Part shown: positions 1 through 64,000 of the stretch, piece after piece | How positions within the stretch are numbered: position 1 is the first letter of the stretch | Layout: the number at the start of each line of letters is the position of its first letter | Source of the DNA: Spiroplasma kunkelii CR2-3x | GTDB lineage: Bacteria; Bacillota_I; Bacilli_A; Mycoplasmatales; Mycoplasmataceae | Direction: 5' to 3' | Length of the DNA stretch: 64,000 bases | NCBI RefSeq assembly: GCF_001274875.1 | Contig: NZ_CP010899.1 | Span: 682,001-746,000, forward strand | Program-made: the position numbers and the translations under genes | Notes under the pieces: generated by a model | What the model was told of the DNA's origin: nothing | The model's input: the letters and a program-made list of their open reading frames with translations, nothing else | Database searches by the model: none

Positions 1-734
1 TTATAACGTGGAATTATACTGACATTTGGTGCATCAGAAAATAATATTTTTCGAACCCCATTATTTAATAAGGTAAATAATGCTATTTTAATTCGTTCAA
101 CACTTTGTTGCATCATTTGTAACTCCACCTGCGGATTTGTTGTATCAATAATTTGAAACAAATCATTGCCTCCTATTTCAAATAAAACTAAGTCTGTAGA
201 ACGCAATTTGTGCTGGGTAACTAATGCTTGAGCTTGTTTTTCAATTGTAACACGATTTAATAATACCCCTGCTGTTCCTGCAACATCTGCAGCAGTTGCC
301 CCAGCAATTGCATAATTGCGTCCAAAATCACTATCACGATCATTTGGAATTCCTGGTTTAATTTCATCAAAACCAAGTTTATCATTTAATAAAACAGCTA
401 CTGTATTTCCATTTGTAAAACTGCCATTTTGATAATTTTCTAAATCACTTGGATCATCAGTTCCAATTTTAATATCTAATTTAAAACTATTTTTTATTAG
501 TTTTTCAATTCCATGCGAATCACTTAAACTATCCCCTAAAATATAATAATTTGTAAATTGTAAATTACTTTTTGCATCATCAATTGCTTTTGATTTATCA
601 ATATCTTTTCCAATTAATAATAACGAATCATCAGCATTGAGATGTCAGCCTTGTTCAATCGTACAACTCGTAACCATATTAGTACTCCCTGTTGTTACAT
701 TCAAAACAGCAAGTAAAGTAAAAAATCTTTTCAT
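1..734 (-). CDS. GDSL-family lipase/esterase-like lipoprotein (3' end outside window)
   Basis: Open from an ATG at 734 to the window edge (244 codons) when UGA is read as Trp. The N-terminus is a lipoprotein signal: MKRFF, a hydrophobic stretch, then VTSC as lipobox. Around residue 64 is YYILGDSLSD, the GDSL serine block, and further on EIGGND (block III Gly-Asn-Asp). The family hydrolyses ester bonds of lipids or sugar esters, so a surface-anchored esterase is inferred. AGGAG-like bases (rc of tctcctt) precede the ATG. The catalytic block V (DxxH) would lie outside the window. The substrate cannot be told. Confidence 0.85.
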
Positions 735-749
735 ATTTTTTCTCCTTTA

Positions 750-1461
750 TTAATTCTTTTTTCTAATAATAATAATTATAAAAATAATTGGTCCAATGAT
801 AACTAATAAAAATGGTCACATTAAAATAAAAACAGTGTCCCTACTCTGATATCAATGGGTTATATCAATGGGTTAGTTGTCAACAAATCAATTGGAACCT
901 ATCTTGTTAATAATAAAGTTTGATTTTTAAATATGCAATTAAAAAATCTTGCTTATGCTGCACTAAACATTTGTTTAATCCCACCACTTTTAAACATTCA
1001 TTGAGTGCCAGTATTAACATACCAATACGAATGAAATTTAAATGCAACTGTTTTATCAAATTCAATTAAATCAAGCCCAACATTATATAAATCAATATTT
1101 TCGTGTTTTTTGATGGTTGGTCCCCAGTGATTATAAATCATGTCTAGGCAAACTGTAAATACTTTTGTTTGATTGTTTCATTTTCATCTGGTTTTTCATA
1201 AAAATTTAACGATGATAAAATATCAGCTTCATATGATGTTTTTAAAACAGTATTAGTTAGCGTTTCATAAATTTTAATCTTACTATTTATTACAAACTTT
1301 CCCTGTGGAAATGCTCGTTGAATTTGAGTTTTTAAACTATTAATAAATTTATAAACTATTAATAAATTTAACCCAATTCCTATAATTAAAAAAATACTAA
1401 GAACTACGCTTAAAATTCCTAGTCAAATAAACTTCATTTTCTTTGAAAGATTGTTTAACAT
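750..1461 (-). pseudogene. Decayed membrane-anchored protein gene
   Basis: From ATG at 1461 the frame gives MLNNLSKKMKFIW and a strong N-terminal membrane helix, then a soluble region. It stops at TAG near 1144. A second frame continues with sensible protein, stops again near 960, and a third piece near 830-750 encodes a C-terminal hydrophobic helix ending IIRKKN. A 13-bp tandem duplication (atcaatgggttat, 851-876) and a longer one near 1330-1370 add to the disruption. The layout suggests a two-helix membrane protein broken by several indels. The family is not recognised. It sits directly upstream of the GDSL gene. Confidence 0.6.
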
Positions 1462-1621
1462 TATATTTTTCCCTTCTAATTTATAATTATTTTAAAACTA
1501 TTAAATTATTTTCATTGAACCCAGTTAATTATATTATAACGAAATAATTGCCAAAAAAAAAATTCTATTTTGTTAATTTAACTTCTTTATTAAAATAATC
1601 CATTGTAATGCCGACTAAAGC

Positions 1622-1700
1622 ACAGGCATCGTGTACGATGAAGCGGCAAAAAAAGCAACTCTTGTTAGAGTTGTTTTTTATTTGAAATAAAAAACAACTC
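1622..1700. terminator. Repeated hairpin/terminator element, copy 1
   Basis: It contains the palindrome CATCGTGTACGATG followed by a stem GCAACTC / GAGTTG with a T tract, and then a second long self-complementary arm (GAGTTGTTTTTTATTT with ATAAAAAACAACTC). Related copies lie at 21353, 37763, 41970 and 51272. It resembles a bidirectional Rho-independent terminator and lies beside tailed-phage remnants. Confidence 0.65.
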
Positions 1701-1937
1701 CTAAAAGGGGGTAATGATAATTAAACAACAAAAAAATATGTGATGTTAATGATTGTTATCAGGTAATATCATTCATTACAGAAGAATTTTTATCAAATAA
1801 AGTTTTATGAACTTGTGAAAAACATAAAGGTAATAATTCATTACAATAATCAACAATATACCTTTTTAAACTTTCAAGATTACAAGTATTAATTGTTATT
1901 TTATTTTGATAATCACAAATAGCAAACTCTAAATCAC
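1700..1937 (-). pseudogene. Terminase large subunit remnant, out-of-frame continuation
   Basis: Past the stop at 1938 the other frame still reads like the middle of the terminase at 54630-55613 (DLSDLEFAI, YQNKITINTCN, YIVDYCNELLP). It then diverges near 1835 into HKTLFDKNSS. A one-base deletion around 1938 (CAAAAGATT versus CAAAAAGATT in the 55-kb copy) explains the frame change. It is only a fossil of the phage gene, and the 3' part is missing. Confidence 0.6.
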
Positions 1938-3781
1938 TTAAATCTTTTGTTGAAATTGATCACTTTCTTCTCTTCAATCAATAACTAATTTATATTTATT
2001 CAAATCAGCAAAAGCTTTTAATTTTTCTTTCCGACTTGGTGAATGTAAACCTTTACAATATATTTTGCTACCATTTGATAAAGTAAAAGTAAAATTTGAT
2101 AAATTAATAGTATAAGGAATATGATTTTCATCTAACATATTTCATATATTTTGAAATACACTATCTTTTAATTCTTTACTCCAATACATAGTATTAACAA
2201 TCCAAATCACCGCATTTTTAATATGAGCACCAAAATCTCATCAACCCTCAGGCGTTACATATTGCACTTGTCATTATTGTTTATCGGGGAACAAACCACC
2301 ACTATTTATCTCTTGTCAATTATAAATCCCAAAATTAAAATCATAATAACGATACATATCATTTTCTTTTTGTGCTTGCAATTCAAAAACATTATAACCG
2401 ATTTTTTGTTCTTCAATTTTCTTATATTGCAAACCATATTTATTTTGTAAATCACCACCAAAAACATAACCAGAATTTAATTTAATATCATAATTATTAA
2501 CAACCGAAAAATCATAATTAAAAACACTACCATAATTATTAATGGTATAAAACCGATTTTTAAATGCTGAATTATAATTTAATATCTAATTTCTTATATT
2601 TATCTGAAAAATAAAAATATCGTGGATAAATTTTAAAACCATTATTTACTAATAAACCATATTTTTTATTATAACCTTGCACATAAGTATTATTTTCTAA
2701 ATCAAAAATCGTGCGTAAATAATTAGTATAAAATTTCTGTGAAATCTTAAACATACTATTTAATAATTTATCAAATTGTAATTTATCGTTAATATTTTTA
2801 CTCAATAAAATATTATTAAAATTTTGCAATTTCAACGTAAAAAAGTTAACTAAAACAGTATCATACTGTAAATTATCAATATATCCATTTTCAATAAACG
2901 AACTACGATTTTGAAACAATGGCACCAAAGCACTTGCAAAAAACGACTGTAAAAAATTAAATAAATCAAATTGACCGTTAAACTGTTGATAATATCTTAA
3001 ATATTTATTATTTATTAATGAATAAATTGAACCATTAAAATTAAAAACTTCACCCGTTACCGTTCGCATAAAACTAAAATTAAAACTTAAATCATCACTA
3101 TTAACATTATTTAACTCTAAACTACCTGAAATAATTGTATTTGCTTCATCAACAGTCAAAATCATCCGATAAATTGCTTTTTTAATATTTTTAACATCTA
3201 ATTCATCAACCGTCTCAAAATCAAAAATTATCCGCTTTGTTCCAACCTTATTCGGATTTTCATAATCCGCACTACCACCTTGTTGAATTCTAATATTTTC
3301 TTGCAAAACAGCAGTTAAAGAATAATTAATAAATTCTTTTACAAAATTTTGTTGATAAGTATTTCAATCAGTAATTTCACCAGTGTTTTCGTTGGTTGCT
3401 GGTGTTTCAGGTTCACCAACCCCATTTCAATAATATAAACTATTTACTATATATCAAATGTCTTTAATTTTAACTCCATTATTTCACACATTACCAAATA
3501 GATTATTAATATCATCATTTTTAAATTTAATAATTTTTCAAGTTTTATCTTCTTGTTGTTTTTTTGCTGATATTATATAAAATTTATTATTACGTGTTTT
3601 AAATTCATGATTAAATGTGCTATTTATAGTTTTTCAATTACTATTTTCTGGTGGTTGTTGTGGTTTTAGTGTAGTTTCTGCTTTATTGCCCTCGTTTTTA
3701 CTATTATTATTTGATTTAAGTGTTTTACAAGCAATTAAACTTGTTGTGCTTGTTGCGGTTAATCCGATTGCTCCTATTATG
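1938..3781 (-). pseudogene. Chimeric ORF: lipoprotein :: plectrovirus ORF1 :: terminase
   Basis: One code-4 frame runs through three unrelated parts. First is a lipoprotein tail (GLTATSTTSLIAC lipobox, then a domain ending TGEITDW). Second is the central and C-terminal part of SpV1 ORF1, the large viral surface/attachment-type protein (FVKEFINYSL to NAVIWIVNT). Third is the middle of a tailed-phage terminase (MYWSKELKDSVFQNI). Both joints are in frame. The lipoprotein start (MKKLLSII in the sister copies at 4680 and 35580) has been replaced by IS30 sequence at 3782, so no start codon remains and it is probably not expressed. Confidence 0.75.
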
Positions 3782-3783
3782 AT

Positions 3784-3857
3784 CTGATAATCGTGGTCAA
3801 TTAACTAATTTTAAGTCAATTTGAAATATTGAAAATAAAGTTTCTAATAGTAGTATT
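3784..3857 (+). pseudogene. IS30-family transposase fragment
   Basis: About 70 bp are nearly identical to 36150-36222 inside the full-length transposase (encodes DNRGQLTNFKSIWNIENK). It is cut on the left by the lipoprotein signal-peptide region and on the right by terminase sequence, so both ends are recombination joints. Confidence 0.75.
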
Positions 3858-4208
3858 GGTAATAAATATCCCTTTGCTAAGAAATATGAGTTAGTTAATG
3901 AAATTAATCAAATTGTAACACGATATAGTGGTAAGATTATTTCAAATATAAAAATATTTGGTGAATTATTAAAAAGTGAATTATTAAAAATTAGTTTATT
4001 AATTAAAGAACTAATTTGTATTATTGCTAGTATGCCGGGAGTTAAACAAGTTAACGAGTTAGCGAGTGGTGTTGGCAAGGTTTTTGAGACAGTATATAGT
4101 TTTTTTAGTCAAATATTTGAGGTATGAAAATTTAATCCTGCATTGTATAGTACAATAACAAATATTTTTTTATTAATTATTTTTATGAAATTTGTGCGAT
4201 TAATATAA
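3858..4208 (+). pseudogene. Chimera: terminase N-terminus :: plectrovirus ORF1 C-terminus
   Basis: It begins with the phage terminase ATPase start (IGNKYPFAKKYELVNEIN, then TRYSGK, the P-loop region). At about 4033 it switches in frame to the end of SpV1 ORF1 (PGVKQVNELASGVGKVFETV, a C-terminal membrane helix IFLLIIFMKF, stop TAA at 4208). It is the reciprocal product of the joint at about 2190. There is no start codon, and it is not expected to be functional. Confidence 0.75.
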
Positions 4209-4238
4209 AAAAGGAACTGTTATTTAGTTTCTTTTTTG
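4206..4238. terminator. Bidirectional terminator between ORF1 end and lipoprotein gene
   Basis: Stem AAAAAGGAAC / GTTTCTTTTTT around a short loop lies between convergent genes. The same structure, better paired, is at 35052-35083. Confidence 0.7.
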
Positions 4239-4680
4239 TTCTTTTCAGTCAGTAATTTCACCGGTGTTTTCGTTGATTGTTGGTGTTTCAGGTTCACCAA
4301 CCCCATTTCAATAATATAAACTATTTACTATATATCAAATGTCTTTAATTTTAACTCCATTATTTAACACATTACCAAATAGATTATTAATATCATCATT
4401 TTTAAATTTAATAATTTTTCAAGTTTTATCTTCTCGTTGTTTTTTTTGCTGATATTATATAAAATTTATTATTACGTGTTTTAAATTCATGATTAAATGT
4501 GCTATTTATAGTTTTTCAATTACTATTTTCTGGTGGTTGTTGTGGTTTTAGTGTAGTTTCTGCTTTATTGCCCTCGTTTTTACTATTATTATTTGATTTA
4601 AGTGTTTTACAAGCAATTAAACTTGTTGTGCTTGTTGCGGTTAATCCGATTACTACTATTATGCTAAGTAATTTTTTCAT
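4224..4680 (-). pseudogene. Lipoprotein gene, frameshifted (plectrovirus-linked)
   Basis: Starts MKKLLSIIVVIGLTATSTTS with lipobox LIAC and RBS AGGAGC (rc) 10 nt upstream. It runs 80 or so codons and then shifts frame in an A tract (8 A instead of 7) near 4440-4450. The other frame continues to TGEITDWKEQKRN and TAA at 4224. The sister at 3781 keeps the 7-A form. A related intact gene, with a different middle, lies at 35083-35580 in the same convergent position next to an ORF1 end. The function is unknown; an exported lipoprotein is inferred. Confidence 0.75.
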
Positions 4681-4918
4681 ATATATTGCTCCTTTTTATT
4701 GTTTTATATATAGTGGATTTTATTATATATCAATTATATATTAATTATTTTGTATTAAATATTAATTTTATATATTTTTGATGGTAGGTGTAAATTAATG
4801 AAATATATTATTAATAATTTTAATTTGTTTGTAGAAACCACACACATTTTGTATTTTTGGTTTTTACAGTTTTGGAAAGTAAATTTTTTTTAATATTTTT
4901 AATTAAGGAGTTGAAATT

Positions 4919-5029
4919 ATGCAAACAAAGCAATATTTTATTTTGCGGTCGCTAGTGAAAAAGTATGGTAAAGATAATGTTATTAATACTGTTAATAAGA
5001 TTGCAAAAGATATTGAAATTAAAAAGTAA
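4919..5029 (+). CDS. Plectrovirus small basic protein (36 aa)
   Basis: MQTKQYFILRSLVKKYGKDN, then an NTVNKIAKDIE helix. RBS AAGGAG at a good distance. It is the first gene of the co-directional SpV1-like array, and degenerate homologues lie at 27066-27180 (minus) and 32563. The charged helical character suggests nucleic-acid or capsid binding, but no function is established from sequence. Confidence 0.6.
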   Translation: MQTKQYFILRSLVKKYGKDNVINTVNKIAKDIEIKK

Positions 5030-5160
5030 AAGAATAAATTATTCCGCGTAATTTATTAGCGGATAATTTATTAAATAGTGTTTTTTAATGGAGCAAAGCA
5101 ATAACGAGCGGAGCGAGTTTGCAAATTTCAATTTTTTAATTTTTAGAGAGGAGATGTATT

Positions 5161-5310
5161 ATGTCAACTTTATTAACAACAATACTTAGTATTATTATTT
5201 TATTAGGGATTTTTGCTTGAATTGGTTTATCAATTTATCAAAAAATTAAACAAATTCAAGGAAATAAAAAAGATAAAAAAGAAATTGAAAGAAAGAAGGA
5301 TAAAAAATAA
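5161..5310 (+). CDS. Plectrovirus small membrane protein (49 aa)
   Basis: MSTLLTTILSIIILLGIFAW is one membrane helix, followed by a strongly basic tail (KKDKKEIERKKDKK). RBS AGAGAGGAG. Its stop overlaps the coat gene start (TAATG). The layout, a single helix plus a basic cytoplasmic end, is typical of inovirus minor or coat proteins, where the basic end touches DNA. A degenerate copy is at 32805. Confidence 0.7.
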
Positions 5311-5567
5311 TGTTAGGTATGTATTTAACAACGGCGGTTAATTTTTTAACAACAACAACACCTACACCTAAAACTATGACTGAGGGGATGACTGGTATTT
5401 GAACTGGATTAACTAGTGCATTATGAAAAGTTAAAGATGGTGTAACAAATATTTTACCTGAGATAATGGTTTTCTTAGGCGATGCGTGAATTATTTTAAT
5501 TCCGTTTGCTATATTTTGTATTATAAAAATATTAAATTTTTTCCGTATTATGGTTAAAGGAGTTTAG
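5310..5567 (+). CDS. Plectrovirus major coat protein-like (85 aa)
   Basis: MLGMYLTTAVNFL, a Thr/Pro-rich linker, amphipathic TGIWTGLTSALWKVKDG, then a membrane segment WIILIPFAIFCIIKILNF and a basic end. It has the size and organisation of the SpV1 coat protein: a helical, membrane-stored subunit assembled on ssDNA during extrusion. It is translationally coupled to the 49-aa gene. A strong hairpin terminator follows, which suits a highly expressed gene. A truncated copy is at 32954-33138. Confidence 0.75.
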
Positions 5568-5594
5568 TATTTATTATTTATCATATATTTTAGT

Positions 5595-5700
5595 TGTGGC
5601 ACACTAACTATTTATATGATTTGATTGAATAATTTTATATTTTAATAAATATTGTTAAAAATTAAATAGTATTTTTAAGTGTGCCAATTTTTATTATTTT
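5595..5700 (+). terminator. Hairpin terminator after the coat gene
   Basis: Arms TGGCACAC (near 5597) and GTGTGCCA (near 5679) pair perfectly, extended by TAACTATTTA / TAAATAGT, and are followed by a T-rich run. It likely limits transcription from the coat gene into the downstream array. Confidence 0.6.
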
Positions 5701-5703
5701 ATA

Positions 5704-5905
5704 TATTTAACATTGTTAATAACATTGTTTATTAAAAAAACAGTACATTAACATTCTCATCTATAACATTGTTAATAAATATTGTTTATTACAATATATA
5801 AACATTATATTAACATTTTTTATAACATTGTTAATAATCAGTGTTTATTACAATAAATAAACATTATATAAACATTATTTATAACATTATTTATTAAACA
5901 AATAT
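5704..5905. repeat. About 59-bp tandem iterons, about 3.5 copies
   Basis: Units start with ATAACATTGTTAATAA near 5704, 5763, 5822 and 5881 (the last partial) and share TTGTTTATTA and AAACATTAT blocks. Period is about 59 bp. They fill the gap between the coat terminator and the next gene, and they contain short dyads (TTGTTAATAACA). Iterons are commonly replication-protein or regulator binding sites; this role is inferred. Confidence 0.7.
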
Positions 5906-5924
5906 TTAGTTAGGAGATTATATT

Positions 5925-6251
5925 ATGGATATGAAATTTAAAACAACTAAGGAATATAAAAAAATAAAGAGAGATTTTATTAAAGATATTTTTTGATTAA
6001 ATTTGATTTGTTTTTTTGGACATATTATTAATTTATTTATTTTAAGTTTATTTATTTATCTTTCAATATTAAGTTATGGTAAAGATTTTCCATTCTTTGA
6101 AATTATTATGTCTGTATTTGCTTTTATATCATTTATTTTTATGATTATTATGCATATAAAATATATTTTTGAAATTAAGGTGGATTTTGATGTTGAAAAA
6201 GAAAAATTAATTCAATATTGACAAATTGAAGGAGTTGATAAAATTGAGTAA
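5925..6251 (+). CDS. Plectrovirus two-helix membrane protein (108 aa)
   Basis: [20 protein letters not shown] is a basic N-terminus, then two hydrophobic helices ([17 protein letters not shown] and [20 protein letters not shown]), then an acidic tail. RBS TTAGGAG. Two Trp codons are UGA. It is next to the following gene with overlap. The family is not recognised beyond position in the array. Confidence 0.65.
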
Positions 6252-6684
6252 TTATATTAAGAAAAATCAGAATATAGAAAATTATTTTATTAGTAAGGAA
6301 TTTATCCCCTTTACAACAGATAAAGCAAGTTTTATTAATTTACCCAATCATAATCGCCATATTGGTTTTTGGTTGAGTAATAAGCTTATTTATCCGAGTG
6401 AAAAACATTCAGAGCAAGTAGCAATTGGTTTGATTTATGATAATTCTTATCCTATTATAAAGTATGATGAAAATTTAAAGCGAAATATTTGAAAATATTT
6501 AACTGGAACAGAATTAATCAATTTATATAATCAATATAAACAAAATTATTTTACTAAAATGAAAGAAGCGTTATTTTCAAGTGAACCTAAAAAAGTAAAA
6601 GCAAATAATAACAATAATAATTTAATAAATTGAACTGTTGAAAAAGAGCAACAATTAATTAAAGATTTGGAAGATTTAAATTAA
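6244..6684 (+). CDS. Plectrovirus conserved soluble protein (146 aa)
   Basis: A TTG start at 6244 ([10 protein letters not shown]) is chosen because AAGGAG ends 9 nt before it; another TTG lies upstream inside the Shine-Dalgarno. The protein has no membrane helix. The middle is [20 protein letters not shown], followed by an Asn-rich linker and a Glu/Lys helical end. It overlaps the previous gene by 8 nt. In filamentous phages the soluble protein in such a place is often the ssDNA-binding protein, but no motif here proves this. Confidence 0.55.
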
Positions 6685-6834
6685 ATGAGTTTATATGATT
6701 ATTGAGTTCAATTTGTTAGTTATATTATTGGTGCAAATGCCCCTGAGTTTTTATATGTTATATCGTTTGTGTTATTTATTGTTTTGTTTTTTGGAATGTT
6801 TTTTAAACTTATTCAAAAAATGTGGAGTTTTTAA
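6685..6834 (+). CDS. Plectrovirus small membrane protein (49 aa)
   Basis: MSLYDYWVQFVSYIIGANAP, then a long helix FVLFIVLFFGMFFKLI. It abuts the previous stop (TAAATG). A single-span minor coat-type protein is likely. Confidence 0.6.
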
Positions 6835-6836
6835 AT

Positions 6837-7040
6837 ATGCAAAATGATTGAATTAAATTAAAAGAGTTTTTTATTCATATATTTTTGTTTATAGATAAAA
6901 CAAATGTTGAAACTATTACAATGTGGAATTTAACGCAAAATGAATATTTAACTTTAATGGTTGGTATTTGAATTGTTATTTTGTTCTTAACTTGGTTTTT
7001 CTTGTGAATGGTTTTTAAAATAGTTGGGTATTTTAAATAA
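6837..7040 (+). CDS. Plectrovirus small membrane protein (67 aa)
   Basis: MQNDWIKLKEFFIHIFLFID, then WIVILFLTWFFLWMVFKIV as membrane span. It starts 2 nt after the previous stop, and its own stop overlaps the Zot-like gene start (TAATG), implying translational coupling. Confidence 0.6.
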
Positions 7041-8053
7041 TGAAAAATTTTGTATTTTTCTTTAAAAATTATTGTTATATTAGTGGTTCAATGTTTTTGT
7101 TTAGTTTAATTGATTTATTATTTTGGATAATTTCTTTGTATTGTGTTGGTTTAGTATTTTGATTGTTGTTTGCTTTGCAGTGTGTTTATTTTGTGTGATG
7201 ATTGTGAAAAAATATTTTTTATCAGTTAAATGCTTTTCGGTTAGTTCAATTTATTTGAGATAATCCGTTGTCGGTAATTATTGGTAAATTAGGAACTGGT
7301 AAAACATTACTTTTAACTTATTTATCGCAAACTATGAAATTATTGACAGATAAAATTTATAGTAATTATCCGTTGGAAGATGATAAAGTAAAAGTTTTAA
7401 CATTTAAAAATTTAGATTTTACAGATAGAACAAAACCAGTTCCACCCGATGATAGTGTTATTTTATTTGATGAAAGTTATTTGTATATTGATGGAACTAG
7501 TCCTCACGATGAGAAAAAAGTTCATAGTGGTAAAATACCGTGAATTGTTTTAGCGAGACATTTTGGTAATCGTGCGTTGTTTAGTGCTCAGCGTGAGGGT
7601 ATGATTTGAAATAATATTCGCCAGTTAGCAAGTGGAATTATTATTCCAATTTCATTGAAAAAACTTGTTGCTAAAAAGGGATTTAATTTTTTTAATCGTT
7701 TCTTTATTATGCGAATTGGAATTTTTCAAGATATAACAGATTATGAAATTTGAAAAACAAAATCAGTAGAACGAACAGCAGAAGGTAAACGAGTAAAACA
7801 TAAGTCGGATGTTGGATTAGGAATTCGGTTTTTTAAAATAATTATTCCGCTTGAATTTGCCAATAAGTATGATAGTCAATGATTAAAATTTGTGCGTGAT
7901 TTAAAAAATGATGAAATTATTAATAAAAAAGAATATTATTGGTCAGAAATTACAAAATTAAGTGTTAAAGAACGATTGGAGTTATTTGATATTGATATTT
8001 TGAAAAAGAATTTAAAACCTAAAAAAGAGAAAGGAAATAAGAAAGATGATTAA
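7040..8053 (+). CDS. Zot-like/gpI assembly ATPase of plectrovirus
   Basis: Code-4 frame of 337 aa. Two N-terminal membrane spans (SLIDLLFWIISLYCVGLVFW and following) precede the P-loop ATPase. Walker A is IGKLGTGKT (about residue 80) and Walker B is VILFDES with the typical YIDGTS. HFGNRALFSAQREG and the Arg/Asp pattern fit the Zot/pI family, which drives assembly and extrusion of filamentous virions at the membrane. It is intact here, whereas the copy at 33139-33752 lacks the N-terminal half and is frameshifted. It is the best preserved enzyme of this provirus. Confidence 0.8.
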
Positions 8054-8423
8054 TTTATTAGTTGAAAATAATAATAGTAATTGAGACAAGATTTTTAGTT
8101 TTGTTTTTGATATATTTTTGTTTATTTTTGATTTAATTTGAAATACAAAGTTACCTATGACAAATACGTCGATTGCTTATTTTTTAATCTTTTTTATGGT
8201 TATTAAGTTATCAATTTACGCAATTCACGGCACATCAACACAGTATAATAATTTAGGTTCAACAGTTAATAATGGTGTTTAGCAAGTATATTCATCAACT
8301 GTACGAAAAGGTATTAATGTTGGTAAAAATGTTTATCAGAATAGTAATAAGCAACAAGTTAAACGAGAAATTAAACGTCAAAATATTAGACAACAAGCAA
8401 AAATTAAAAGAGGTGTTAAATAA
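8046..8423 (+). pseudogene. Plectrovirus membrane/basic protein gene with amber stop
   Basis: Frame of 126 codons (MINLLVENNN, a membrane span SIAYFLIFFMVIKLSIYAI, and a basic C-terminus NKQQVKREIKRQN). Codon 79 is TAG where the copy at 33745-34122 has TTG (GVLQAYS versus GV stop QVYS). The product would lose its basic tail. It overlaps the end of the Zot-like gene by 8 nt. Confidence 0.75.
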
Positions 8424-8659
8424 TGATTAAATTAGTTTTATTGGTGGCGGCAATCGCTATATTTGGAACTGGTTTTATTACTGTTATTATTAATCAACTT
8501 ACATCAGCAAAAAATATTATTATGGATTTATATAATTCTGATACTTGGTTGATTTGATTATTTGGTAGAATGGCAGTTTTGTTTAGTCATCCGTTAATGT
8601 TAACAATATCGAGTTTATATATTGTTGGGTTTATTGTTTCAAAAACATTGTATAGTTAG
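8423..8659 (+). CDS. Plectrovirus two-helix membrane protein (78 aa)
   Basis: [20 protein letters not shown] and a second helix [16 protein letters not shown] flank a short loop. It overlaps the previous stop (TAATG). Fragments of the same gene are at 26640-26833 (minus) and 34122-34171. Confidence 0.65.
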
Positions 8660-8670
8660 GAGTTAAATTT

Positions 8671-9150
8671 ATGAAAAAATCGTTATCTTTATTTGCTATA
8701 TTTATTTTAACTTTTTTAGGTTTGGTTATTCCATTTATTACTTTAACGGCGTTTATACCCTTAAATGGAGAGCATTATACGCTTAAACGAGAGAATAGTA
8801 CTGATAAAGGTATTAATGAAACTGATTTTATTAATACGATGTTTTTACGCAGCAGTTTTTTTGAAAATTGGTCGGAGACAAATTATTTTATTAATCCAAC
8901 TTTAAAAACATCAAAAAAATTATTGTTTAATGATAAATGGTATTTGGATTTTTTACAAGATAGTTATTCAACAGGAGTTGTTTATGATAAACCAAGTTCA
9001 TCTTTTTTTAGTTTTTATCAAATGTGAGATAGTTGAAAAAATACATATATGGTTGAAAAATTTTATGATGTTAAAAAGGAAAATTTTTTAAATGATTTAA
9101 CTGATTTTATTTATGCTTTTGCCGTAAAATATAATATGTATTCTACATAA
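8671..9150 (+). pseudogene. Plectrovirus ORF1 surface protein, N-terminal fragment
   Basis: MKKSLSLFAIFILTFLGLVI is a signal/anchor sequence. The chain continues to residue 159 (AVKYNMYST) and stops abruptly. The central and C-terminal ORF1 parts are found elsewhere in the window (3781-2190 minus, 34172-35053 plus). A full ORF1 would be much larger, so this is a 5' remnant truncated at the provirus edge. RBS TAGGAG. Confidence 0.7.
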
Positions 9151-9258
9151 TTTTAATTTGTTTGATTTACAAGCAAAATTAAAAAATTTTTTAAGTAAAA
9201 ATTATAAAAATAAATATTATAAAAAAATAAAACAAAAAATATTTTCATATGTAAGATT

Positions 9259-9432
9259 GAAAGATTTCATCAAAATTATACTAAATTATTTGTATTTGAA
9301 GAAAAAATATTAAATGTCGTTAGTTTACAGAATAAATTAAATGATTATTATTATTTTTATAATTTTGAAAGAGTGCATAAGTCTTTAAATTTTAAGACAC
9401 CATTTAACTTTTTGAATAGTTTAATTAAATAA
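9259..9432 (+). pseudogene. IS3/IS481-type transposase C-terminal fragment
   Basis: Reads ERFHQNYTKLFVFEEKI and then YYYFYNFERVHKSLNFKTPF before TAA at 9432. The ER-H pattern followed by YN-x-x-R-x-H-x-SL-x-x-x-TP is the end of rve-domain transposases (last part of the DDE fold). No start or DDE residues remain. It marks a former insertion at the right edge of the SpV1-like provirus. Confidence 0.7.
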
Positions 9433-9487
9433 TTTTAAATTATTAAGTTTTGTATTTAAACTAATTTTTAGTTTGTTTAATTTTATA

Positions 9488-9594
9488 TTTTTTATTTATT
9501 TATTTTATGATATTTTTATATTATAAAATAAATATTTTTATTATTTTTGTTATTTTATTGTAATCTTTAAAATGTATGTGGCATACTACATACA
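9488..9594 (-). repeat. About 105-bp repeat, inverted relative to 51172-51272
   Basis: Reading the complement gives CCACATACATTTTAAAGATT and onward, almost base for base the same as 51178-51272. In both places a chromosomal gene lies on one side and mobile DNA on the other, so it may be an element end. A perfect TGTATGT / ACATACA dyad lies at its outer edge (about 9582-9604). Confidence 0.7.
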
Positions 9595-9675
9595 AGTTTC
9601 GATAAATTTTTAATATAAAATAATACTATCATTGAAAGCAACATTTTTTTCTATAGTTACTTCGCTATTAAATTA

Positions 9676-9987
9676 TTAATTATGATAAGTGATACTAATA
9701 TTTTTTGGTTTAATTTGTAACGAATAACTTAATTCTTTCATAATTGCTTCATTAATTTCAACTGTTAAATCATTTAGGTTTTCTTTTGCCATTACTTTTC
9801 CACTAATATAAATGTACAATAATGAATTATCAATCATGAGACATTCAACTTTATCTGCAAAATATTGGTGAGTCATATCCCGGATTGCATATAAAATAAT
9901 CTTTTTAATTGTTAATAAACTAACAACAATTGTCCCACGATGATTATTTTCAATTGTTAATTCATTAAAATTATTATTCATCTTCAA
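9676..9987 (-). CDS. Asp23/Gls24-family envelope-stress-like protein
   Basis: Protein of 103 aa with NHRGTIVVSLLTIKKIILYA at residues 14-33, then V-x-x-N-D-L-T-V-E-I-N-E pattern and a basic end. This matches short mollicute Asp23 (DUF322) proteins: small alpha/beta proteins tied to the envelope and usually genetically linked to translation genes (efp, nusB). It sits 25 nt downstream of efp on the same strand with RBS AAGGAG (rc of ctcctt), so efp-asp23 is one operon. The exact role is unknown. Confidence 0.7.
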   Translation of the reverse strand: MKMNNNFNELTIENNHRGTIVVSLLTIKKIILYAIRDMTHQYFADKVECLMIDNSLLYIYISGKVMAKENLNDLTVEINEAIMKELSYSLQIKPKNISITYHN

Positions 9988-10012
9988 TTTCTCCTTTTAT
10001 AAATTGTTAAAA

Positions 10013-10570
10013 TTAAGCTCGTCCGGAATATTTTCCATCACTAGTTGAAACAGTAATAACTTCTCCTTTTTTAATAAACAACGGAACCTGTAATTCTCAG
10101 CCAGTTTCTAGCACTGCTTTTTTCATTGCACCAGAACTAGTATCACCTTTTACTGCTACTTCTGCCTCAGTAACTGTTAGATCGACCTTATCTGGTAAAA
10201 TAATTCCCAATACTTCACCATCATATTTGGTAACAGAAGCCATTACTCCTTCTTTTAAAAATTTTTTTTCTCAAACTAAATTAGTTGAGGGAATTTCTAA
10301 TTGCTCATAAGTTTGCGTATCCATAAAAATGACATTCGTACCATCATCATATAAATATTGCATTTCAACCTTATCAATTATTGCTTTTTTAACTTTATCA
10401 CCACCAGTGAAAGTAATATTTGTTATTGCATTGCTACGCAAATTTTTAACTTTTGTTTTAACATGCGCTTGCCCACGACCAGATTTTGAATGTTGTGCTT
10501 CAATTACTACGTAAATATTACCCTCATATTGAAACGTTAATCCCGGGCGGAAATCGTTTACACTAATCAT
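10013..10570 (-). CDS. efp: Translation elongation factor P
   Basis: Full-length 185-aa EF-P, which relieves ribosome stalling at polyproline. MISVNDFRPGLTFQYEGNIY is the KOW-like domain I; the tip loop SKSGRGQ places Arg at position 32, where B. subtilis has Lys32. Domains II/III follow (PDKVDLTVTEAEVAVKGDTS, then LETGWELQVPLFIKKGEVI, and the conserved end GKYSGRA). One Trp codon is UGA, so standard-code translation would stop at residue 99. Strong RBS AAGGAAG. Confidence 0.95.
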
Positions 10571-10644
10571 CTTCTTCTTCCTTTTCTATTGTTCCTAGTT
10601 TAATTATATCGTAATTTTAAACAGATAGTTATTAAAATCAATAA

Positions 10645-10680
10645 AAAGGAGAAAATTTTTTTTAAACAAATTTTCTCCAA
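10645..10680 (-). terminator. Rho-independent terminator of the opp operon
   Basis: On the minus strand GGAGAAAATTT and AAATTTTCTCC pair around a short loop and are followed by TTTTTA. It lies 35 bp past the stop of the trailing lipoprotein gene. Confidence 0.8.
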
Positions 10681-10712
10681 ATATTTTAATTTTATAAAAT
10701 TGTAAGATAACT

Positions 10713-11360
10713 CTAAATATTAATACGATTTTCACCACAATATCGATTTGAGGTTGATAATGCCTTAATAATAACATAATCAGTTGTTTTAGTAATTGCA
10801 AAATGACGGGTTGATAAATAAAATTTTGGATTTAAGATAGCAAAATAGGCCATCATATTCTCAACTGATAAGGCTTTTAACACTTTCGCTTCATAATTAA
10901 ATGTAATGGTATCTAATGCAAGTGGTTGGTTTTGATATAATGTTATTGAAATAATATCAGTTTTATCTGTAAAATGGATACTATTCTTATTAGCAATAAT
11001 TTGTACTCATAATAATGCTGTCTTTGCACCGCCACTTGTTAGTGGTTGTCAAGGTAAATCAGTTCACGATTTTGAAATGCCATTTTTGTCATAATAAATA
11101 AATTTTAATTCCGCATTTCGAATTTCACCATGATATTCGTTTGTTTCTAATGCATCATAAACTGCATTTTGAAATATCGTTTCAGTTACTTTTGTGGTTG
11201 GTTGTTGTGTTTCAAAAACAGGAATTAAAGATAATTCACTTTTAAATAAAGATAACGAAATTTTACTACGATCACGCGTTTCCATTCTAACACAACTAAC
11301 AACAGTCGCAGGAATACTAATAATCATTAAAGCCGTAAAAGATGTTAACAACTTTTTCAT
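10713..11360 (-). CDS. Lipoprotein, last gene of opp operon
   Basis: 215 aa. Signal MKKLLTSFTALMIISIPATV with lipobox VVSC, so membrane-anchored. The rest is soluble and hydrophilic (for example SWTDLPWQPLTSGGAKT), with no recognised domain. It starts 1 nt after the oppA stop with RBS GGGAGG, so it is translated with the transporter. It could be an accessory peptide-binding subunit, which is an inference from position only. Confidence 0.75.
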
Positions 11361-11361
11361 A

Positions 11362-13536
11362 TTAATAATCCTCCCTAAACGCCTTATAATCAGTTTGAAT
11401 AATTGCTAATTGTTGTTGATAACGTTTTTCAATAATTTGTCGCTCTTGTGTCGTTAGTAAATACGGATTTAAAACCATTCCTCAATGTTTATGTTTTGAA
11501 CTACCATACCCAATTGTAACTTGTGTTCGTGGTGTTACATATGAAATTCGAATTTGATATGATCCATTTGGAACATAAACTGGAATAAACATAAAATTAG
11601 TATAAATAGCATTAAATTCAACTTCGGCAAAACCTCGATAACGATCAGCTAAGTGAACGGGATCAGTAATTTCATCACTTGCCACAACTTGGTTAGTATA
11701 ATTTTTAAAAACATTATAAAAATTTTCAATTGCTGTTGTATTTTTTAAAAGATTTCAATATGGATTACTCAATTGATCCTTAATTGTTGCATAGTCTGGT
11801 GCAAGGTTATTCGTTAATTTTAGGTCACTAAAAATCCGTGAAGTTCCAAAATAATATTGTAAATCACCACCTAAGGAAAAGGTATGTAAGTAAGTATATG
11901 GATCAGCATAATCTGGTAATCATCCTCCTGCTTGCATATCTCAATCGGCTTTTTTACGACGGGTTCCATATTCTGTAGCATCAACAGTAATATCTGGAAT
12001 AATTTTAATTACATCATTTTCAGCGTTAAATGAGTCAATCATATTCAATAAAAATTTATTAATTGTTAATGTGTGTGCTCCATTCATTAAAAAACGAAAT
12101 TCAACTTGTGAAGCACCAATATTTTTTTGTAATCAAGTGCGAATATCATTTAAAATGTTATCATCATTTTTTAATAAATCTTTGTTATGATATAAAGCAT
12201 CACTACCATCTTTTAATAGTTGGCTGGCAGCCATTGCATTACCATCTAAAAAATGGTTTGCATATGCTTCTTCAACATATGATGCATAATCAACATCCCC
12301 ATTATAAACAAAATAACGTGCAGTATAAACATTTCGTAAAAACTTGGAAGTTGGTGAATCATCTAGGGCTTCGGAATAATATTTAACATATTTACTACGG
12401 TCTAGTTGGGTTGCTAAATATTTTCGAACTTTATCATATTGTAACGCCTTACTTGCATTTAATGCTTGCTTAGCACGAGCTGGGTTTGAATTTAAAATAT
12501 CACTATTCGCATAATTATGAATAATTGTACTTGTTATTGCTTCAGGATTAATAATACTTGATGAACCACTAAAAATTGGATTAGCAGGATTAGAACCAAC
12601 ATATTTCTTTCAACCATTACTATCTGTTGGTTCAACTAGAAAATCATTAATATCACCTGATTCAAATAAAACACGTTCACGCGAAACATCATTATTTGCT
12701 AAATAAGTATAATTTAATTTATCAATGTATGTTAATTTGGCATGTCGATAAGCAGGGTTTTTTCGCAATAAAATTTGTGAAGTTGAACTATATTTTTCAA
12801 CTAAATATGCTCCTGAATATCAAATATTTTTATAATTGGTCCCATAATTATAACTTTGTCGTAACGCCTTTTCTGGTAATGGTGCAAAAGCTAAATAAGT
12901 CATTAAAGTATCAAAATATTCTGCTGACTTTGTTAATTTAATGGTAATTTCATCATCAGCTTCATTAATTGTCATTCCTAATTTTTTTCAATTTGGATCA
13001 TTATAATAATCTGGTTGATAATTACCTGCCTGAAAATAATCTCAAATTTCTTGTGCCCCACTAATAAAAGTTCGTCATAATCCTGATGTTGCCGATAAAT
13101 TCTTTGGAAATAAAGCAAACTTAGCAGTATTAATCATATCACTAGCTTTAACTTGCCGTTTAAAATTACCTTGATAATCAAATCATTTTGCTTTTGGTGA
13201 AATTTTATATTTTCATTCACTTTGATCAGCATTAGGAATTCCAACATATTTTGATGTTTTATCTTTTTGCTCAGCAAGATCACCGAAACTACGATTATAT
13301 TTATCAATTGCTACTAATGTTCCAAGAACATCAGCTAAAATTTTATTATCATCAACTAACATTGTTGATGCACTTGACCATGATGTTAGGGGGGATTTAA
13401 AAATAGAACGAAAAGCATTATCTGTAATTAAACGATTTTCTAACAAATCTAAACTAATTCCACATGAAACAACTAATGGTGTTACTGTTGTTATTGCCGT
13501 AAAACTAGCAAAAAATGCCAATTTATTTTTAAACAT
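11362..13536 (-). CDS. oppA: Oligopeptide ABC transporter, substrate-binding lipoprotein
   Basis: 724 aa in code 4 with several UGA Trp codons. MFKNKLAFFASFTAITTVTP and lipobox VVSC anchor it outside. The family 5 solute-binding pattern is visible: an N-terminal DNNKILADVLGTLVAIDKYN block, KWFDYQG, KASDMINTAKF (V-x-A-x-D motif region), and near the end an ADWDMQAGGWLPDYADPYTY block (the conserved W-x-x-DYxDP signature). It delivers peptides to OppBC. Last but one in oppBCDFA, starting 3 nt after oppF. Confidence 0.9.
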
Positions 13537-13538
13537 CG

Positions 13539-15773
13539 TTACACCTCCTTTCTGCCAACTGTCAAAGCAAGTTTAGCTTTTGCTGCAGCAATTTCACGTG
13601 AATTACCAAATAAATAGTGCCCCGTTTTAATTTCAGTAAACTCTGGTAAATCAAATAAGTAATCTCAATGTTCTTTTTCTGGTTCATAGATAAAATGAAC
13701 TTTTTCTTTTTCATAATTTGGATTAGGTAACGGAATTGTTGATAATAATGCACGCGTATATGGATGTAATGGATTAGTAAATAAATCTTCAGCCTTTGCT
13801 AATTCAACAAGTTGACCATGATAAATAACAGCAATTCGGTCAGCAATAAACCGAACAACCGATAAATCATGGGCAACAAAAATATAAGTTAAATTATATT
13901 GTTGTTGAAATTTTTTTAATAAGTTTAAAACTTGGGCTCTAATTGAAACATCTAATGCTGAAATTGGTTCATCAGCAATAATAAATTGTGGTTTCATAAT
14001 TAATGCCCGAGCGATACCAATTCGTTGTCGTTGTCCCCCTGAAAATTCATGTGAATAACGTGATAAATGTTCTGGTAGTAATCCAACCTCTTTTAAAATG
14101 TTTAAAATTAAGAAATGTTTAACATCACGATCTTTAATTTGTTCTAACTTTAATGGTTTTTCATTTTTTCCTAAATTATTATTATAATAAGTTAAATATA
14201 ACTGGCGAGCAGTATCATTTTGATATAATTCAGGAAAATTTGTTAACCCTTCTCCAATAATTTCTTCAACTGAAATTCGATCGTTTAATGACGAAGATGG
14301 ATCTTGAAAAATCATTTGAATTTTTTTCTTTTGTAAACGTTTTTCTCGCCTTGTGGGTAATTTAAACAATTCCGCATTTTTAACAATTTCATCAATTAAT
14401 GGTAAATCTAATAAATCTAATAAACGATTAGAAGTAATAATCTCCGATTCTGAAGTTTTATATTTCTTACCTACTAATTGATAATATAATTTAATTGTTG
14501 TTTGATCACGAAAAACCCCATGTCGTGCTAAATATGATAAATCAGCAAGCATCATTTGTTGCTGTTCTACTGTTGCACTTTTCTTAATCAAAATCATTAA
14601 TCCTTCTTTTCATTCATTATTTGGTAATGCTGCTAAACTTGTTTTCAAATTAGACGTGGTTGCTAATTCATTCAATGTCTTTGCCATATTTGTTGTTGCA
14701 ATTTTTATCATTAAAGTACTAGTTTGATATGCTTGCTGTAAGGCAATAATTGCTTGTTGATTTATTTGCGATTCTAATTCCAATTTTTGTAATTCCTGTA
14801 AATATGCCTTTTTAAAATCATTTTTAAAAACATTAAAACTTTTATTATAACTTAAAATATATTTTTTTCGTTTTCTCTTCGGAACAAAAAGAATAAAAAC
14901 TGCCCGTTGATTTTTATGTAAAAAATAAATTTCATTTAACAATTTAGTATGAATTGATAATAAATTTGCTAATTGTTCAAAAGAAGCATCATAATATTTT
15001 TGTGCTTGTTCTAATACAAGGTTTTCTTTTAGAGCATTACGATTTTCTTCTAATTTTAAAAAAACTTTATAAATTTGATGCCCTAATAAAATATTTCCTT
15101 CAATAATTTCAATATTTCCGCGGACACGACCTTTGATTTCTTCTTCTAGGGCAAGAGATAATGATGGAATTCATTCATGCAAATTATCCATAAAACAAAA
15201 AATTCGTTGATAATCTTTTAACATATCTTTTAATAAAATTAAATTATGTTCATACATTTCTTTTATTAATGTAAAATGATTGTTACTATGATTAAAATTT
15301 AGTAAATCAACTTTCTTTAATTCAAGGTTAGTTGTTATTAAATATTTCTTATTTGTATAGGGTATTAATTCTTTCGTATTAACAACATATTTTTTATTTT
15401 CAAAATAACGATAATAACTAATTTTTAAATTATTAATATAGTTACTTAAATTTTTATTTAATAACATATTATTATTTCGTAATAATCGCAATTTTTCATT
15501 AATATCTAAATTAATTTTATATAATTGTGGTGGTTTTCCCCGAATCAAATGCTTATCCATATAAATGGTTCCATCTTTAATTGGTTGCACACCAGCAATG
15601 GCACGGCCAATCGTTGTTTTACCACTTCCCGACTCACCAACAATACTAAAAATTTCTCCACGGTAAATATCAAAATTTGCCCTTTTAACTGCATTTACTT
15701 TTTTATTTTTTTGGCGAAATTGAATTAACAAATCGCGAACCATAATAAACTGTTCTTGTTCGTTTTTGTTCAT
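13539..15773 (-). CDS. oppF: Oligopeptide ABC transporter ATP-binding protein OppF (large insert)
   Basis: 744 aa, about twice the usual OppF. Walker A GESGSGKT at residues 46-53. The Q-loop [11 protein letters not shown] comes only at about 487, then FSGGQRQR (about 578), Walker [13 protein letters not shown] (about 597), H-switch [10 protein letters not shown], and the oligopeptide C-terminal LHPYTRALL. The roughly 400 residues between Walker A and the Q-loop are Lys/Asn/Leu-rich, helical and coiled-coil-like. The ATG at 15773 is preferred to a GTG at 15782 because it follows the oppD stop directly. It energises peptide import. Confidence 0.9.
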
Positions 15774-15774
15774 C

Positions 15775-17478
15775 TTAATCACCTACCTTTGTATCATTTT
15801 TAATTTGTTCTAACTGTTGTAATTGCTTTGGTTTTGTTACTTTTGCAGCTCGTGGATCTAATAGTCATGTTTTTGCATAATGTGTTTCACTTACTTTAAA
15901 CATTGGTGGTTCTAATAAATAATCAATTTTCATCGCATGTTGATTACGAGGAGCAAATGGATCTCCATATACTTTTGCATATAATGATGGTGGTGAACCA
16001 GAAATTGAATAAAGGTCTTCTCCTTTTTGACCAAATTGTGGTAAAGAAGATAATAACGCTCAAGTATAAGGGTGCTTTGGATCAAAAAAGATATCATTCA
16101 CTGTTCCATACTCAATAATCTGACCAGCATACATTACAGCAACCCGATCAGCAATATTTGCTACAACGCCTAAATCATGTGTAATAAAAATAACAGTAAA
16201 TTTATATTCTTTTTGTAATGATTTAATTAAATCCAGAATTTGTGCTTGAATTGTAACATCTAAGGCTGTCGTTGGTTCATCACAAATTAAAACTTTTGGT
16301 TGACAAGCTAAAGAAATTGCAATAACTACCCTTTGGCGCATTCCACCCGAATACATTCCTGGGATATCATGATAACGCTTTTTAGCCTTTGGAATTCCAA
16401 CTTTTTCTAGTAATTCAATTGCTGTTTTTTTTGCTATTGCTCGTGACATTTTACGATTTTTTCGTAATACTTCTGAAATTTGAAAGCCAACTGATAATAA
16501 TGGATTTAACGATGTCATTGGATCTTGGAAAATTGTTGCTATTGTTGGACCACGTAATTTACTAATTTGTTTTGCCGCTTTTAATTTATTGATAAATTCA
16601 AAATTTTTAATTAAATTTCATTCTTCATATACATTAGCAAAATTAGCAGCATCCAAAGGTTTTCCACTTGCCATTAACTGATTTAATTTGTTAATCCGAT
16701 AGCGAATCCCATCGGTATAAGTTTTTTTACTAAAATAAGTTTGAATTTTACTAAATTCTGTTGGTAAAGGAATAATTTTTTGCTCAAAATAATTTTTTAA
16801 AAACTGAATATTTTTCCCTAATAATCGTTTTTCACTTCAAGTTAATTTTTTAATTTTGTAAATTTCATTCTTATAACCAACAATTTGATTTTGTAAAAAT
16901 TCAATCTTTTTTTGTTTTAATTCAGGATTTAACAACATCTCTTGTTGATTTTTATATTCCTTTAATTGTGCATTAAGTTTTCCTATTTTATTATTAATTC
17001 GGTTTGAATAACTAAAACTAATTTGTTTTTTTAACACTTCAATTTTATTTTGTAAATCAATAATTGCTGTTTGCAAATTAGTTAATTCCAAATTATTAAT
17101 CATTTTGATTTTTTGTGTTGTTCTAATAATTTGTTTTTTATTATACTTAATAATATTTTTTTGTAGGTTATTATCTAATAAAATTTTATGGAAATCAACT
17201 AAATGAACTGGTTTTCGAAAATACGCTAAATCATCCGATAAAATATTTTTTGAAGGCGAATAAACAATTGAACCATTACTAATTCAGCCATTACTTTCTA
17301 ACATATTAGTAAATGTTTTAGTCATAACTGACTTACCACTCCCTGACTCACCAACAATTGCTAATGTTTCACCATCATAAATATCAAAAGAAATATTTCG
17401 AATAGCAGTTAAAACATTGGCACGAGTTTTAAATTTTATTATTAATTTTTTAATTGAAATAACAATTTCTTTTTCCAT
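15775..17478 (-). CDS. oppD: Oligopeptide ABC transporter ATP-binding protein OppD (insert)
   Basis: 567 aa in code 4. Walker A GESGSGKS near residue 43; the Q-loop IFQDPMTSLNP only near 318; YSGGMRQR near 377; Walker B VLICDEPTTALD near 399; THDLGVVANIADRVAVMYAG; then DPKHPYTWALLSSLPQ and a C-terminal GDPFAPRNQ. The last resembles the OppD-type end, though the usual CxxC Fe-S Cys pattern is not seen. A helical insert of roughly 200 residues lies between Walker A and the Q-loop. It pairs with OppF. Confidence 0.9.
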
Positions 17479-17508
17479 AAAGCAATATCTCCTTTTAATA
17501 CGTTATTT

Positions 17509-18501
17509 TTATTTATAATGGTTTTTGGGGTCTAATGAGTCAGCAAATACTTTTCCGAATAAGAAAAATAAAACCGATGTTCCAGCAATAAAACAAATAG
17601 GAATAATTAATAAATGTGGATAATCTTGTCACTTACTAGATGCTAATACTTCATTTAAAATAAATCCTAATGTTGTATTTTCACGTCCTTGGACAAAACC
17701 AAAGTTAAAGTAATTTAATGTTGAATCAATTGCAATAGCCATTGGTACAGCAAATGATGCTGTTTGAATAATTAATGGTAAAATTCGTGGCATAATATTT
17801 TTTGTCACAATTTTTGATCCAGATGTTCCTAACATTTTTGAAGCAAGATTATATTCAGTATTTCGGACTAAAATAATTTGGACTCGGATAACCTCTGCCA
17901 AAGTAATTCAACTAGTAAGTGATACGGCAAAAATAATTACGGGCATTGTTTTACCTAAAGCAAAAATAATAATTAATCATAAAATTAGTGTTGGTACTAA
18001 ATTTAAAAATCGTGTAATTTCAATAAATAAAATATCAAATTTTTTAGAAAATCCTCAAATTGAACCAACAATAACACCAATTAAAATTTGAATTAAGGCA
18101 ATTATTAATGTAAATAATAAGGTTGTTCGCATTCCAATTCAAATTTTATCTCAATAATTCTCACCATTCATCCCCAGTCCAAATAAATAAGTTGCATTTG
18201 GAGCTAAAGGTTGTTGATAATTAGTAATTGGTAAATCAGCAGGTAATGGGTTCGCAACTTTACCAATTGGGACAATCGCTGTTAATAAGATAATTGCAAG
18301 TAATAATAATAAACAAACAATAAACGTTTTTTTAGTAATTAAAATTTGACCAACTACTTTTCAATAACGATATGATTTCGTTAAAATTCGTTCATTCTCT
18401 TCTAGTTGAGGACCAACAATTTCAAATAAACTTGGATCTAAATTATTAATATCATAACTTTGAAAATCAAGTAACTCTTCATATGTAACTCTTCGCATCA
18501 T
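17509..18501 (-). CDS. oppC: Oligopeptide ABC transporter permease OppC
   Basis: 330 aa (ATG at 18501, or 18498). A soluble N-terminus (YDINNLDPSLFEIV) precedes the first span FIVCLLLLLAIILLTAIV; five further helices follow. The permease EAA loop reads NTEYNLASKMLGTSGSKIVT with ITKNIMPRILPLI (coupling helix contacting the ATPases). The C-terminus GKVFADSLDPKNHYK (LDP-K) is typical. It lies between oppB and oppD with 14- and 30-nt gaps. Confidence 0.9.
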
Positions 18502-18515
18502 TTTTTCTCCTCTTT

Positions 18516-19760
18516 TTATTTTGTTAATTTTACTCTTGGATCTAATATCGCCATCATAATATCGGCTATTAAACTAGTAACAATTCCAGCCGTTGCTGTT
18601 AATAGAATATATCCCATGACAACAAAGGAATCCTTGTTTCCAACACCCGAGACAATAAATTTACTCATACCTGGAATTGCTCAATTTTGTTCAGCAAAGA
18701 TACTTGCCCCAAAAATTGTTGTTAAAAAAGCTGCTGGTAATAAACGAAAAATTCGAATCCCAGCATTACGGAAAATATGAATATAGAAAATATAACGATT
18801 AGTCATGCCTTTTGATAGGGCAAACTTAGTATAATCAGCAGTCATTTCATCAATAACATATCGTCTTGTATTAATAACAATTGGTGGTGTTATCATTAAA
18901 AAAATTGCAAATACTGGCCAAAATTTAGTATCAAAAGTTCCCGAACTAAATAAACCATGAGCATAAAAAACATTAATTGAAATTAAATAAATCCCCACTA
19001 CTAAAACAACCGGTGGAATTGTTAAAAAGATAATTGACCCAGAATTAATGGTATTATCAACGCCACGTTCTTTATTTTGTGCCGCATTGATTCCTAATGG
19101 CACACCAATTAAATAAGCTAATAACACTGCAACTGACCCAAAACCAAATGAATATGGAATTGCTCTTACAAAGATATCTGACACTAATTCTCCTGGTTCT
19201 GCTACTGCTGTTGAAAAAACAACTCCTAAGTAAAATCATGTTGTAACTTTTTCACCAACTAATTCACCAGTTATTGTATCAAAAGCACTATTAATAATTA
19301 TTGTTTTTTTAATAAAAGGCATAATATTTCGTAAATATGTTCCTAATTGACTTCAAATTGAGCCATATACTCCAAAAATTTTCATTTTTTGCTCCAATAA
19401 AGCATTATATTCTGGTGTACCTGGTAAAATTTTTAATTTATCAATATCAATGTCTTTAATATAAATATCATCGGGAGTTACTAATCGCAATAAAATAAAA
19501 ATTACACAAATTGCTAGCAATAAAGTAATAATTGCAAAAAAGATTCTTTTTAATGAATAACTTATTAATGGAAAACGATCAAAAAACTCCCGACGGTGAT
19601 GATTAAAAATTGCCATTTTATATTTCATTTCAGTAAAAAGTGATGTTCGTTTATTTGCTTGTTGATAATCTAAATCAACATTAACAAACTTATTATCATA
19701 TTCTTTACTAATATCAAAATTGGTTTTAGAAATATCTTTATCTTTTTTAATATTTTTCAT
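18516..19760 (-). CDS. oppB: Oligopeptide ABC transporter permease OppB
   Basis: 414 aa, longer than the usual ~310 because of a Lys/Asp-rich N-terminal cytoplasmic extension of about 65 residues (KKDKDISKTNFDIS). Spans follow, with the coupling segment DYTKFALSKGMTNRYIFYIH and the C-terminal IADIMMAILDPRVKLTK. It is the first gene of oppB-C-D-F-A-lipoprotein, transcribed leftward. RBS AGGGAGG. Confidence 0.9.
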
Positions 19761-19894
19761 ATATTTCCCTCCCTAGTTCTAAGAAAAAATAAAATGTCCC
19801 TTTTATCAAATATTAATAAAATAATGTGCTTAAAATAACTTATTTAAAATAATGTACTTGATACAAAATATAATTTTATATTATGTAATTATAA

Positions 19895-19922
19895 TTTACT
19901 TTTTATAAAAATACAATATAAT
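19895..19922 (+). promoter_or_regulatory. Sigma-70-type promoter for the 156-aa membrane protein gene
   Basis: TTTACT, 16-bp spacer, TATAAT, 39 bp before the ATG at 19962. The sequence is close to consensus but in very AT-rich DNA, so chance is possible. The divergent oppB promoter must lie in the same 200-bp gap; it could not be assigned with confidence. Confidence 0.5.
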
Positions 19923-19961
19923 TTAATAATAAATTTAAAAAATATTAATGTGGGGGAAATA

Positions 19962-20432
19962 ATGTCAAAAAAGAAAAATATGTTTAAAGAATTAAATAAA
20001 TTAAAACGTGAAGAAAAAGAAATTCATGAAAAAGAAGTTAAAGAAATTGTTGAAGAAACATACCATAATCAAACAATAAAATTAGAAACTTATCAAAAAC
20101 TAAAAAAAATTACTTGATACCATTATTTAATTGCTATTTCAACTAGTGCATTTTTACTTGGAATTAGTTTTTTATTAGGAATTTTTGCTTTTAAAGATAT
20201 AAAAAAAACAGAATGAATTGTTGTTAGCTTCTTTGTTTTAATTTTATTAATCTGATTAATTTTAGGCTGATATAAAAATAAGCAAGCTATAGTTTACTTT
20301 AATGATCATCGTCGCCGTTATCAACCCACTTTAACTGACGAAGAAGCAATAATTAAAAAAACACGAAAAATATTATTAATCATTGCTGGAATATTATTAA
20401 TTTCTTCAGTAATTATCTTTTTTACTATTTAA
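19962..20432 (+). CDS. Membrane protein with basic helical N-terminus (156 aa)
   Basis: MSKKKNMFKELNKLKREEKE starts a charged helix of about 50 residues, then three spans (HYLIAISTSAFLLGISFLLG; VVSFFVLILLIWLILGW; ILLIIAGILLISSVIIFF) with a basic loop DHRRRYQPTLTDEEA. RBS GGGGGAAA is offset. Not recognised; it stands alone and divergent from oppB. Confidence 0.7.
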
Positions 20433-20554
20433 TTTATTTTTATAAAAATTAACCAACCTTAAATTCTAGCATCTGTAAAAATACAAAGTCACTATCATTA
20501 ATAACCATTAATAACTTGTTTACTGCTTAGGTCTAATAAAGAAACTATAAAAAT

Positions 20555-21040
20555 TTATATCATAATGATATAAATACTTCTACAGCAAAAAAAACCTTGC
20601 TTTTTGATTAAATTAATTTTATATTTTTGATTCCGGTGGTTATTTATGTATATCTTGAACTTAGAATTTAAATCTAATTTATATTTTTCTTTAAAAAAAT
20701 TAAAAATGGGTCTAAAAATTGGCGTAAATTCCTTTGTTTCTACTTTTTGCTTTCAAACATTAGCACTTTTAACTAATGCATCAAACTCATTTTGCCGTAT
20801 CTTAAAAACCAAACAATAATTATCCTTCCATGTTTCTAATTTATAATAATTTCAAAAATCTATTACTATTTCCGCAAATTCCTGTAAATCTAAATCAACT
20901 TTCTCTTTCACAACTAAAACCCTAATTTTTGTTTTAAAAAATATTGCACTATTTGGTTTTGGAAATAATAAATTTTCAATTCTACTTTGGTTTGGCCTAA
21001 AATTGTATAGAATTCTTCTTATATAATTAATAATCACCAT
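20555..21040 (-). CDS. Hypothetical protein (161 aa)
   Basis: MVIINYIRRILYNFRPNQSR, then LVVKEKVDLDLQEFAEIVID and IRQNEFDALVKSANVW. It is a soluble, basic, intact code-4 frame. It starts 17 nt after the stop of the 98-aa gene at 21058, so the pair is likely an operon. No family was recognised. It lies next to phage-type repeats, so mobile origin is possible. Confidence 0.55.
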
Positions 21041-21057
21041 CTGTTGGCATATTTTTT

Positions 21058-21354
21058 TTATAAAATTTTAAAAAGTTTTCTACTGTCAATTTTTTCTAAT
21101 GATACCCCTCTCCCTCTCAAGCCAACAAAAAAACCACTTTTATATAAACAACTCGTAATATAAAAGAATTTATTATTCACATTAGTTGTCAGCGTTAAGT
21201 GAACATTATCATAAAATTTAATTTTTTCCTTTTTTAGTTTTTCTTTAATAAATGACCAAACTAAGAAATCTGGGTTAATATTGTTAAAAAACAAGTCTTC
21301 AGTACAAATAATTTTATAATCTAGTGGTTTAAAAATATTGTCAATAAAAGACAT
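21058..21354 (-). CDS. Hypothetical protein (98 aa)
   Basis: MSFIDNIFKPLDYKIICTED, then HLTLTTNVNNKFFYITSCLY and GLRGRGVSLEKID. Its ATG touches the repeated palindrome/terminator element, so its promoter must lie inside or beyond that repeat. Probably co-transcribed with 20555-21040. Not recognised. Confidence 0.5.
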   Translation of the reverse strand: MSFIDNIFKPLDYKIICTEDLFFNNINPDFLVWSFIKEKLKKEKIKFYDNVHLTLTTNVNNKFFYITSCLYKSGFFVGLRGRGVSLEKIDSRKLFKIL

Positions 21355-21420
21355 CCTGTACGATGAACCGATAAAAAAGCAACTCTTGTTAGAGTTGCTT
21401 TTTATTTGAAAAACAACTTT
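21353..21420. terminator. Repeated hairpin/terminator element, copy 2
   Basis: CATCCTGTACGATG (one change from the other copies) followed by AAAAAGCAACTC TTGTTA GAGTTGCTTTTT, a perfectly paired bidirectional terminator. It precedes leader-RNA copy A. Confidence 0.7.
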
Positions 21421-21484
21421 TGAAAAACAACTTAATAGCAGAGTGGGACATTTTTTTAAAATAACTAGGTGTTTTTTTCCACAC

Positions 21485-21725
21485 AGGCGGTCTAGCCCAG
21501 CGGTAATCAGCCTAGAAATAATAGACGCAATAAATTACGATAGTCGTGATAAACCCAGGGTTAATATCAAATGACAATAAAAATTGAGATAGTGACTTAA
21601 ATAATTAAATTTGTGAAATGTGTGGTTGGTTGGAGTTTAAAAAAAGATAGCATTCGGTCCTTCATATGTATGCAAGTAGATTTAATTTCAAAAACTGAGC
21701 GTTGCATCCCTGAAAAGAGAACGAA
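21485..21725 (+). ncRNA. Conserved structured leader RNA candidate, copy A
   Basis: About 240 nt with no ORF match clearly to 37859-38060. Shared blocks are GGTCTA-CCCA, GAAATAATAGAC, GATAGTCGTGATAA, GGTTAATATCAAA, GACAATAAAAAT, GAGATAGTGACTT and GCAAGTAGATTTA. Local hairpins include TTACGA tag TCGTGA and AACCC a GGGTT. In both places it comes after the palindrome terminator and before a gene for the same 53-aa protein. The function is unknown; a cis-leader or a free phage RNA would both fit. Confidence 0.6.
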
Positions 21726-21799
21726 AGAAGGAAAACAATATATGTCTGGTGGAAAACATAAAAATATGATTTCAGATTATTAAATAAATGGAGGTAACT

Positions 21800-21961
21800 A
21801 TGAAAAAGAAATATTGTCTTAAAAAAAGATATTGAGGTTATTGTTTTACATGTAATAAAGAAAATGAAGAAGAAATTGAAAATAGATTAGTTAAATATAC
21901 ACTTTCAGCAGATGAAATTACAGATGAACATTGAGCATTAGGTAAACAAAATTACATTTAA
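21800..21961 (+). CDS. Small Cys-pair phage protein (53 aa), intact copy
   Basis: MKKKYCLKKRYWGYCFTCNK, then a Glu-rich helix and DEITDEHWAL. Two UGA Trp codons. CxxC (CFTC) plus an upstream Cys hints at metal binding. RBS GGAGG. Homologues with internal stops lie at 38144 and 51892, so this is the only intact copy. The three share position behind the leader RNA. Confidence 0.7.
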
Positions 21962-21989
21962 AATTTATGCTGGTTAATTAACCTTGTTG

Positions 21990-22967
21990 CTATTTCTTCA
22001 ACTGTTTATTTCGTAATTTACGATTAGTAGTCATATTAGGAGGTAGCGTAATATTTAATTTTTGTAATAGAAAATCAAATGAAAATTCAACTTCACTAAT
22101 TTTAGAAATTTTAATTTGATTTTTTAATGCATATTGAGTAACATAATATAAATGTAATGGTGAATTTAAAACAAAATTTAATGAATTATTTGCTCGATCA
22201 TATCAGTTTGGCACTCGGTTTGAATTAAAATAACGAATCATTGATTGGGGATTATTAGTCACTAGATAATAACTATTTTTAATATTAAAGGCAGCTAATT
22301 GCCCCGTATAAATTTGCGTTCCATTCATTACCATTGTAAATTCATCAATATAGTCTTTAATTTCATCTAGTAAATGGGATGAAAAAAAGACAGTTTTACC
22401 GCGAAGTGTTAATTGTTTTAAGTAAAAAATAATTTTTTTTCTATTATTAATATCTAATCCCGCTTCTGGTTCATCTAAAATTAAAATTTCAGGATCATGA
22501 ATAATACCTTGAATAATCATTACTCTTTTTTTCATTCCTGATGAAAATGAATTAACATCTTTATCACGGTGTTCTCAAATTTCTAATGATTTCATTAAAT
22601 ATTCAATGCGGTCACGAAAATATTTCCCTCGCAAACCATTTGTTTTTCCTAAATATTTTAAAAAATTATAAGAACTAATATTTTCAGGAAAAGTAACAAA
22701 CTCAGGAACATAACCAATCATTTTTTTCATACTAATTTTTGTTGCTTTTTTACCAAAAATTGTAATATCACCATGAAAGCCCTTTAAACCACCAATTAAA
22801 GATTTGATAAAAACTGTTTTTCCACTTCCAGAAGCACCTAAAATGGCATGTAATTTTCCACGACTAACATTAAAATTAAATGGACCAACAATATTATTTT
22901 TAAACTTTTTGCTAAAATTACGCGAAGCAATTGCCACATCGCTAAGTACTAATGTATTATTATTCAT
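21990..22967 (-). CDS. ABC transporter ATP-binding protein (ABC-2 type exporter)
   Basis: 325 aa. Walker A GASGSGKT (residues 43-50), Q-loop GYVPEFVTFPENIS, signature FSSGMKKR, Walker B ILILDEPEAGLD, switch FFSSHLLDEI. The C-terminal ~100 residues are an extra domain as in Mollicute multidrug/antimicrobial-peptide type ATPases. It sits 27 nt downstream of a permease with a large extracytoplasmic part (22995-24698) and pairs with it. The substrate is unknown. Confidence 0.85.
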
Positions 22968-22994
22968 GTTTTAACATCTCCTTCCCCCTTGCTC

Positions 22995-24698
22995 TTAAAT
23001 AATATTTTTGCGACATAAAATTAAATAAGCATTAATTAAAAATAAACCAGATATTCCTAAATAAACATATAACAATAAATTAATATTTAAAAATGGTAGT
23101 ACATCAAGGTCAACTTTTTTATCTTGTTGTAATGCTATTGGGAAATCTTGATAACTCATTAAATAATTGTTTTGAACACTAAAATCAATATTACTTCGTT
23201 GCAATGGTTCAAATCAAAATGGAACATATGATAAAGAACTTGTTCAAATTTGATTTCAATGTTCAATAATATTAATTTTAGAAATTAATTCATAAGTTTG
23301 AATTAAATCATTATATTTTTGTCATTCGGTATTTATTTTAATTAGTACACTTTCAAGTAATTTATAATCCATTATTTTTTTTAAAATATTAATTTCAATT
23401 TCTCTTAAAACATAAAGTGTTTTAATTTCAAAACCATCTTCAATTCTATCTTCGGCGCCAAAATAATTAATAATTCAATCTTGAAACTCAGTACCATTAT
23501 CATATTCTGAATCAACTGGTGATATCCCAGTTCGAGCAGATTCAGAACGAAAAACATTTACTTGATTAAATCCATTTGGCTCAGATAACTTTCGTTCTTC
23601 TGTTCATACTTTACTATCAGATGATGATAAACTATAATATGATTTTTCTAAATCAAAGTAAAATATTGAATTTCCATTTAAATCATTTGTTATAAGATAC
23701 AAGTCTCACGATTTTGCACTTCTTCCAATAAAGTTAATAGCATCAAGTAATTCTTGATGAATTTCATTATTTGAATCTAATTCTTCTGGTGATTTGAAAA
23801 AGAAATTTGTCGCAAAGTTTACTTTCATTTGAAGATTACTCCCGCCAACTTTATTAATAATTTCAAAAATGGTTTCATCCTTATTATAATATTTATATTT
23901 TGTTATTTTATCTCACTTATTAAGTTGGCTAATTGTATAACTAGCTTCTTTTGGTTTTGTTAAACCTAATGATTGATAAAATTCTAATCGTTTAATTCTC
24001 AAAGTAGGATCACTTGTAATATTTTCATAGTCTCGCGTTTTAAAAACTTTATCTAAATCATCATAATCTCACGAATTATAAAAATCTCAAATTTTGCTAG
24101 TTAAATTATCATATTTAATTAATTTTTTTTCTAAATTTCTTTTAAAATTAATTGTACTTTTAATAATATTTACAGGATAAGGTTGCTTAGTAATATTAGT
24201 GTCAACAAATGATAAATCAATTGTATTAGCTAAACTCATAATTAACGAATATGATATCCCACCAACTAAAAATAAACTACAGAAAATAACAACAATTAAT
24301 AAAACTAATTGTGAATTTAAAAAAGTTACCGCAAATAAAATACCACTTGATGCAAAATAAAATAATGCTAAAGAATATAAAAATAAAGTAAATCGAGAAT
24401 ATGGTTTGGAAATTAAAAGTAAATATGTCCCATCTTCAAATTCTCGACCAAAAATTTTAATGATAACTAACAACACAAACAATAATAATAAAATATTATC
24501 AAAAATAAACACTCCGTATTTAAAATTTTTTAAAAAATCATAAATATTTGTTGAAGATAAAAAAAGAGTAATTGCAATTGCACTAAATAAAACAAGTGAC
24601 AATAACACTAAAACTCAAACTGCCATTGAACGGCGAATTTTAAAAATTGAAAATGATATTATTGAATATCATGAATTTGATTTACCTTTTTTAAGCAT
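22995..24698 (-). CDS. ABC-2 type permease with large extracellular domain
   Basis: 567 aa. The N-terminus carries about five spans (AVWVLVLLSLVLFSAIAITL; FIFDNILLLLFVLLVIIKIF; then SRFTLFLYSLALFYFASSGI and LVLLIVVIFCSLFLVGGIS) with REFEDGTYLLLISKPYSR, the ABC-2 loop pattern after the second span. A roughly 330-residue hydrophilic segment follows, then a last span INLLLYVYLGISGLFLINAY. Partner of the ATPase downstream. ATG at 24698, RBS GGAG. Confidence 0.8.
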
Positions 24699-24779
24699 TT
24701 TATTCTCCATCTATTTTCTTAAATTACTCAATTTATGTCTCTTAATTTTATAGCAAGGTATTCATCAAGGTAATCATAT

Positions 24780-26271
24780 AATATGTATTTTATCATTTTT
24801 TAATTTGTTTTACTAGTATAACTAATTTTTAAATTATATTTAAAATTACCTTGTAAGTGAAATTGTTCAAACGCTTGTTCATGAACATATGACATAATAT
24901 TAATAATTTTTTCATTATTTTTTAAATCAACAAATTTTCAACTAATTTTTAAGTGTTTGATATTACCGTTTTGATAAATATTTGTAACTTCAAGTTTTGC
25001 TCGATATTGTTTATTTAGTACTGATTCTAAATTATTTTTTGGGCTTGGGAAATTTCAATTCTTGTCCCTAATGCTGATAAATAAGCTTGTCATGCATCAA
25101 TAGTAAAGATCATTGAGTTATTATCATATAATTTTAAAATAGAATTAAAACGTTTTGTAAAATCTTTTCGCTAATATTTTACCACTATACCACCGTTTAA
25201 ATCAACAACACCATTGATATTAATAACACCAGAAGCAACTACTGGTTTGATCTTAACACCAAGATGTAAAGCTGCTTGCCCAGTATATCTTTTAATATTT
25301 ATTGCATCTAATTGCAGCAGAATAATATATTAGACGTTATCATTTATCATTTCTGGTTCTTGCAGTAATGTAATTTTTAGTTTGTTATTTTCTAATAATG
25401 TTTGATGGGTGAAAAACCTCTAATAATTTTAATAATTCTGGTTTAATTAAATCAATATCTAATGCCTGTACTTCAATTAAATTCAGTGGATTTTTAGTAA
25501 AATCATAACTATATTGTGAAATATCAATTATTTCTTCCTCAATAATTTGGTCATCAAAATTATTGTATTTTAAATAGTATCTTTATTCTCATTATCTTTA
25601 TAGTTATCCCCTTTATTTTAATCTTTAACTTCACCAACCGGATTATCATCCCTTGCAATAATTTTAGAATTAACTAAATTAGAATGAGATGATTGCCAAT
25701 GCATTTCATAACCAATAACACCAATCCCGCTTGTTAATAAGAAAACAGAAATAATTACTAAAATTCAAAGTTAATGTTTACTTTTTCGTTTAACATTAGT
25801 AATTTGAATAACTTCTGCATTAGAAACGGGGATTGGTAGAAATTAACCTAACATATTATCATCAAATAATACTGAATTGTTGTTACTTAAAACATTTAAA
25901 TTTTTGTTATCATTTAAATTATAATGTTGATTATTCTTATTTTTTAAGCTTAATATAACATCATTAACAATTTTTTCATTTAATATTAAACCTTGTGGAA
26001 GATACTTTGACTCCACGTTATCACTATTAATCTCTTATTTTAATAAATCTTGTTTTCAAAATAATGTATAAAAATTATTATTAAATTTAATAATTATAAT
26101 AACCTTTGAAGCAAGTGCAGTAATTTGATCTTTCAAATAATATTTGAAAAACATTAAATTATTAATTTCTTGCGGGTTATTATTTTTAACTTCTTTTATT
26201 GCTTGTGCTAATTGATTTCAATATTTATTGCACATTTCTTCTTCGACAATATAAAAAATATCTTTCAACAT
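24780..26271 (-). pseudogene. Decayed membrane-anchored protein gene
   Basis: From ATG at 26271 (MLKDIFYIVEEEMCNKYWNQ) the frame is good but interrupted by at least four TAA codons, with sense sequence on both sides of each: LLK stop EINSDN, MLG stop FLPIPVS, KSKH stop LWILVI, GEVKD stop NKGDN. A membrane span (WILVIISVFLLTSGIGVIGY) lies near residue 180, then a large outside domain with frameshifts to about 24800. It was a one-span protein of roughly 450-500 residues. Unrecognised, clearly dead. Confidence 0.65.
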
Positions 26272-26450
26272 AAAAACTCCTTATATAATTAATTTAAAAT
26301 AATTTAATACATTTTATAATTATTACATTATATAATTTTCTTATGGAACAATTTTTTTTATTGTAATTAAACCACATTTATTCAAAAAAAGGAATTTAAT
26401 TAATTATACTATATTATTAAATTAAAAATAAATATTTTATTCAAACAAAT

Positions 26451-26476
26451 AAAAACCGCTAATTAGCGGTTTTTTA
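26451..26476. terminator. Rho-independent terminator
   Basis: AAAAACCGCTAATTAGCGGTTTTTT is a perfect stem with both A and T tracts (bidirectional). It closes the lipoprotein fragment to its right on the minus strand. Confidence 0.85.
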
Positions 26477-26477
26477 T

Positions 26478-26640
26478 GTAATTAAAAATAGTTAATTTTG
26501 GTAATTTACCTAAATTTGTTGTTAACTTCATTTGTCCTAAATCCTCTTTTACTATTGGAGGTTCAGGTAGGACAACAGAAAAAGAAACTTTAACTGAACC
26601 ATAATAAACTATTCTTGGGTTATTATCTTATGACATATAT
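26478..26640 (-). pseudogene. C-terminal fragment of a Spiroplasma lipoprotein-like gene
   Basis: The minus frame reads YYGSVKVSFSVVLPEPPIVK, then KLTTNLGKLPKLTIF and a stop in the terminator. The TNLG-x-LP phrase resembles repeats in Spiroplasma surface lipoproteins. Upstream it joins SpV1 scraps at about 26640, so the 5' part is lost. Confidence 0.45.
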
Positions 26641-26833
26641 AAACTCAATATTGTTAACATTAACGGATGACTAAACAAAACTGCCATTCTGCCAAATAAT
26701 CAAATCAACCAATTATCAGAATTATAAAAATCCATAATAATATTTTTGCTGATGTAAATTGATTAATAATAACAGTAATAAAACCAGTACCAAATATCGC
26801 AATTGCTGCCACCAATAAAACTAATTTAATCAT
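26640..26833 (-). pseudogene. SpV1 two-helix membrane protein fragment
   Basis: [20 protein letters not shown] matches the gene at 8423. A one-base deletion after SAK shifts frame, and the matching continues ([20 protein letters not shown]) to LSSLYM, where viral similarity ends. Confidence 0.7.
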
Positions 26834-26865
26834 TATTTATGCACTCTCCTATATCCTTGTTCTCT

Positions 26866-27060
26866 TGTTTTTGCATGCCTTCTGCTGTTCGTTCTACTGA
26901 TTTTGTTTTTCAAATTTCATAATCCGCTATATCTTGGAAAATACCAATTCGCATAATAAAGAAACAATTAAAAAAATTAAATTCTTTTTTAGCAACAGGT
27001 TTTTTCAATGAAATTGGAATAATAATGCCACTTGCTAACTGACGAATATTATTTCAAATC
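26866..27060 (-). pseudogene. Zot-like ATPase internal fragment
   Basis: The minus frame reads IWNNIRQLASGIIIPISLKK to WKTKSVERTAEGMQ, matching residues ~190-255 of the gene at 7040. P-loop and C-terminus are absent. Confidence 0.7.
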
Positions 27061-27065
27061 TATTA

Positions 27066-27180
27066 ATAACATTATCTTTTCCATACTTAATTACTAAGGA
27101 CCGCAAAAGAAAATAATGTTTTTTTCCATTAAAAAATCAACTCCTTTCTGAGTTGATTTGTTGCACTTCGATTACAAAAT
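27066..27180 (-). pseudogene. SpV1 small basic protein gene fragment with upstream region
   Basis: The complement gives GTAATCGAAGTGCAACAAAT, a RBS, then ATG GAA AAA AAC and a shift relative to the gene at 4919. The same insertion (reading GP stop) is found in the + copy at 32563, so both come from one viral lineage. The two copies are inverted and flank the nucleoside operon. Confidence 0.65.
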
Positions 27181-27274
27181 GCATTAAATAATAAAATGGT
27201 TATTATTCTTTAACTATTTATTTTTTATATCCAATAATTTTTTTATAATTCTTTTCTATTAATTTCACAGCATA

Positions 27275-27307
27275 AAATAAAAAGAGTTATAAATAATATA
27301 ACTCTTC
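27275..27307 (-). terminator. Terminator of the nucleoside operon
   Basis: AAGAGTTATA / TATAACTCTT stem with TTTATTTTA on the minus strand, 20 bp after the last stop. Confidence 0.8.
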
Positions 27308-27325
27308 ATTAATTTATTAATTAAT

Positions 27326-27913
27326 TTAAATAAAACAATCAAAACCATGATATAAAGTATCTTCTCTTTCTTTAAAAATATCTTTAATATCATATCTTTT
27401 TCGATACTCTTCAATTCTTCCCGTTTCAATAGCTTTAATTGCTTCACAAGATAATTTATGCGAATTACATAATGTCATTTGAGGAACATCACCATTATTT
27501 AATGGTTCATAATATAATGCTCCTGTAATCATTTCGTTTAAACCAAAACCAGGATATTCTCCTTTTAATATTCCTTGATGTAAACGAAAGTCAGAAATAA
27601 TTGGGAATAAATATTTATTTTTATTATGAATTGCTTGTTCAACTACTAAACCAAATTCCATATGAGTTCCTGAATCTCAACCATCTAATTCTAAAATAAC
27701 ATAATCTGCTTCAGTTAAACCAACATAATCTAATTCAAAAATTGCTTTATTTGTAGGACGTTCTTTTTGATTTGTTTCAAAATCAACTGGATTTTCAATA
27801 ATAAAGTCTGGAAACATTTCACGTAACATATCTCCTTCACGTTTTCTTGTGTTTCATTGGGCCTCAGTAAACATACTACCCGCATTGTAAATTACTTTTT
27901 TATTATCTCTCAT
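27326..27913 (-). CDS. Nucleoside 2-deoxyribosyltransferase-like protein
   Basis: 195 aa in code 4. VIYNAGSMFTEAQWNTRKRE matches the N-terminal substrate-binding segment (family: IYLAGP-x-F). EADYVILELDGWDSGTHMEF is the D-x-x-D-x-GT-x-x-E block with the catalytic Glu. The family swaps bases between deoxynucleosides. The middle has an unusual KGEYPGFGLNEMITGALYYE segment. Last gene of a unit with a purine nucleoside phosphorylase and deoxynucleoside kinase, which fits base salvage. RBS AAGGAG. Confidence 0.75.
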
Positions 27914-27928
27914 ATTATTTTTTCTCCT

Positions 27929-28540
27929 TTATTGATTAATTATTGTTTCAAATTTTTTAAATTTTTTTATATCAAGACCTGTACTATTAATATCACCAGT
28001 GATAAAAGCACCAATAGCAATTAAATCATATCCTAAGTTTTTTGCTTCTTCATAATTTGTTAAATTAATTCCTCCTGAAGCCATATAAACTTTTGTTGGA
28101 AAAAATGTTTTAATTGTTTGAATAAAATTTAATTTTAATGCTGTTGCTGGGAAAATTTTAATAATTTCTCATTTAGCATTAACAATATTATTAACTTCTT
28201 GTAGTGTCATTGCCCCCGGAATATACAGTAAATTATTTTGATGACAATATTCACTAACTGCTTGGTTAAAAACTGGCCCTACTAAAAATTGAGCTCCGGC
28301 TGTTGCTGCTTGCATTGCTTGTTCTAATGTTAAAACTGTTCCTGCTCCAACTCCAATTGTTGGATACTTGTTACGAACAAAACTAATTAATTCTGCAACA
28401 TTAGGAATTGTGAAAGTTAATTCTAAACATTTAACTTGTAAATTAATTAACTGTTCACAAATTTGTTGAGCAACAACATAATTATGATTTCGAATTACAT
28501 AAAAAGTTTTATATTCTAATAGTTTTTCTAATGTAATCAT
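27929..28540 (-). CDS. eda: KDPG/KHG-type aldolase
   Basis: 203 aa. YVIRNHNYVVAQQICEQLIN; ELTFTIPNVAE with the conserved Glu of the E-x-T-x-R/T block; VGAGTVLTLEQA; FLVGPVFNQAV; YIPGAMTLQEVNNI; WEIIKIFPATALKLNFI, in which the expected Schiff-base Lys is at IKIFPA; ASGGINLTN. This is a class I aldolase barrel. No 6-phosphogluconate dehydratase is visible here, so the substrate may be another 2-keto-3-deoxy acid. Its ATG overlaps the tkt stop (TAATG): translational coupling. Confidence 0.85.
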
Positions 28541-30528
28541 TATTCTCCTAAATATGCTGTAATTCTATTAATAATAGAAGTTTGATCTAATTGCTTATAC
28601 TTAATAACAGCATCCGCACTTCCCGATAAACCATAATCATCAACACCTAACATTAAGCCAGTTTTACCAACAAATTTATATCAAACATAATCATTTGAAA
28701 ATTCAATTGCAATTACTTTTGTTATATTATTTGGTACAATTTTTTCCCGATACTCTTTTGACTGTTGTTCAAATAATTCAACAGAGGGCATTGATACAAC
28801 ACGAATATTTTTCTTAATTGTCTTAGCTGCAACAATTGCTGGTGCTAATTCAGTTCCTGTTGCAATAATAATTGCCTCCAATGGTTTTGTCTCATCTTCA
28901 GCAACAACAATATATCCCCCTTTTAACGTTTGTTCTCAACATGTTTCTGCTAATTGATATGGGGTATCTTGTCGCGATAAGATTAAAGCTGATGGAGCAC
29001 TTTTTGCTTCTACGCTTGCTTTCAAACATCCAATTGCTTCTTTAATATCCGCTGGACGAAACACATTTAAATTCGGACAATTTCGTAGCATTGCTAATTG
29101 TTCAACTGGCTGATGTGATTTTCCATCAAAACCAACACCTATTGAATCATGTGAAAAAGCAAAAATTACGGGTAAGTTTTGAATACAAGCCATTCGAATA
29201 CATGGTTTCATATAATCAGCAAAAATTAAAAATGTTGAATTAAATCCTTTCAAACCTTGGTGTAATTCAACACCAATGCTAATTGTTCCGGCAGCAAATT
29301 CACGCACTCCAAAATGAACATTATTATTTTGTGGTGTTGATGTTGTTCATGAACCATTATAACCAATAATTTTGGTTGCAGTTCCCAAATCAGCACTACC
29401 TCCAAACATATTATTTAAACACTTTTGTTGATAATATTTAAACACATCACCCATAATAATTCGTGTTCCTGCTTTTTTATCTTTATCAGTTGTTAATAAC
29501 GCTTCAAAAGCTTTTAAATCAACCGATGGAATTACAAATAATTCTTCATATTCCTTTGGAAATGCTGCTTTGTAAGAAGTTATTTTTTTCTTTCATTCTT
29601 CATATTTTGTTGCTCCTCGTTTAGCAAAAGTGTCTTGTCAATGTTTTTTAACATCATTATCAACATAAAATTGAGGATGATTAAAATCATAAAATGCTTT
29701 TACTTGTTCCATCTCCTCGGGAGTAAATGGTGAAGAATGCATAGGTGAACCTTGTTTTGGATGCCCATAACCAATAATTGTTTTACATTCAATTAATGTT
29801 GGTTTATCAGATTTTTGTGCTTGTTCAATTGCTTTTTGAATTGCTGGTAGATCCTCATCTGCGTTTTCAATTCGAATATAATTTCAATTTTGTGCTTCAA
29901 AAAAACGTTGATAATCAATTTTTAAAACATCATCACATTTTGTATCTAATTGGCAATCATTTGAATCATATAACATAATTAATTTATTTAATTTTCATAC
30001 CCCAGCTAATTGGATTGCTTCAATTGCTCCGCCTTCTTGCAAATCACCATCGCTACATAAAACATAAGTATAATGGTCAATGATTTTATAATCTGGTTTA
30101 TTAAATTTAGCTGCTAAATGTTGTTCAGCTAATGCTATTCCAACTCCATAGCCAACTCCTTGTCCTAGGGGACCAGAAGAATTATCCACTCCAGGAGTAA
30201 CACCATATTCTGGATGAGCTGGCGTTTTTGAATTAATATGACGATAATTTTTTAAATCATCAATTGTTAAATTATAATCAGCTAAATGTAAAATTGCATA
30301 TTGTAAGGTTGAAGCATGTCCTGGAGATAATACAAAACGATCACGATTAATTCAATCAGGTACTGCCGGATTAGCAATTAAATTATTTAAATAAATTGCT
30401 TGCATCAGTGGTGCTGCACTTAATACAATCCCTGGGTGGCCAGTTTTATTATAAATAATAGGATCTAGTCCTAAAATTCTTAAATTACTTAAACTTTTTG
30501 TTTCTATATTATTATTTTTGCTTTTCAT
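28540..30528 (-). CDS. tkt: Transketolase
   Basis: 662 aa, normal full length. Thiamine diphosphate-dependent transfer of two-carbon units in the pentose phosphate pathway. LGLDPIIYNKTGHPGIVLSA; FVLSPGHAST; SGPLGQGVGYGVG; SDGDLQEGGAIEAIQLAG (ThDP motif GDG... toward N); MHSSPFTPEEM; ADLGTATKI; GVREFAAGTISIGVELH; FSHDSIGVGFDGKSHQPVEQ; SRQDTPYQ. Start ATG at 30528 overlaps the upstream kinase stop by 4 nt. In this operon it would process the pentose made from (deoxy)nucleosides. Confidence 0.93.
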
Positions 30529-31118
30529 TTTAATTTCCTCCTTATAATGCTTATTTTTTCTGAAAAATCATCACTGTCAGCATCAATAACAATAAATTGA
30601 TAATCATTTTTTAATTCATGATATAAAATTTCATATTGTTCATTTAACTTTTCCCAGTAATAATATGGGGTTTCTAATTCTAATTGACGTCCACGTTGTT
30701 TAATTCGTTCAACCGCTTTTTCAGTTGAAACTTTTAAATAAATAATGACATCAAAGCCTAATTTTTTATTCAAAATTGGAACAATAACATTTTGAAAAAA
30801 ACGATTATAAACTTTAAAATCAATTTCATTCATAATTTTTAATAAGTAGGAAACTCGCACAAAAACAGGGTCTTCTAAAATTGTGCGATCAAAAACAGTA
30901 TCCTCTAAATTATTAATGTTGAAAAATTGCTCAATTCTTGTTGTTAACATATAAATTTGCATTTTAAAGGCAAATCCTTCCATATCTTGGTAAAAATCTT
31001 TAAAATATGGATTTTCTTCTAGTGGTTCTTTAAATAAATTATAGTTTAATTGTTTACATAATTCTTCACTAACTTTTGTTTTTCCTGCTCCAACGGTTCC
31101 AAAGACTGCAATTTTCAT
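30525..31118 (-). CDS. Deoxynucleoside (deoxyadenosine/deoxyguanosine) kinase
   Basis: 197 aa from ATG 31118; AAAGGAGC RBS supports this start rather than a longer frame from 31145. P-loop AVFGTVGAGKT, then FKEPLEENPYFKDFYQDMEG, FDRTILEDPVFVRVSY (DRS/DRT motif), and lid LKVSTEKAVERIKQRGRQLE. Matches Firmicute/mollicute dGK/dAK enzymes that phosphorylate purine deoxynucleosides. Couples with deoD (20 nt upstream) and tkt. Confidence 0.88.
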   Translation of the reverse strand: MKIAVFGTVGAGKTKVSEELCKQLNYNLFKEPLEENPYFKDFYQDMEGFAFKMQIYMLTTRIEQFFNINNLEDTVFDRTILEDPVFVRVSYLLKIMNEIDFKVYNRFFQNVIVPILNKKLGFDVIIYLKVSTEKAVERIKQRGRQLELETPYYYWEKLNEQYEILYHELKNDYQFIVIDADSDDFSEKISIIRRKLK

Positions 31119-31137
31119 TTTATTGCTCCTTTCGTTT

Positions 31138-31848
31138 TTAACCAATTAATTGAACAGCAGTATCTAATGCTAATTCAACCATTGTCATAAAATTATTTTG
31201 GCGTTCCAATGCCGTAGTAACTTCTTTAGTTACAAGATGGTCAGAAACTGTTAATAATGTTGCTGCATGTTTTTGAGTAACAATTGCATTAGTAAACAAA
31301 GCATATGATTCCATTTCAACAACATCTAACTTATGAGTATGAGTAAAGTCTAATGAATCATCATAACGATAAAAAACATCTGCTGCATGAGCAATTCCCG
31401 TGTGAGTTTTAATTCCTTTTTCTTGTGCTACAGTTTCAATTTCATTAAATAATTTTTCACTTGCAGCAATTAAATTATTATCAATATTAGCTGCAATTTT
31501 TGCATAATTACTTTCGCCAAATGCTTCACGAACATTAAAGATATCATAAACTTTAATATTTGGATTATAACTTCCGGCTGAACCAATTCTAATAATATAA
31601 TCAACATCATAAAACTTAAATAATTCGTATGAATAAATTCCAATACTTGGACAACCCATTCCACTTCCAGCAATTGTTACCTCAATGTTTTTATATTTGC
31701 CAGTATACATTAACATATTTCGAACTTCATTTACTAATTTTAAATTTGTTAAATATTTCTCAGCAACGGTTTTTGCCCGTAATGGGTCTCCTGGCATTAA
31801 AACAACTTTTGCAATTTCTTCTTTTTTGGCATTAATATGTGGTGTCAT
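31138..31848 (-). CDS. deoD: Purine nucleoside phosphorylase, DeoD type
   Basis: 236 aa. MTPHINAKKEEIAKVVLMPG with MPGDPLRAKTVAE (phosphate-binding Arg), GSGMGCPSIGIYSYEL, IRIGSAGSYNP, VVEMESYALF (EMES nucleoside-binding), and LLTVSDHLVTKEV with catalytic Asp. Splits purine (deoxy)nucleosides to base and (deoxy)ribose-1-phosphate. First gene of a five-gene operon behind the cobalamin-riboswitch-like leader. RBS AGAGAGG. Confidence 0.93.
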   Translation of the reverse strand: MTPHINAKKEEIAKVVLMPGDPLRAKTVAEKYLTNLKLVNEVRNMLMYTGKYKNIEVTIAGSGMGCPSIGIYSYELFKFYDVDYIIRIGSAGSYNPNIKVYDIFNVREAFGESNYAKIAANIDNNLIAASEKLFNEIETVAQEKGIKTHTGIAHAADVFYRYDDSLDFTHTHKLDVVEMESYALFTNAIVTQKHAATLLTVSDHLVTKEVTTALERQNNFMTMVELALDTAVQLIG

Positions 31849-32257
31849 TTTTTATTCCTCTCTTTTCCGCTTAATTTAATTACCAATAAATACCTATCAA
31901 TGCTATTTTTATTTAAAAAGTAAGGATATTTAAAAAAAACGAAAAAGAATATTGTTGCATATTCACATAAATGATGTTTAATTTTTACGATTATTTTAAT
32001 TAAAAGTTTAAGACAAATAGCAAAAATAAAACTATTTTAAATCAAATGCTATTAAACTTTTAATTATTAATTAATTTTATTATTTATTATCTTTTAAATA
32101 ATACCTCTTGATAGGATTACTGCTTTAAATTAACAACTAAAAAACGCTTTTTGACGTCTTTCAAATTATTATTTAATAGTTTTCACTAATAAATAATTAA
32201 TCATCTAACCCCAGAGATAATAACTATAAGTGCAACATTGATATTTTACCAATGTTT
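31849..32257 (-). promoter_or_regulatory. Long 5' leader between riboswitch and deoD
   Basis: About 400 nt without a gene. It holds a hairpin AACATTG / CAATGTT (32233-32256), a weaker AAAGACG / CGTTTTTT terminator-like hairpin near 32140-32165 (minus-strand T tract), and a long stem with arms AAAAGTTTAATAGCA and TGCTATT-AAACTTTT near 31995-32062. These could form the expression platform of the riboswitch. The assignment is inferred. Confidence 0.4.
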
Positions 32258-32420
32258 TTTTAGATCGGTCTACTGGCTTAGTTTCACTTTACTCACTATT
32301 CCTTCTCAAGAAATATTTTCTCAATGGAATGATGTTAGCTTTCATCCACTTTACAGGTGCTGGGTCAGCCTAGGATTCACACCTAATTCCCGTAACATCC
32401 AAAATTGCTTTTTAAAGTTG
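32258..32420 (-). ncRNA. Cobalamin riboswitch (candidate)
   Basis: On the minus strand the core reads GGGAATTAGGTGTGAATCC, then GCTGACCCAGCACCTGTAA, then GATGAAAGC, CATTCCATTG, AGAAGGAATAGTGAG, and AAGCCAGTAGACCGATC. These map in order to the Rfam cobalamin consensus: GGGAA, GGUG-AA-UCC (P5 loop), CUG-CCC-GCAACUGUAA (P6/J6-3), then the CACUG/GGAAGG arm and the B12 box AGCCAGGAGACC. P4 (GGG/CCC), P5 (TTAGG/CCTAG with wobble) and P6 (GCTG/CAGC) pair. A consensus promoter lies just upstream and deoD downstream. Confidence 0.82.
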
Positions 32421-32428
32421 TTAAAATA

Positions 32429-32457
32429 ATAATATAAAGTTTACTTTTAAAATGCAA
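32429..32457 (-). promoter_or_regulatory. Promoter of the riboswitch-deoD operon
   Basis: TTGCAT (32457-32452), exactly 17 bp, then TATTAT (32434-32429) on the minus strand, placing the start about 8-10 nt before the riboswitch 5' end. The fit to both the -10/-35 consensus and the RNA start supports it. Confidence 0.65.
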
Positions 32458-32562
32458 GTTAAAATTAACAAATTATTTGTGGAAACTTAGATTAAGTATA
32501 CCGCTTTTTTCATCGTGTAATCGAAGTGCAACAAATCAACTTTGAAAGGACTTTATTTTTTA

Positions 32563-32674
32563 ATGGAAAAAAACATTATTTTCTTTTGCGGTCCTTAGTA
32601 ATTAAGTATGGAAAAGATATTGTTATTAATACTATAAATAAAATAGTAATTAATAATGAAAAAGAAAATGAATA
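32563..32674 (+). pseudogene. SpV1 small basic protein gene, frameshifted
   Basis: ATG GAA AAA AAC ... GGT CCT TAG: the frame closes after 11 codons. One base off, the protein of the 4919 gene is recognised (LLRSLVIKYGKDIVINTINK). It opens the second SpV1 copy. Confidence 0.65.
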
Positions 32675-32804
32675 AATTATCCGCGTAATTTATTAGCGTT
32701 AATTTATTCAATATAGTTTATTTTGAGCATAGCGAACACGCGAAGCGTGCTGCGATATTTTTAGAAAAGAGATGTAATATATTATTTTTAGAAGGGAGTT
32801 ATAT

Positions 32805-32953
32805 TATGCCAACTTGATTAACGACAATATTTAGTGTTGTTATTATATTATGGATTTTTGCTTAAATTGGTTTATCAAATTATCAAAAAATTAAACAAAT
32901 TCAAAGAAAGAAAAAAGAAAAAAAGAAATTGAAAGAAAGGAGGATAAAAAATA
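32805..32953 (+). pseudogene. SpV1 49-aa membrane protein gene, broken
   Basis: MPTWLTTIFSVVIILWIFA and then TAA where the copy at 5161 has TGA (Trp). A frameshift follows in the Lys-rich tail. The RBS is kept. Confidence 0.7.
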
Positions 32954-33138
32954 ATGTTAGGTATGTATTTAACAACAGCAGTTAATTTTTTAGCAAATAC
33001 ACCTAAAACTATGTCTGAGGATATGACTGGTATTTGAACTGGTTTATCTAGTGCATTATGAAAAGTTAAAGAAGATATAACAAATATTTTACCTGAGATA
33101 ATGGTTTTTTTAGGTGATACGTGAATTATTTTAATTCC
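32954..33138 (+). pseudogene. SpV1 coat protein gene, 3' truncated
   Basis: MLGMYLTTAVNFLANTPKTM to GDTWIILIP follows the gene at 5310, and then jumps at 33138 into the Zot-like gene (DDSVILFDES region), skipping about 1.9 kb present in the first copy. The frame after the joint is wrong for Zot. Confidence 0.8.
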
Positions 33139-33752
33139 GCCCCTCCTTATGATAGTGTTATTTTATTTGATGAAAGTTATTTGTATATTGATGGAACTAG
33201 TCCTCACGATGAGAAAAAAGTTCATAGTGGTAAAATACCGTGAATTGTTTTAGCGAGACATTTTGGTAATCGTGCGTTGTTTACTGCTCAGCGTGAGGGT
33301 ATGATTTTAAATAATATTCGCCAGTTAGCAAGTGGCATTATTATTCCAATTTCATTGAAAAAACCTGTTGCTAAAAAGGATTTAATTTTTTTAATAGTTT
33401 CTTTATTATGCTAATTGGAATTTTCCAAGATATAACGGATTATGAAATTTGAAAAACAAAATCAGTAGAACGAACAGCAGAAGGTAAACAAGTAAAACAT
33501 TAGTCGGATGTTGGATTAGGAATTCGGTTTTTTAAAATAATTATTCCGCTTGAATTTGCCAATAAGTATGATAGTCAATGGTTAAAATTTGTGCTTGATT
33601 AAAAAAATGATGAAATTTTTAATAAAAAAGAATATTATTGGTTGAAAATAACAAAATTGAGTGTTAAAGAGCGATTGGAGTTATTTGATATTGATATTTT
33701 GAAAAAAAATTTAAAACCTAAAAAAGAGAAAAGAAACAAGAAAGATGATTAA
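33139..33752 (+). pseudogene. Zot-like ATPase, C-terminal remnant
   Basis: Begins at Walker B (SVILFDES) and runs to the C-terminus (LKPKKEKRNKKDD) with a frameshift near 33380 and stops (TAG at about 33501, TAA near 33600). The P-loop and membrane spans are deleted. Confidence 0.8.
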
Positions 33753-34122
33753 TTTATTAGATGAAAATAATAATAGTAATTAAGACAAGATTTTTAGTAT
33801 TTTTTTTGATATATTTTTGTTTATTTTTGATGTAATTTGAAATACAAAATTACCGATGACAAATACGTCAATTGCTTATTTTTTAATATTTTTTATGGTT
33901 ATTAAATTATCGATTTATGCAATTCACGGGACATCAACACAATATAATAATTTAGGTTCAACAGTTAATAATGGTGTTTTGCAAGCATATTCATCAACCG
34001 TACGAAAAGATATTGGAATAGGTAAAAAAGTTTATCACAATAGTAATAAGCAACAAGTTAAACGAGAAATTAAACGTCAAAATATTAGACAACAAGCAAA
34101 AATTAAAAGAGGTGTTAAATAA
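33745..34122 (+). pseudogene. SpV1 membrane/basic protein gene, early ochre
   Basis: Same 126-codon frame as 8046-8423 but codon 13 is TAA where the first copy has TGA (Trp). After it, from 33856 (MTNTSIAYFLIFF), the frame is intact to TAA at 34122, including the Leu/Gln that is amber in the first copy. Reinitiation at 33856 is possible. Confidence 0.7.
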
Positions 34123-34171
34123 TGATTAAATTAGTTTTATTGGTGGCAGCAATTGCGATATTTGGTATTGG
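34122..34171 (+). pseudogene. SpV1 two-helix protein, N-terminal fragment
   Basis: [18 protein letters not shown], then a deletion joint at about 34171 into the middle of ORF1 (IDNLQYDTVLVNFF), out of frame. Confidence 0.7.
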
Positions 34172-35053
34172 TTTTATGACTGTTATATTGATAATTTGCA
34201 ATATGATACTGTTTTAGTTAACTTTTTTGCGTTAAAATTGCAAAATTTTAATAATATTTTATTGAGTGAAAATATTAATGATAAATTGCAATTTGATAAA
34301 TTATTAAATAGTATGTTTAAGATTTCACAGAAATTTTATACTAATTATTTACGAACGATTTTTGATTTATAAAATAATACTTATGTTTAAGATTATAATA
34401 AAAAATATGGTTTATTAGTAAATAATGGTTTTAAAATTTATCCACGATATTTTTATTTTTCAGATAAATATAAGCAATTAGATATTAAATTATATTCAGC
34501 ATTTAAAAATCGGTTTTATACGATTAATAATTATGGTAGTGTTTTTAATTATGATTTTTCGGTTTCTAATGATTATAATATTAAGTTAAATTCTGGTTAT
34601 GTTTTTGGTGGTGATTTACAAAATAAATATGGTTTGCAATATAAAAAAATTGAAGAACAAAAAATCGGTTATAATGTTTTTGAATTGCAAGCTCAAAAAG
34701 AGAATGATATGTATCGTTATTATGATTTTAATTTTGGGATTTATAATTGACAAGAGATAAATAGTGGTGGTTTATTCCCTGATAAGCAATGATGACAAGT
34801 ACAATATGTAACTCCCAAGGGTTGATGAGATTTTGGTGCTCATATTAAAAATGCCGTAATTTGAATTGTTAATACTATTCCGGGAGTTAAACAAGTTAAC
34901 GAGTTAGCGAGTGGTGTTGGTAAGGTTTTTGAGACAGTATATAGTTTTTTTAGTCAAATATTTGGGGTATGAAAATTTAATCCTGCGTTGTATAGTACAA
35001 TAATAAATATCTTTTTATTAATTATTTTTATGAAATTTGTGCGATTAATATAA
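34172..35053 (+). pseudogene. Plectrovirus ORF1 surface protein, C-terminal part
   Basis: Matches the 3781-2190 chimera from IDNLQYDTVLVNFF onward: FKIYPRYFYFSDKY, YVFGGDLQNKYGLQYKKIEE, GLFPDKQWWQVQYVTPKGWW, PGVKQVNELASG, and a final membrane helix IFLLIIFMKFVRLI. Two internal TAA codons (former GAA and CAA) near 34370-34388 kill it. No start. Confidence 0.75.
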
Positions 35054-35083
35054 AAAAGGAACTGTTATTTAGTTCCTTTTTGT
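35052..35083. terminator. Bidirectional terminator
   Basis: AAAAAGGAAC TGTTATTTA GTTCCTTTTT, a perfect stem between the convergent ORF1 and lipoprotein genes. Confidence 0.8.
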
Positions 35084-35580
35084 TATTTTCAATCAGTAAT
35101 TTCACCGGTTTTTTTGTTGATTGGTGATGTTTCAGGTTCATTTAAACCACCATCTCAACGATAAAAAACTAAGTTATCTAGAGTTACATATTTTGTAGTA
35201 CCAAATTTTATTCCTTTATATGTTTTTCCATCAGCTGTATTATTAAAATCAAAAAGTTTAATTTTATTATTTTCATCATATTTTTCTTTTAATATAAATT
35301 TATTAGCAAATATTAAAATATATCATTTATCATTTTTTACTTTAAATTCTTTTTCTAAATTTTCTTTAGAATTATCAACTAATTTTCAATTACTATTTTC
35401 TGGTGGTTGTTGTGTGTTATATGATGGTTTTGGTGATGGTTTTGGTGATGGTTTTGGTGATGGTTTTGGTTTATTACTTGCCTCGTTTTCATTATTATTT
35501 TCTTTATTACAACTGATTAATGTTGTTGTACTTGTTGCGGTTAATCCGATTGTTCCTATTATGCTAAGTAATTTTTTCAT
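35083..35580 (-). CDS. Lipoprotein with KPSP repeats (165 aa)
   Basis: MKKLLSIIGTIGLTATSTTT, lipobox LISC, then a linker of four KPSP units (12-bp tandem DNA repeat at 35415-35470) and a C-terminal domain (SNWKLVDNSK, FNNTADGKTYKGIKFGTT, FYRWDGGLNEPETSP, KTGEITDWK). Intact in code 4. The signal and the WN/RWxGG-NEPET-TGEITDW end match the lipoproteins at 4224-4680 and 3781, so it is a family carried next to plectrovirus ORF1. A proline spacer lifting the domain off the membrane is inferred. Function unknown. Confidence 0.8.
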
Positions 35581-35699
35581 ATATATTGTTCTTTTTTATT
35601 GTTTTATATATAATTGATTTTATCATATATCAATTATATATAAATTATTCGTATTAAATATTAAAAATTTTATAAGTTAATGAAAGGTATATAAATGCT

Positions 35700-36674
35700 A
35701 TGTATAGTCATTTAAGTTTTATGGATAAAGTTAAATTAGAACAGTTATTTTTATCAAAAATTTTTTTAAAAAATAATGGTAAGCAGAATATTTTTGTAAT
35801 TGCTAAATATTTGAATAGACATAGTAGCACTATTTTAAGAGAAATTAAACGTTTTAAAACTATTGAAGAATATAGTTCTTATAAGTCAAATAAAATGTAT
35901 TATGAGAAAAGAAAAAAGAATAATAAAAGATGTAATTTTACAGAAGAACAGATTAATTTTATGAAAATTAGACTTAATAAATATCGTGATTCTCCGATAG
36001 AATTTATTTATAGTTATTTTTTAAAATTTGGTGTTAAATTTCCGGTTTCTGTTAAAACATTGTATAAATGAATTTGTTTAGGTTTTTATGGATTTTTAAA
36101 ACAAAATTTACGATATCGTGGTAAAAAATTTAAAACAAAAGGAAAAAAAGATAATCGTGGTCAATTAACTAATTTTAAGTCAATTTGAAACATTGAAAAT
36201 AAATTTTCTAATGTTGGATGATTTGAAATGAATACTGTTGTTGGTAAAAATCATCAATCTTCTCTTTTAATTTTAGTAGAACAATCAAGTAGAAAATATT
36301 TTGCAATAAAATTAGAAAATCATACTGCTAATGAAGTTTTTGAAAAGTTTAAAGAATTAGTTAAAGTAAATAATTTAATTGGGAAAATTAAAGGCGTAAT
36401 AACTGATAGAGGAAGAGAATTTTATAAATGAAGAGAATTAGAAATATTCGCTGAAACACAAGTATATTTTTGTGATGCTGGTTCACCACAACAAAAACCT
36501 TTAATTAAATATATGAATAGTGAATTCAGACATTGATTTTCTAAGGAAATTGATTTTAATAAAGTTAGTCAGAAACGATTAAATTGAGTAGTTAATGATG
36601 TAATTAATGAAAAAATACGACCCTGTTTAAATTGAATAAGTGCAAAAGAAATGTTTTTACAGAATATTAAATAA
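35700..36674 (+). CDS. IS30-family transposase, full length but catalytic residues changed
   Basis: 324 aa in code 4. The N-terminal HTH (ISKYLNRHSSTILREIKRF-like, residues ~35-60) and catalytic core are continuous. The first DDE aspartate (normally DTVVGK) is Asn here (MNTVVGK, codon 36231-36233). The second is kept (ITDRGREFYKW). The Glu region, normally IEYMN, reads IKYMN (codon 36507-36509). Other copies in this window keep DTVVGK (56844) and IEYMN (57300 region). Transposition activity is therefore unlikely. The start is ATG 35700, with a weak RBS. Confidence 0.8.
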
Positions 36675-37124
36675 ATTTATTAATTAAAATTTAATAAATT
36701 ATTTTTTAGTGTGTTTAAATATGGATAAAATAAAAGAAAAATTAAAATATTTTAATTTTTTTTAAATTTATGGTTGATTTTTGTAATTTTTATTATATTA
36801 TTTAGTTAATAAAGATTTGTTGCAGTTCATTTTACACGTTTCATAATCAGATTTTTAACTTAGCGGTTTGTTAATTTAAAATTAATATGGTAAAGTTAGT
36901 ATTGTAAATGATTTTATGAAATGGTTAATATTTCTTAAAATAAATGACTTTAATTAACTGTTTTTATTAATAAATTATTATAAATTATTTCATTTAAAAA
37001 AATAATTACATTAAATGATATATATTATAAAGAGTAGAAAAAACATAAATTAAAAATATAAAATGGAAAAGTAATAAAATATCAATTTTATTCTTTTCAG
37101 TTGCGAAAGGGGCATATTAATATT
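36675..37124. other. Gene-free AT-rich stretch
   Basis: 450 bp with no frame longer than about 25 codons and no clear hairpin terminator. It contains TTGTTGCAGTTCATTTTACAC near 36818, loosely like the TGCACTT/ATTAC motif at the SpV1 fragment edges (27165, 32515). A RBS GAAAGGGG closes it. Confidence 0.4.
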
Positions 37125-37736
37125 ATGGGCTATTTAGAAAAAATGTTTGAAAATTTAGGAAAAATATATTTAATATATAAAGTAATAGTATGAACGAATA
37201 ATGTACATAAAAAAACTAAATCAGCATGAAATTTTATTGCTGATAAAATTAGCAAAAAATCAAATAGTGCAAAAAATTGGTTATTGAAAAAAAAATACTA
37301 TTGAACTAATTATAATAAATGAGTTAATATAAGAACAAAAGAAGAAAGAAAAAAAATTAATGTTCAACAAGATATTGTTATTAATGCTCAAATATATTAC
37401 AAACAAGTTGAAAGAAAGGCAAAGCGTAAACTTGAAGAAATGAAGAAGATTGCAAAAAGAGATAATATATATGAGTATTTAGAACCTGACTTTAGACAAA
37501 TTGAAATTGTTTTAGATAATTTTGACATCTTAAAAATGATGTCACATATTTCAGCTTCAAATCAAGATCTTTCTGATAAATTTAAAGAAATTATTATTGA
37601 AGTTAATACAGCTTCACCTTCACATTCAAATAGTGAACAAATGATTGATAATGATAGAACCGATGATAATGATGAATTTTTTGATACAGTAGAAGAATTA
37701 GAGTCTAATCAAATAGATTATGAACGCAGTTCCTAA
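37125..37736 (+). CDS. Hypothetical phage-region protein (203 aa)
   Basis: MGYLEKMFENLGKIYLIYKV, many basic helices (TKSAWNFIADKISKKSNSAK; coiled coil around QVERKAKRKLEEMKKIAK), then an acidic, Ser/Asp-rich tail (NDRTDDNDEFFDTVEELES). Five UGA Trp codons, intact. It ends 30 bp before a palindrome/terminator element. No family recognised. Confidence 0.65.
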
Positions 37737-37762
37737 GGAAATTTAATAAATAATTTTATAAA

Positions 37763-37828
37763 ATTGCATCGTGTACGATGAAGCTCCAAAAAAACAACTC
37801 TTGTTAAAGGGTTGTTTTTTTATTTGAA
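37763..37828. terminator. Repeated hairpin/terminator element, copy 3
   Basis: GCATCGTGTACGATGAAG, then AAAAAAACAACTC TTGTTAAAG GGTTGTTTTTTT. It ends the 203-aa gene and precedes leader-RNA copy B. Confidence 0.75.
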
Positions 37829-37858
37829 AATCAATCTAACAATTTAATAGATATTTTG

Positions 37859-38060
37859 GTGGTCTAACCCAACAGTAAACAGTCTGGAAATAATAGACAC
37901 TTTAACAAGTGATAGTCGTGATAAGTCCAAGGTTAATATCAAACGACAATAAAAATAGAGATAGTGACTTTATAAATAAATTTGCGTATAGCATTAGGCT
38001 CTTCAAGGTGCAAGTAGATTTATTTTAAAAACTGAACGCTTTAACCTGAAATGGTGCGGA
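37859..38060 (+). ncRNA. Conserved structured leader RNA candidate, copy B
   Basis: Aligns with 21485-21725: GGTCTAACCCAACAG, GAAATAATAGAC, GATAGTCGTGATAA, GGTTAATATCAAA, GACAATAAAAAT, GCAAGTAGATTTA, AAAAACTGAACGC. Where copy A has TTACGA/TCGTGA, B has GTGA/TCGT, still pairable with G-U. Downstream is an extra hairpin ACAACTACAAAGTTGTAGT and the RBS of the 53-aa protein. Confidence 0.6.
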
Positions 38061-38143
38061 TGAAGAGAGATAATTCTCTGGCACAACAAAGAAAAAACAA
38101 CTACAAAGTTGTAGTCATTTTTAGTTAATTAATGGGGGTAACT

Positions 38144-38302
38144 ATGAAAAATAAAATATGTTTTAAAAAAAGATATTGAGGTTATTGTTTTAAATGTAAT
38201 CAAGAAAATAAAGAAGAAATTGAAAATAGATTGATTAAATAAACACTTTCACACGATGAAATTACTGCTGAACATTGAGCATTAAATACTAGAAAAAATT
38301 AG
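38144..38302 (+). pseudogene. Small Cys-pair phage protein, ochre copy
   Basis: MKNKICFKKRYWGYCFKCNQ as in 21800, but TAA replaces the Tyr codon TAC at about residue 35. Sense continues (HDEITAEHWALN). Confidence 0.7.
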
Positions 38303-38315
38303 GAGGAATTAAATT

Positions 38316-38483
38316 ATGGAAAAAAGATACTTATTAGTAATGAAATATGAAAATGAAGTTATAACTAAATCATTTTATACATTAAAAGAGGCAAAAATAA
38401 CTGCTAAAGTTGAAAATCAACAAGAGTGATTAACAACTATTATTGATTTAGAAGATGAAAAAATTGAATGACAAGGAGAATAA
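38316..38483 (+). CDS. Small phage protein (55 aa)
   Basis: MEKRYLLVMKYENEVITKSF, ending KIEWQGE. RBS AGGAGG. Homologous to 52069-52227 (KYKYLLLSKDK ... KIEWQGE). Function unknown. Confidence 0.6.
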
Positions 38484-38488
38484 ATAAT

Positions 38489-38626
38489 ATGTATAAAGAT
38501 GAAAATGGAAATATTTATACTGAAGAAGATTTATTTAATGAAGCATTAGAAAAATGTTATTCATAAGAGAGTGCTTATGACTATATTGAGACATTAATTG
38601 AAGAAAAGAATTTGGAGGAAATATAA
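38489..38626 (+). pseudogene. Small acidic phage protein, ochre copy (45 codons)
   Basis: MYKDENGNIYTEEDLFNEAL identical to 52233, but GAA to TAA after CYS. The intact version is at 52233-52370. Confidence 0.7.
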
Positions 38627-38627
38627 A

Positions 38628-39056
38628 ATGAAAATATTAAAAGATGTTATTGCGGACTTAACTAGTATTGAGGTTTAACAAGAAAAATTAAATCAATATT
38701 TAGAAAGTGAAAAATTATATTTAAAAGATGCTTATTTATATGATGCTCATTTAAGAGGTGCTGATTTAAAAGAAGCTAATTTAACTGGTGCTAATTTACA
38801 CCGTGCTGATTTATTTGGTGCTAATTTAAAAGGTACTGATTTAGGATTTGCTCATTTACGCGGTGCTCATTTACGTGGTACTAATTTAGAAGATGCTTAT
38901 TTAGGGTGTGCTAATTTATGTGGTGCTAATTTATATGTTGCTAATTTAACTGGTGTTGATTTAGCATATGCTAATTTAACTGGTGCTAATTTATGTGGTG
39001 TTAAAATCACCAAAAAACAATTAAACCAATTAACTATTATTGAGGAGGATAAATAA
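38628..39056 (+). pseudogene. Pentapeptide-repeat protein, early ochre
   Basis: A frame of 143 codons with about 20 consecutive A(N/D/H)L-x-x units (GADLKEANLTGANLHRADLF) that form a right-handed quadrilateral beta-helix. TAA at codon 17 (IEV stop QEKL) replaces GAA (copy at 52372: VTVEKQK). The C-term GVKITKKQLNQLTII is shared with the short copy. An ATG-less reinitiation seems unlikely. Function in the phage unknown; some members mimic DNA. Confidence 0.75.
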
Positions 39057-39262
39057 TGACTATAACAGAATCAATTAAATTTGATAAATTACAAGAAGAA
39101 AATGAAGCACTTAAAAAAGAACTTGCTGAATTAAAAGAACAACAATTATATAAAGAAGATTTTGATGAATATTGTCAATATGTAAATGGTCGAAGAGAAG
39201 ATACTTTTATTATAAAAGATAAATCTTTATATAAAAAATTACCTAATAAGGAGGTGAAATAA
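39056..39262 (+). CDS. Small coiled-coil phage protein (68 aa)
   Basis: MTITESIKFDKLQEENEALK then KELAELKEQQLYKEDFDEY: a leucine-zipper-like coiled coil. Overlaps the preceding stop (TAATG). Relatives are at 52575 and 53023. Confidence 0.6.
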   Translation: MTITESIKFDKLQEENEALKKELAELKEQQLYKEDFDEYCQYVNGRREDTFIIKDKSLYKKLPNKEVK

Positions 39263-40051
39263 ATGAGTGATATTGTAAAAAATACAGTAAATAGCATTAC
39301 ATTTCAATTTCCTTTAAAAGTAGATGATTTTAAAAATGAAAGTATTTTAGCATATAATGTTCAAAAATTTAAAGAAGAAAATAAACAAGAATTAACTGAG
39401 TATATTTTTAGACATATTAATCATTATGCTTTAAATGGTTATCAAAATGTACATTTAAAAGATATTCCAAGTGCTATTACTAAAAATAATTTTGTTTTTA
39501 AAGAATGATTAGAACTTATTCAAAAATTATTAGATGAACATAATAGAATTGGAAAAATAATTACTAATTATAGAAATTATATTGAAAGATATAGAGTTGA
39601 AATTAATAATAATATGACGCAAGCACGCATACAAAAGCAACAAGAGTTTTTAAAAGAACAAGAATTAAAAAAACAGGAATTAATTGAAAAAACAAATAAT
39701 TTAACACCTGAGATGGGTCTTGATATAGACCAAATTCAAGATGAACAAGTTCGTGTAATGGAACAAATTGAGCAAATTGATAAATCATTAGAACCAAAAG
39801 AATTAAAAAAAGTTGGTATTAATTTAATAAAAGAAAAAATATTAATAAAAGATATTGAAATAATTGGAATTGATAATGATTTTTTAGAAAATGCAAATAA
39901 ATTAGAACTAATTAATTTAATTAAAACTTATTTAGTTATTGATGAAAAAATTGTTAAAAATGAAATTAAAGCACAATGAGATAGTAATGTAAATACTAAT
40001 ACTATTGGTATTAAAGGTATTAAATTCAAAATAAATAAAGGAGTGAAATAA
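39263..40051 (+). CDS. RecT-linked coiled-coil phage protein (262 aa)
   Basis: MSDIVKNTVNSITFQFPLKV; central helices FIFRHINHYALNG, ELIQKLLDEHN; long coiled coil ARIQKQQEFLKEQELKKQEL; DIDQIQDEQVRVMEQIEQID; C-terminal KIVKNEIKAQWDSN and IGIKGIKFKINKGVK. RBS AAGGAGG. It is the gene just before recT in both modules, like accessory proteins of Firmicute phage recT operons, but I cannot name the family. Intact here, frameshifted at 53141. Confidence 0.65.
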
Positions 40052-40052
40052 A

Positions 40053-40833
40053 ATAATAAATTTACAACAAAATAACAAGACAAAATTAACTCCTATTGGA
40101 GAAATAATAAATAAATTAAAAATTGCTTTTATAAAAAATCAAGAACAAATTAATAAAAATATAAATGTAGAATTAGCTTTACATAAAATTAATGAAATAT
40201 TAACTAGTAGTGTTAATCTAAATTTATCTAGTCGTAGTAATCAAGCAACTGTTATTGTTAATATTTTTAAAGAAACATTAATTGGTAATTTAATTGGCGA
40301 AGATTATTATATTTATCAAGATGCTAAGGGAGGAATTAGATATAATCGTAATCGTTATAGTTGAGAAAAAATTGTTCGTAATTTTAGTAAAAAACCAGTT
40401 AAAGATATTAAATATGACATAGTTATGGATGGAGATATTTATGAATGAGATAATATTAATTTTAAAATGGTAAAACATAATACTGATCCTTTTAAAAGAA
40501 ATAGAAATAATAAAACAAAGGTATTGGGTGCATATTGTACTATTATTTTTGAAGATAATTCAACAACTGGTGCTGTTTTAAGTAAAGATGAAATTGAAGC
40601 ATTACAACAATTATCACCTAGTGGAAAAAAATGGTAATGGTGGTTGAGGAACATATTATTTTAAAATGGTATATTCCAAAATAATTCGTGAAGCATGTTT
40701 AAAAGTTGAATTAAAACAAACTACACCACAATATATTAAAGAAATGATTAAAAAAGATGAAACTAGTTATACAGAACCAGCTAAGAAATTTACATTCATC
40801 AATAACACCTCACTTAAAACACTTTCTATTTAA
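40053..40833 (+). pseudogene. recT: RecT-like single-strand annealing protein, start lost and frameshifted
   Basis: At the expected start the codon is ATA, while the other copy (53920) has ATG. The frame then runs QNNKTKLTPIGEIINKLKIA, YYIYQDAKGGIRYNRNRYSW, KYDIVMDGDIYEWDNINFKM, KVLGAYCTIIFEDNSTTGAV, LSKDEIEALQQLSPSGK. These are the RecT features V-x-Y-x-x-D-x-F/Y, H-x-x-P, G-AY-x-x, and M/LS-x-x-E-IE. It stops in an A tract (7 A) at 40636; one base off it continues GTYYFKMVYSKIIREACLKV. Confidence 0.7.
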
Positions 40834-40931
40834 TAATAAAACCTTCGCATACTCTAATCTTGATTTTAGTAATTAACATTAAAAACTAAAATTAATTTTT
40901 ATACTTGAGAAGGTACTTTATTGATATTAAC

Positions 40932-41114
40932 TTATTCAACAAACTTATCTGCTTTTTTAATTTTTCGTTTTCCCCATTCTTTAAATTCTACTTTTTTAGA
41001 ACAATGCGGACAAATTAAATACTTATTTTTAAATTTAAATATCGTATTAATTGTTAAAAAAACTAATAACATTAATATTGTAATTACTAAAATAATTGTT
41101 GCAAAAACAGTCAT
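40932..41114 (-). CDS. Membrane-anchored Cys-pair protein (60 aa)
   Basis: MTVFATIILVITILMLLVFL is a span, followed by KYLICPHCSKKVEFKEWGKR: CPHC zinc-ribbon half. Start overlaps the stop of the gene at 41114-41341 (TAATGA). Part of a minus-strand cluster of tiny genes facing recT. Confidence 0.6.
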   Translation of the reverse strand: MTVFATIILVITILMLLVFLTINTIFKFKNKYLICPHCSKKVEFKEWGKRKIKKADKFVE

Positions 41115-41341
41115 TAATTATCACTCTCACTTTCCATATTTAACATATAATTTTTGACTTGCTCCACTAATAACTTAAAATGTTGTTCTTCCATAACACC
41201 AATATCAATAACGTTATGATTAAGATACAATTTAATTGCTTTTATTAACATAAATAATGGTATTTTTATAGGTAAACATTGAAGTATAACATTAACTAAA
41301 TATTCTAATCACTGTTTATATAACTTAGTTTGTTTTTTCAT
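41114..41341 (-). CDS. Small amphipathic phage-region protein (75 aa)
   Basis: MKKQTKLYKQWLEYLVNVIL, hydrophobic middle (CLPIKIPLFMLIKAIKLYL), acidic end (NMESESDN). Overlaps both neighbours by coupling TAATG. Not recognised. Confidence 0.55.
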
Positions 41342-41457
41342 TAAAAAACTCCAACATAAACAAAAAACAATATAAACAAAACAACTAATAACAAACAAGA
41401 AACTATAAAAATAATTCAGTCTCAATTAATATTTAATTTATTTTCATTCTTTTTCAT
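41341..41457 (-). CDS. Small single-span protein (38 aa)
   Basis: MKKNENKLNINWDW followed by IIFIVSCLLLVVLFILFFVY. Two UGA Trp codons. Overlaps the upstream gene end. A holin-like or viral membrane peptide is possible but unproven. Confidence 0.5.
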
Positions 41458-41576
41458 TCTAATTTTTTTTCCGGTAGTACTCAATATTCATCTGTAATTT
41501 TATCTGCTGAAACTGAATATGGCCTTAACATTAATTCCTCTAATTTAGCAATTAATTTATCTTTATTTTTTGTCAT
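41433..41576 (-). CDS. Small protein with DEI/KITDEYW motif (47 aa)
   Basis: MTKNKDKLIAKLEELMLRPY and SADKITDEYWVLPEKKLEW. The S-AD-x-ITDE-x-W phrase is the same as in the 53-aa Cys-pair protein (SADEITDEHWAL), so the two are related. Confidence 0.55.
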
Positions 41577-41639
41577 AATCTAACCTAGAATAATAATTAT
41601 TAATTAAAGCAATATTTTCATTAACACAATTTCAGCAAT

Positions 41640-41960
41640 AACAAGAACCATTTTCTCAAACAATAATAGTTTAGATAAATTTCATTTAGCAAAAATATTT
41701 AAAGACTTATTCCCATATCGAAATAAAAACAAAATTCATAAATTAAAATATAAATTAAAAAAATATATTTTTTTACTGGAAATTATGAGTTATTATTAGA
41801 TTTTTTAATTTGTCATTTACCTTATGTTATTGATAACAAAAAAAATTTATTAAAAACAATTGAATTAATTAAAAAAATAAAGATAGCATTAAAATATAAT
41901 ATTATTTGTCATATTGAGGGTGATATCAAAATTAATTAAGTTAAAGTTGAAAAAAATTTT
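41640..41960 (+). pseudogene. Unidentified frameshifted gene fragment
   Basis: Sense stretches LDKFHLAKIFKDLFPYRNKN, ELLLDFLICHLPYVIDNKKN and IKIALKYNIICHIEGDIKIN in two frames. FPYRNK and FHL resemble the ISLre2-like transposase at 58200 (FILDQFHLMKEL, IFPYRRRK), so a transposase scrap is plausible. Confidence 0.4.
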
Positions 41961-41969
41961 AAAAATAAA

Positions 41970-42022
41970 GAAATGCATCCTGTAAGATGAAGCTCCAAAA
42001 AAACAACTCTTGTTAAAGGACA
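41970..42022. repeat. Repeated hairpin element, copy 4 (truncated)
   Basis: GCATCCTGTAAGATGAAG followed by CCAAAAAAACAACTCTTGTT, cut before the 3' arm of the stem, so it can no longer terminate. It marks the joint between tailed-phage and plectrovirus DNA. Confidence 0.65.
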
Positions 42023-42144
42023 TATATGTAAATAAAGGTTTCACAAGGTTTAAAACTTTAAATAATATAAATGTTAAAAAATAAAAACTAATTTAATAAA
42101 AAATTAATACAAAATGAATGTAAATATAAATACAAAATAAAAAC

Positions 42145-42205
42145 ATTTACTTATATTTAAAGTTTCCGTCCAGAAAACCTTTATTGGTTTGAAACAATAA
42201 ATATA
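42145..42205 (-). repeat. Rep-upstream (origin-like) repeat, extra copy
   Basis: About 55 bp nearly identical to 43345-43402 in the same orientation (CAAACCAATAAAGGTTTTCT on the minus strand, then GGAAACTTTAAATATAAG). The two bound the rep pseudogene as 1.2-kb-spaced direct repeats. Confidence 0.65.
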
Positions 42206-42375
42206 ACTAAATGCTATATTATTATTTCTAATTTCATTTTACATAACAAAATAAATATGTCAACTACATATTTCAAAGCAAAAAATAAATTTATTTATAA
42301 ATTTACATCCCCAACTTGTTTTTTTGTTTTAATTAATATTGTGGTATAAGTTCGGCCAGAACTATGCTACACACT

Positions 42376-42406
42376 AGTACTTTCCATTTGGAAGGTACTT
42401 TTTTAA
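42376..42406 (+). terminator. Hairpin with T tract
   Basis: AGTACTTTCC ATTT GGAAGGTACT TTTTT, an almost perfect stem. No obvious gene ends into it from the left, so its partner gene may be lost. Confidence 0.5.
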
Positions 42407-42535
42407 ATGTACTTTTGTTTACCTAAATCAAGGTATTTATCGTATTTTTTCCGTATTAGATATCTATCTAAATCAGATATTTTATGAAAAAAACGAAATA
42501 TTTTTTTATAATATGGGAGATATTCTTACATTTGT

Positions 42536-43293
42536 CAAAAATAATCTTTATTTCAATCACCATCAATGCTAATACCCATTAAATAACCATCTTTATTATT
42601 AAACATAAAATTATGTTTTGTTGCTTTTAATGAAACAATTAATTCCATTTCACACATTTCAATAACACCAACTTTAACAATAGAGTCAGTATAATTAGCA
42701 CTAAACTGATATTCCTTTATATTTAAGTCATAAATATTTTTACTTTTTTTCTTCGCTTTGTGCTTTTACAATATATTTAGCAACATATTTACTAACAAAT
42801 TCATTTGTACCAGTTTCAACCGGTAAATTTTTATTATATCCATAAGGCCAACATTTTATAACTACTTTATTAGGGATATATTCACTAAATATGATATGAA
42901 AATGTATTCTTCCTTTTTTTGATATTCATAAGTAATTTAATATTTTGGATATTTTCAGCATAAGTTAAGGTTAAAAAACCCATATTTTTACAACCACTAA
43001 AATTATGAATTGCTTTACGAATACAACTTGCTTGTGAACGAATACGACTATTTACTAATTTAGTTTCATTTTTGCCAGTATTTTTAATACCATTTAGATT
43101 GCCTTTACCAAATTTATTAATACATTCTAACGGTAATACAATCGTTTTAATATAAGGACCAAAATATACTTTTTTAACCAAAATATACTTTTTTAACATA
43201 ATATTTTTGATTAACAAAATTACTACTATCAATATAAGGTCTGTATAGAACTTCTCCAGTCAAACGATTATAAGGATTCATATTTACCTTCAT
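42536..43293 (-). pseudogene. Rolling-circle replication initiator (HUH Rep), decayed copy 1
   Basis: From ATG 43293: MNPYNRLTGEVLYRPYIDSS, then a 19-bp tandem duplication (AAAAAAGTATATTTTGG) that shifts frame, then FGPYIKTIVLPLECINKFGK, MGFLTLTYAEN, an HUH motif in another frame (GRIHFHIIFSEY), and FVSKYVAKYIVKA, which carries the YxxKY catalytic block. The C-terminus is YDLNIKEYQFSAN to WNKD. All motifs of a Rep nuclease are present but in at least three frames. Confidence 0.75.
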
Positions 43294-43344
43294 TTTGTTT
43301 TTCCTTTCTAAAATAAAAATAATCTAAAATAAAAATAAAAAAAA

Positions 43345-43402
43345 CATTTACTTATATTTAAAGTTTCCGGTCAGAAAACCTTTATTGGTTTGAATACATT
43401 AA
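43345..43402 (-). promoter_or_regulatory. Rep-upstream double hairpin (candidate origin/attenuator)
   Basis: On the minus strand: AAACC AATAAA GGTTT followed at once by GTTTTC TGACC GGAAAC. The second Rep copy has the same layout with changed but paired bases (45060-45115). It lies about 50 bp before the rep start. Confidence 0.6.
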
Positions 43403-43520
43403 ACATTTAGATAAATGTTTTTTTATTCTAATTTAGATTATATTGTTAATTTTAATATTATTAATTTATTGTAATTAACAATTTTAATTTAATTAAAAAT
43501 ATTAATTTAATAAAAAATAA

Positions 43521-44051
43521 TTATTGAGGAAATAGATGAATAACCTCTCCATTACTATTTAAAATAATTGCAATACCATTATTACTAGTTTCTATTAAAG
43601 TTTTAGAAAAAATTTTAGGAAGTGATCAAAAAAAATCATTATAAAAAATCTGTTGTTGTACTGTTGGTGAAATTTTACTCAAATTTGATACAAAATCATT
43701 GGTATCATCATTAGGATTAATTTCTATTAATTTTGTGACTACAAATTGTATCATTTGTTCTGATTTTTGTGTATCATTTAATTCAACATTATTTAAAATT
43801 TGATAAAGATTTTGAATTGTTCCTAAAGATAAATAAATAATTCAATCTGCAAAAAAATGTTTTTGTTTTTTATCATCTTTATATGAATAATTTTTTAATA
43901 CTTTATCTTCTCCACGAGTAACAGAGCTGCTACTTTCTGCTGTTGAAAAATTTGAACTTTTATTATTTGGCATCATTGCCATTAATGGTGCTACTCCACT
44001 TGTTGTTATCGCTGTTGCTCCAATTAAACTTAATATTTTTTTTATATTCAT
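43521..44051 (-). CDS. Secreted protein (176 aa)
   Basis: MNIKKILSLIGATAITTSGV with an A-x-A type cleavage site (VAPLMAMMPNN) rather than a lipobox. Then a Ser-rich linker (FSTAESSSSVTRG) and an alpha-helical domain (HFFADWIIYLSLGTIQNLYQ, QKSEQMIQFVVTKLIEINPN) ending GEVIHLFPQ. Intact in code 4. It lies between the hairpin unit and the rep origin of the plectrovirus-like remnant, on the rep strand, so it may be cargo. Family unknown. Confidence 0.7.
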
Positions 44052-44149
44052 AATATATTATTCCTTTCTATTTTTATTTATATGTATTTAATATACATAA
44101 TTTAACTATATTTAATTATTTTTATTTTGTCAAATTTACTTATTTTTGT

Positions 44150-44270
44150 TTTCTACTATTGTGTTACTTAATTCAAGTAAAAGGGACTTCGCCCCTAGGT
44201 CGCTTTGCGACCTGTACCCCTTTAAGTAAGGTGGTGCGTCGATAAACCACCACACCACCTTACTTTTTTT
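44150..44270 (-). repeat. Triple-hairpin intergenic unit, inverted copy of 48765-48855
   Basis: Stacked dyads AAGGGGC/GCCCCTT-type, AGTCGC/GCGACT (here GGTCGC tttGCGACC) and AAGTAAGGTGGT / ACCACCTTACTT. Much more GC-rich than the surroundings. It follows the ORF1-type C-terminus in both copies. In ssDNA phages such hairpins act as packaging or complementary-strand origins; inferred. Confidence 0.7.
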
Positions 44271-44299
44271 CTTAACAACATTATTTTACTACTACTAAA

Positions 44300-44890
44300 A
44301 ATAGCGTAAAAGTCCATTAACCATTGCTAAAACCAATATAGAACTTAACATAATCTTAAATGTAATATCAAAAGCAAACAAATTACCAATATTATTAAAC
44401 AATTCAGAAACATTACTAAACACATGTACTATTCCATTAACAAATTTATAAATTTCTTTCATACCAGGAAAATTATTTACAATCCAAATTGTTGCATTTT
44501 GAATATGACAAGCAATATTATATCAACTACAACTTTTATAATGTATTTTTCAAATATTACCACTATTAATTTCATTATTTCAATCAGTGGCATTATAAAG
44601 ACTAAAATTAAAACCATTAATTTAATAAACCTATCCTCTGTTAATCTAGTTGTATTAAATCTAATTACATTAAAACCTTGATATTTTGTTCTATCTGTCA
44701 TGTCTAATAATTTTATTGATTTAGTATATTTATCATTATTAGAAGGTAAAATATCAGTCTTATAATCTCAATTTGAATAATAAGAAAAATAATCATTAGT
44801 ACTATTTATCATATAGGCATTATACAATTGCACTTGTGGTTTTAAATAATAAATATCTGTATCAGGAAATCTTAAAATATTAAAAACCAT
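44300..44890 (-). pseudogene. Second-type plectrovirus ORF1, C-terminal remnant
   Basis: The minus frames give FNILRFPDTDIYYLKPQVQL, MTDRTKYQGFNVIRFNTTRL, and, after shifts, FPGMKEIYKFVNGIVHVFSN with FKIMLSSILVLAMVNGLLRY (terminal membrane helix). The same order is on + at 48130-48750. Frameshifted at least twice. Confidence 0.65.
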
Positions 44891-45059
44891 TAAATAATTT
44901 ATTTAATTATTTTTAATTGCTTTTGGTAAAAGAATGTTTATTATTTTAGTTTTACCACAACTGCACATCACTACTAAAATAAATATTGCAAAATTAAAAA
45001 TAATATATTAGAATAAAAATAACTTTCAAATATAAACACTTAATTATAATATAAACACT

Positions 45060-45115
45060 TAATCATATTGAAAGGTTCAAACTATTTATAGTTTCCTCGT
45101 ATGAAACTTTTAAAT
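45060..45115 (+). promoter_or_regulatory. Rep-upstream double hairpin, copy 2
   Basis: TTCAAACTATTTATAGTTTC, i.e. AAACT ATTTAT AGTTT, then GTTTC CTCGTAT GAAAC. Compared with 43345-43402, the first stem's last pair changes C-G to T-A and the second keeps pairing. Lies 40 bp before the rep start. Confidence 0.6.
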
Positions 45116-45153
45116 GTAATTTAGTGTTTTTTTATTTGGAAGGAGTTTATAAA

Positions 45154-45898
45154 ATGAATAATGTTTTTATTCAAGATAATTTAACAAATAAAGGTATAAA
45201 ACGGGAGTTAAAAATACTGAAAAAATAATAAAAAACTATGAAATAATCGTATTCGCACCCAAGGAAATTGTATTCGTAAAGCATATCATAATTTTTTAAA
45301 TTCAAAAAATTTAAGTTTTTTGACTTTAACTTATGCAAAAAATGAAACAGATATTAAAAAATGTAAAAATGATTTAAAGTTATTTTTTAATAATATTAAT
45401 CGTTGATGAAACAATCCTATTTGTTCTAAAAATCATAAAGGAATTTTAAAATATATGTATACTTATGAGTATCAAAAACGCGGAACGGTTCATTTTCACA
45501 ACATATTAAACCAAAAAATACCTAATAGTGTTGTATAACAATACTGAAAACATGGTATTAATAAAAATATTAAAATTCGTAGCGGTACAAATGAAGATGT
45601 TGTTAAATATCTTGCTAAATATATTATTAAAACTGCAAATGATAATAAAAGTCAAAATCACTATGATTTAAACATTAAGGCATATCAGTTTAGTAGAAAT
45701 TGTAAGAACCCCAAAGTAAAAGTTGCTGTTATTGAATTATATGAACAAGATTTAATTTATTCAGTTAAAGATAGCTTAAATTATTTTGTTTTTGGTGATA
45801 AAAATAGTTATAAAATTGGTTTTAGTTCTGATAGTTATTTTAATTTAGTTAAAAATAATAATTTTACTGTTAATAAAAATAAAAATTTAAGGTGTTAA
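45154..45898 (+). pseudogene. Rolling-circle replication initiator (HUH Rep), copy 2
   Basis: MNNVFIQDNLTNKGIKREL then TAA TAA; the other frame resumes NNRIRTQGNCIRKAYHNFLN, LSFLTLTYAKN (motif 1), YEYQKRGTVHFHNIL (HUH), one TAA at about 45536, then DVVKYLAKYIIKTANDN (YxxKY catalytic Tyr), NIKAYQFSRNCKNPKV and stop at 45898. RBS GGAAGGAG. Nearly intact; an N-terminal shift and one ochre inactivate it. Initiates ssDNA virus replication by nicking. Confidence 0.8.
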
Positions 45899-45904
45899 AA
45901 TTAA

Positions 45905-45966
45905 AAAAATGAGTTAAAAACTCATTTAAAAATGTGGTAATCGCCTCGTACAACAATTACCACAAA
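45905..45966 (+). terminator. Two hairpins after rep
   Basis: AAATGAGTT AAA AACTCATTT, then GTGGTAAT ... ATTACCAC. The region just after (ATTAATTAAAACAAAAAAA ... CAAGTTGGGG) is mirrored in inverted form at 42300-42350 after rep copy 1, so both rep genes keep the same 3' flank. Confidence 0.6.
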
Positions 45967-46205
45967 TTAATTAAAACAAAAAAAAGAAAACAAGTTGGGG
46001 ATATATATTGTTCGAATATTATTTTAGGTACGAGTTTAACAAAAATTTTAGACTATTTTTAAAAATAGTAAATCATTAAAACGCTTAATTTAAAAGTATC
46101 TTATTTACACATTTATTAAAACACATTTCCTTAAAAAAGGTAATACTAAAATGATAATATTTTTAAAATATTCTTTTTTTCGTAAGATTAATAATTTTTG
46201 AACTA

Positions 46206-46758
46206 CTATCTTACTGCTGTTATTTCTTTTAATGCTTTACTAATACCAGTAGTATGATAATTCATTATAGGAATACCTCCCTTTTTAGGCTCATATAATG
46301 AATTATTAGCATCATTATTTCATTTAGCCATTTTCATATTTTTTAATGAAATATCTTTATTTTCAAGCTGTTCTTTAAACATTTCTTTAACTAAGTTTCC
46401 ATGGCCTAGCTGTGGTTTTATTGTATGTGATATTAATGCCTCCGCACATGCGCTTAGACATCATTCATATTTATATGCAATAACACCATCTTTGCGTTTT
46501 TTTCTACATCATTAGATGATATATACTGCCCTAAAAATTCAACCAATATTTGTTTTTCTTCTTCACTAGTTAAATTTTTAATTGAACTTAATTTTTCTTT
46601 TTTACTTTTATTATCAAAAACAGCAACAATATTTTCAACTTTACGTTTTAAATTTGATAGATAATTGAATATTTATTTCATATATCATTTCATTCTTTAA
46701 TTCTAATAACTGACTTCTTTTGAGCAAATAAAATTGATGTTTTTGTATTAGTTATCAT
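46206..46758 (-). pseudogene. Unidentified phage-type gene, frameshifted
   Basis: MITNTKTSILFAQKKSVIRI then a shift; sense continues LSNLKRKVENIVAVFDNKSK, LTSEEEKQILVEFLGQYISS, another shift, then EWCLSACAEALISHTIKPQL, KNMKMAKWNNDANNSLYEPK, GISKALKEITAVR and TAG. Soluble and basic. It lies downstream of the thymidylate-synthase-like gene. No family named. Confidence 0.5.
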
Positions 46759-47218
46759 TTATTCCCTGTCTTTCTTCCATATTTTGAGGAAGTTTTATAT
46801 TAATTACTGCTCTACAAGAATTATTGTCATTTTTTAATTCATTAATTACTCATTATAGTTGGTTAAATGAACCTTTATTTGTAAAATATGAATTGTCCAT
46901 TATTCGATACCCATAAGCACTATTAACATATTCTTCATTTGAATTAGAATATAATTTATTTCAAAATTTTAAATATTTAGCGACTGATGGCAAGTCTGAC
47001 TTACCAGATCAATATCAATCCAATTCTCCATTTAAGTAATTCAAATTAGGTTGTCTAATTCTTGAATTAATAATGTTATCATTAGGGTTTTTAATTTCTA
47101 TGTGACAATTAATAAGTTCTAAAGTTGAAAAGTTTCGTGGTGATGTTTTTATTCCTGTTGTTTTTAATTGATTTAATATTTGTTCAAAAGCATCTGTAGC
47201 ATTTTTTGCAATTATCAT
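46748..47218 (-). pseudogene. Thymidylate-synthase-superfamily gene, truncated
   Basis: MIIAKNATDAFEQILNQLKT, ELINCHIEIKNPNDNIINSR, NYLNGELDWYWSGKSDL (the family E-L-x-W-F/Y-x-SG segment), SAYGYRI, then FNQL stop WVINELKNDNNSCRAVININ (the N-S-R-x-A-V strand). The layout matches ThyA-like / dCMP-hydroxymethylase-like phage proteins, lacking their C-terminal half with the catalytic Cys. It ends at 46748 after an ochre at 46856. It pairs with a dNMP-kinase-like gene upstream. Confidence 0.6.
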
Positions 47219-47224
47219 TTTTTT

Positions 47225-47662
47225 TCATAATAAAGACATAACATTTTGTTTTTCTTTTTAGAAATAATTTTTTAAATAATTTATCAGCTCTTTTTAATTG
47301 TTTTCAATTAAAATCTTCTTTTCTTTCTAAATGTGCTTTTTTAATTATTTTTTTAGTAGCTTGATAATAAACAATATATCCATTTTTATTAGCAATTTCT
47401 AATTCTAATTTTTCAAGATCATTAACAGTTAATTTAGCCTTTCTATTAAATAATTTTGAATATACAAGTTAGCCATAAGCATATTTATCAAAAATTATAT
47501 TCGAACAAGTATTATTATTTAATTCTGAATATAATTCATAAGTATTATGTGTTTTAGAATCTAAATGAATTATCATTCCTTTTGAACTTAAATTATTCAT
47601 TAATTTATTTGCAAAAGTTGTTTTTACAACACCTCAATACCCTCTAATACTATTCTATTCAT
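47225..47662 (-). pseudogene. Thymidylate/dNMP kinase-like gene, frameshifted
   Basis: MNRIVLEGIE, then a one-base deletion inside the P-loop, then in the next frame KTTFANKLMNNLSSKGMIIH, DSKTHNTYELYSELN, IIFDKYAYG, TAA/TAG-type stop, LVYSKLFNRKAKLTVNDLE, KNGYIVYYQATKK. LEGI(DG)VGKTT, the D-R/K-Y-x-Y-S/G-x-L-V-Y segment and Y-x-x-Q fit phage thymidylate kinases. Upstream and coupled to the TS-like gene. Confidence 0.6.
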
Positions 47663-47939
47663 TCTTAAATATTCTCTCATTCATTAAATCCATAATATCC
47701 ATACCAGATTTTTTGTTTGATCTTTCTAAAAGTTTAAAAGCTCTTCCTCTTAATGACTTTGCCATAACATTTAGAATAGTTTTATTTTTAGTTAAAATAT
47801 AACCTTTTTGCGATGATGCAAACTTATAACCATTAATAAAGTTGTTTTCATCATCTAACTTTTTTAAAAACTTTGAAAATATTACAGATGAGTTTAAAAC
47901 AGATAACTCTGTCTTACTGCTAATCAAAATTATAAACAT
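47655..47939 (-). CDS. Hypothetical protein upstream of the kinase/TS pair (94 aa)
   Basis: MFIILISSKTELSVLNSSVI, DENNFINGYKFASSQKGYIL, AKSLRGRAFKLLERSNKKSG, MDIMDLMNERIFKNE. Its stop overlaps the kinase start region, so it was first in the cassette. Its 5' end abuts ORF1-type plectrovirus DNA at 47940, so it may be the 3' part of a longer gene. Confidence 0.45.
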   Translation of the reverse strand: MFIILISSKTELSVLNSSVIFSKFLKKLDDENNFINGYKFASSQKGYILTKNKTILNVMAKSLRGRAFKLLERSNKKSGMDIMDLMNERIFKNE

Positions 47940-47945
47940 TTTGAT

Positions 47946-48750
47946 ATGAATTATTTAGTTTTAAATTTTAATTATAAAGAATTGATTAATATGGATATTC
48001 TTAAAAAAACTAACAGTAATTATTTTATTAATGATTTTAAACAAAATTTTTATTCATTGGATAATTTATTTCAAGTTTTAGATTATTTTTATTCTAATGT
48101 TTTAATAATTATATTTGATATTTCTAATTTTAGAAAATGTATTTATTTATATCTGATAATGGTAATTTAGGTTTTGTGTTTTTTGTAAAAAATGGTTTTT
48201 TATTATATCCAAAATCAATGGTTTTTAATATTTTAAGATTTCCTGATACAAATATTTATTATTTAAAACCAAAAGTGCAGTTGTATAATGCTTATACGTA
48301 TTTTACCTTTTAATAATGAAAATGAACTTAATCAATAAAATTATTATATATGACAGATAGGTCAAAATATCAAGGTTTTAATTTAATTAGATTTAATACA
48401 AACAGATTAACAGAAGATGGGTCTATTTTAATTAATGGTTTTAATTTTAGTATATATAATGTTAAAGATTAACAAAATGAAATTAATGGTGGAAAAATTT
48501 AAAAATTACCATATAAAAAAGGTGTTTGATACCGTTTAGATATTCACATTTAAAATGCGACAATTTAGATTGTAATAATTTGCCTGGTATGAAAGAAATT
48601 TATAAATTTGTTAATGAAATAGTACATGTGTTTAGTAATGTGTCTGAATTGTTTAATAATATTAGTAATTTATTTGCTTTTGATATTACATTTAATATTA
48701 TGTTAAGTTCTATATTGGTTTTAGCAATGGTTAACGGACTTTTAATGTAA
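47946..48750 (+). pseudogene. Second-type plectrovirus ORF1, central and C-terminal part
   Basis: Frames in order: YKELINMDILKKTNSNYFIN, FISDNGNLGFVFFVKNGFLL, MVFNILRFPDTNIYYLKPKV, MTDRSKYQGFNLIRFNTNRL, NGFNFSIYNVKD, and the end GMKEIYKFVNEIVHVFSNVS with the membrane helix NIMLSSILVLAMVNGLLM. Several frameshifts and stops. It is the counterpart of 44300-44890 and of SpV1 ORF1 (same C-terminal plan: PGVKQ/PGMKE then a final helix). Confidence 0.7.
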
Positions 48751-48764
48751 TGTTATTGGTAAAA

Positions 48765-48855
48765 AAGTAAGGTGGTATGGTGGTTTATCCACGCACCACC
48801 TTACTTAAAGGGGCAAAAGTCGCGTAGCGACTTAGGGGCAAAGCCCCTTTCCTTG
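48765..48855 (+). repeat. Triple-hairpin intergenic unit
   Basis: AAGTAAGGTGGT ATGGTGGTTTATCCACGC ACCACCTTACTT, then AGGGGC/GCCCCT-type and AGTCGC gta GCGACT. Inverted copy of 44150-44270. GC content is far above background. Confidence 0.75.
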
Positions 48856-48906
48856 ATATTTTAATATTTTAAAATAAATAACTTTTTATTAAAAGAAAAA
48901 TTTAAT

Positions 48907-49233
48907 ATGAAAGTAAAAAACAAACTAAAAAGAGTAAGTTGGAAAGTAATTGGTGATCTATAACAAGCTTTTAAAATAGCACGTGGTGCAATTAATCATG
49001 TTTTAATTAAAATGGGTTTTGACAAAGCTGAAACTATTATGAGATCAGAACGACTAATGCTGAATTAGAAAAACAATATTATGAAGCCCTTGCTAAAATA
49101 GCAAAATAAAATGGGGAAGATTTTGTTTTGCGAGGAAAAAAGATAACATCTAATATTTCGAAACAAGGTCAACAATATCAAAAAATTCTTAACGAAATTG
49201 ATAATATTGAGAAGGATATGTATCTCAGATAAA
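48907..49233 (+). pseudogene. Unidentified broken gene
   Basis: MKVKNKLKRVSWKVIGDL, TAA, QAFKIARGAINHVLIKMGFD, then shifted frame NAELEKQYYEALAKIAK, GEDFVLRGKKITSNISKQGQ, IDNIEKDMYLR. Helical, basic. It may be chromosomal or viral; no family seen. Confidence 0.5.
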
Positions 49234-49249
49234 GAACATGAAATATAAA

Positions 49250-49286
49250 AAATAAAAACAACAACAATGTTGTTGTTTTTATTTTC
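49250..49286. terminator. Bidirectional terminator
   Basis: AAAAACAACAACA ATG TTGTTGTTTTT. The SDR stop codon lies inside the 3' arm. Confidence 0.8.
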
Positions 49287-50082
49287 GTTTTCTTTGATAA
49301 TTGTAAACCGATGTTAATACTCAATTTTGGGGACTTCATTTTGTTAATTTTTTTACAATTTTATTAACACCACCTGTTACAATATAATTTTTTCTTTTTA
49401 CTTTTAATCCTTTTAATAAACTTTTTCGAGCATAAGTAGATGTATTCATAACTTTTACTGTTGAATGATATTTTGCATTTTTCTGGTTACTACTTCGATT
49501 TCAGAAATCAGTTTTTAACGGTCCTGGACATAAGGCAATAACTCGAACTGGTGATTTTGTTTTTTTCAATTCAGTATTAATAGCCACTCCCAAACTTAAG
49601 ACATAAGCTTTTGAAGCATAATAACTAGCAAAAACTGGGGCTGGCGTAAATGCCGCTAAACTACCAATGTTTAAAACACGTCCTTGTTGTTGCGCTATAA
49701 AACGTTGTACAAATAATTTTGTTAAAATATGGAGCGCTTTAATATTTAAATCAATCATATTCATTTCTTGTTCTAAATTAGATTCATTAAAATAACCTCA
49801 TACACCATATCCAGCATTATTAATTAAAATTGTTACATTATCTTTTGCAACATTATTAAATAATTTTTCACAATTTTCTAAATTACTTAAATCATAATTA
49901 ATCATTTTAATTGTTTGTGTTGGATATTTTTGTTGTAAAGCAGTAACAGGGGTTGTATCACGAGCAACAGCAACAACATTATAACCAAGTTTTAATAATT
50001 CTTCGCAATAACAATATCCTAATCCTTTACTAGCGCCAGTAACAACAGCTCATTCTAAACTATTACTATTTGTTTTTTTCAT
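49279..50082 (-). CDS. Short-chain dehydrogenase/reductase
   Basis: 267 aa classical SDR. TGASKGLGYCYCEELLKLGY (TGxxxGxG cofactor motif), NNAGYG (NNAG), SLAAFTPAPVFASYYASKAY (Ser plus YxxxK catalytic pair), CPGPLKTDF. Mollicutes often keep one such NAD(P)-dependent ketoreductase of unclear substrate. Start ATG 50082 lies inside the pgsA 3' end (17-nt overlap), so they are co-translated. Confidence 0.9.
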
Positions 50083-50779
50083 TATTTTCTTGTCCATTTT
50101 CTAATTTTGGTTTTTTAATAACTGTCATATCAAATAATGTTTTACGATTTAAGAAAATATAATTTCCTGCTGCCGTTAATGATAATACAGTTGCTAAATA
50201 CATTGGAATCATAATAATTTGGTTTATTCAACCAAATTCATCTCATTGGCCCGTTTTTAAAGAATGACCTTTAAACATACGAAAACCAATAAAAAATAAA
50301 ATTGTCATTCCAAACATCTCCATTGCTGCTCGCACACGTCCTAATTGATTAGCAGCCATCATCACTTTTTGTGTTGCTAAAATTTGGCGAACAACATCAA
50401 TTACAAAATCGCGAGCAATTAACAATACAACCATTCAAACTGGAATAATGTTTGCACAAGCAAAGACAATTAAAACAGTATTTGTTAGTAATTTATCGGC
50501 AATTGAATCAAAAAATTTGCCAAATGTTGTGACTTGATTGTAGCGACGAGCAATAAAACCATCTAATAAGTCAGTTAAGCTAGCAATAATAAATAAAATC
50601 CCAGCAATTAAATAACTAATTGGTAATGAATAAGTAACATTATCTCCTTTAATTGTTAAACATTGATCTCATACATTATTATATAAGGAATTATTTTCAA
50701 ATGGAACAATTACCATTAAAGCAATAATAAATGGGATTAAAAAAATCCGAATTAATGTAATACGATTAGCTCAATTCAT
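50066..50779 (-). CDS. pgsA: CDP-diacylglycerol-glycerol-3-phosphate 3-phosphatidyltransferase
   Basis: 237 aa membrane enzyme of phosphatidylglycerol synthesis. MNWANRITLIRIFLIPFIIA is the typical N-terminus. The CDP-alcohol phosphotransferase motif DG-x2-AR-x8-G-x3-D-x3-D reads DLLDGFIARRYNQVTTFGKF followed by FDSIADKLL. Further spans follow (VLIVFACANIIPVWMVVLLI). Downstream: SDR gene. Divergent: cinA. Confidence 0.93.
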
Positions 50780-50894
50780 TTTAAGTCCTCTTTTCTAAAA
50801 ATATCTTATTCTTGATATGTTAATATTACTTACATATTATATTATATTATATAAATGTATAATATTAAAGAAAGTTTATGAGGTAAAAGGAAAA

Positions 50895-51158
50895 ATGATT
50901 AAAGAACTAGTACAATTACTCCAACAAAAACAAATGACAATTGCAGCATATGAATCAATAACAGGAGATCTTTTTAGTCATTATATAACTAATGTTCCAA
51001 ATGCTAGTCATGTTTTTTTTAGGCAGTATTGTTACTATACTAATGACATTGAAATTAAACTTTGTCATGTTTACCAATCAATAATTACTACAACAATAAT
51101 TAAACATTTACAACAAATTTTAGAAAAAGAACAAGAAATTAATAGTAAAAAAAGATAA
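50895..51158 (+). pseudogene. cinA: CinA C-terminal-domain (nicotinamide amidase-like) gene, degenerate
   Basis: MIKELVQLLQQKQMTIAAYE with ESITGDLFSHYITNVPNASH matches the family (AESxTGG-L-S-IT-PGAS). Next comes VFFRQYCYYTNDIEIKLCHV. In another frame the middle reads LGSIV (the expected block), so one deletion and one insertion cancel across about 15 codons. The product ends at 87 aa, about half the normal domain. Both motif loss and truncation argue that it is inactive. Confidence 0.7.
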
Positions 51159-51171
51159 AAATAAACAGAAA

Positions 51172-51272
51172 GGTGCAGTATACCACATACATTTTAAAGA
51201 TTACAAGAAAATAACAAAAATAATAAAAATATTTATTTATAATATAAAAATATCATAAAATAAATAAATAAA
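51172..51272 (+). repeat. About 105-bp repeat, inverted relative to 9488-9594
   Basis: CCACATACATTTTAAAGATT through AAATAAATAAATAAAAATG. Immediately followed by the palindrome/terminator and the phage module, and preceded by cinA: a likely element boundary. Confidence 0.7.
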
Positions 51273-51338
51273 AATGCATCGTGTACGATGAAGCTCCAAA
51301 AAAACAACTCTTGTTAAAGGGTTGTTTTTTTATTTAAA
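51272..51338. terminator. Repeated hairpin/terminator element, copy 5
   Basis: GCATCGTGTACGATGAAG and AAAAAAACAACTC TTGTTAAAG GGTTGTTTTTTT, the same as copy 3. Confidence 0.75.
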
Positions 51339-51368
51339 AACAACCATTAAAAGGAGATGAAAAAAAAT

Positions 51369-51485
51369 ATGTCTAAAAATACTATTATTAAATGTAGTAA
51401 ATGTGGAACACCAAAGCAGTTTCATACAGTTAACCATCGTGAAAAAACAGAGTGATTTGAAGATGTTTATTACACTGAATATTAA
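51369..51485 (+). CDS. Tiny zinc-ribbon-like protein (38 aa)
   Basis: MSKNTIIKCSKCGTPKQFHT, then NHREKTEWFEDVYYTEY. CSKCG plus a later His could bind metal. RBS AAGGAG. Only this module has it. Function unknown. Confidence 0.55.
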
Positions 51486-51891
51486 AATTTTGTTTTTTTA
51501 AAACCTTAAATTTTATAAAACAACTTTAAAAATTAAATAATTGACTCTACAAGTGTTTAATTTATAATTACATATTTTTAGGGAAGGTTCCCCAACAAGG
51601 CATTTCCGCCGGCATGAAACCATTAGAGCTGTTAACTTGTTTTTTTGCGATTTTGTAAATTAATGACTTTGATTAAGATAGACGCGTAGTGGTGCATTCA
51701 TAACTATTAATTGCAAGGATAAAAATAAAATCGTGTGCGTAGAGGTTAAATAACTTTTAAGAACTGGGCAAGGATTTCTTAATTAATCTACTAGTTGGGA
51801 CTTGATGAGGAGGTACTTAATACTACAAGTAATTACAAAATGTAGAACATTGTAGTACTTTGTAGTTAATTGTAAAAAGGAGAATTTAAAA
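51486..51891 (+). ncRNA. Phage-module leader region, divergent form
   Basis: About 400 bp without a gene between the 38-aa gene and the 53-aa-type gene, the same place as leader copies A and B but with little primary similarity. It contains compact dyads (GGAAGGTTCCCC; GGCATTTCCGCCGGCATGAA) and a purine-rich end near 51790-51850, and is less AT-rich than its surroundings. A third, divergent structured RNA is possible; evidence is positional. Confidence 0.35.
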
Positions 51892-52065
51892 ATGATTATG
51901 AAAAAGAAAATATGTTTAAAACAAAGATATTGAGGTTATTGTTTTACATATAATAAAGAAAATGAAGAATAAATTGAAAATATGTTGATTAAATACACAC
52001 TTAGACAAGATGAAATTACCCACGAATATTGAGCATTAAATACTAAAAAAATTAGGAGGAATTAA
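51892..52065 (+). pseudogene. Small Cys-pair phage protein, ochre copy
   Basis: MIMKKKICLKQRYWGYCFTY, GAA to TAA after NEE, then IENMLIKYTL and DEITHEYWAL. The second Cys of CxxC is Tyr here. Confidence 0.65.
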
Positions 52066-52068
52066 ATT

Positions 52069-52227
52069 ATGAAAAAATATAAATACTTATTATTATCAAA
52101 AGATAAATTTGGATTTAATATTCAGTTTTTTTATACATATATTGAAGCAGAGCTTACTGCTAAAAATATATTTTACAGTGAAAAAACTATTATTAATTTA
52201 GAAAAAATTGAATGACAAGGAGAATAA
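52069..52227 (+). CDS. Small phage protein (52 aa)
   Basis: MKKYKYLLLSKDKFGFNIQF to NLEKIEWQGE; homologue of 38316-38483. RBS AGGAGG. Confidence 0.6.
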
Positions 52228-52232
52228 ATAAT

Positions 52233-52370
52233 ATGTATAAAGATGAAAATGGAAATATTTATACTGAAGAAGATTTATTTAATGAAGCATTAGAAGAATG
52301 TCATTCAGAAGAGAGTGCTTATGACTATATTGAGACATTAATTGAAGAAAAGAATTTTGAGGAAATATAA
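52233..52370 (+). CDS. Small acidic phage protein (45 aa)
   Basis: MYKDENGNIYTEEDLFNEAL, EESAYDYIETLIEEKNFEEI; intact version of 38489-38626. Strongly acidic, as DNA-mimic or inhibitor peptides can be; not proven. Confidence 0.6.
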   Translation: MYKDENGNIYTEEDLFNEALEECHSEESAYDYIETLIEEKNFEEI

Positions 52371-52371
52371 A

Positions 52372-52572
52372 ATGAAAACAATACAAGAAATTATTAAAAA
52401 CTTAACAGGAGTTACTGTTGAAAAACAAAAAATAAATAAATATTTAGAAAGTGAAAGATTAGATTTAGAAGATGCTAATTTATGAGATGCTAATTTAGAA
52501 GGTGCTTATTTAACTGGTGTTAAAATCACTAAAAAACAATTAGAAAAATTAACTATTATTGAGGAGGATTAA
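52372..52572 (+). CDS. Short pentapeptide-repeat protein (66 aa)
   Basis: MKTIQEIIKNLTGVTVEKQK, then only about five repeats (LEDANLWDANLEGAYLTGVK) and the same end (KITKKQLEKLTIIEED) as 38628-39056. A contracted allele of that gene, with an intact start. Confidence 0.75.
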
Positions 52573-52574
52573 TA

Positions 52575-52766
52575 ATGACAAAAACAGTTAAAGAAATAGA
52601 ACAAATACAAGATATTATAGATTTTATTTGTTCTAAGCATCAAACAAATGTAGATGATAAATTATTTAAATTATATGAAATTAGAAATAAAATGTTATAT
52701 TACGAAAATGAACTTGCTGAATTAAAACAACAACAATTATATAAAGAAGATTTTAGAAAGGCATAA
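52575..52766 (+). CDS. Small coiled-coil phage protein (63 aa)
   Basis: MTKTVKEIEQIQDIIDFICS, later YYENELAELKQQQLYKEDF, the latter shared with 39056. RBS GAGGAGG. Confidence 0.6.
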   Translation: MTKTVKEIEQIQDIIDFICSKHQTNVDDKLFKLYEIRNKMLYYENELAELKQQQLYKEDFRKA

Positions 52767-52771
52767 TACTA

Positions 52772-52981
52772 ATGGCAAATAGAAAATATTGTGAAGATTG
52801 TCAAGAAGACAATTATGAAAAAATTCCTTATTATACTACTGTTTGAATATTTCCTGATGATAGATATACACTAGAAGAAATTAAATTTATTATTCATGAA
52901 TGTTCTTCAAGAGAATTAAGGCAAAACTTTAAAGCAAAATTAAGATATGTGTGTGAAAGTTGTACAGATAAATATTGTTAG
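52772..52981 (+). CDS. Two CxxC-motif protein (69 aa)
   Basis: MANRKYCEDCQEDNYEKIPY at the start and YVCESCTDKYC at the end: two Cys pairs about 50 residues apart, likely one zinc site. Middle DDRYTLEEIKFIIHECS. Unique to this module. Confidence 0.6.
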
Positions 52982-53022
52982 AAAGGGATGTGATTAAATG
53001 TCAACATTGAGGAGGATGAATA

Positions 53023-53148
53023 ATGACTATAACAGAATCAATTAAATTTGATAAATTACAAGAAGAAAATGATGCACTTGAACAAGAACTTACTGAATTA
53101 AAACAAAAACAATTACCTAATAAGGAGAATAAATTAAATAATGAATAA
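53023..53148 (+). CDS. Tiny coiled-coil phage protein (41 aa)
   Basis: MTITESIKFDKLQEENDALE, QELTELKQKQLPNKEN; short form of 39056-39262, with the middle (residues ~35-60) deleted. Overlaps the next start by 8 nt. Confidence 0.55.
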   Translation: MTITESIKFDKLQEENDALEQELTELKQKQLPNKENKLNNE

Positions 53149-53918
53149 TATAGTTCAAAATATTTCTTTTCCTTTTGTTATTAAAGATAATGATTTTAAA
53201 GAATTAAGTTTAAAAGCATTAAATATTAAAAAATGAATGGATGAAAATGGCCAAGAATTAGCAGAATTTATTTATCGTCATCGTAATTATTATATAATAC
53301 TAATGATTATAAAGATGTGTATTTAAAAGATATTCCTAGTCTTGTAAGTAAAGTATATATTGTTTTTAAAGAACTATCAGAAATAATTAAACCATTTAAA
53401 GGTGATTTAAATCGGATTTGTACTAATACTATTAATTTAGAAAAATGTATTGAAAATCATAAAATTGAAATTAAAAATAATATTAATCAAGTACGCATTA
53501 AAAAACAAAATGAATTATTTAAAGAACAAGAATTAAAAAAACAAGAATTACTTGAAAAAACAAATAGTTTAACACCAGATATGGGTCTTGATATAGACCA
53601 AATTCAAGATGAACAAGTTCGTGTAATGGAACAAATTGAGCAAATTGATAAATCATTAGAACAAAAAGAATTAAAAAAATTGGTATTAATTTAATAAAAG
53701 AAAAAATATTAATAAAAGATATTGAAATACTGGGCATTGATAATGATTTTTTAGAAAATGCTAATCAATATGAATTAGTTCAATTAATTAAAACTTATTT
53801 AGTTATTGATGAAAAAATTGTTAAAAATGAAATTAAAGCACAATGAGATAGTAATGTAAATACTAATACTATTGGTATTAAAGGTATTAAATTCAAAATA
53901 AATAAAGGAGTGAAATAA
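53141..53918 (+). pseudogene. RecT-linked coiled-coil protein, two frameshifts
   Basis: MNNIVQNISFPFVIKDNDFK, shift near 53290, then DYKDVYLKDIPSLVSKVYIV, DIDQIQDEQVRVMEQIEQID, shift near 53680, then EILGIDNDFLENANQYELVQ to KFKINKGVK. The intact homologue is at 39263. Confidence 0.7.
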
Positions 53919-53919
53919 A

Positions 53920-54662
53920 ATGATAACTGAATTACAACAATATATTAAAGGTGCAATTATTAAATATGAATTAAAAGTTAATGATAAATATTTAAAAGAA
54001 AATATTTTAGCACTTGAAGAATTAAAAACGAAAAATGGACAAAGTTATATGCAGTTAGTTAATACTGCTGATAATATAAAATTACAGCATTAAGTATTAT
54101 TAAATTAAGTAATAAATGGTTAATTTTTGGTAAGGTGAGAAATTTGAATGAGATAGTTTAAATTCATGTCCTAAAATACATGAAATTAATTTTAATGCAA
54201 ATACTAGTGATTATAATGAGATTATTGGTGCTTATGCTTTTGCAAAAGATAAAAATGGAAATTATCAAGGTATTTTATTAAGAAAAGCAGATATTGAACG
54301 ATTAAAAAATAGTAGTCCAAGTGGAAATAGTGAATATTCACCTTGAAATAAATGACCAAAAGAAATGGTTGAATAAAAATTATATCGTAAATTAGCATTA
54401 GAAATGGGAATTGATATTTCAGATATTGATTTAGATGAAAAAGAAATTAAAGAAGATGGTAATTTTGAATATATTTCATTTAAAGATATTGATGTCGCCA
54501 AAAATAAGAGGCAAATTAGCGACGAACCATTATCAAATAATAATAAATAATCCCCATCTTATCCAGAAATAGCAGACACAAATGATAATGTCGTTAAAGA
54601 AGATGATATCTCAAATGTAACACCAGTAATTAATAATAATGATGAGGATTGAGCAACTTGAT
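53920..54662 (+). pseudogene. recT: RecT-like single-strand annealing protein, broken
   Basis: MITELQQYIKGAIIKYELKV, then a stop near 54093. Later sense: NEIIGAYAFAKDKNGNYQGI, RKADIERLKNSSPSGNSEYS, PWNKWPKEMVE, TAA, KLYRKLALEMGIDISDIDLD. G-AYA, IE-LK-SPS, and SPW-x-W-x-EM are hallmark RecT segments near the DNA-binding end. A further TAA at 54548 precedes a tail ending DEDWATW. Confidence 0.75.
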
Positions 54663-55613
54663 AAAAATAGGTATTGACCCATCAGGAAATGGTACTACTC
54701 ATAAACTAGCACTTGTTTTATGTGCATTTGGACTATCTGCTTGAGCATAATCAACACCAGCAAGGATTTTATCAAAAGTTCAAGTTAATTTAGTAAATTT
54801 AAGATATTTAGCAAATACAGCACCTTGTACTTGTCCAGGTAATCCTCAACTTCATACTCTTGCTCTTGATGGTCATCTTCTTTCCTTTTCTAATTGATCT
54901 CTTACAATATCATTACTTAAATAAGTATTAAGTCTTCAACTAGAATAATGAATAATAATCTTCATATTTCATTTTTCGATATATTTAATTTGTTCATATT
55001 TACTACGCATTATTTCTTCATTAAAAGGTAATAATTCATTACAATAACCAACAATATATCTTTTTAAACTTTCAGGATTACAAGTATTAATTGTTATTTT
55101 ATTTTGATAACCACGAATAGCAAATTCTAAATCAATTAAATCTTTTTGTTGAAATTGGTCACATTCTTCTCTTCAATCAATAACTAATTTATATTTATTC
55201 AAATCAGCAAAAGCTTTTAATTTTTCTTTTCGACTTGGTGAATGTAAACCTTTACAATATATTTTGCTACCATTTGATAAAGTAAAAGTAAAATTTGATA
55301 AATTAATAGTATAAGGAATATGATTTTCATCTAACATATTTCATATATTTTGAAATACACTATCTTTTAAATCTTTACTCCAATACATACTAGCAATGAT
55401 ACAAATTCGTTGTTTAATTAATAAACTAATTTTTAATAATTCACCAAACATTTTAATATTTGAAATAGTCTTACCACTATATCGTGTTCCAATTTGATTA
55501 ATTTCATTAACTAATTCATATTTTTTAGCAAAGGGATATTTATTACCAATACTACTATTTTGTAATAACCAATAAGGAGTTTCTAACAAATAAGTAAAAT
55601 GATTAAGCATCAT
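54630..55613 (-). CDS. terL: Phage terminase large subunit, 3' truncated
   Basis: About 327 aa from ATG 55613 (GTG 55619 possible). Packages DNA into phage heads. P-loop TRYSGKTISNIK (about residue 40), ASMYWSKDLKDSVFQNIWNM, Walker B-like KLVIDWREECDQFQ, NKITINTCNPES (motif III/NP), SWGLPGQVQGAVFAKYLKFT, and the nuclease start DKILAGVDYAQADSPNAHK (GVD-Y). After VV at about 54705 the frame reads through antisense of the RuvC fragment to a stop, so most of the nuclease domain is lost. Non-functional in packaging as it stands. Confidence 0.75.
54659..54705 (+). pseudogene. RuvC-like nuclease start fragment
   Basis: TTG-initiated IKIGIDPSGNGTT right after recT: the first strand and catalytic Asp of RuvC/RNase H-fold resolvases. 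It breaks off at about 54705, where terminase DNA of the opposite strand begins. Confidence 0.45.
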
Positions 55614-56001
55614 TATCACTCTCTTTTTTAATATCTCTAATATCAGTTTGTAAATTAACTATTATTGGCTGTTGATTATTTAAGTTTAATTCTTGTTCTA
55701 ATTGTTTTTCTTGTAGTGAATATTTATAATTAAATGCTCGTTGTCAATATGTTTTTACTCCATCAGGTGTTTTAACCATTGCTTTAATTAATTCACTTTC
55801 AATTTTATCAACTTGTCGTTCAAGCAAAGGAACTATCTTTTCGCTCCGATAAATTTCTTGTCTTCAATGACGAGAAAGGTTGAATTCATTGGTTAAATCA
55901 TTCAAAGTATATGGTTTATCAGATAATTTATTTTCTCAAAATTGCTCTATTTTACGACAAAAAGTTGCTAAACTTGCAGTTTTTGGATTAAATTCTTTCA
56001 T
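55603..56001 (-). CDS. terS: Phage terminase small subunit
   Basis: 132 aa. MKEFNPKTASLATFCRKIEQ, a helix-turn-helix-like YTLNDLTNEFNLSRHWRQEI, acidic/helical middle (SEKIVPLLERQVDKIESELI), and AFNYKYSLQEKQLEQEL. Size, DNA-binding start and 8-11-nt overlap with terL fit a terminase small subunit that recognises pac/cos. RBS AAAGGAG. Three UGA Trp codons, intact. Confidence 0.65.
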
Positions 56002-56305
56002 TTTTTACTCCTTTTTGCATATTAAAATTGCTATTATTTAAACATTATGATTAAATAAAAGAGTAATAACAAACTTATCAAGAACTAAAAACGTAGCAAA
56101 ATGTATTAAAGAACTTAATATTATTTTTATTATGTTTATTTTACAATTAAAAAAAGAATTTTTCAAGTCTTTTTTGTAAAACAAGTTTTTAGAGATACAA
56201 ATTTGAAACTTGTTATACTTTAATTTTATAACTTTAAAAATAATTGTCAATAGTTTTTTAAAAAAATAGTGTATAAATAACTTTAAAAGATTGGAGATAC
56301 AATAT
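56002..56305. other. Gap between terS and IS30 copy
   Basis: Contains AACAAGTTT / AAACTTGTT arms (56180-56214) and a 28-bp motif AGAGATACAAATTTGAAACT (from 56191) that recurs in direct orientation at 57090-57118 beyond the IS30 remnant. No gene seen. Confidence 0.45.
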
Positions 56306-57120
56306 ATGAAAGATTATACACATGTAAAATTTGATGAACGAAGATTTTTTAAAGATTTATTATTTTCTAATGCTTGTAAAAAGAAAAATGGAACAATTAA
56401 TTTATCTGAAATATCAAGGCAAACGGGAAGAGATATTAATACTGTTAAAAGAGAAATTAATAGATTTAAAAAAATAGAAGATTATACAGCAGTTGAAGCA
56501 CATAAAGATTATTATAAAAAACGAAAAAAATGTATTAAAAAACTACCTGAATTTACAGAAGAACAATTAAATTTTATTCAAATTAGATTTAATAAATATC
56601 GTGATACACCTGAGCAACTTATTTATCGTTATTTTTTGAAATTTAATGTTAAATTTCCTGCTTGTGTTAAAACTTTTTATAAATGAGTTCGTTTGGGTGA
56701 GTTTGGATTAAAAAAAGAAAATTTACGATATAGGGGTAAAAAATATAAAACAAAAGGAAAAAAAAGATAATCGTGGTCAATTAACTAATTTTAAATCAAT
56801 TTGAAACATTGAAAATAAATTTTCTAATGTTGGATGATTTGAAATGGATACTGTTGTTGGAAAAAACCATCAATCTTCTTTTTTAGTTTTAGTAGAACAA
56901 TCAAGTAAAAAATACTTTGCAATAAAATTAGAAAATAATACTTCTAATGAATTTTTTGAAAAGTTTAAAGAATTAGTTAAAGTAAATAATTTAATGGGTA
57001 AAATAAAAGGCGTAATAACTGACAGAGGTAAAGAATTTTATAAATGAAGAGTTGCATTTATTTTAAATGATGTTATCATCAAATTAACAAGAGATATAAA
57101 TTTGGAACTTGAATATACAC
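56306..57120 (+). pseudogene. IS30-family transposase, frameshifted and 3' truncated
   Basis: MKDYTHVKFDERRFFKDLLF, HTH ISRQTGRDINTVKREINRF, TEEQLNFIQIRFNKYRDTPE, then an extra A in an A tract at about 56763 shifts frame (GKKR stop). The next frame goes on DNRGQLTNFKSIWNIENKFS, MDTVVGKNHQSS (catalytic Asp kept), GVITDRGKEFYKWR, and then leaves homology at 57050. The Glu-containing end is missing. Confidence 0.8.
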
Positions 57121-57136
57121 GATACAATAAATTTAT

Positions 57137-57412
57137 TTAATATTTTTTAAAAATATTTCTTTTGCACTTATTCAATTTAAATAGGGCCGTATTTTTTCAT
57201 TAATTACATCATTAAATACTCAATATAATCGTTTCTGACTAACTTTATTAAAATCAGTTCCCTGAGGAAATCAGTGTCTTAATTCACTATTCATATATTC
57301 AATTAAAGGTTTTTGACGAGGTTTACCAGCTTCACAAAAATATACTTGTGTTTTATCGAATATTTCTAATTATCTTCATTTACTAAAATCTTTACCTCTA
57401 TCAGTTATTATT
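57137..57412 (-). pseudogene. IS30-family transposase C-terminal fragment, inverted
   Basis: Minus frame: ITDRGKDFSKW, a stop, then FDKTQVYFCEAGKPRQKPLI, EYMNSELRHWFPQGTDFNKV (catalytic Glu kept) and WISAKEIFLKNIK with TAA at 57137. It is the missing kind of C-terminus for the copy just left of it, but on the other strand. Confidence 0.75.
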
Positions 57413-57609
57413 GAGAGAGTAAATTACTAGGTTGGTGATACCTTATTCTAATAAATATTTACATATTAAAATAAAATTTATAAGAAAAAAATAAATTTAT
57501 CTTTTTTAATTAATTTAATTGTAACATAAAAGTAATAATTTACAATACAAAAAAATAATAATTCGCAAATTATTTAATAAATTTATTTTAAATTATTGAT
57601 TTTTTCTTT

Positions 57610-58994
57610 AAATTTTAAACAAAACCTTGTGATTGGTGAACAACATTTTTATTTATCAAAAATTGCTTATTATGCTTATATTCATTTTTAAAATAATAAT
57701 TATATTCTTTTTCATTTTTTTTGTTTAATTTATTAATATAAAACTCAATTAAATTAACACCATTTTCTTTCGCCATTTTTATTGCAATCATATTTTTAAA
57801 AACTTTTTCACTATATGATTTAGCACCATATCCTTTTAATCATTTTACATTATGCGAAATTTGTGGTTCAGTACAAGACCCCATATATCAATCCTCTTTA
57901 TAAACTTTAATACACTCAGAATTATTTTTTATATATTTAATGAAATCTTTGATTTTTTCCTTTTTATCTTTTAAGAATGAATATTCTTTAATATTTTTTT
58001 GTAATTAATTTTTTTAAATATTTTATTGCTTCATCAGGAACGCCATTTTTAAATAATTTATTTATATCTCAATAAATTTGTTTTCTTATTTTTTCATTAT
58101 CGGTTAAATTTTTAGTAAGTTTTCTTCTTCTGTAAGGAAATATTGTTTTTAATTCTTTCATTAAATGAAATTGATCTAAAATAAAAATTGCACCAATTTT
58201 ATTAGCAAATTTTTGGATTCATTTTGCTCCATCACCAGCCAGCGTTAACATATAATTTTCAATATTAAAATTTTGATTTAAAAAATGTAAAAATTCTTTT
58301 TTATATTTTTTAATAATATAGTATTTATTTTTTACTGATTTTATAACAATAAAAATTTTTTTATCTTTTATAACATTTTTACTTTTAGTGCTTTTTATTC
58401 CATCATACCCAGTATGAAAATATGCTGTTTTAAACATATTTTTTTCTATTTTTCTATATTTTGTTAAATTACTAAAAGAATCATCAACGCCAGCATACAA
58501 ATATGGTGTTTGAACAATTATTTTTTCAGTCTTTTTTTAATTGTTCTTTAAATAATTTATAAAAATTAATTTCCTTATTAATGTTTGTGATTGTCATCTT
58601 TAATATATTTAATTTTGGGTACATATCCATAATATTTCTTTGTCTTTTAGCACTATCCATTAATTTTCAAATTGCTATTTTAATAAAAATACTAATTCTA
58701 CTTCGTTTTTTTCTTCCGACTTTCTTATCAAATAAGAAAACAAATTGATATTTGTTAGTATCTTTATTAAAAAAAACGAAATAATGTTCTAAAAAAGGTA
58801 ATATCACCATACTCTGTCTTTTCTGTAAAAGGTCTTTTACCTCACATAATATAGCCATTTTGGCCATTACAATTTTGTTTTCGTAATTCTTAATCAATTT
58901 TTGATCATTCTTTTAATATTAATCTTTTTCCTGTTTCATTAATATCAATATTTACTTTTTTTCTAAAATTAATACTACTAAAAATATTTAACAT
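57610..58994 (-). pseudogene. ISLre2/UPF0236-type transposase, decayed
   Basis: MLNIFSSINFRKKVNIDINE (ATG 58994), TEKTEYGDITFFRTLF, RKKRSRISIFIKIAI, YAGVDDSFSNLTKYRKIEKN, YHTGYDGIKSTKSKN-like, LTLAGDGAKWIQKFANKIGA with IFILDQFHLMKELKTIFPYR (GDGA-WI and LD-FHL are the ISLre2 signature), then CSTEPQISHNVKWLKGYG-type end and YINKLNKKNEKEYNYYFKNE. At least four shifts/stops. No intact copy in the window. Confidence 0.7.
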
Positions 58995-59180
58995 ATACCT
59001 GTATTCCTTTTAAATTATTAAATGATAGTAAAATTTTATAATGATTCAAAATATATTTCAGAAATAGTTTTTTAATTTTTTAAAAAAATAATTTATTCTA
59101 TTTAAATACTCTTATATTTTTCAAATATAAACATTTACAAAAACAACAAAATTATGTAAAAATCAGATATAAACCATAAA

Positions 59181-60320
59181 TTAAATAAAAATATTATTTA
59201 AGTAATATTGTTTTTGTTTTTCTAAGAAACTTAACTGTTCTTTGACTAATTCAATTTTCCTATCAATGATACTAAAAAAATGTCCAATTAAATTTTGTTC
59301 ATTTTTTAATTTTGAATTATAAAAATTAATATTTCCCATAATATTATTCATTAACTTTGGATTACCATTTTTATTTATATGTTTTTTTGCTTCTAAACTA
59401 ATTGAAATAGCAAATGAATAATTATTATAATGATCTTTTTTACCAATTAAAACTCCACAAACATTAGATGCATAAAAGTTTTCATTCACAAATCTAATAG
59501 TACCAGCATTAGCACCATCGGTTGTTCAAATAATTTTATTTTTTTCAAAAAGATAACTATTAGTTCAACCCATTATTCCGTTATTTGATGTTTGAGATGA
59601 ATATACAGGAAAAAAATTAGCTTCTTTATTTTTTAAAAGTATTTCTTTGCTTATAACACATCCTCTTTTTAATTTATAAATTTCATTAATTTTATATTTT
59701 TTTCATTCATCATTAAAGTCTTTAAATCTAATTTTTGGATAACTTTTTTCATTTGTAAACATATTCTTTAAGTAATATTGTTTTTGTTTTTCTAATAAAC
59801 TTAATTGTTCTTTAATTAATTCAATTTTTCTATCAATAATAGTAAAAAAATGTGCCACTTTTATTTGTTCACTTATTTTGGGTCACTCTTTTTTAAAAAT
59901 TCATTCAAAACTAGATAATCGTAAAGATGAAACTGTTGTTCCAACAGAAAATGTATTAAAATTTTTATTATTTTTAATAATAAAATAAAAAAGATATTTA
60001 TTTATAATTTTTGATTTATTAACAGATGTAAGTGCATAAGCTCTTTGATGTAAATCAAATTTACCGTTAAAATAAGTAGGCAAAAATGAACCTTCACCTG
60101 GTATAATAATATACTCACCATGAAAAATATATTTATTACTTCTTTTAATTTTTTCAGATCTATCAAAAAATGTATATTTACCAATTTCTAATGCATTTTT
60201 TGTATCAGATTTTCCTGTTTTAATTTTGATAATATCGTTTTTTTTAAATATTATTTTTTGAAAATTATTTTCATTAATAAACTCTTTAAATCTAATTTTT
60301 GGCACCAGAGATTTATTCAT
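59181..60320 (-). CDS. hsdS: Type I restriction-modification specificity subunit
   Basis: 379 aa, complete. Two target-recognition domains: the first begins PKIRFKEFINENNFQKIIFK and ends with helix IIDRKIELIKEQLSLLEKQK; the second begins PKIRFKDFNDEWKKYKINEI and ends IIDRKIELVKEQLSFLEKQK. So the two halves have the pseudo-dyad of HsdS with near-identical conserved helices (59190-59270 and 59765-59835). GTTVSSLRLSSFE and DGANAGTIRF are typical TRD loops. It dictates the DNA site. ATG overlaps the hsdM stop by 8 nt. Confidence 0.88.
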
Positions 60321-61866
60321 TATTAATCACCAAATCTTTTAACATTAAATTAAATTCTTCATCTAATTTTTGAATTTCTTTTTTATTATTAATTAATTTA
60401 TCTTGTAATTCTTTAATATTAATAATTTCTCTTTCTTCTGTATTATCAATATAACGAGCAATATTTAAGTTATAATCATTTTCTTTAATTATTTCTATAT
60501 CAACTAAATTAGAAAATTTATCAATAGTTTTTCTTTTATTAAAAATATTAATAATTTTAATAATATTTTCATCGGTTAAAGTATTTTTATTTCCTTGCTT
60601 TTGAAATTCTTTCGAAGCATCAATAAACAAAATTGAATTATCAATTTTACATTTTTTCATCACAATAATACAAGTTGGAATTGATGTACCATAAAACATA
60701 TTAGCTGGTAAACTAATAATAGTATCAATTCAATTTTTTTCAATCATATATTTTCTAATAATTAATTCAGCATTGCCCCTAAACAAAATGCCATGAGGAA
60801 TAACAACTGCCATTACGCCATTATCAGATAATTTATAAATCATATTTTGAATAAAAGCAAAATCAGCTTTTGTTTTTGGTGCTAATTTTCCATATGCACT
60901 AAATCTTTCATCACTTAAAAATTTTTGATTTGCCGATCAATGAGCACTATATGGCGGATTTGCAACAATTATTTCAAATTGTTGTCCTTTAAAACCATCA
61001 TCTTCTAATGTGTCACCATTATAAATATCAAATTTATTATACTTTAAACCATGCAACATCATATTCATTCTTGCTATATTATATGAATTGTTTTTTAATT
61101 CTTGACCATATAAATGACCAATTTTTAATTCTTTATATACTCTTAATAATAATGAACCTGAACCACATGTTGGATCATAAACAGTTTTAATTTCCGCTTT
61201 TCCTTGACTAACTAATTTAGATAATAATTTAGAAACAGGTTGTGGTGTATAAAATTCACCTGCTGCTTTTACTGATTCAGAAGCAAACTTACTAATTAAA
61301 TATTCATAAGCATCACCTAAAATATCAATTTCCGACTCATTAATTTCAAAATTAATTTCATTAATTTTTAACATTACTTTAGCAATTATTTTACTTTTTT
61401 CTGTTTCTGTTTTTCCTAATTTACTAGAATCTAAATCAACAGAATAAAATAAATTTTCGAATTCTTTTTCTGACAAATGACCAGTTGTTGATTCAATTAA
61501 TTTTTTAAATGCTTTTCTTAATAAGAAGATATCAAATTTTCCAATATTAATTTTATTAATTATTTCTTGTCATAAATATTCTGGTTCAATATAATATCCA
61601 GCACTATCATTATCATATAAAACTTCTAAAAAATCATTGCGATATTTTTCATTAGTTAAAGCGGTTTGATAATCAATTCCTTCTATTTTTAAATCTTTTT
61701 CTATTATAGATTGTACATTATCTGATAAATAACGATAAAATATTAATCCTAATATATACTCTTTATATTCGGATGGTTCCATTGTCCCTCGTAGAGTATT
61801 AGAAATATCTCATAATTTAGAAAATAATTGTTGTTGTTGTAAATTTTGTTTTTCATGTGTTGTCAT
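60313..61866 (-). CDS. hsdM: Type I restriction-modification methyltransferase subunit
   Basis: 517 aa, complete. The N-terminal helical domain (KLWDISNTLRGTMEPSEYKE) is followed by AAGEFYTPQPVSKLLSKLV, SAM motif DPTCGSGSLLLRV, GQELKNNSYNIARMNMMLHG, and the catalytic IIVANPPYS (NPPY, N6-adenine methylation). The C-terminal ends in a coiled coil (LQDKLINNKKEIQKLDEEF). All motifs intact, so with HsdS it should methylate. It starts 13 nt after the original hsdR stop. Confidence 0.92.
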
Positions 61867-61878
61867 AATATTTTTTTC

Positions 61879-64000
61879 CTAACTTTCAAACTCATTAATT
61901 AAATTAATTATATTTAATTCTAATTCTTTTTTTACTTTATTTTTTGCTTTTATTTTAGAAATATTTTTATTAATAGCTATTTTTTCAGTATATTGTTGAT
62001 TAATTTTTTCTCTAATTAAGTTAGAAGGCAATTGATTAATAAAACGATATTCACTAATAATTTCATTAATATCTAATTTATCTATATTATATTTTTTACT
62101 AATTTTAATTATTTGTTGTTCATATTTTTTATCACAAAATTGTTCATATAATACTTATAAATCTGCAGTATTTTTAAGAGTAGGAATAACTCTTTCAATA
62201 AATGAATTTATTAATTCTGATTTATATTTTAATACTGGATCAGTTGATTCTAATAATCCTTTTTTTATTTCTTTAATTTGTTTTTCTTTTCTTTTAATAT
62301 TGTTTAAATCTATTTTTTTTAATAATTCTAAAATATAATGAACATTAATTTTATTACTATAAATTAATTCTAGTTCAAAATCAACATCTGCTAATACAGA
62401 TAATTTTTCTTTTTTAATTTTTTCATCACTAAATGATAAATAACGAGATTTAAATTCATTATATTCATTTTCACTAAAATTATATTTACTTTGATTAATA
62501 TCAAATTCAATAAATGTTTCTAATTTTAATAATATTTTTGCTATTTCTTTAAATAAAAAAATAAATTCTTTAATTTTAACTTCGTAACCATCATTTCTTA
62601 CATCATAAGCAAAACTATAATCTTTTTTTAATTTATTCACTAACTTAATAAATTCTAGTTCATAATAATCAAATGGTTTCATTAATATTTGATCAGTAGT
62701 TATACTATTAAAAAACAATAAAATTGCTTCATCAACAGTTTTTTTAGTATTTTGATAACAAAAAATATTACCAAATGGTTTAGTAATATTTATAATTCTG
62801 TTTGTTCGTGAAAATGCTTGGATTAATTTATGATATTTTAATAATTTATCTAAATATAATGAACTAGTTAAGGGTGAATCAAAACCTGTTAAAAACATAT
62901 CAACAACAATTAATAAATTAATTTCTTTGTTTTTAACTTTCTTTTGTAAATCAATAAAATAATCATTAAATCTGCTGATATTAAAATTAGTATCAAAGTT
63001 TATATTATAATCTTTAATTATTTTTTCTAATTCTATTTTAAAAGAAAAATCTTTATTATTTAAATCTTCATTTGCTTCAAATGTAAAAATTGAAGCAATT
63101 TTTAAATTATGTTTTAAATTTTTAAATGTTTTATAATATTTAATTGCCATATTAATATTTTTAACAGCAAATATAGCATTATATTTCTTTCCGTGTGTTT
63201 TTTTTGAAAATGTTTCAATTATATTTTTTGAAATAAAGTTAATTCTGGAATCAACTATTAATAATTCATCATTATTAATATCTTCAATCAATTCATCATT
63301 AGTGTCTTTTTTATTTCTAATTAATTCCATATAGTCAACATTAAAACCTAAAACATTACCATCTGCTATTGCATTATTAAGTAAATATTTATGGATACAT
63401 TTATGAAATATATCAGCTGTTGTTCTTCCATCTTCTGATTTATTTTGTTCAAATCGTGGTGTGCCAGTAAATCCAAAATATTGTGCATGTTCGAAAATTT
63501 TTTTAATACTAACATACATTTTTCCAAATTGACTTCTATGACATTCATCAATAATAAAAATCACTTTCTTATTCTTAAATTTAGCCATTATTGATTTATA
63601 TTTTTCATTTTTACAAGCATTAGTCATTTTTTGAATTGTAGTTAATATTATTTTTTTAGTGGAATCTTGAATATTTTTAATTAAATTATAAATACTTTTA
63701 ATATAATAAACACTATATTTTTCAAATTTATTGAACTCTTCAATGGTTTGAAAATCCAAATCTTTTCTATCAACTAAAAAAAATATTTTTTCTTTTTCTG
63801 GCATATATTTTAAAATTTGACTTAATTTAAAAGAAGTTAAAGTTTTTCAAGATCCAGTTGTATTTAAAATATAAGCATTATTATTAGTTTCACTTGCTAT
63901 TTTAATAAGTTTTTCAAATGCATAAATTTGATAAGGTCTCATTATCATTAATATTTTTTTACTTTCATTAATAATCATATATCTTGCAATCATTTTGCTA
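61879..64000 (-). pseudogene. hsdR: Type I restriction endonuclease subunit, motor mutated (5' end outside window)
   Basis: The frame enters at the window edge. Helicase motifs: [12 protein letters not shown] (Q/N region), TTGSWKTLTSFK where GSGKT is expected, FIIDECHRSQFG (DECH), FTGTPRFEQ, IFAVKNINMAI, DMFLTGFDSP, IQAFSRTNR. Walker A Gly is UGA (Trp). A TAA at 62155 (after NTADL) cuts off about 90 further in-frame residues (VLYEQFCDKKYEQQ to NLINEFES, stop 61879). The N-terminal nuclease domain lies outside. Restriction activity is unlikely. Confidence 0.85.

Follow-up and report, generated by a model that had tools for sequence, protein, structure and literature searches.

The window analysed here, a stretch of 64,000 nt, belongs to a 1.51-Mb genome of the Spiroplasma type and contains three modules that are degraded prophages. 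The modules at 21 kb and 37 kb each carry a region of about 200 nt (at 21485 and 37859) followed by a gene for a 53-aa Cys-containing protein, and the 51-kb module carries a different compact region in the corresponding place (Table 1). Each module is preceded by a palindrome like CATCGTGTACGATG and a terminator (21354–21406, 37767–37821 and 51278–51330), which are possibly a prophage boundary or a regulator site. The 51-kb module reaches a minus-strand TerL-family gene (54630–55616) and a transposase fragment at 56291, in the same layout as the phage records described below. About 16 tandem copies of a 15-nt repeat are found in the 37-kb module (38689–39023). Elsewhere, the window includes long inverted repeats, 87–97% complementary and about 5–7 kb apart (26769–27181 and 32511–34186), as well as type I restriction-modification genes with HsdR, HsdM, and HsdS domains (59181–63993, minus strand). 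Its sole Rfam gathering match is a cobalamin riboswitch (RF00174, 75 bits; 32246–32417, minus strand).

Table 1. Coordinates of the RNA elements and the adjoining features in the window
Feature	Position	Strand	Remarks
Candidate -10 box ACAACTTAAT (AAYTTAAT), copy 1	21427–21436	+	6 nt before the first helix
P1	21443–21482	+	GUGGGA 21443–21448 / UUCCAC 21477–21482, enclosing an A+T-rich hairpin
Domain 2	21487–21539	+	P2a and P2b; from alignment
P2a	21490–21494 / 21522–21526	+	GUCUA / UAGAC; from alignment
P2b	21526–21530 / 21535–21539	+	one mismatch in copy 1
RNA core, copy 1	21539–21746	+	R1 match
PK1	21543–21575	+	GUCGU 21543–21547 / AUGAC 21571–21575, the latter in the P3 loop
P3	21551–21598	+	P3a and P3b
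P3a	21551–21555 / 21594–21598	+	two of five pairs broken in copy 1
P3b	21565–21568 / 21588–21591	+	UAUC / GAUA
P5	21603–21687	+	21603–21614 / 21676–21687, encloses P4; 98.4% of cells paired
P4	21650–21653 / 21670–21673	+	GCAU / AUGC; 97.4% of cells paired
PK2	21658–21732	+	UCCUUC 21658–21663 (P4 loop) / GAAGGA 21727–21732
P7	21700–21702 / 21721–21723	+	CGU / ACG; inner UCCC/GAGA with one mismatch; p 0.004
P7 and 3' hairpin P8	21700–21749	+	ends CUGG; P8 by inspection only
53-aa Cys-containing gene, copy 1	21800–21961	+	first ORF past the RNA
Candidate -10 box ACAATTTAAT, copy 2	37839–37848	+	same box as copy 1
Window copy 2	37859–38082	+	without P1, begins at P2; core 37911–38082
Copy 2 PK1	37915–37919 / 37943–37947	+	
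Copy 2 P3a	37923–37927 / 37966–37970	+	
Copy 2 P3b	37937–37940 / 37960–37963	+	
Terminator-like hairpin AACUACAAAGUUGUAGUCAUUUUU	38099–38122	+	between copy 2 and the next gene; script scan
53-aa gene of copy 2	38144–38242	+	in-frame TAA after 32 codons
Type B region, third module	51563–51829	+	from alignment; promoter-like TTGACT-16-TATAAT just upstream or at the start

The regions at 21485 and 37859 are members of one structured RNA family, referred to here as type A. Their likeness is far above chance, with 80% identity over 126 nt between 21486–21611 and 37858–37983 in an ungapped repeat search. Many additional type A copies were located in the source genome by DNA search, and further ones in related genomes by BLAST. 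A covariance model (R1) was built on 39 distinct copies; window copy 1 is itself in the alignment, and copy 2 is represented there by a near-identical relative. A search with this model yielded at least 108 copies in 8 of the 14 Spiroplasma genomes (at least 28, 24, 20, 12, 9, 9, 5, and 1 per genome). In the window, it matched copy 1 at 142.8 bits (E 1.9e-30) and the core of copy 2 at 198.1 bits (E 7e-43), the next-best match reaching only 13.2 bits. Among 296 genomes across the class, searched at stricter filters, R1 had no match outside Spiroplasma. Weak BLAST matches outside the genus were dropped, several of them (about query 98–129) lying in mnmA-like coding sequence and the others in coding-like sequence. 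A non-exhaustive motif scan of viral contigs gave a single true type A match (L122, 247 bits); the other type A motif matches in these contigs were due to chance. For the type A RNA, Rfam 15 holds no family at or above the gathering threshold. Type A is a previously undescribed pseudoknotted RNA family, absent from Rfam, and several Spiroplasma species, including insect symbionts and plant pathogens, harbour as many as tens of copies of it per genome.

The fold fitted to the alignment of the 39 distinct copies consists of ten helices, including two pseudoknots. Standard pairs occur in 95.9% of its 1736 cells, and both sides have changed in 109 cells belonging to 18 pairs. When one strand was shifted by 1–3 columns, no more than 42% of the cells were paired, and both-sided changes numbered at most 21 cells and at most 7 pairs. 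As the helices were initially picked by eye on these same sequences, three controls were run. Exhaustive ranking of 20,706 possible five-pair runs placed P3a first and PK2 second. Moreover, a phylogenetic null was generated by preserving the column substitutions and the tree while reassigning the substitutions to random branches (2000 replicates). The whole-structure score was 7.2 against -11.3 ± 2.9 under this null (p ≤ 0.0005). Individually, P3a, P6, P7, PK2, PK1, P3b, and P4 had p < 0.03 under the null; P5 and P6b did not. The most divergent copy (L036), which stands outside the alignment, kept 38 of 38 pairs of PK1, P3a, P3b, P4, P5, and PK2, and novel compensatory substitutions appeared in three of these helices (P4, P5, and PK2), its P5 and P4 stretches having been extended by eye. 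A strict per-pair R-scape-like scan of the core, low in power, gave no pair at E < 0.05, and helix pairs were three of its top four among 26,335 pairs. The same scan on the full alignment was set aside as uninformative, as the two non-homologous forms of the 5' domain are aligned there as one block. Single-sequence folding energy was unremarkable (z +1.40 and -1.08).

No plus-strand reading frame is open across the copies under code 4, and single-base indels occur among them. The type A RNA is real, folded, and non-protein-coding. An earlier note on this DNA had proposed a conserved structured RNA without coding capacity, to be given up if covariation did not go beyond phylogeny or if homologues shared a reading frame; the covariation exceeds the phylogenetic null and the plus strand has no such frame, so the proposal is now strongly supported. 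The same note had the hairpins kept through wobble changes. The hairpins are indeed kept, but the changes are often fully compensatory rather than wobble-only.

The element is longer than the start at 21485 given previously, with P1 beginning near 21443 and the RNA running to about 21749. Of 41 distinct copies spanning the type A subtypes, 37 contain the AAYTTAAT box, mostly in the form ACAACTTAAT, and the four lacking it were mostly truncated upstream at extraction; in shuffled upstream DNA it appeared in 4.8% of cases. The mapped -10 box of Mollicutes is TAWAAT, with transcription starting about 6 nt downstream (PMC5138195). P1 varies across the copies as GUGGGA/UCCCAC and GUGGAA/UUCCAC, and is absent throughout the subgroup of window copy 2. 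Domain 2 has two unrelated forms, some copies carrying a different, longer domain; P2b is found elsewhere as CGCUU/AAGCG, CGCAA/UUGCG, and CACUU/AAGUG. In the core, PK1 is paired in 97.4% of cells and changes from GUCGU/ACGAC to GUGGU/ACCAC (helix p 0.014). P3a occurs as AAGUC/GACUU, AAGUG/CACUU, and GUGUC/GACAC (p 0.0005). PK2 changes from CUCUUC/GAAGAG to UCCUUC/GAAGGA, with both-sided change in four of its seven pairs (p 0.007). P6 is an optional extra stem, in which three adjacent pairs show clear compensatory change. Many copies from other genomes additionally bear a two-hairpin 3' module (H1 and H2), which ends about 10 nt 5' of a Shine-Dalgarno sequence and whose H2 stem varies as GGCAC/GUGCC and GGAAC/GUUCC; the own-genome loci fetched showed no such module. 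One copy (L081) has the apical hairpin of H2 inverted (CUCACUCCCAAGUGAAA for UUUCACUUGGGAGUGAG) with the stem retained. The type A element is modular. Structure at the RNA level, non-coding nature, place, orientation, and association with phages are likewise established for it, and an alignment, a model, and exact pairs are available.

The two window copies differ in state. The 21-kb copy, which adjoins an ABC transporter gene, is a decaying relic, as judged from its broken P3a pairs in the R1 alignment. In copy 2, the RNA pairs are intact although the 53-aa gene is interrupted by a stop. The terminator-like hairpin AACUACAAAGUUGUAGUCAUUUUU is restricted to the copy 2 subgroup and went unreported by a stricter consensus scan. 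The RNA had been described as better conserved than several genes of its module. This fails between copies 1 and 2, where the 53-aa region is 88% identical over 164 nt and the gapped RNA core 67%, but it holds for the four prophages of the copy 2 subgroup, in which the core is 99–100% identical, the next 200 nt are 69–90% identical, and the flanks past the first gene look unrelated. The constant company of the 53-aa gene, likewise proposed, breaks down outside the window, where the first gene is any of several different small ones; the link between the RNA and the 53-aa gene is positional only. The 53-aa gene has no match in PHROGs. It resembles part of ORF 14 of the plectrovirus SVTS2 (AF133242, 4547–4662), and because of this likeness it may be able to move between unrelated Spiroplasma viruses.

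The region in the third module, which the earlier note considered unrelated-looking, is indeed unrelated to type A, yet it belongs to a second conserved family, type B. It has 18 matches in its own genome, some of them partial, and two to three in each of three other genomes. Model R1 did not match type B, so that no kinship with type A was found; Rfam gave no match either, and neither type B nor H2 motifs were detected in a scan of viral contigs. In two loci of another genome (L228 and L232, genome G002), type B is followed by the same H1/H2 module as stands after type A. Therefore, types A and B occupy the same slot, as parts of one modular leader. Its position and the shared 3' module suggest that type B is a structured RNA as well, its copies being too alike for a structure test. 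In two further loci (L229 and L233, genome G013), type B precedes a C5 DNA methyltransferase-like gene (ELFAGIGAPRRALELA), unlike the phage early operon context.

Intact type A copies reside in tailed Spiroplasma phages of about 19 kb (MaM-2019a). The same RNA is present, unannotated, in the full-length phage sequences OL689226, OL689227, and OL689230. In the phage records, it is found at one site per record, near the record end in some, and precedes a recombination operon that encodes RecT or ERF together with a RuvC-like resolvase. The first gene encodes one of various unrelated small proteins, lies 46–211 nt past the core in most copies, and usually has a good Shine-Dalgarno sequence. Most copies have no intrinsic terminator in the interval between RNA and gene, and no metabolic gene was recognised downstream. 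Nearly all copies examined keep the same orientation and place with respect to the operon. Each 53-aa gene locus fetched from the own genome bears type A or type B, one locus (L020) being rearranged. The RNA-bearing phages also carry annotated TerS, TerL, portal, and capsid genes. A packaging RNA, one of the options raised earlier, is disfavoured on this account, and one of the phi29 kind is unlikely because these phages carry terminases; at E values up to 0.5, the Rfam model of phi29-type packaging RNA found no match in the phage records that carry the RNA.

Taken together, the RNA probably either controls early virus genes or acts as a free RNA. The strongest reading, a tentative one, is that it may be a structured 5' leader controlling expression of the early operon in temperate tailed Spiroplasma phages. 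It leads because a terminator ahead of the operon is missing in most copies and the folded 3' module extends as far as the ribosome site. The order expected of a leader, a candidate -10 box, the RNA, and then a gene on the same strand, is seen in most copies. The covariation of the fold, the site before the recombination operon, the upstream -10-like box, the occurrence of H1/H2 after both types, the varied first gene with its usually good Shine-Dalgarno sequence, and the presence of type A or type B at each 53-aa locus fetched from the own genome also speak for it. Transcription would start at or just before the first helix, past the AAYTTAAT box, giving the early operon a long 5' leader of about 220–550 nt. 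This leader would fold into two pseudoknotted units, PK1/P3 and PK2/P4–P5, and in most copies transcription would read through into the first small gene. The folded leader could then set early-operon expression in cis through transcript stability, processing, or ribosome loading, with type A, type B, and the shared H1/H2 module as exchangeable leader parts. Against a leader, the near-identical RNA core amid reshuffled prophage sequence also fits a free RNA, and the copy 2 subgroup has a terminator-like hairpin before the gene. Furthermore, antitermination, the best-known mechanism of phage RNA leaders, is unsupported by operon terminators. With the alignment, the model, and the pairs to mutate at hand, it can now be tested how these prophages control their early genes.

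A free phage RNA, produced either from a separate promoter or by cleavage of the early transcript, is a serious possibility. Such an RNA would act in trans, for instance against a host function or through ROOL/GOLLD-like assembly. It is nearly as likely as a leader, because the RNA persists through changes in its neighbours, on which it does not rely. The core is near-identical across four prophages with differing flanks, the RNA is retained as the adjacent gene decays, and it occurs independently of which gene comes first. The elaborate fold with its two pseudoknots and the terminator-like hairpin of one subgroup fit as well, and GOLLD and ROOL provide a precedent for large, ornate RNAs of bacteria and phages (PMC12286853). 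On the other hand, a terminator before the operon is absent from most copies, the folded 3' module of the long copies extends up to the Shine-Dalgarno sequence, and ROOL, GOLLD, and all other Rfam families are unmatched; searched with the ROOL and GOLLD models, eight copies including their flanks (up to E 1) and two phage records gave nothing. If free, type A would be one more among the few known large phage RNAs. A broader form of this reading seems rather doubtful, namely that, in a host with few regulators, types A and B are unrelated structured RNAs interchangeable at one site of a phage group, which as free or processed RNAs do jobs that phages usually leave to proteins (early control, immunity, or takeover of the host, for example).

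RNA-based processive antitermination, in which the nascent transcript alters RNA polymerase and lets it read past the terminators of the early operon (as in HK022 put, EAR, and conAn2-like RNAs), appears improbable. A place where the early operon begins is common to put, EAR, and conAn (PMC9378689, PMC8955417), and a terminator-like hairpin directly follows window copy 2. However, no clear excess of operon-strand intrinsic terminators is seen in the phage records or the 37-kb module, with one terminator-like site in L060, none in L059, and none in the window module. Additionally, a Rho domain search found none in the host genome, the control being positive in 9 of 14 genomes.

An immunity RNA like the CI RNA of phage P4, whose loops would pair with the leader of a superinfecting phage and thereby block its early operon, is very improbable. 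The existence of two exchangeable leader types and the complementarity of the H1 loop (CCCCA) to the H2 loop (UGGG) in many copies could be read this way. By inspection, though, the complementarity of the H1/H2 loops is not kept up by compensating changes in other copies (e.g., UGCG with CCCCA unchanged in L030), the 3' module is missing from the own-genome loci fetched, and types A and B share one genome. A signal at the DNA level (for replication origin, packaging, or recombination), with inverted repeats that merely resemble RNA hairpins, is scarcely credible: the single site per phage record, close to the record end in some, and the nearby palindrome in the window would suit it, but DNA cruciforms would not be expected to show two pseudoknots with compensatory changes and interleaved pairs, and the strand and operon-relative position hardly vary among the copies examined.

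Structured leaders and large phage RNAs are already known as kinds, and no described Rfam family equals type A. Like put, EAR, and conAn2, it is a structured RNA with which an operon opens, and like put and conAn it sits on a mobile element; it differs in having no clear operon terminators to pass and no Rho. Compared with put, type A is larger and pseudoknotted, and it has no Rfam match. ROOL and GOLLD are linked to phages. Type A resembles them as a large, modular, elaborately folded non-coding RNA (PMC12286853), and differs in having no Rfam match, in being contiguous with the operon like a leader, and in being shorter in most copies. The phi29-type packaging RNA is likewise a structured RNA encoded by a phage of about 19 kb, whereas the type A phages have TerS/TerL and portal genes and no Rfam model matched. 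From riboswitch and attenuator leaders, type A is set apart by having no Rfam match, by having no recognised metabolic gene downstream, and by a terminator-like switch hairpin seen in the copy 2 subgroup only; what it shares with them is the position of a pseudoknotted 5' leader before an operon.
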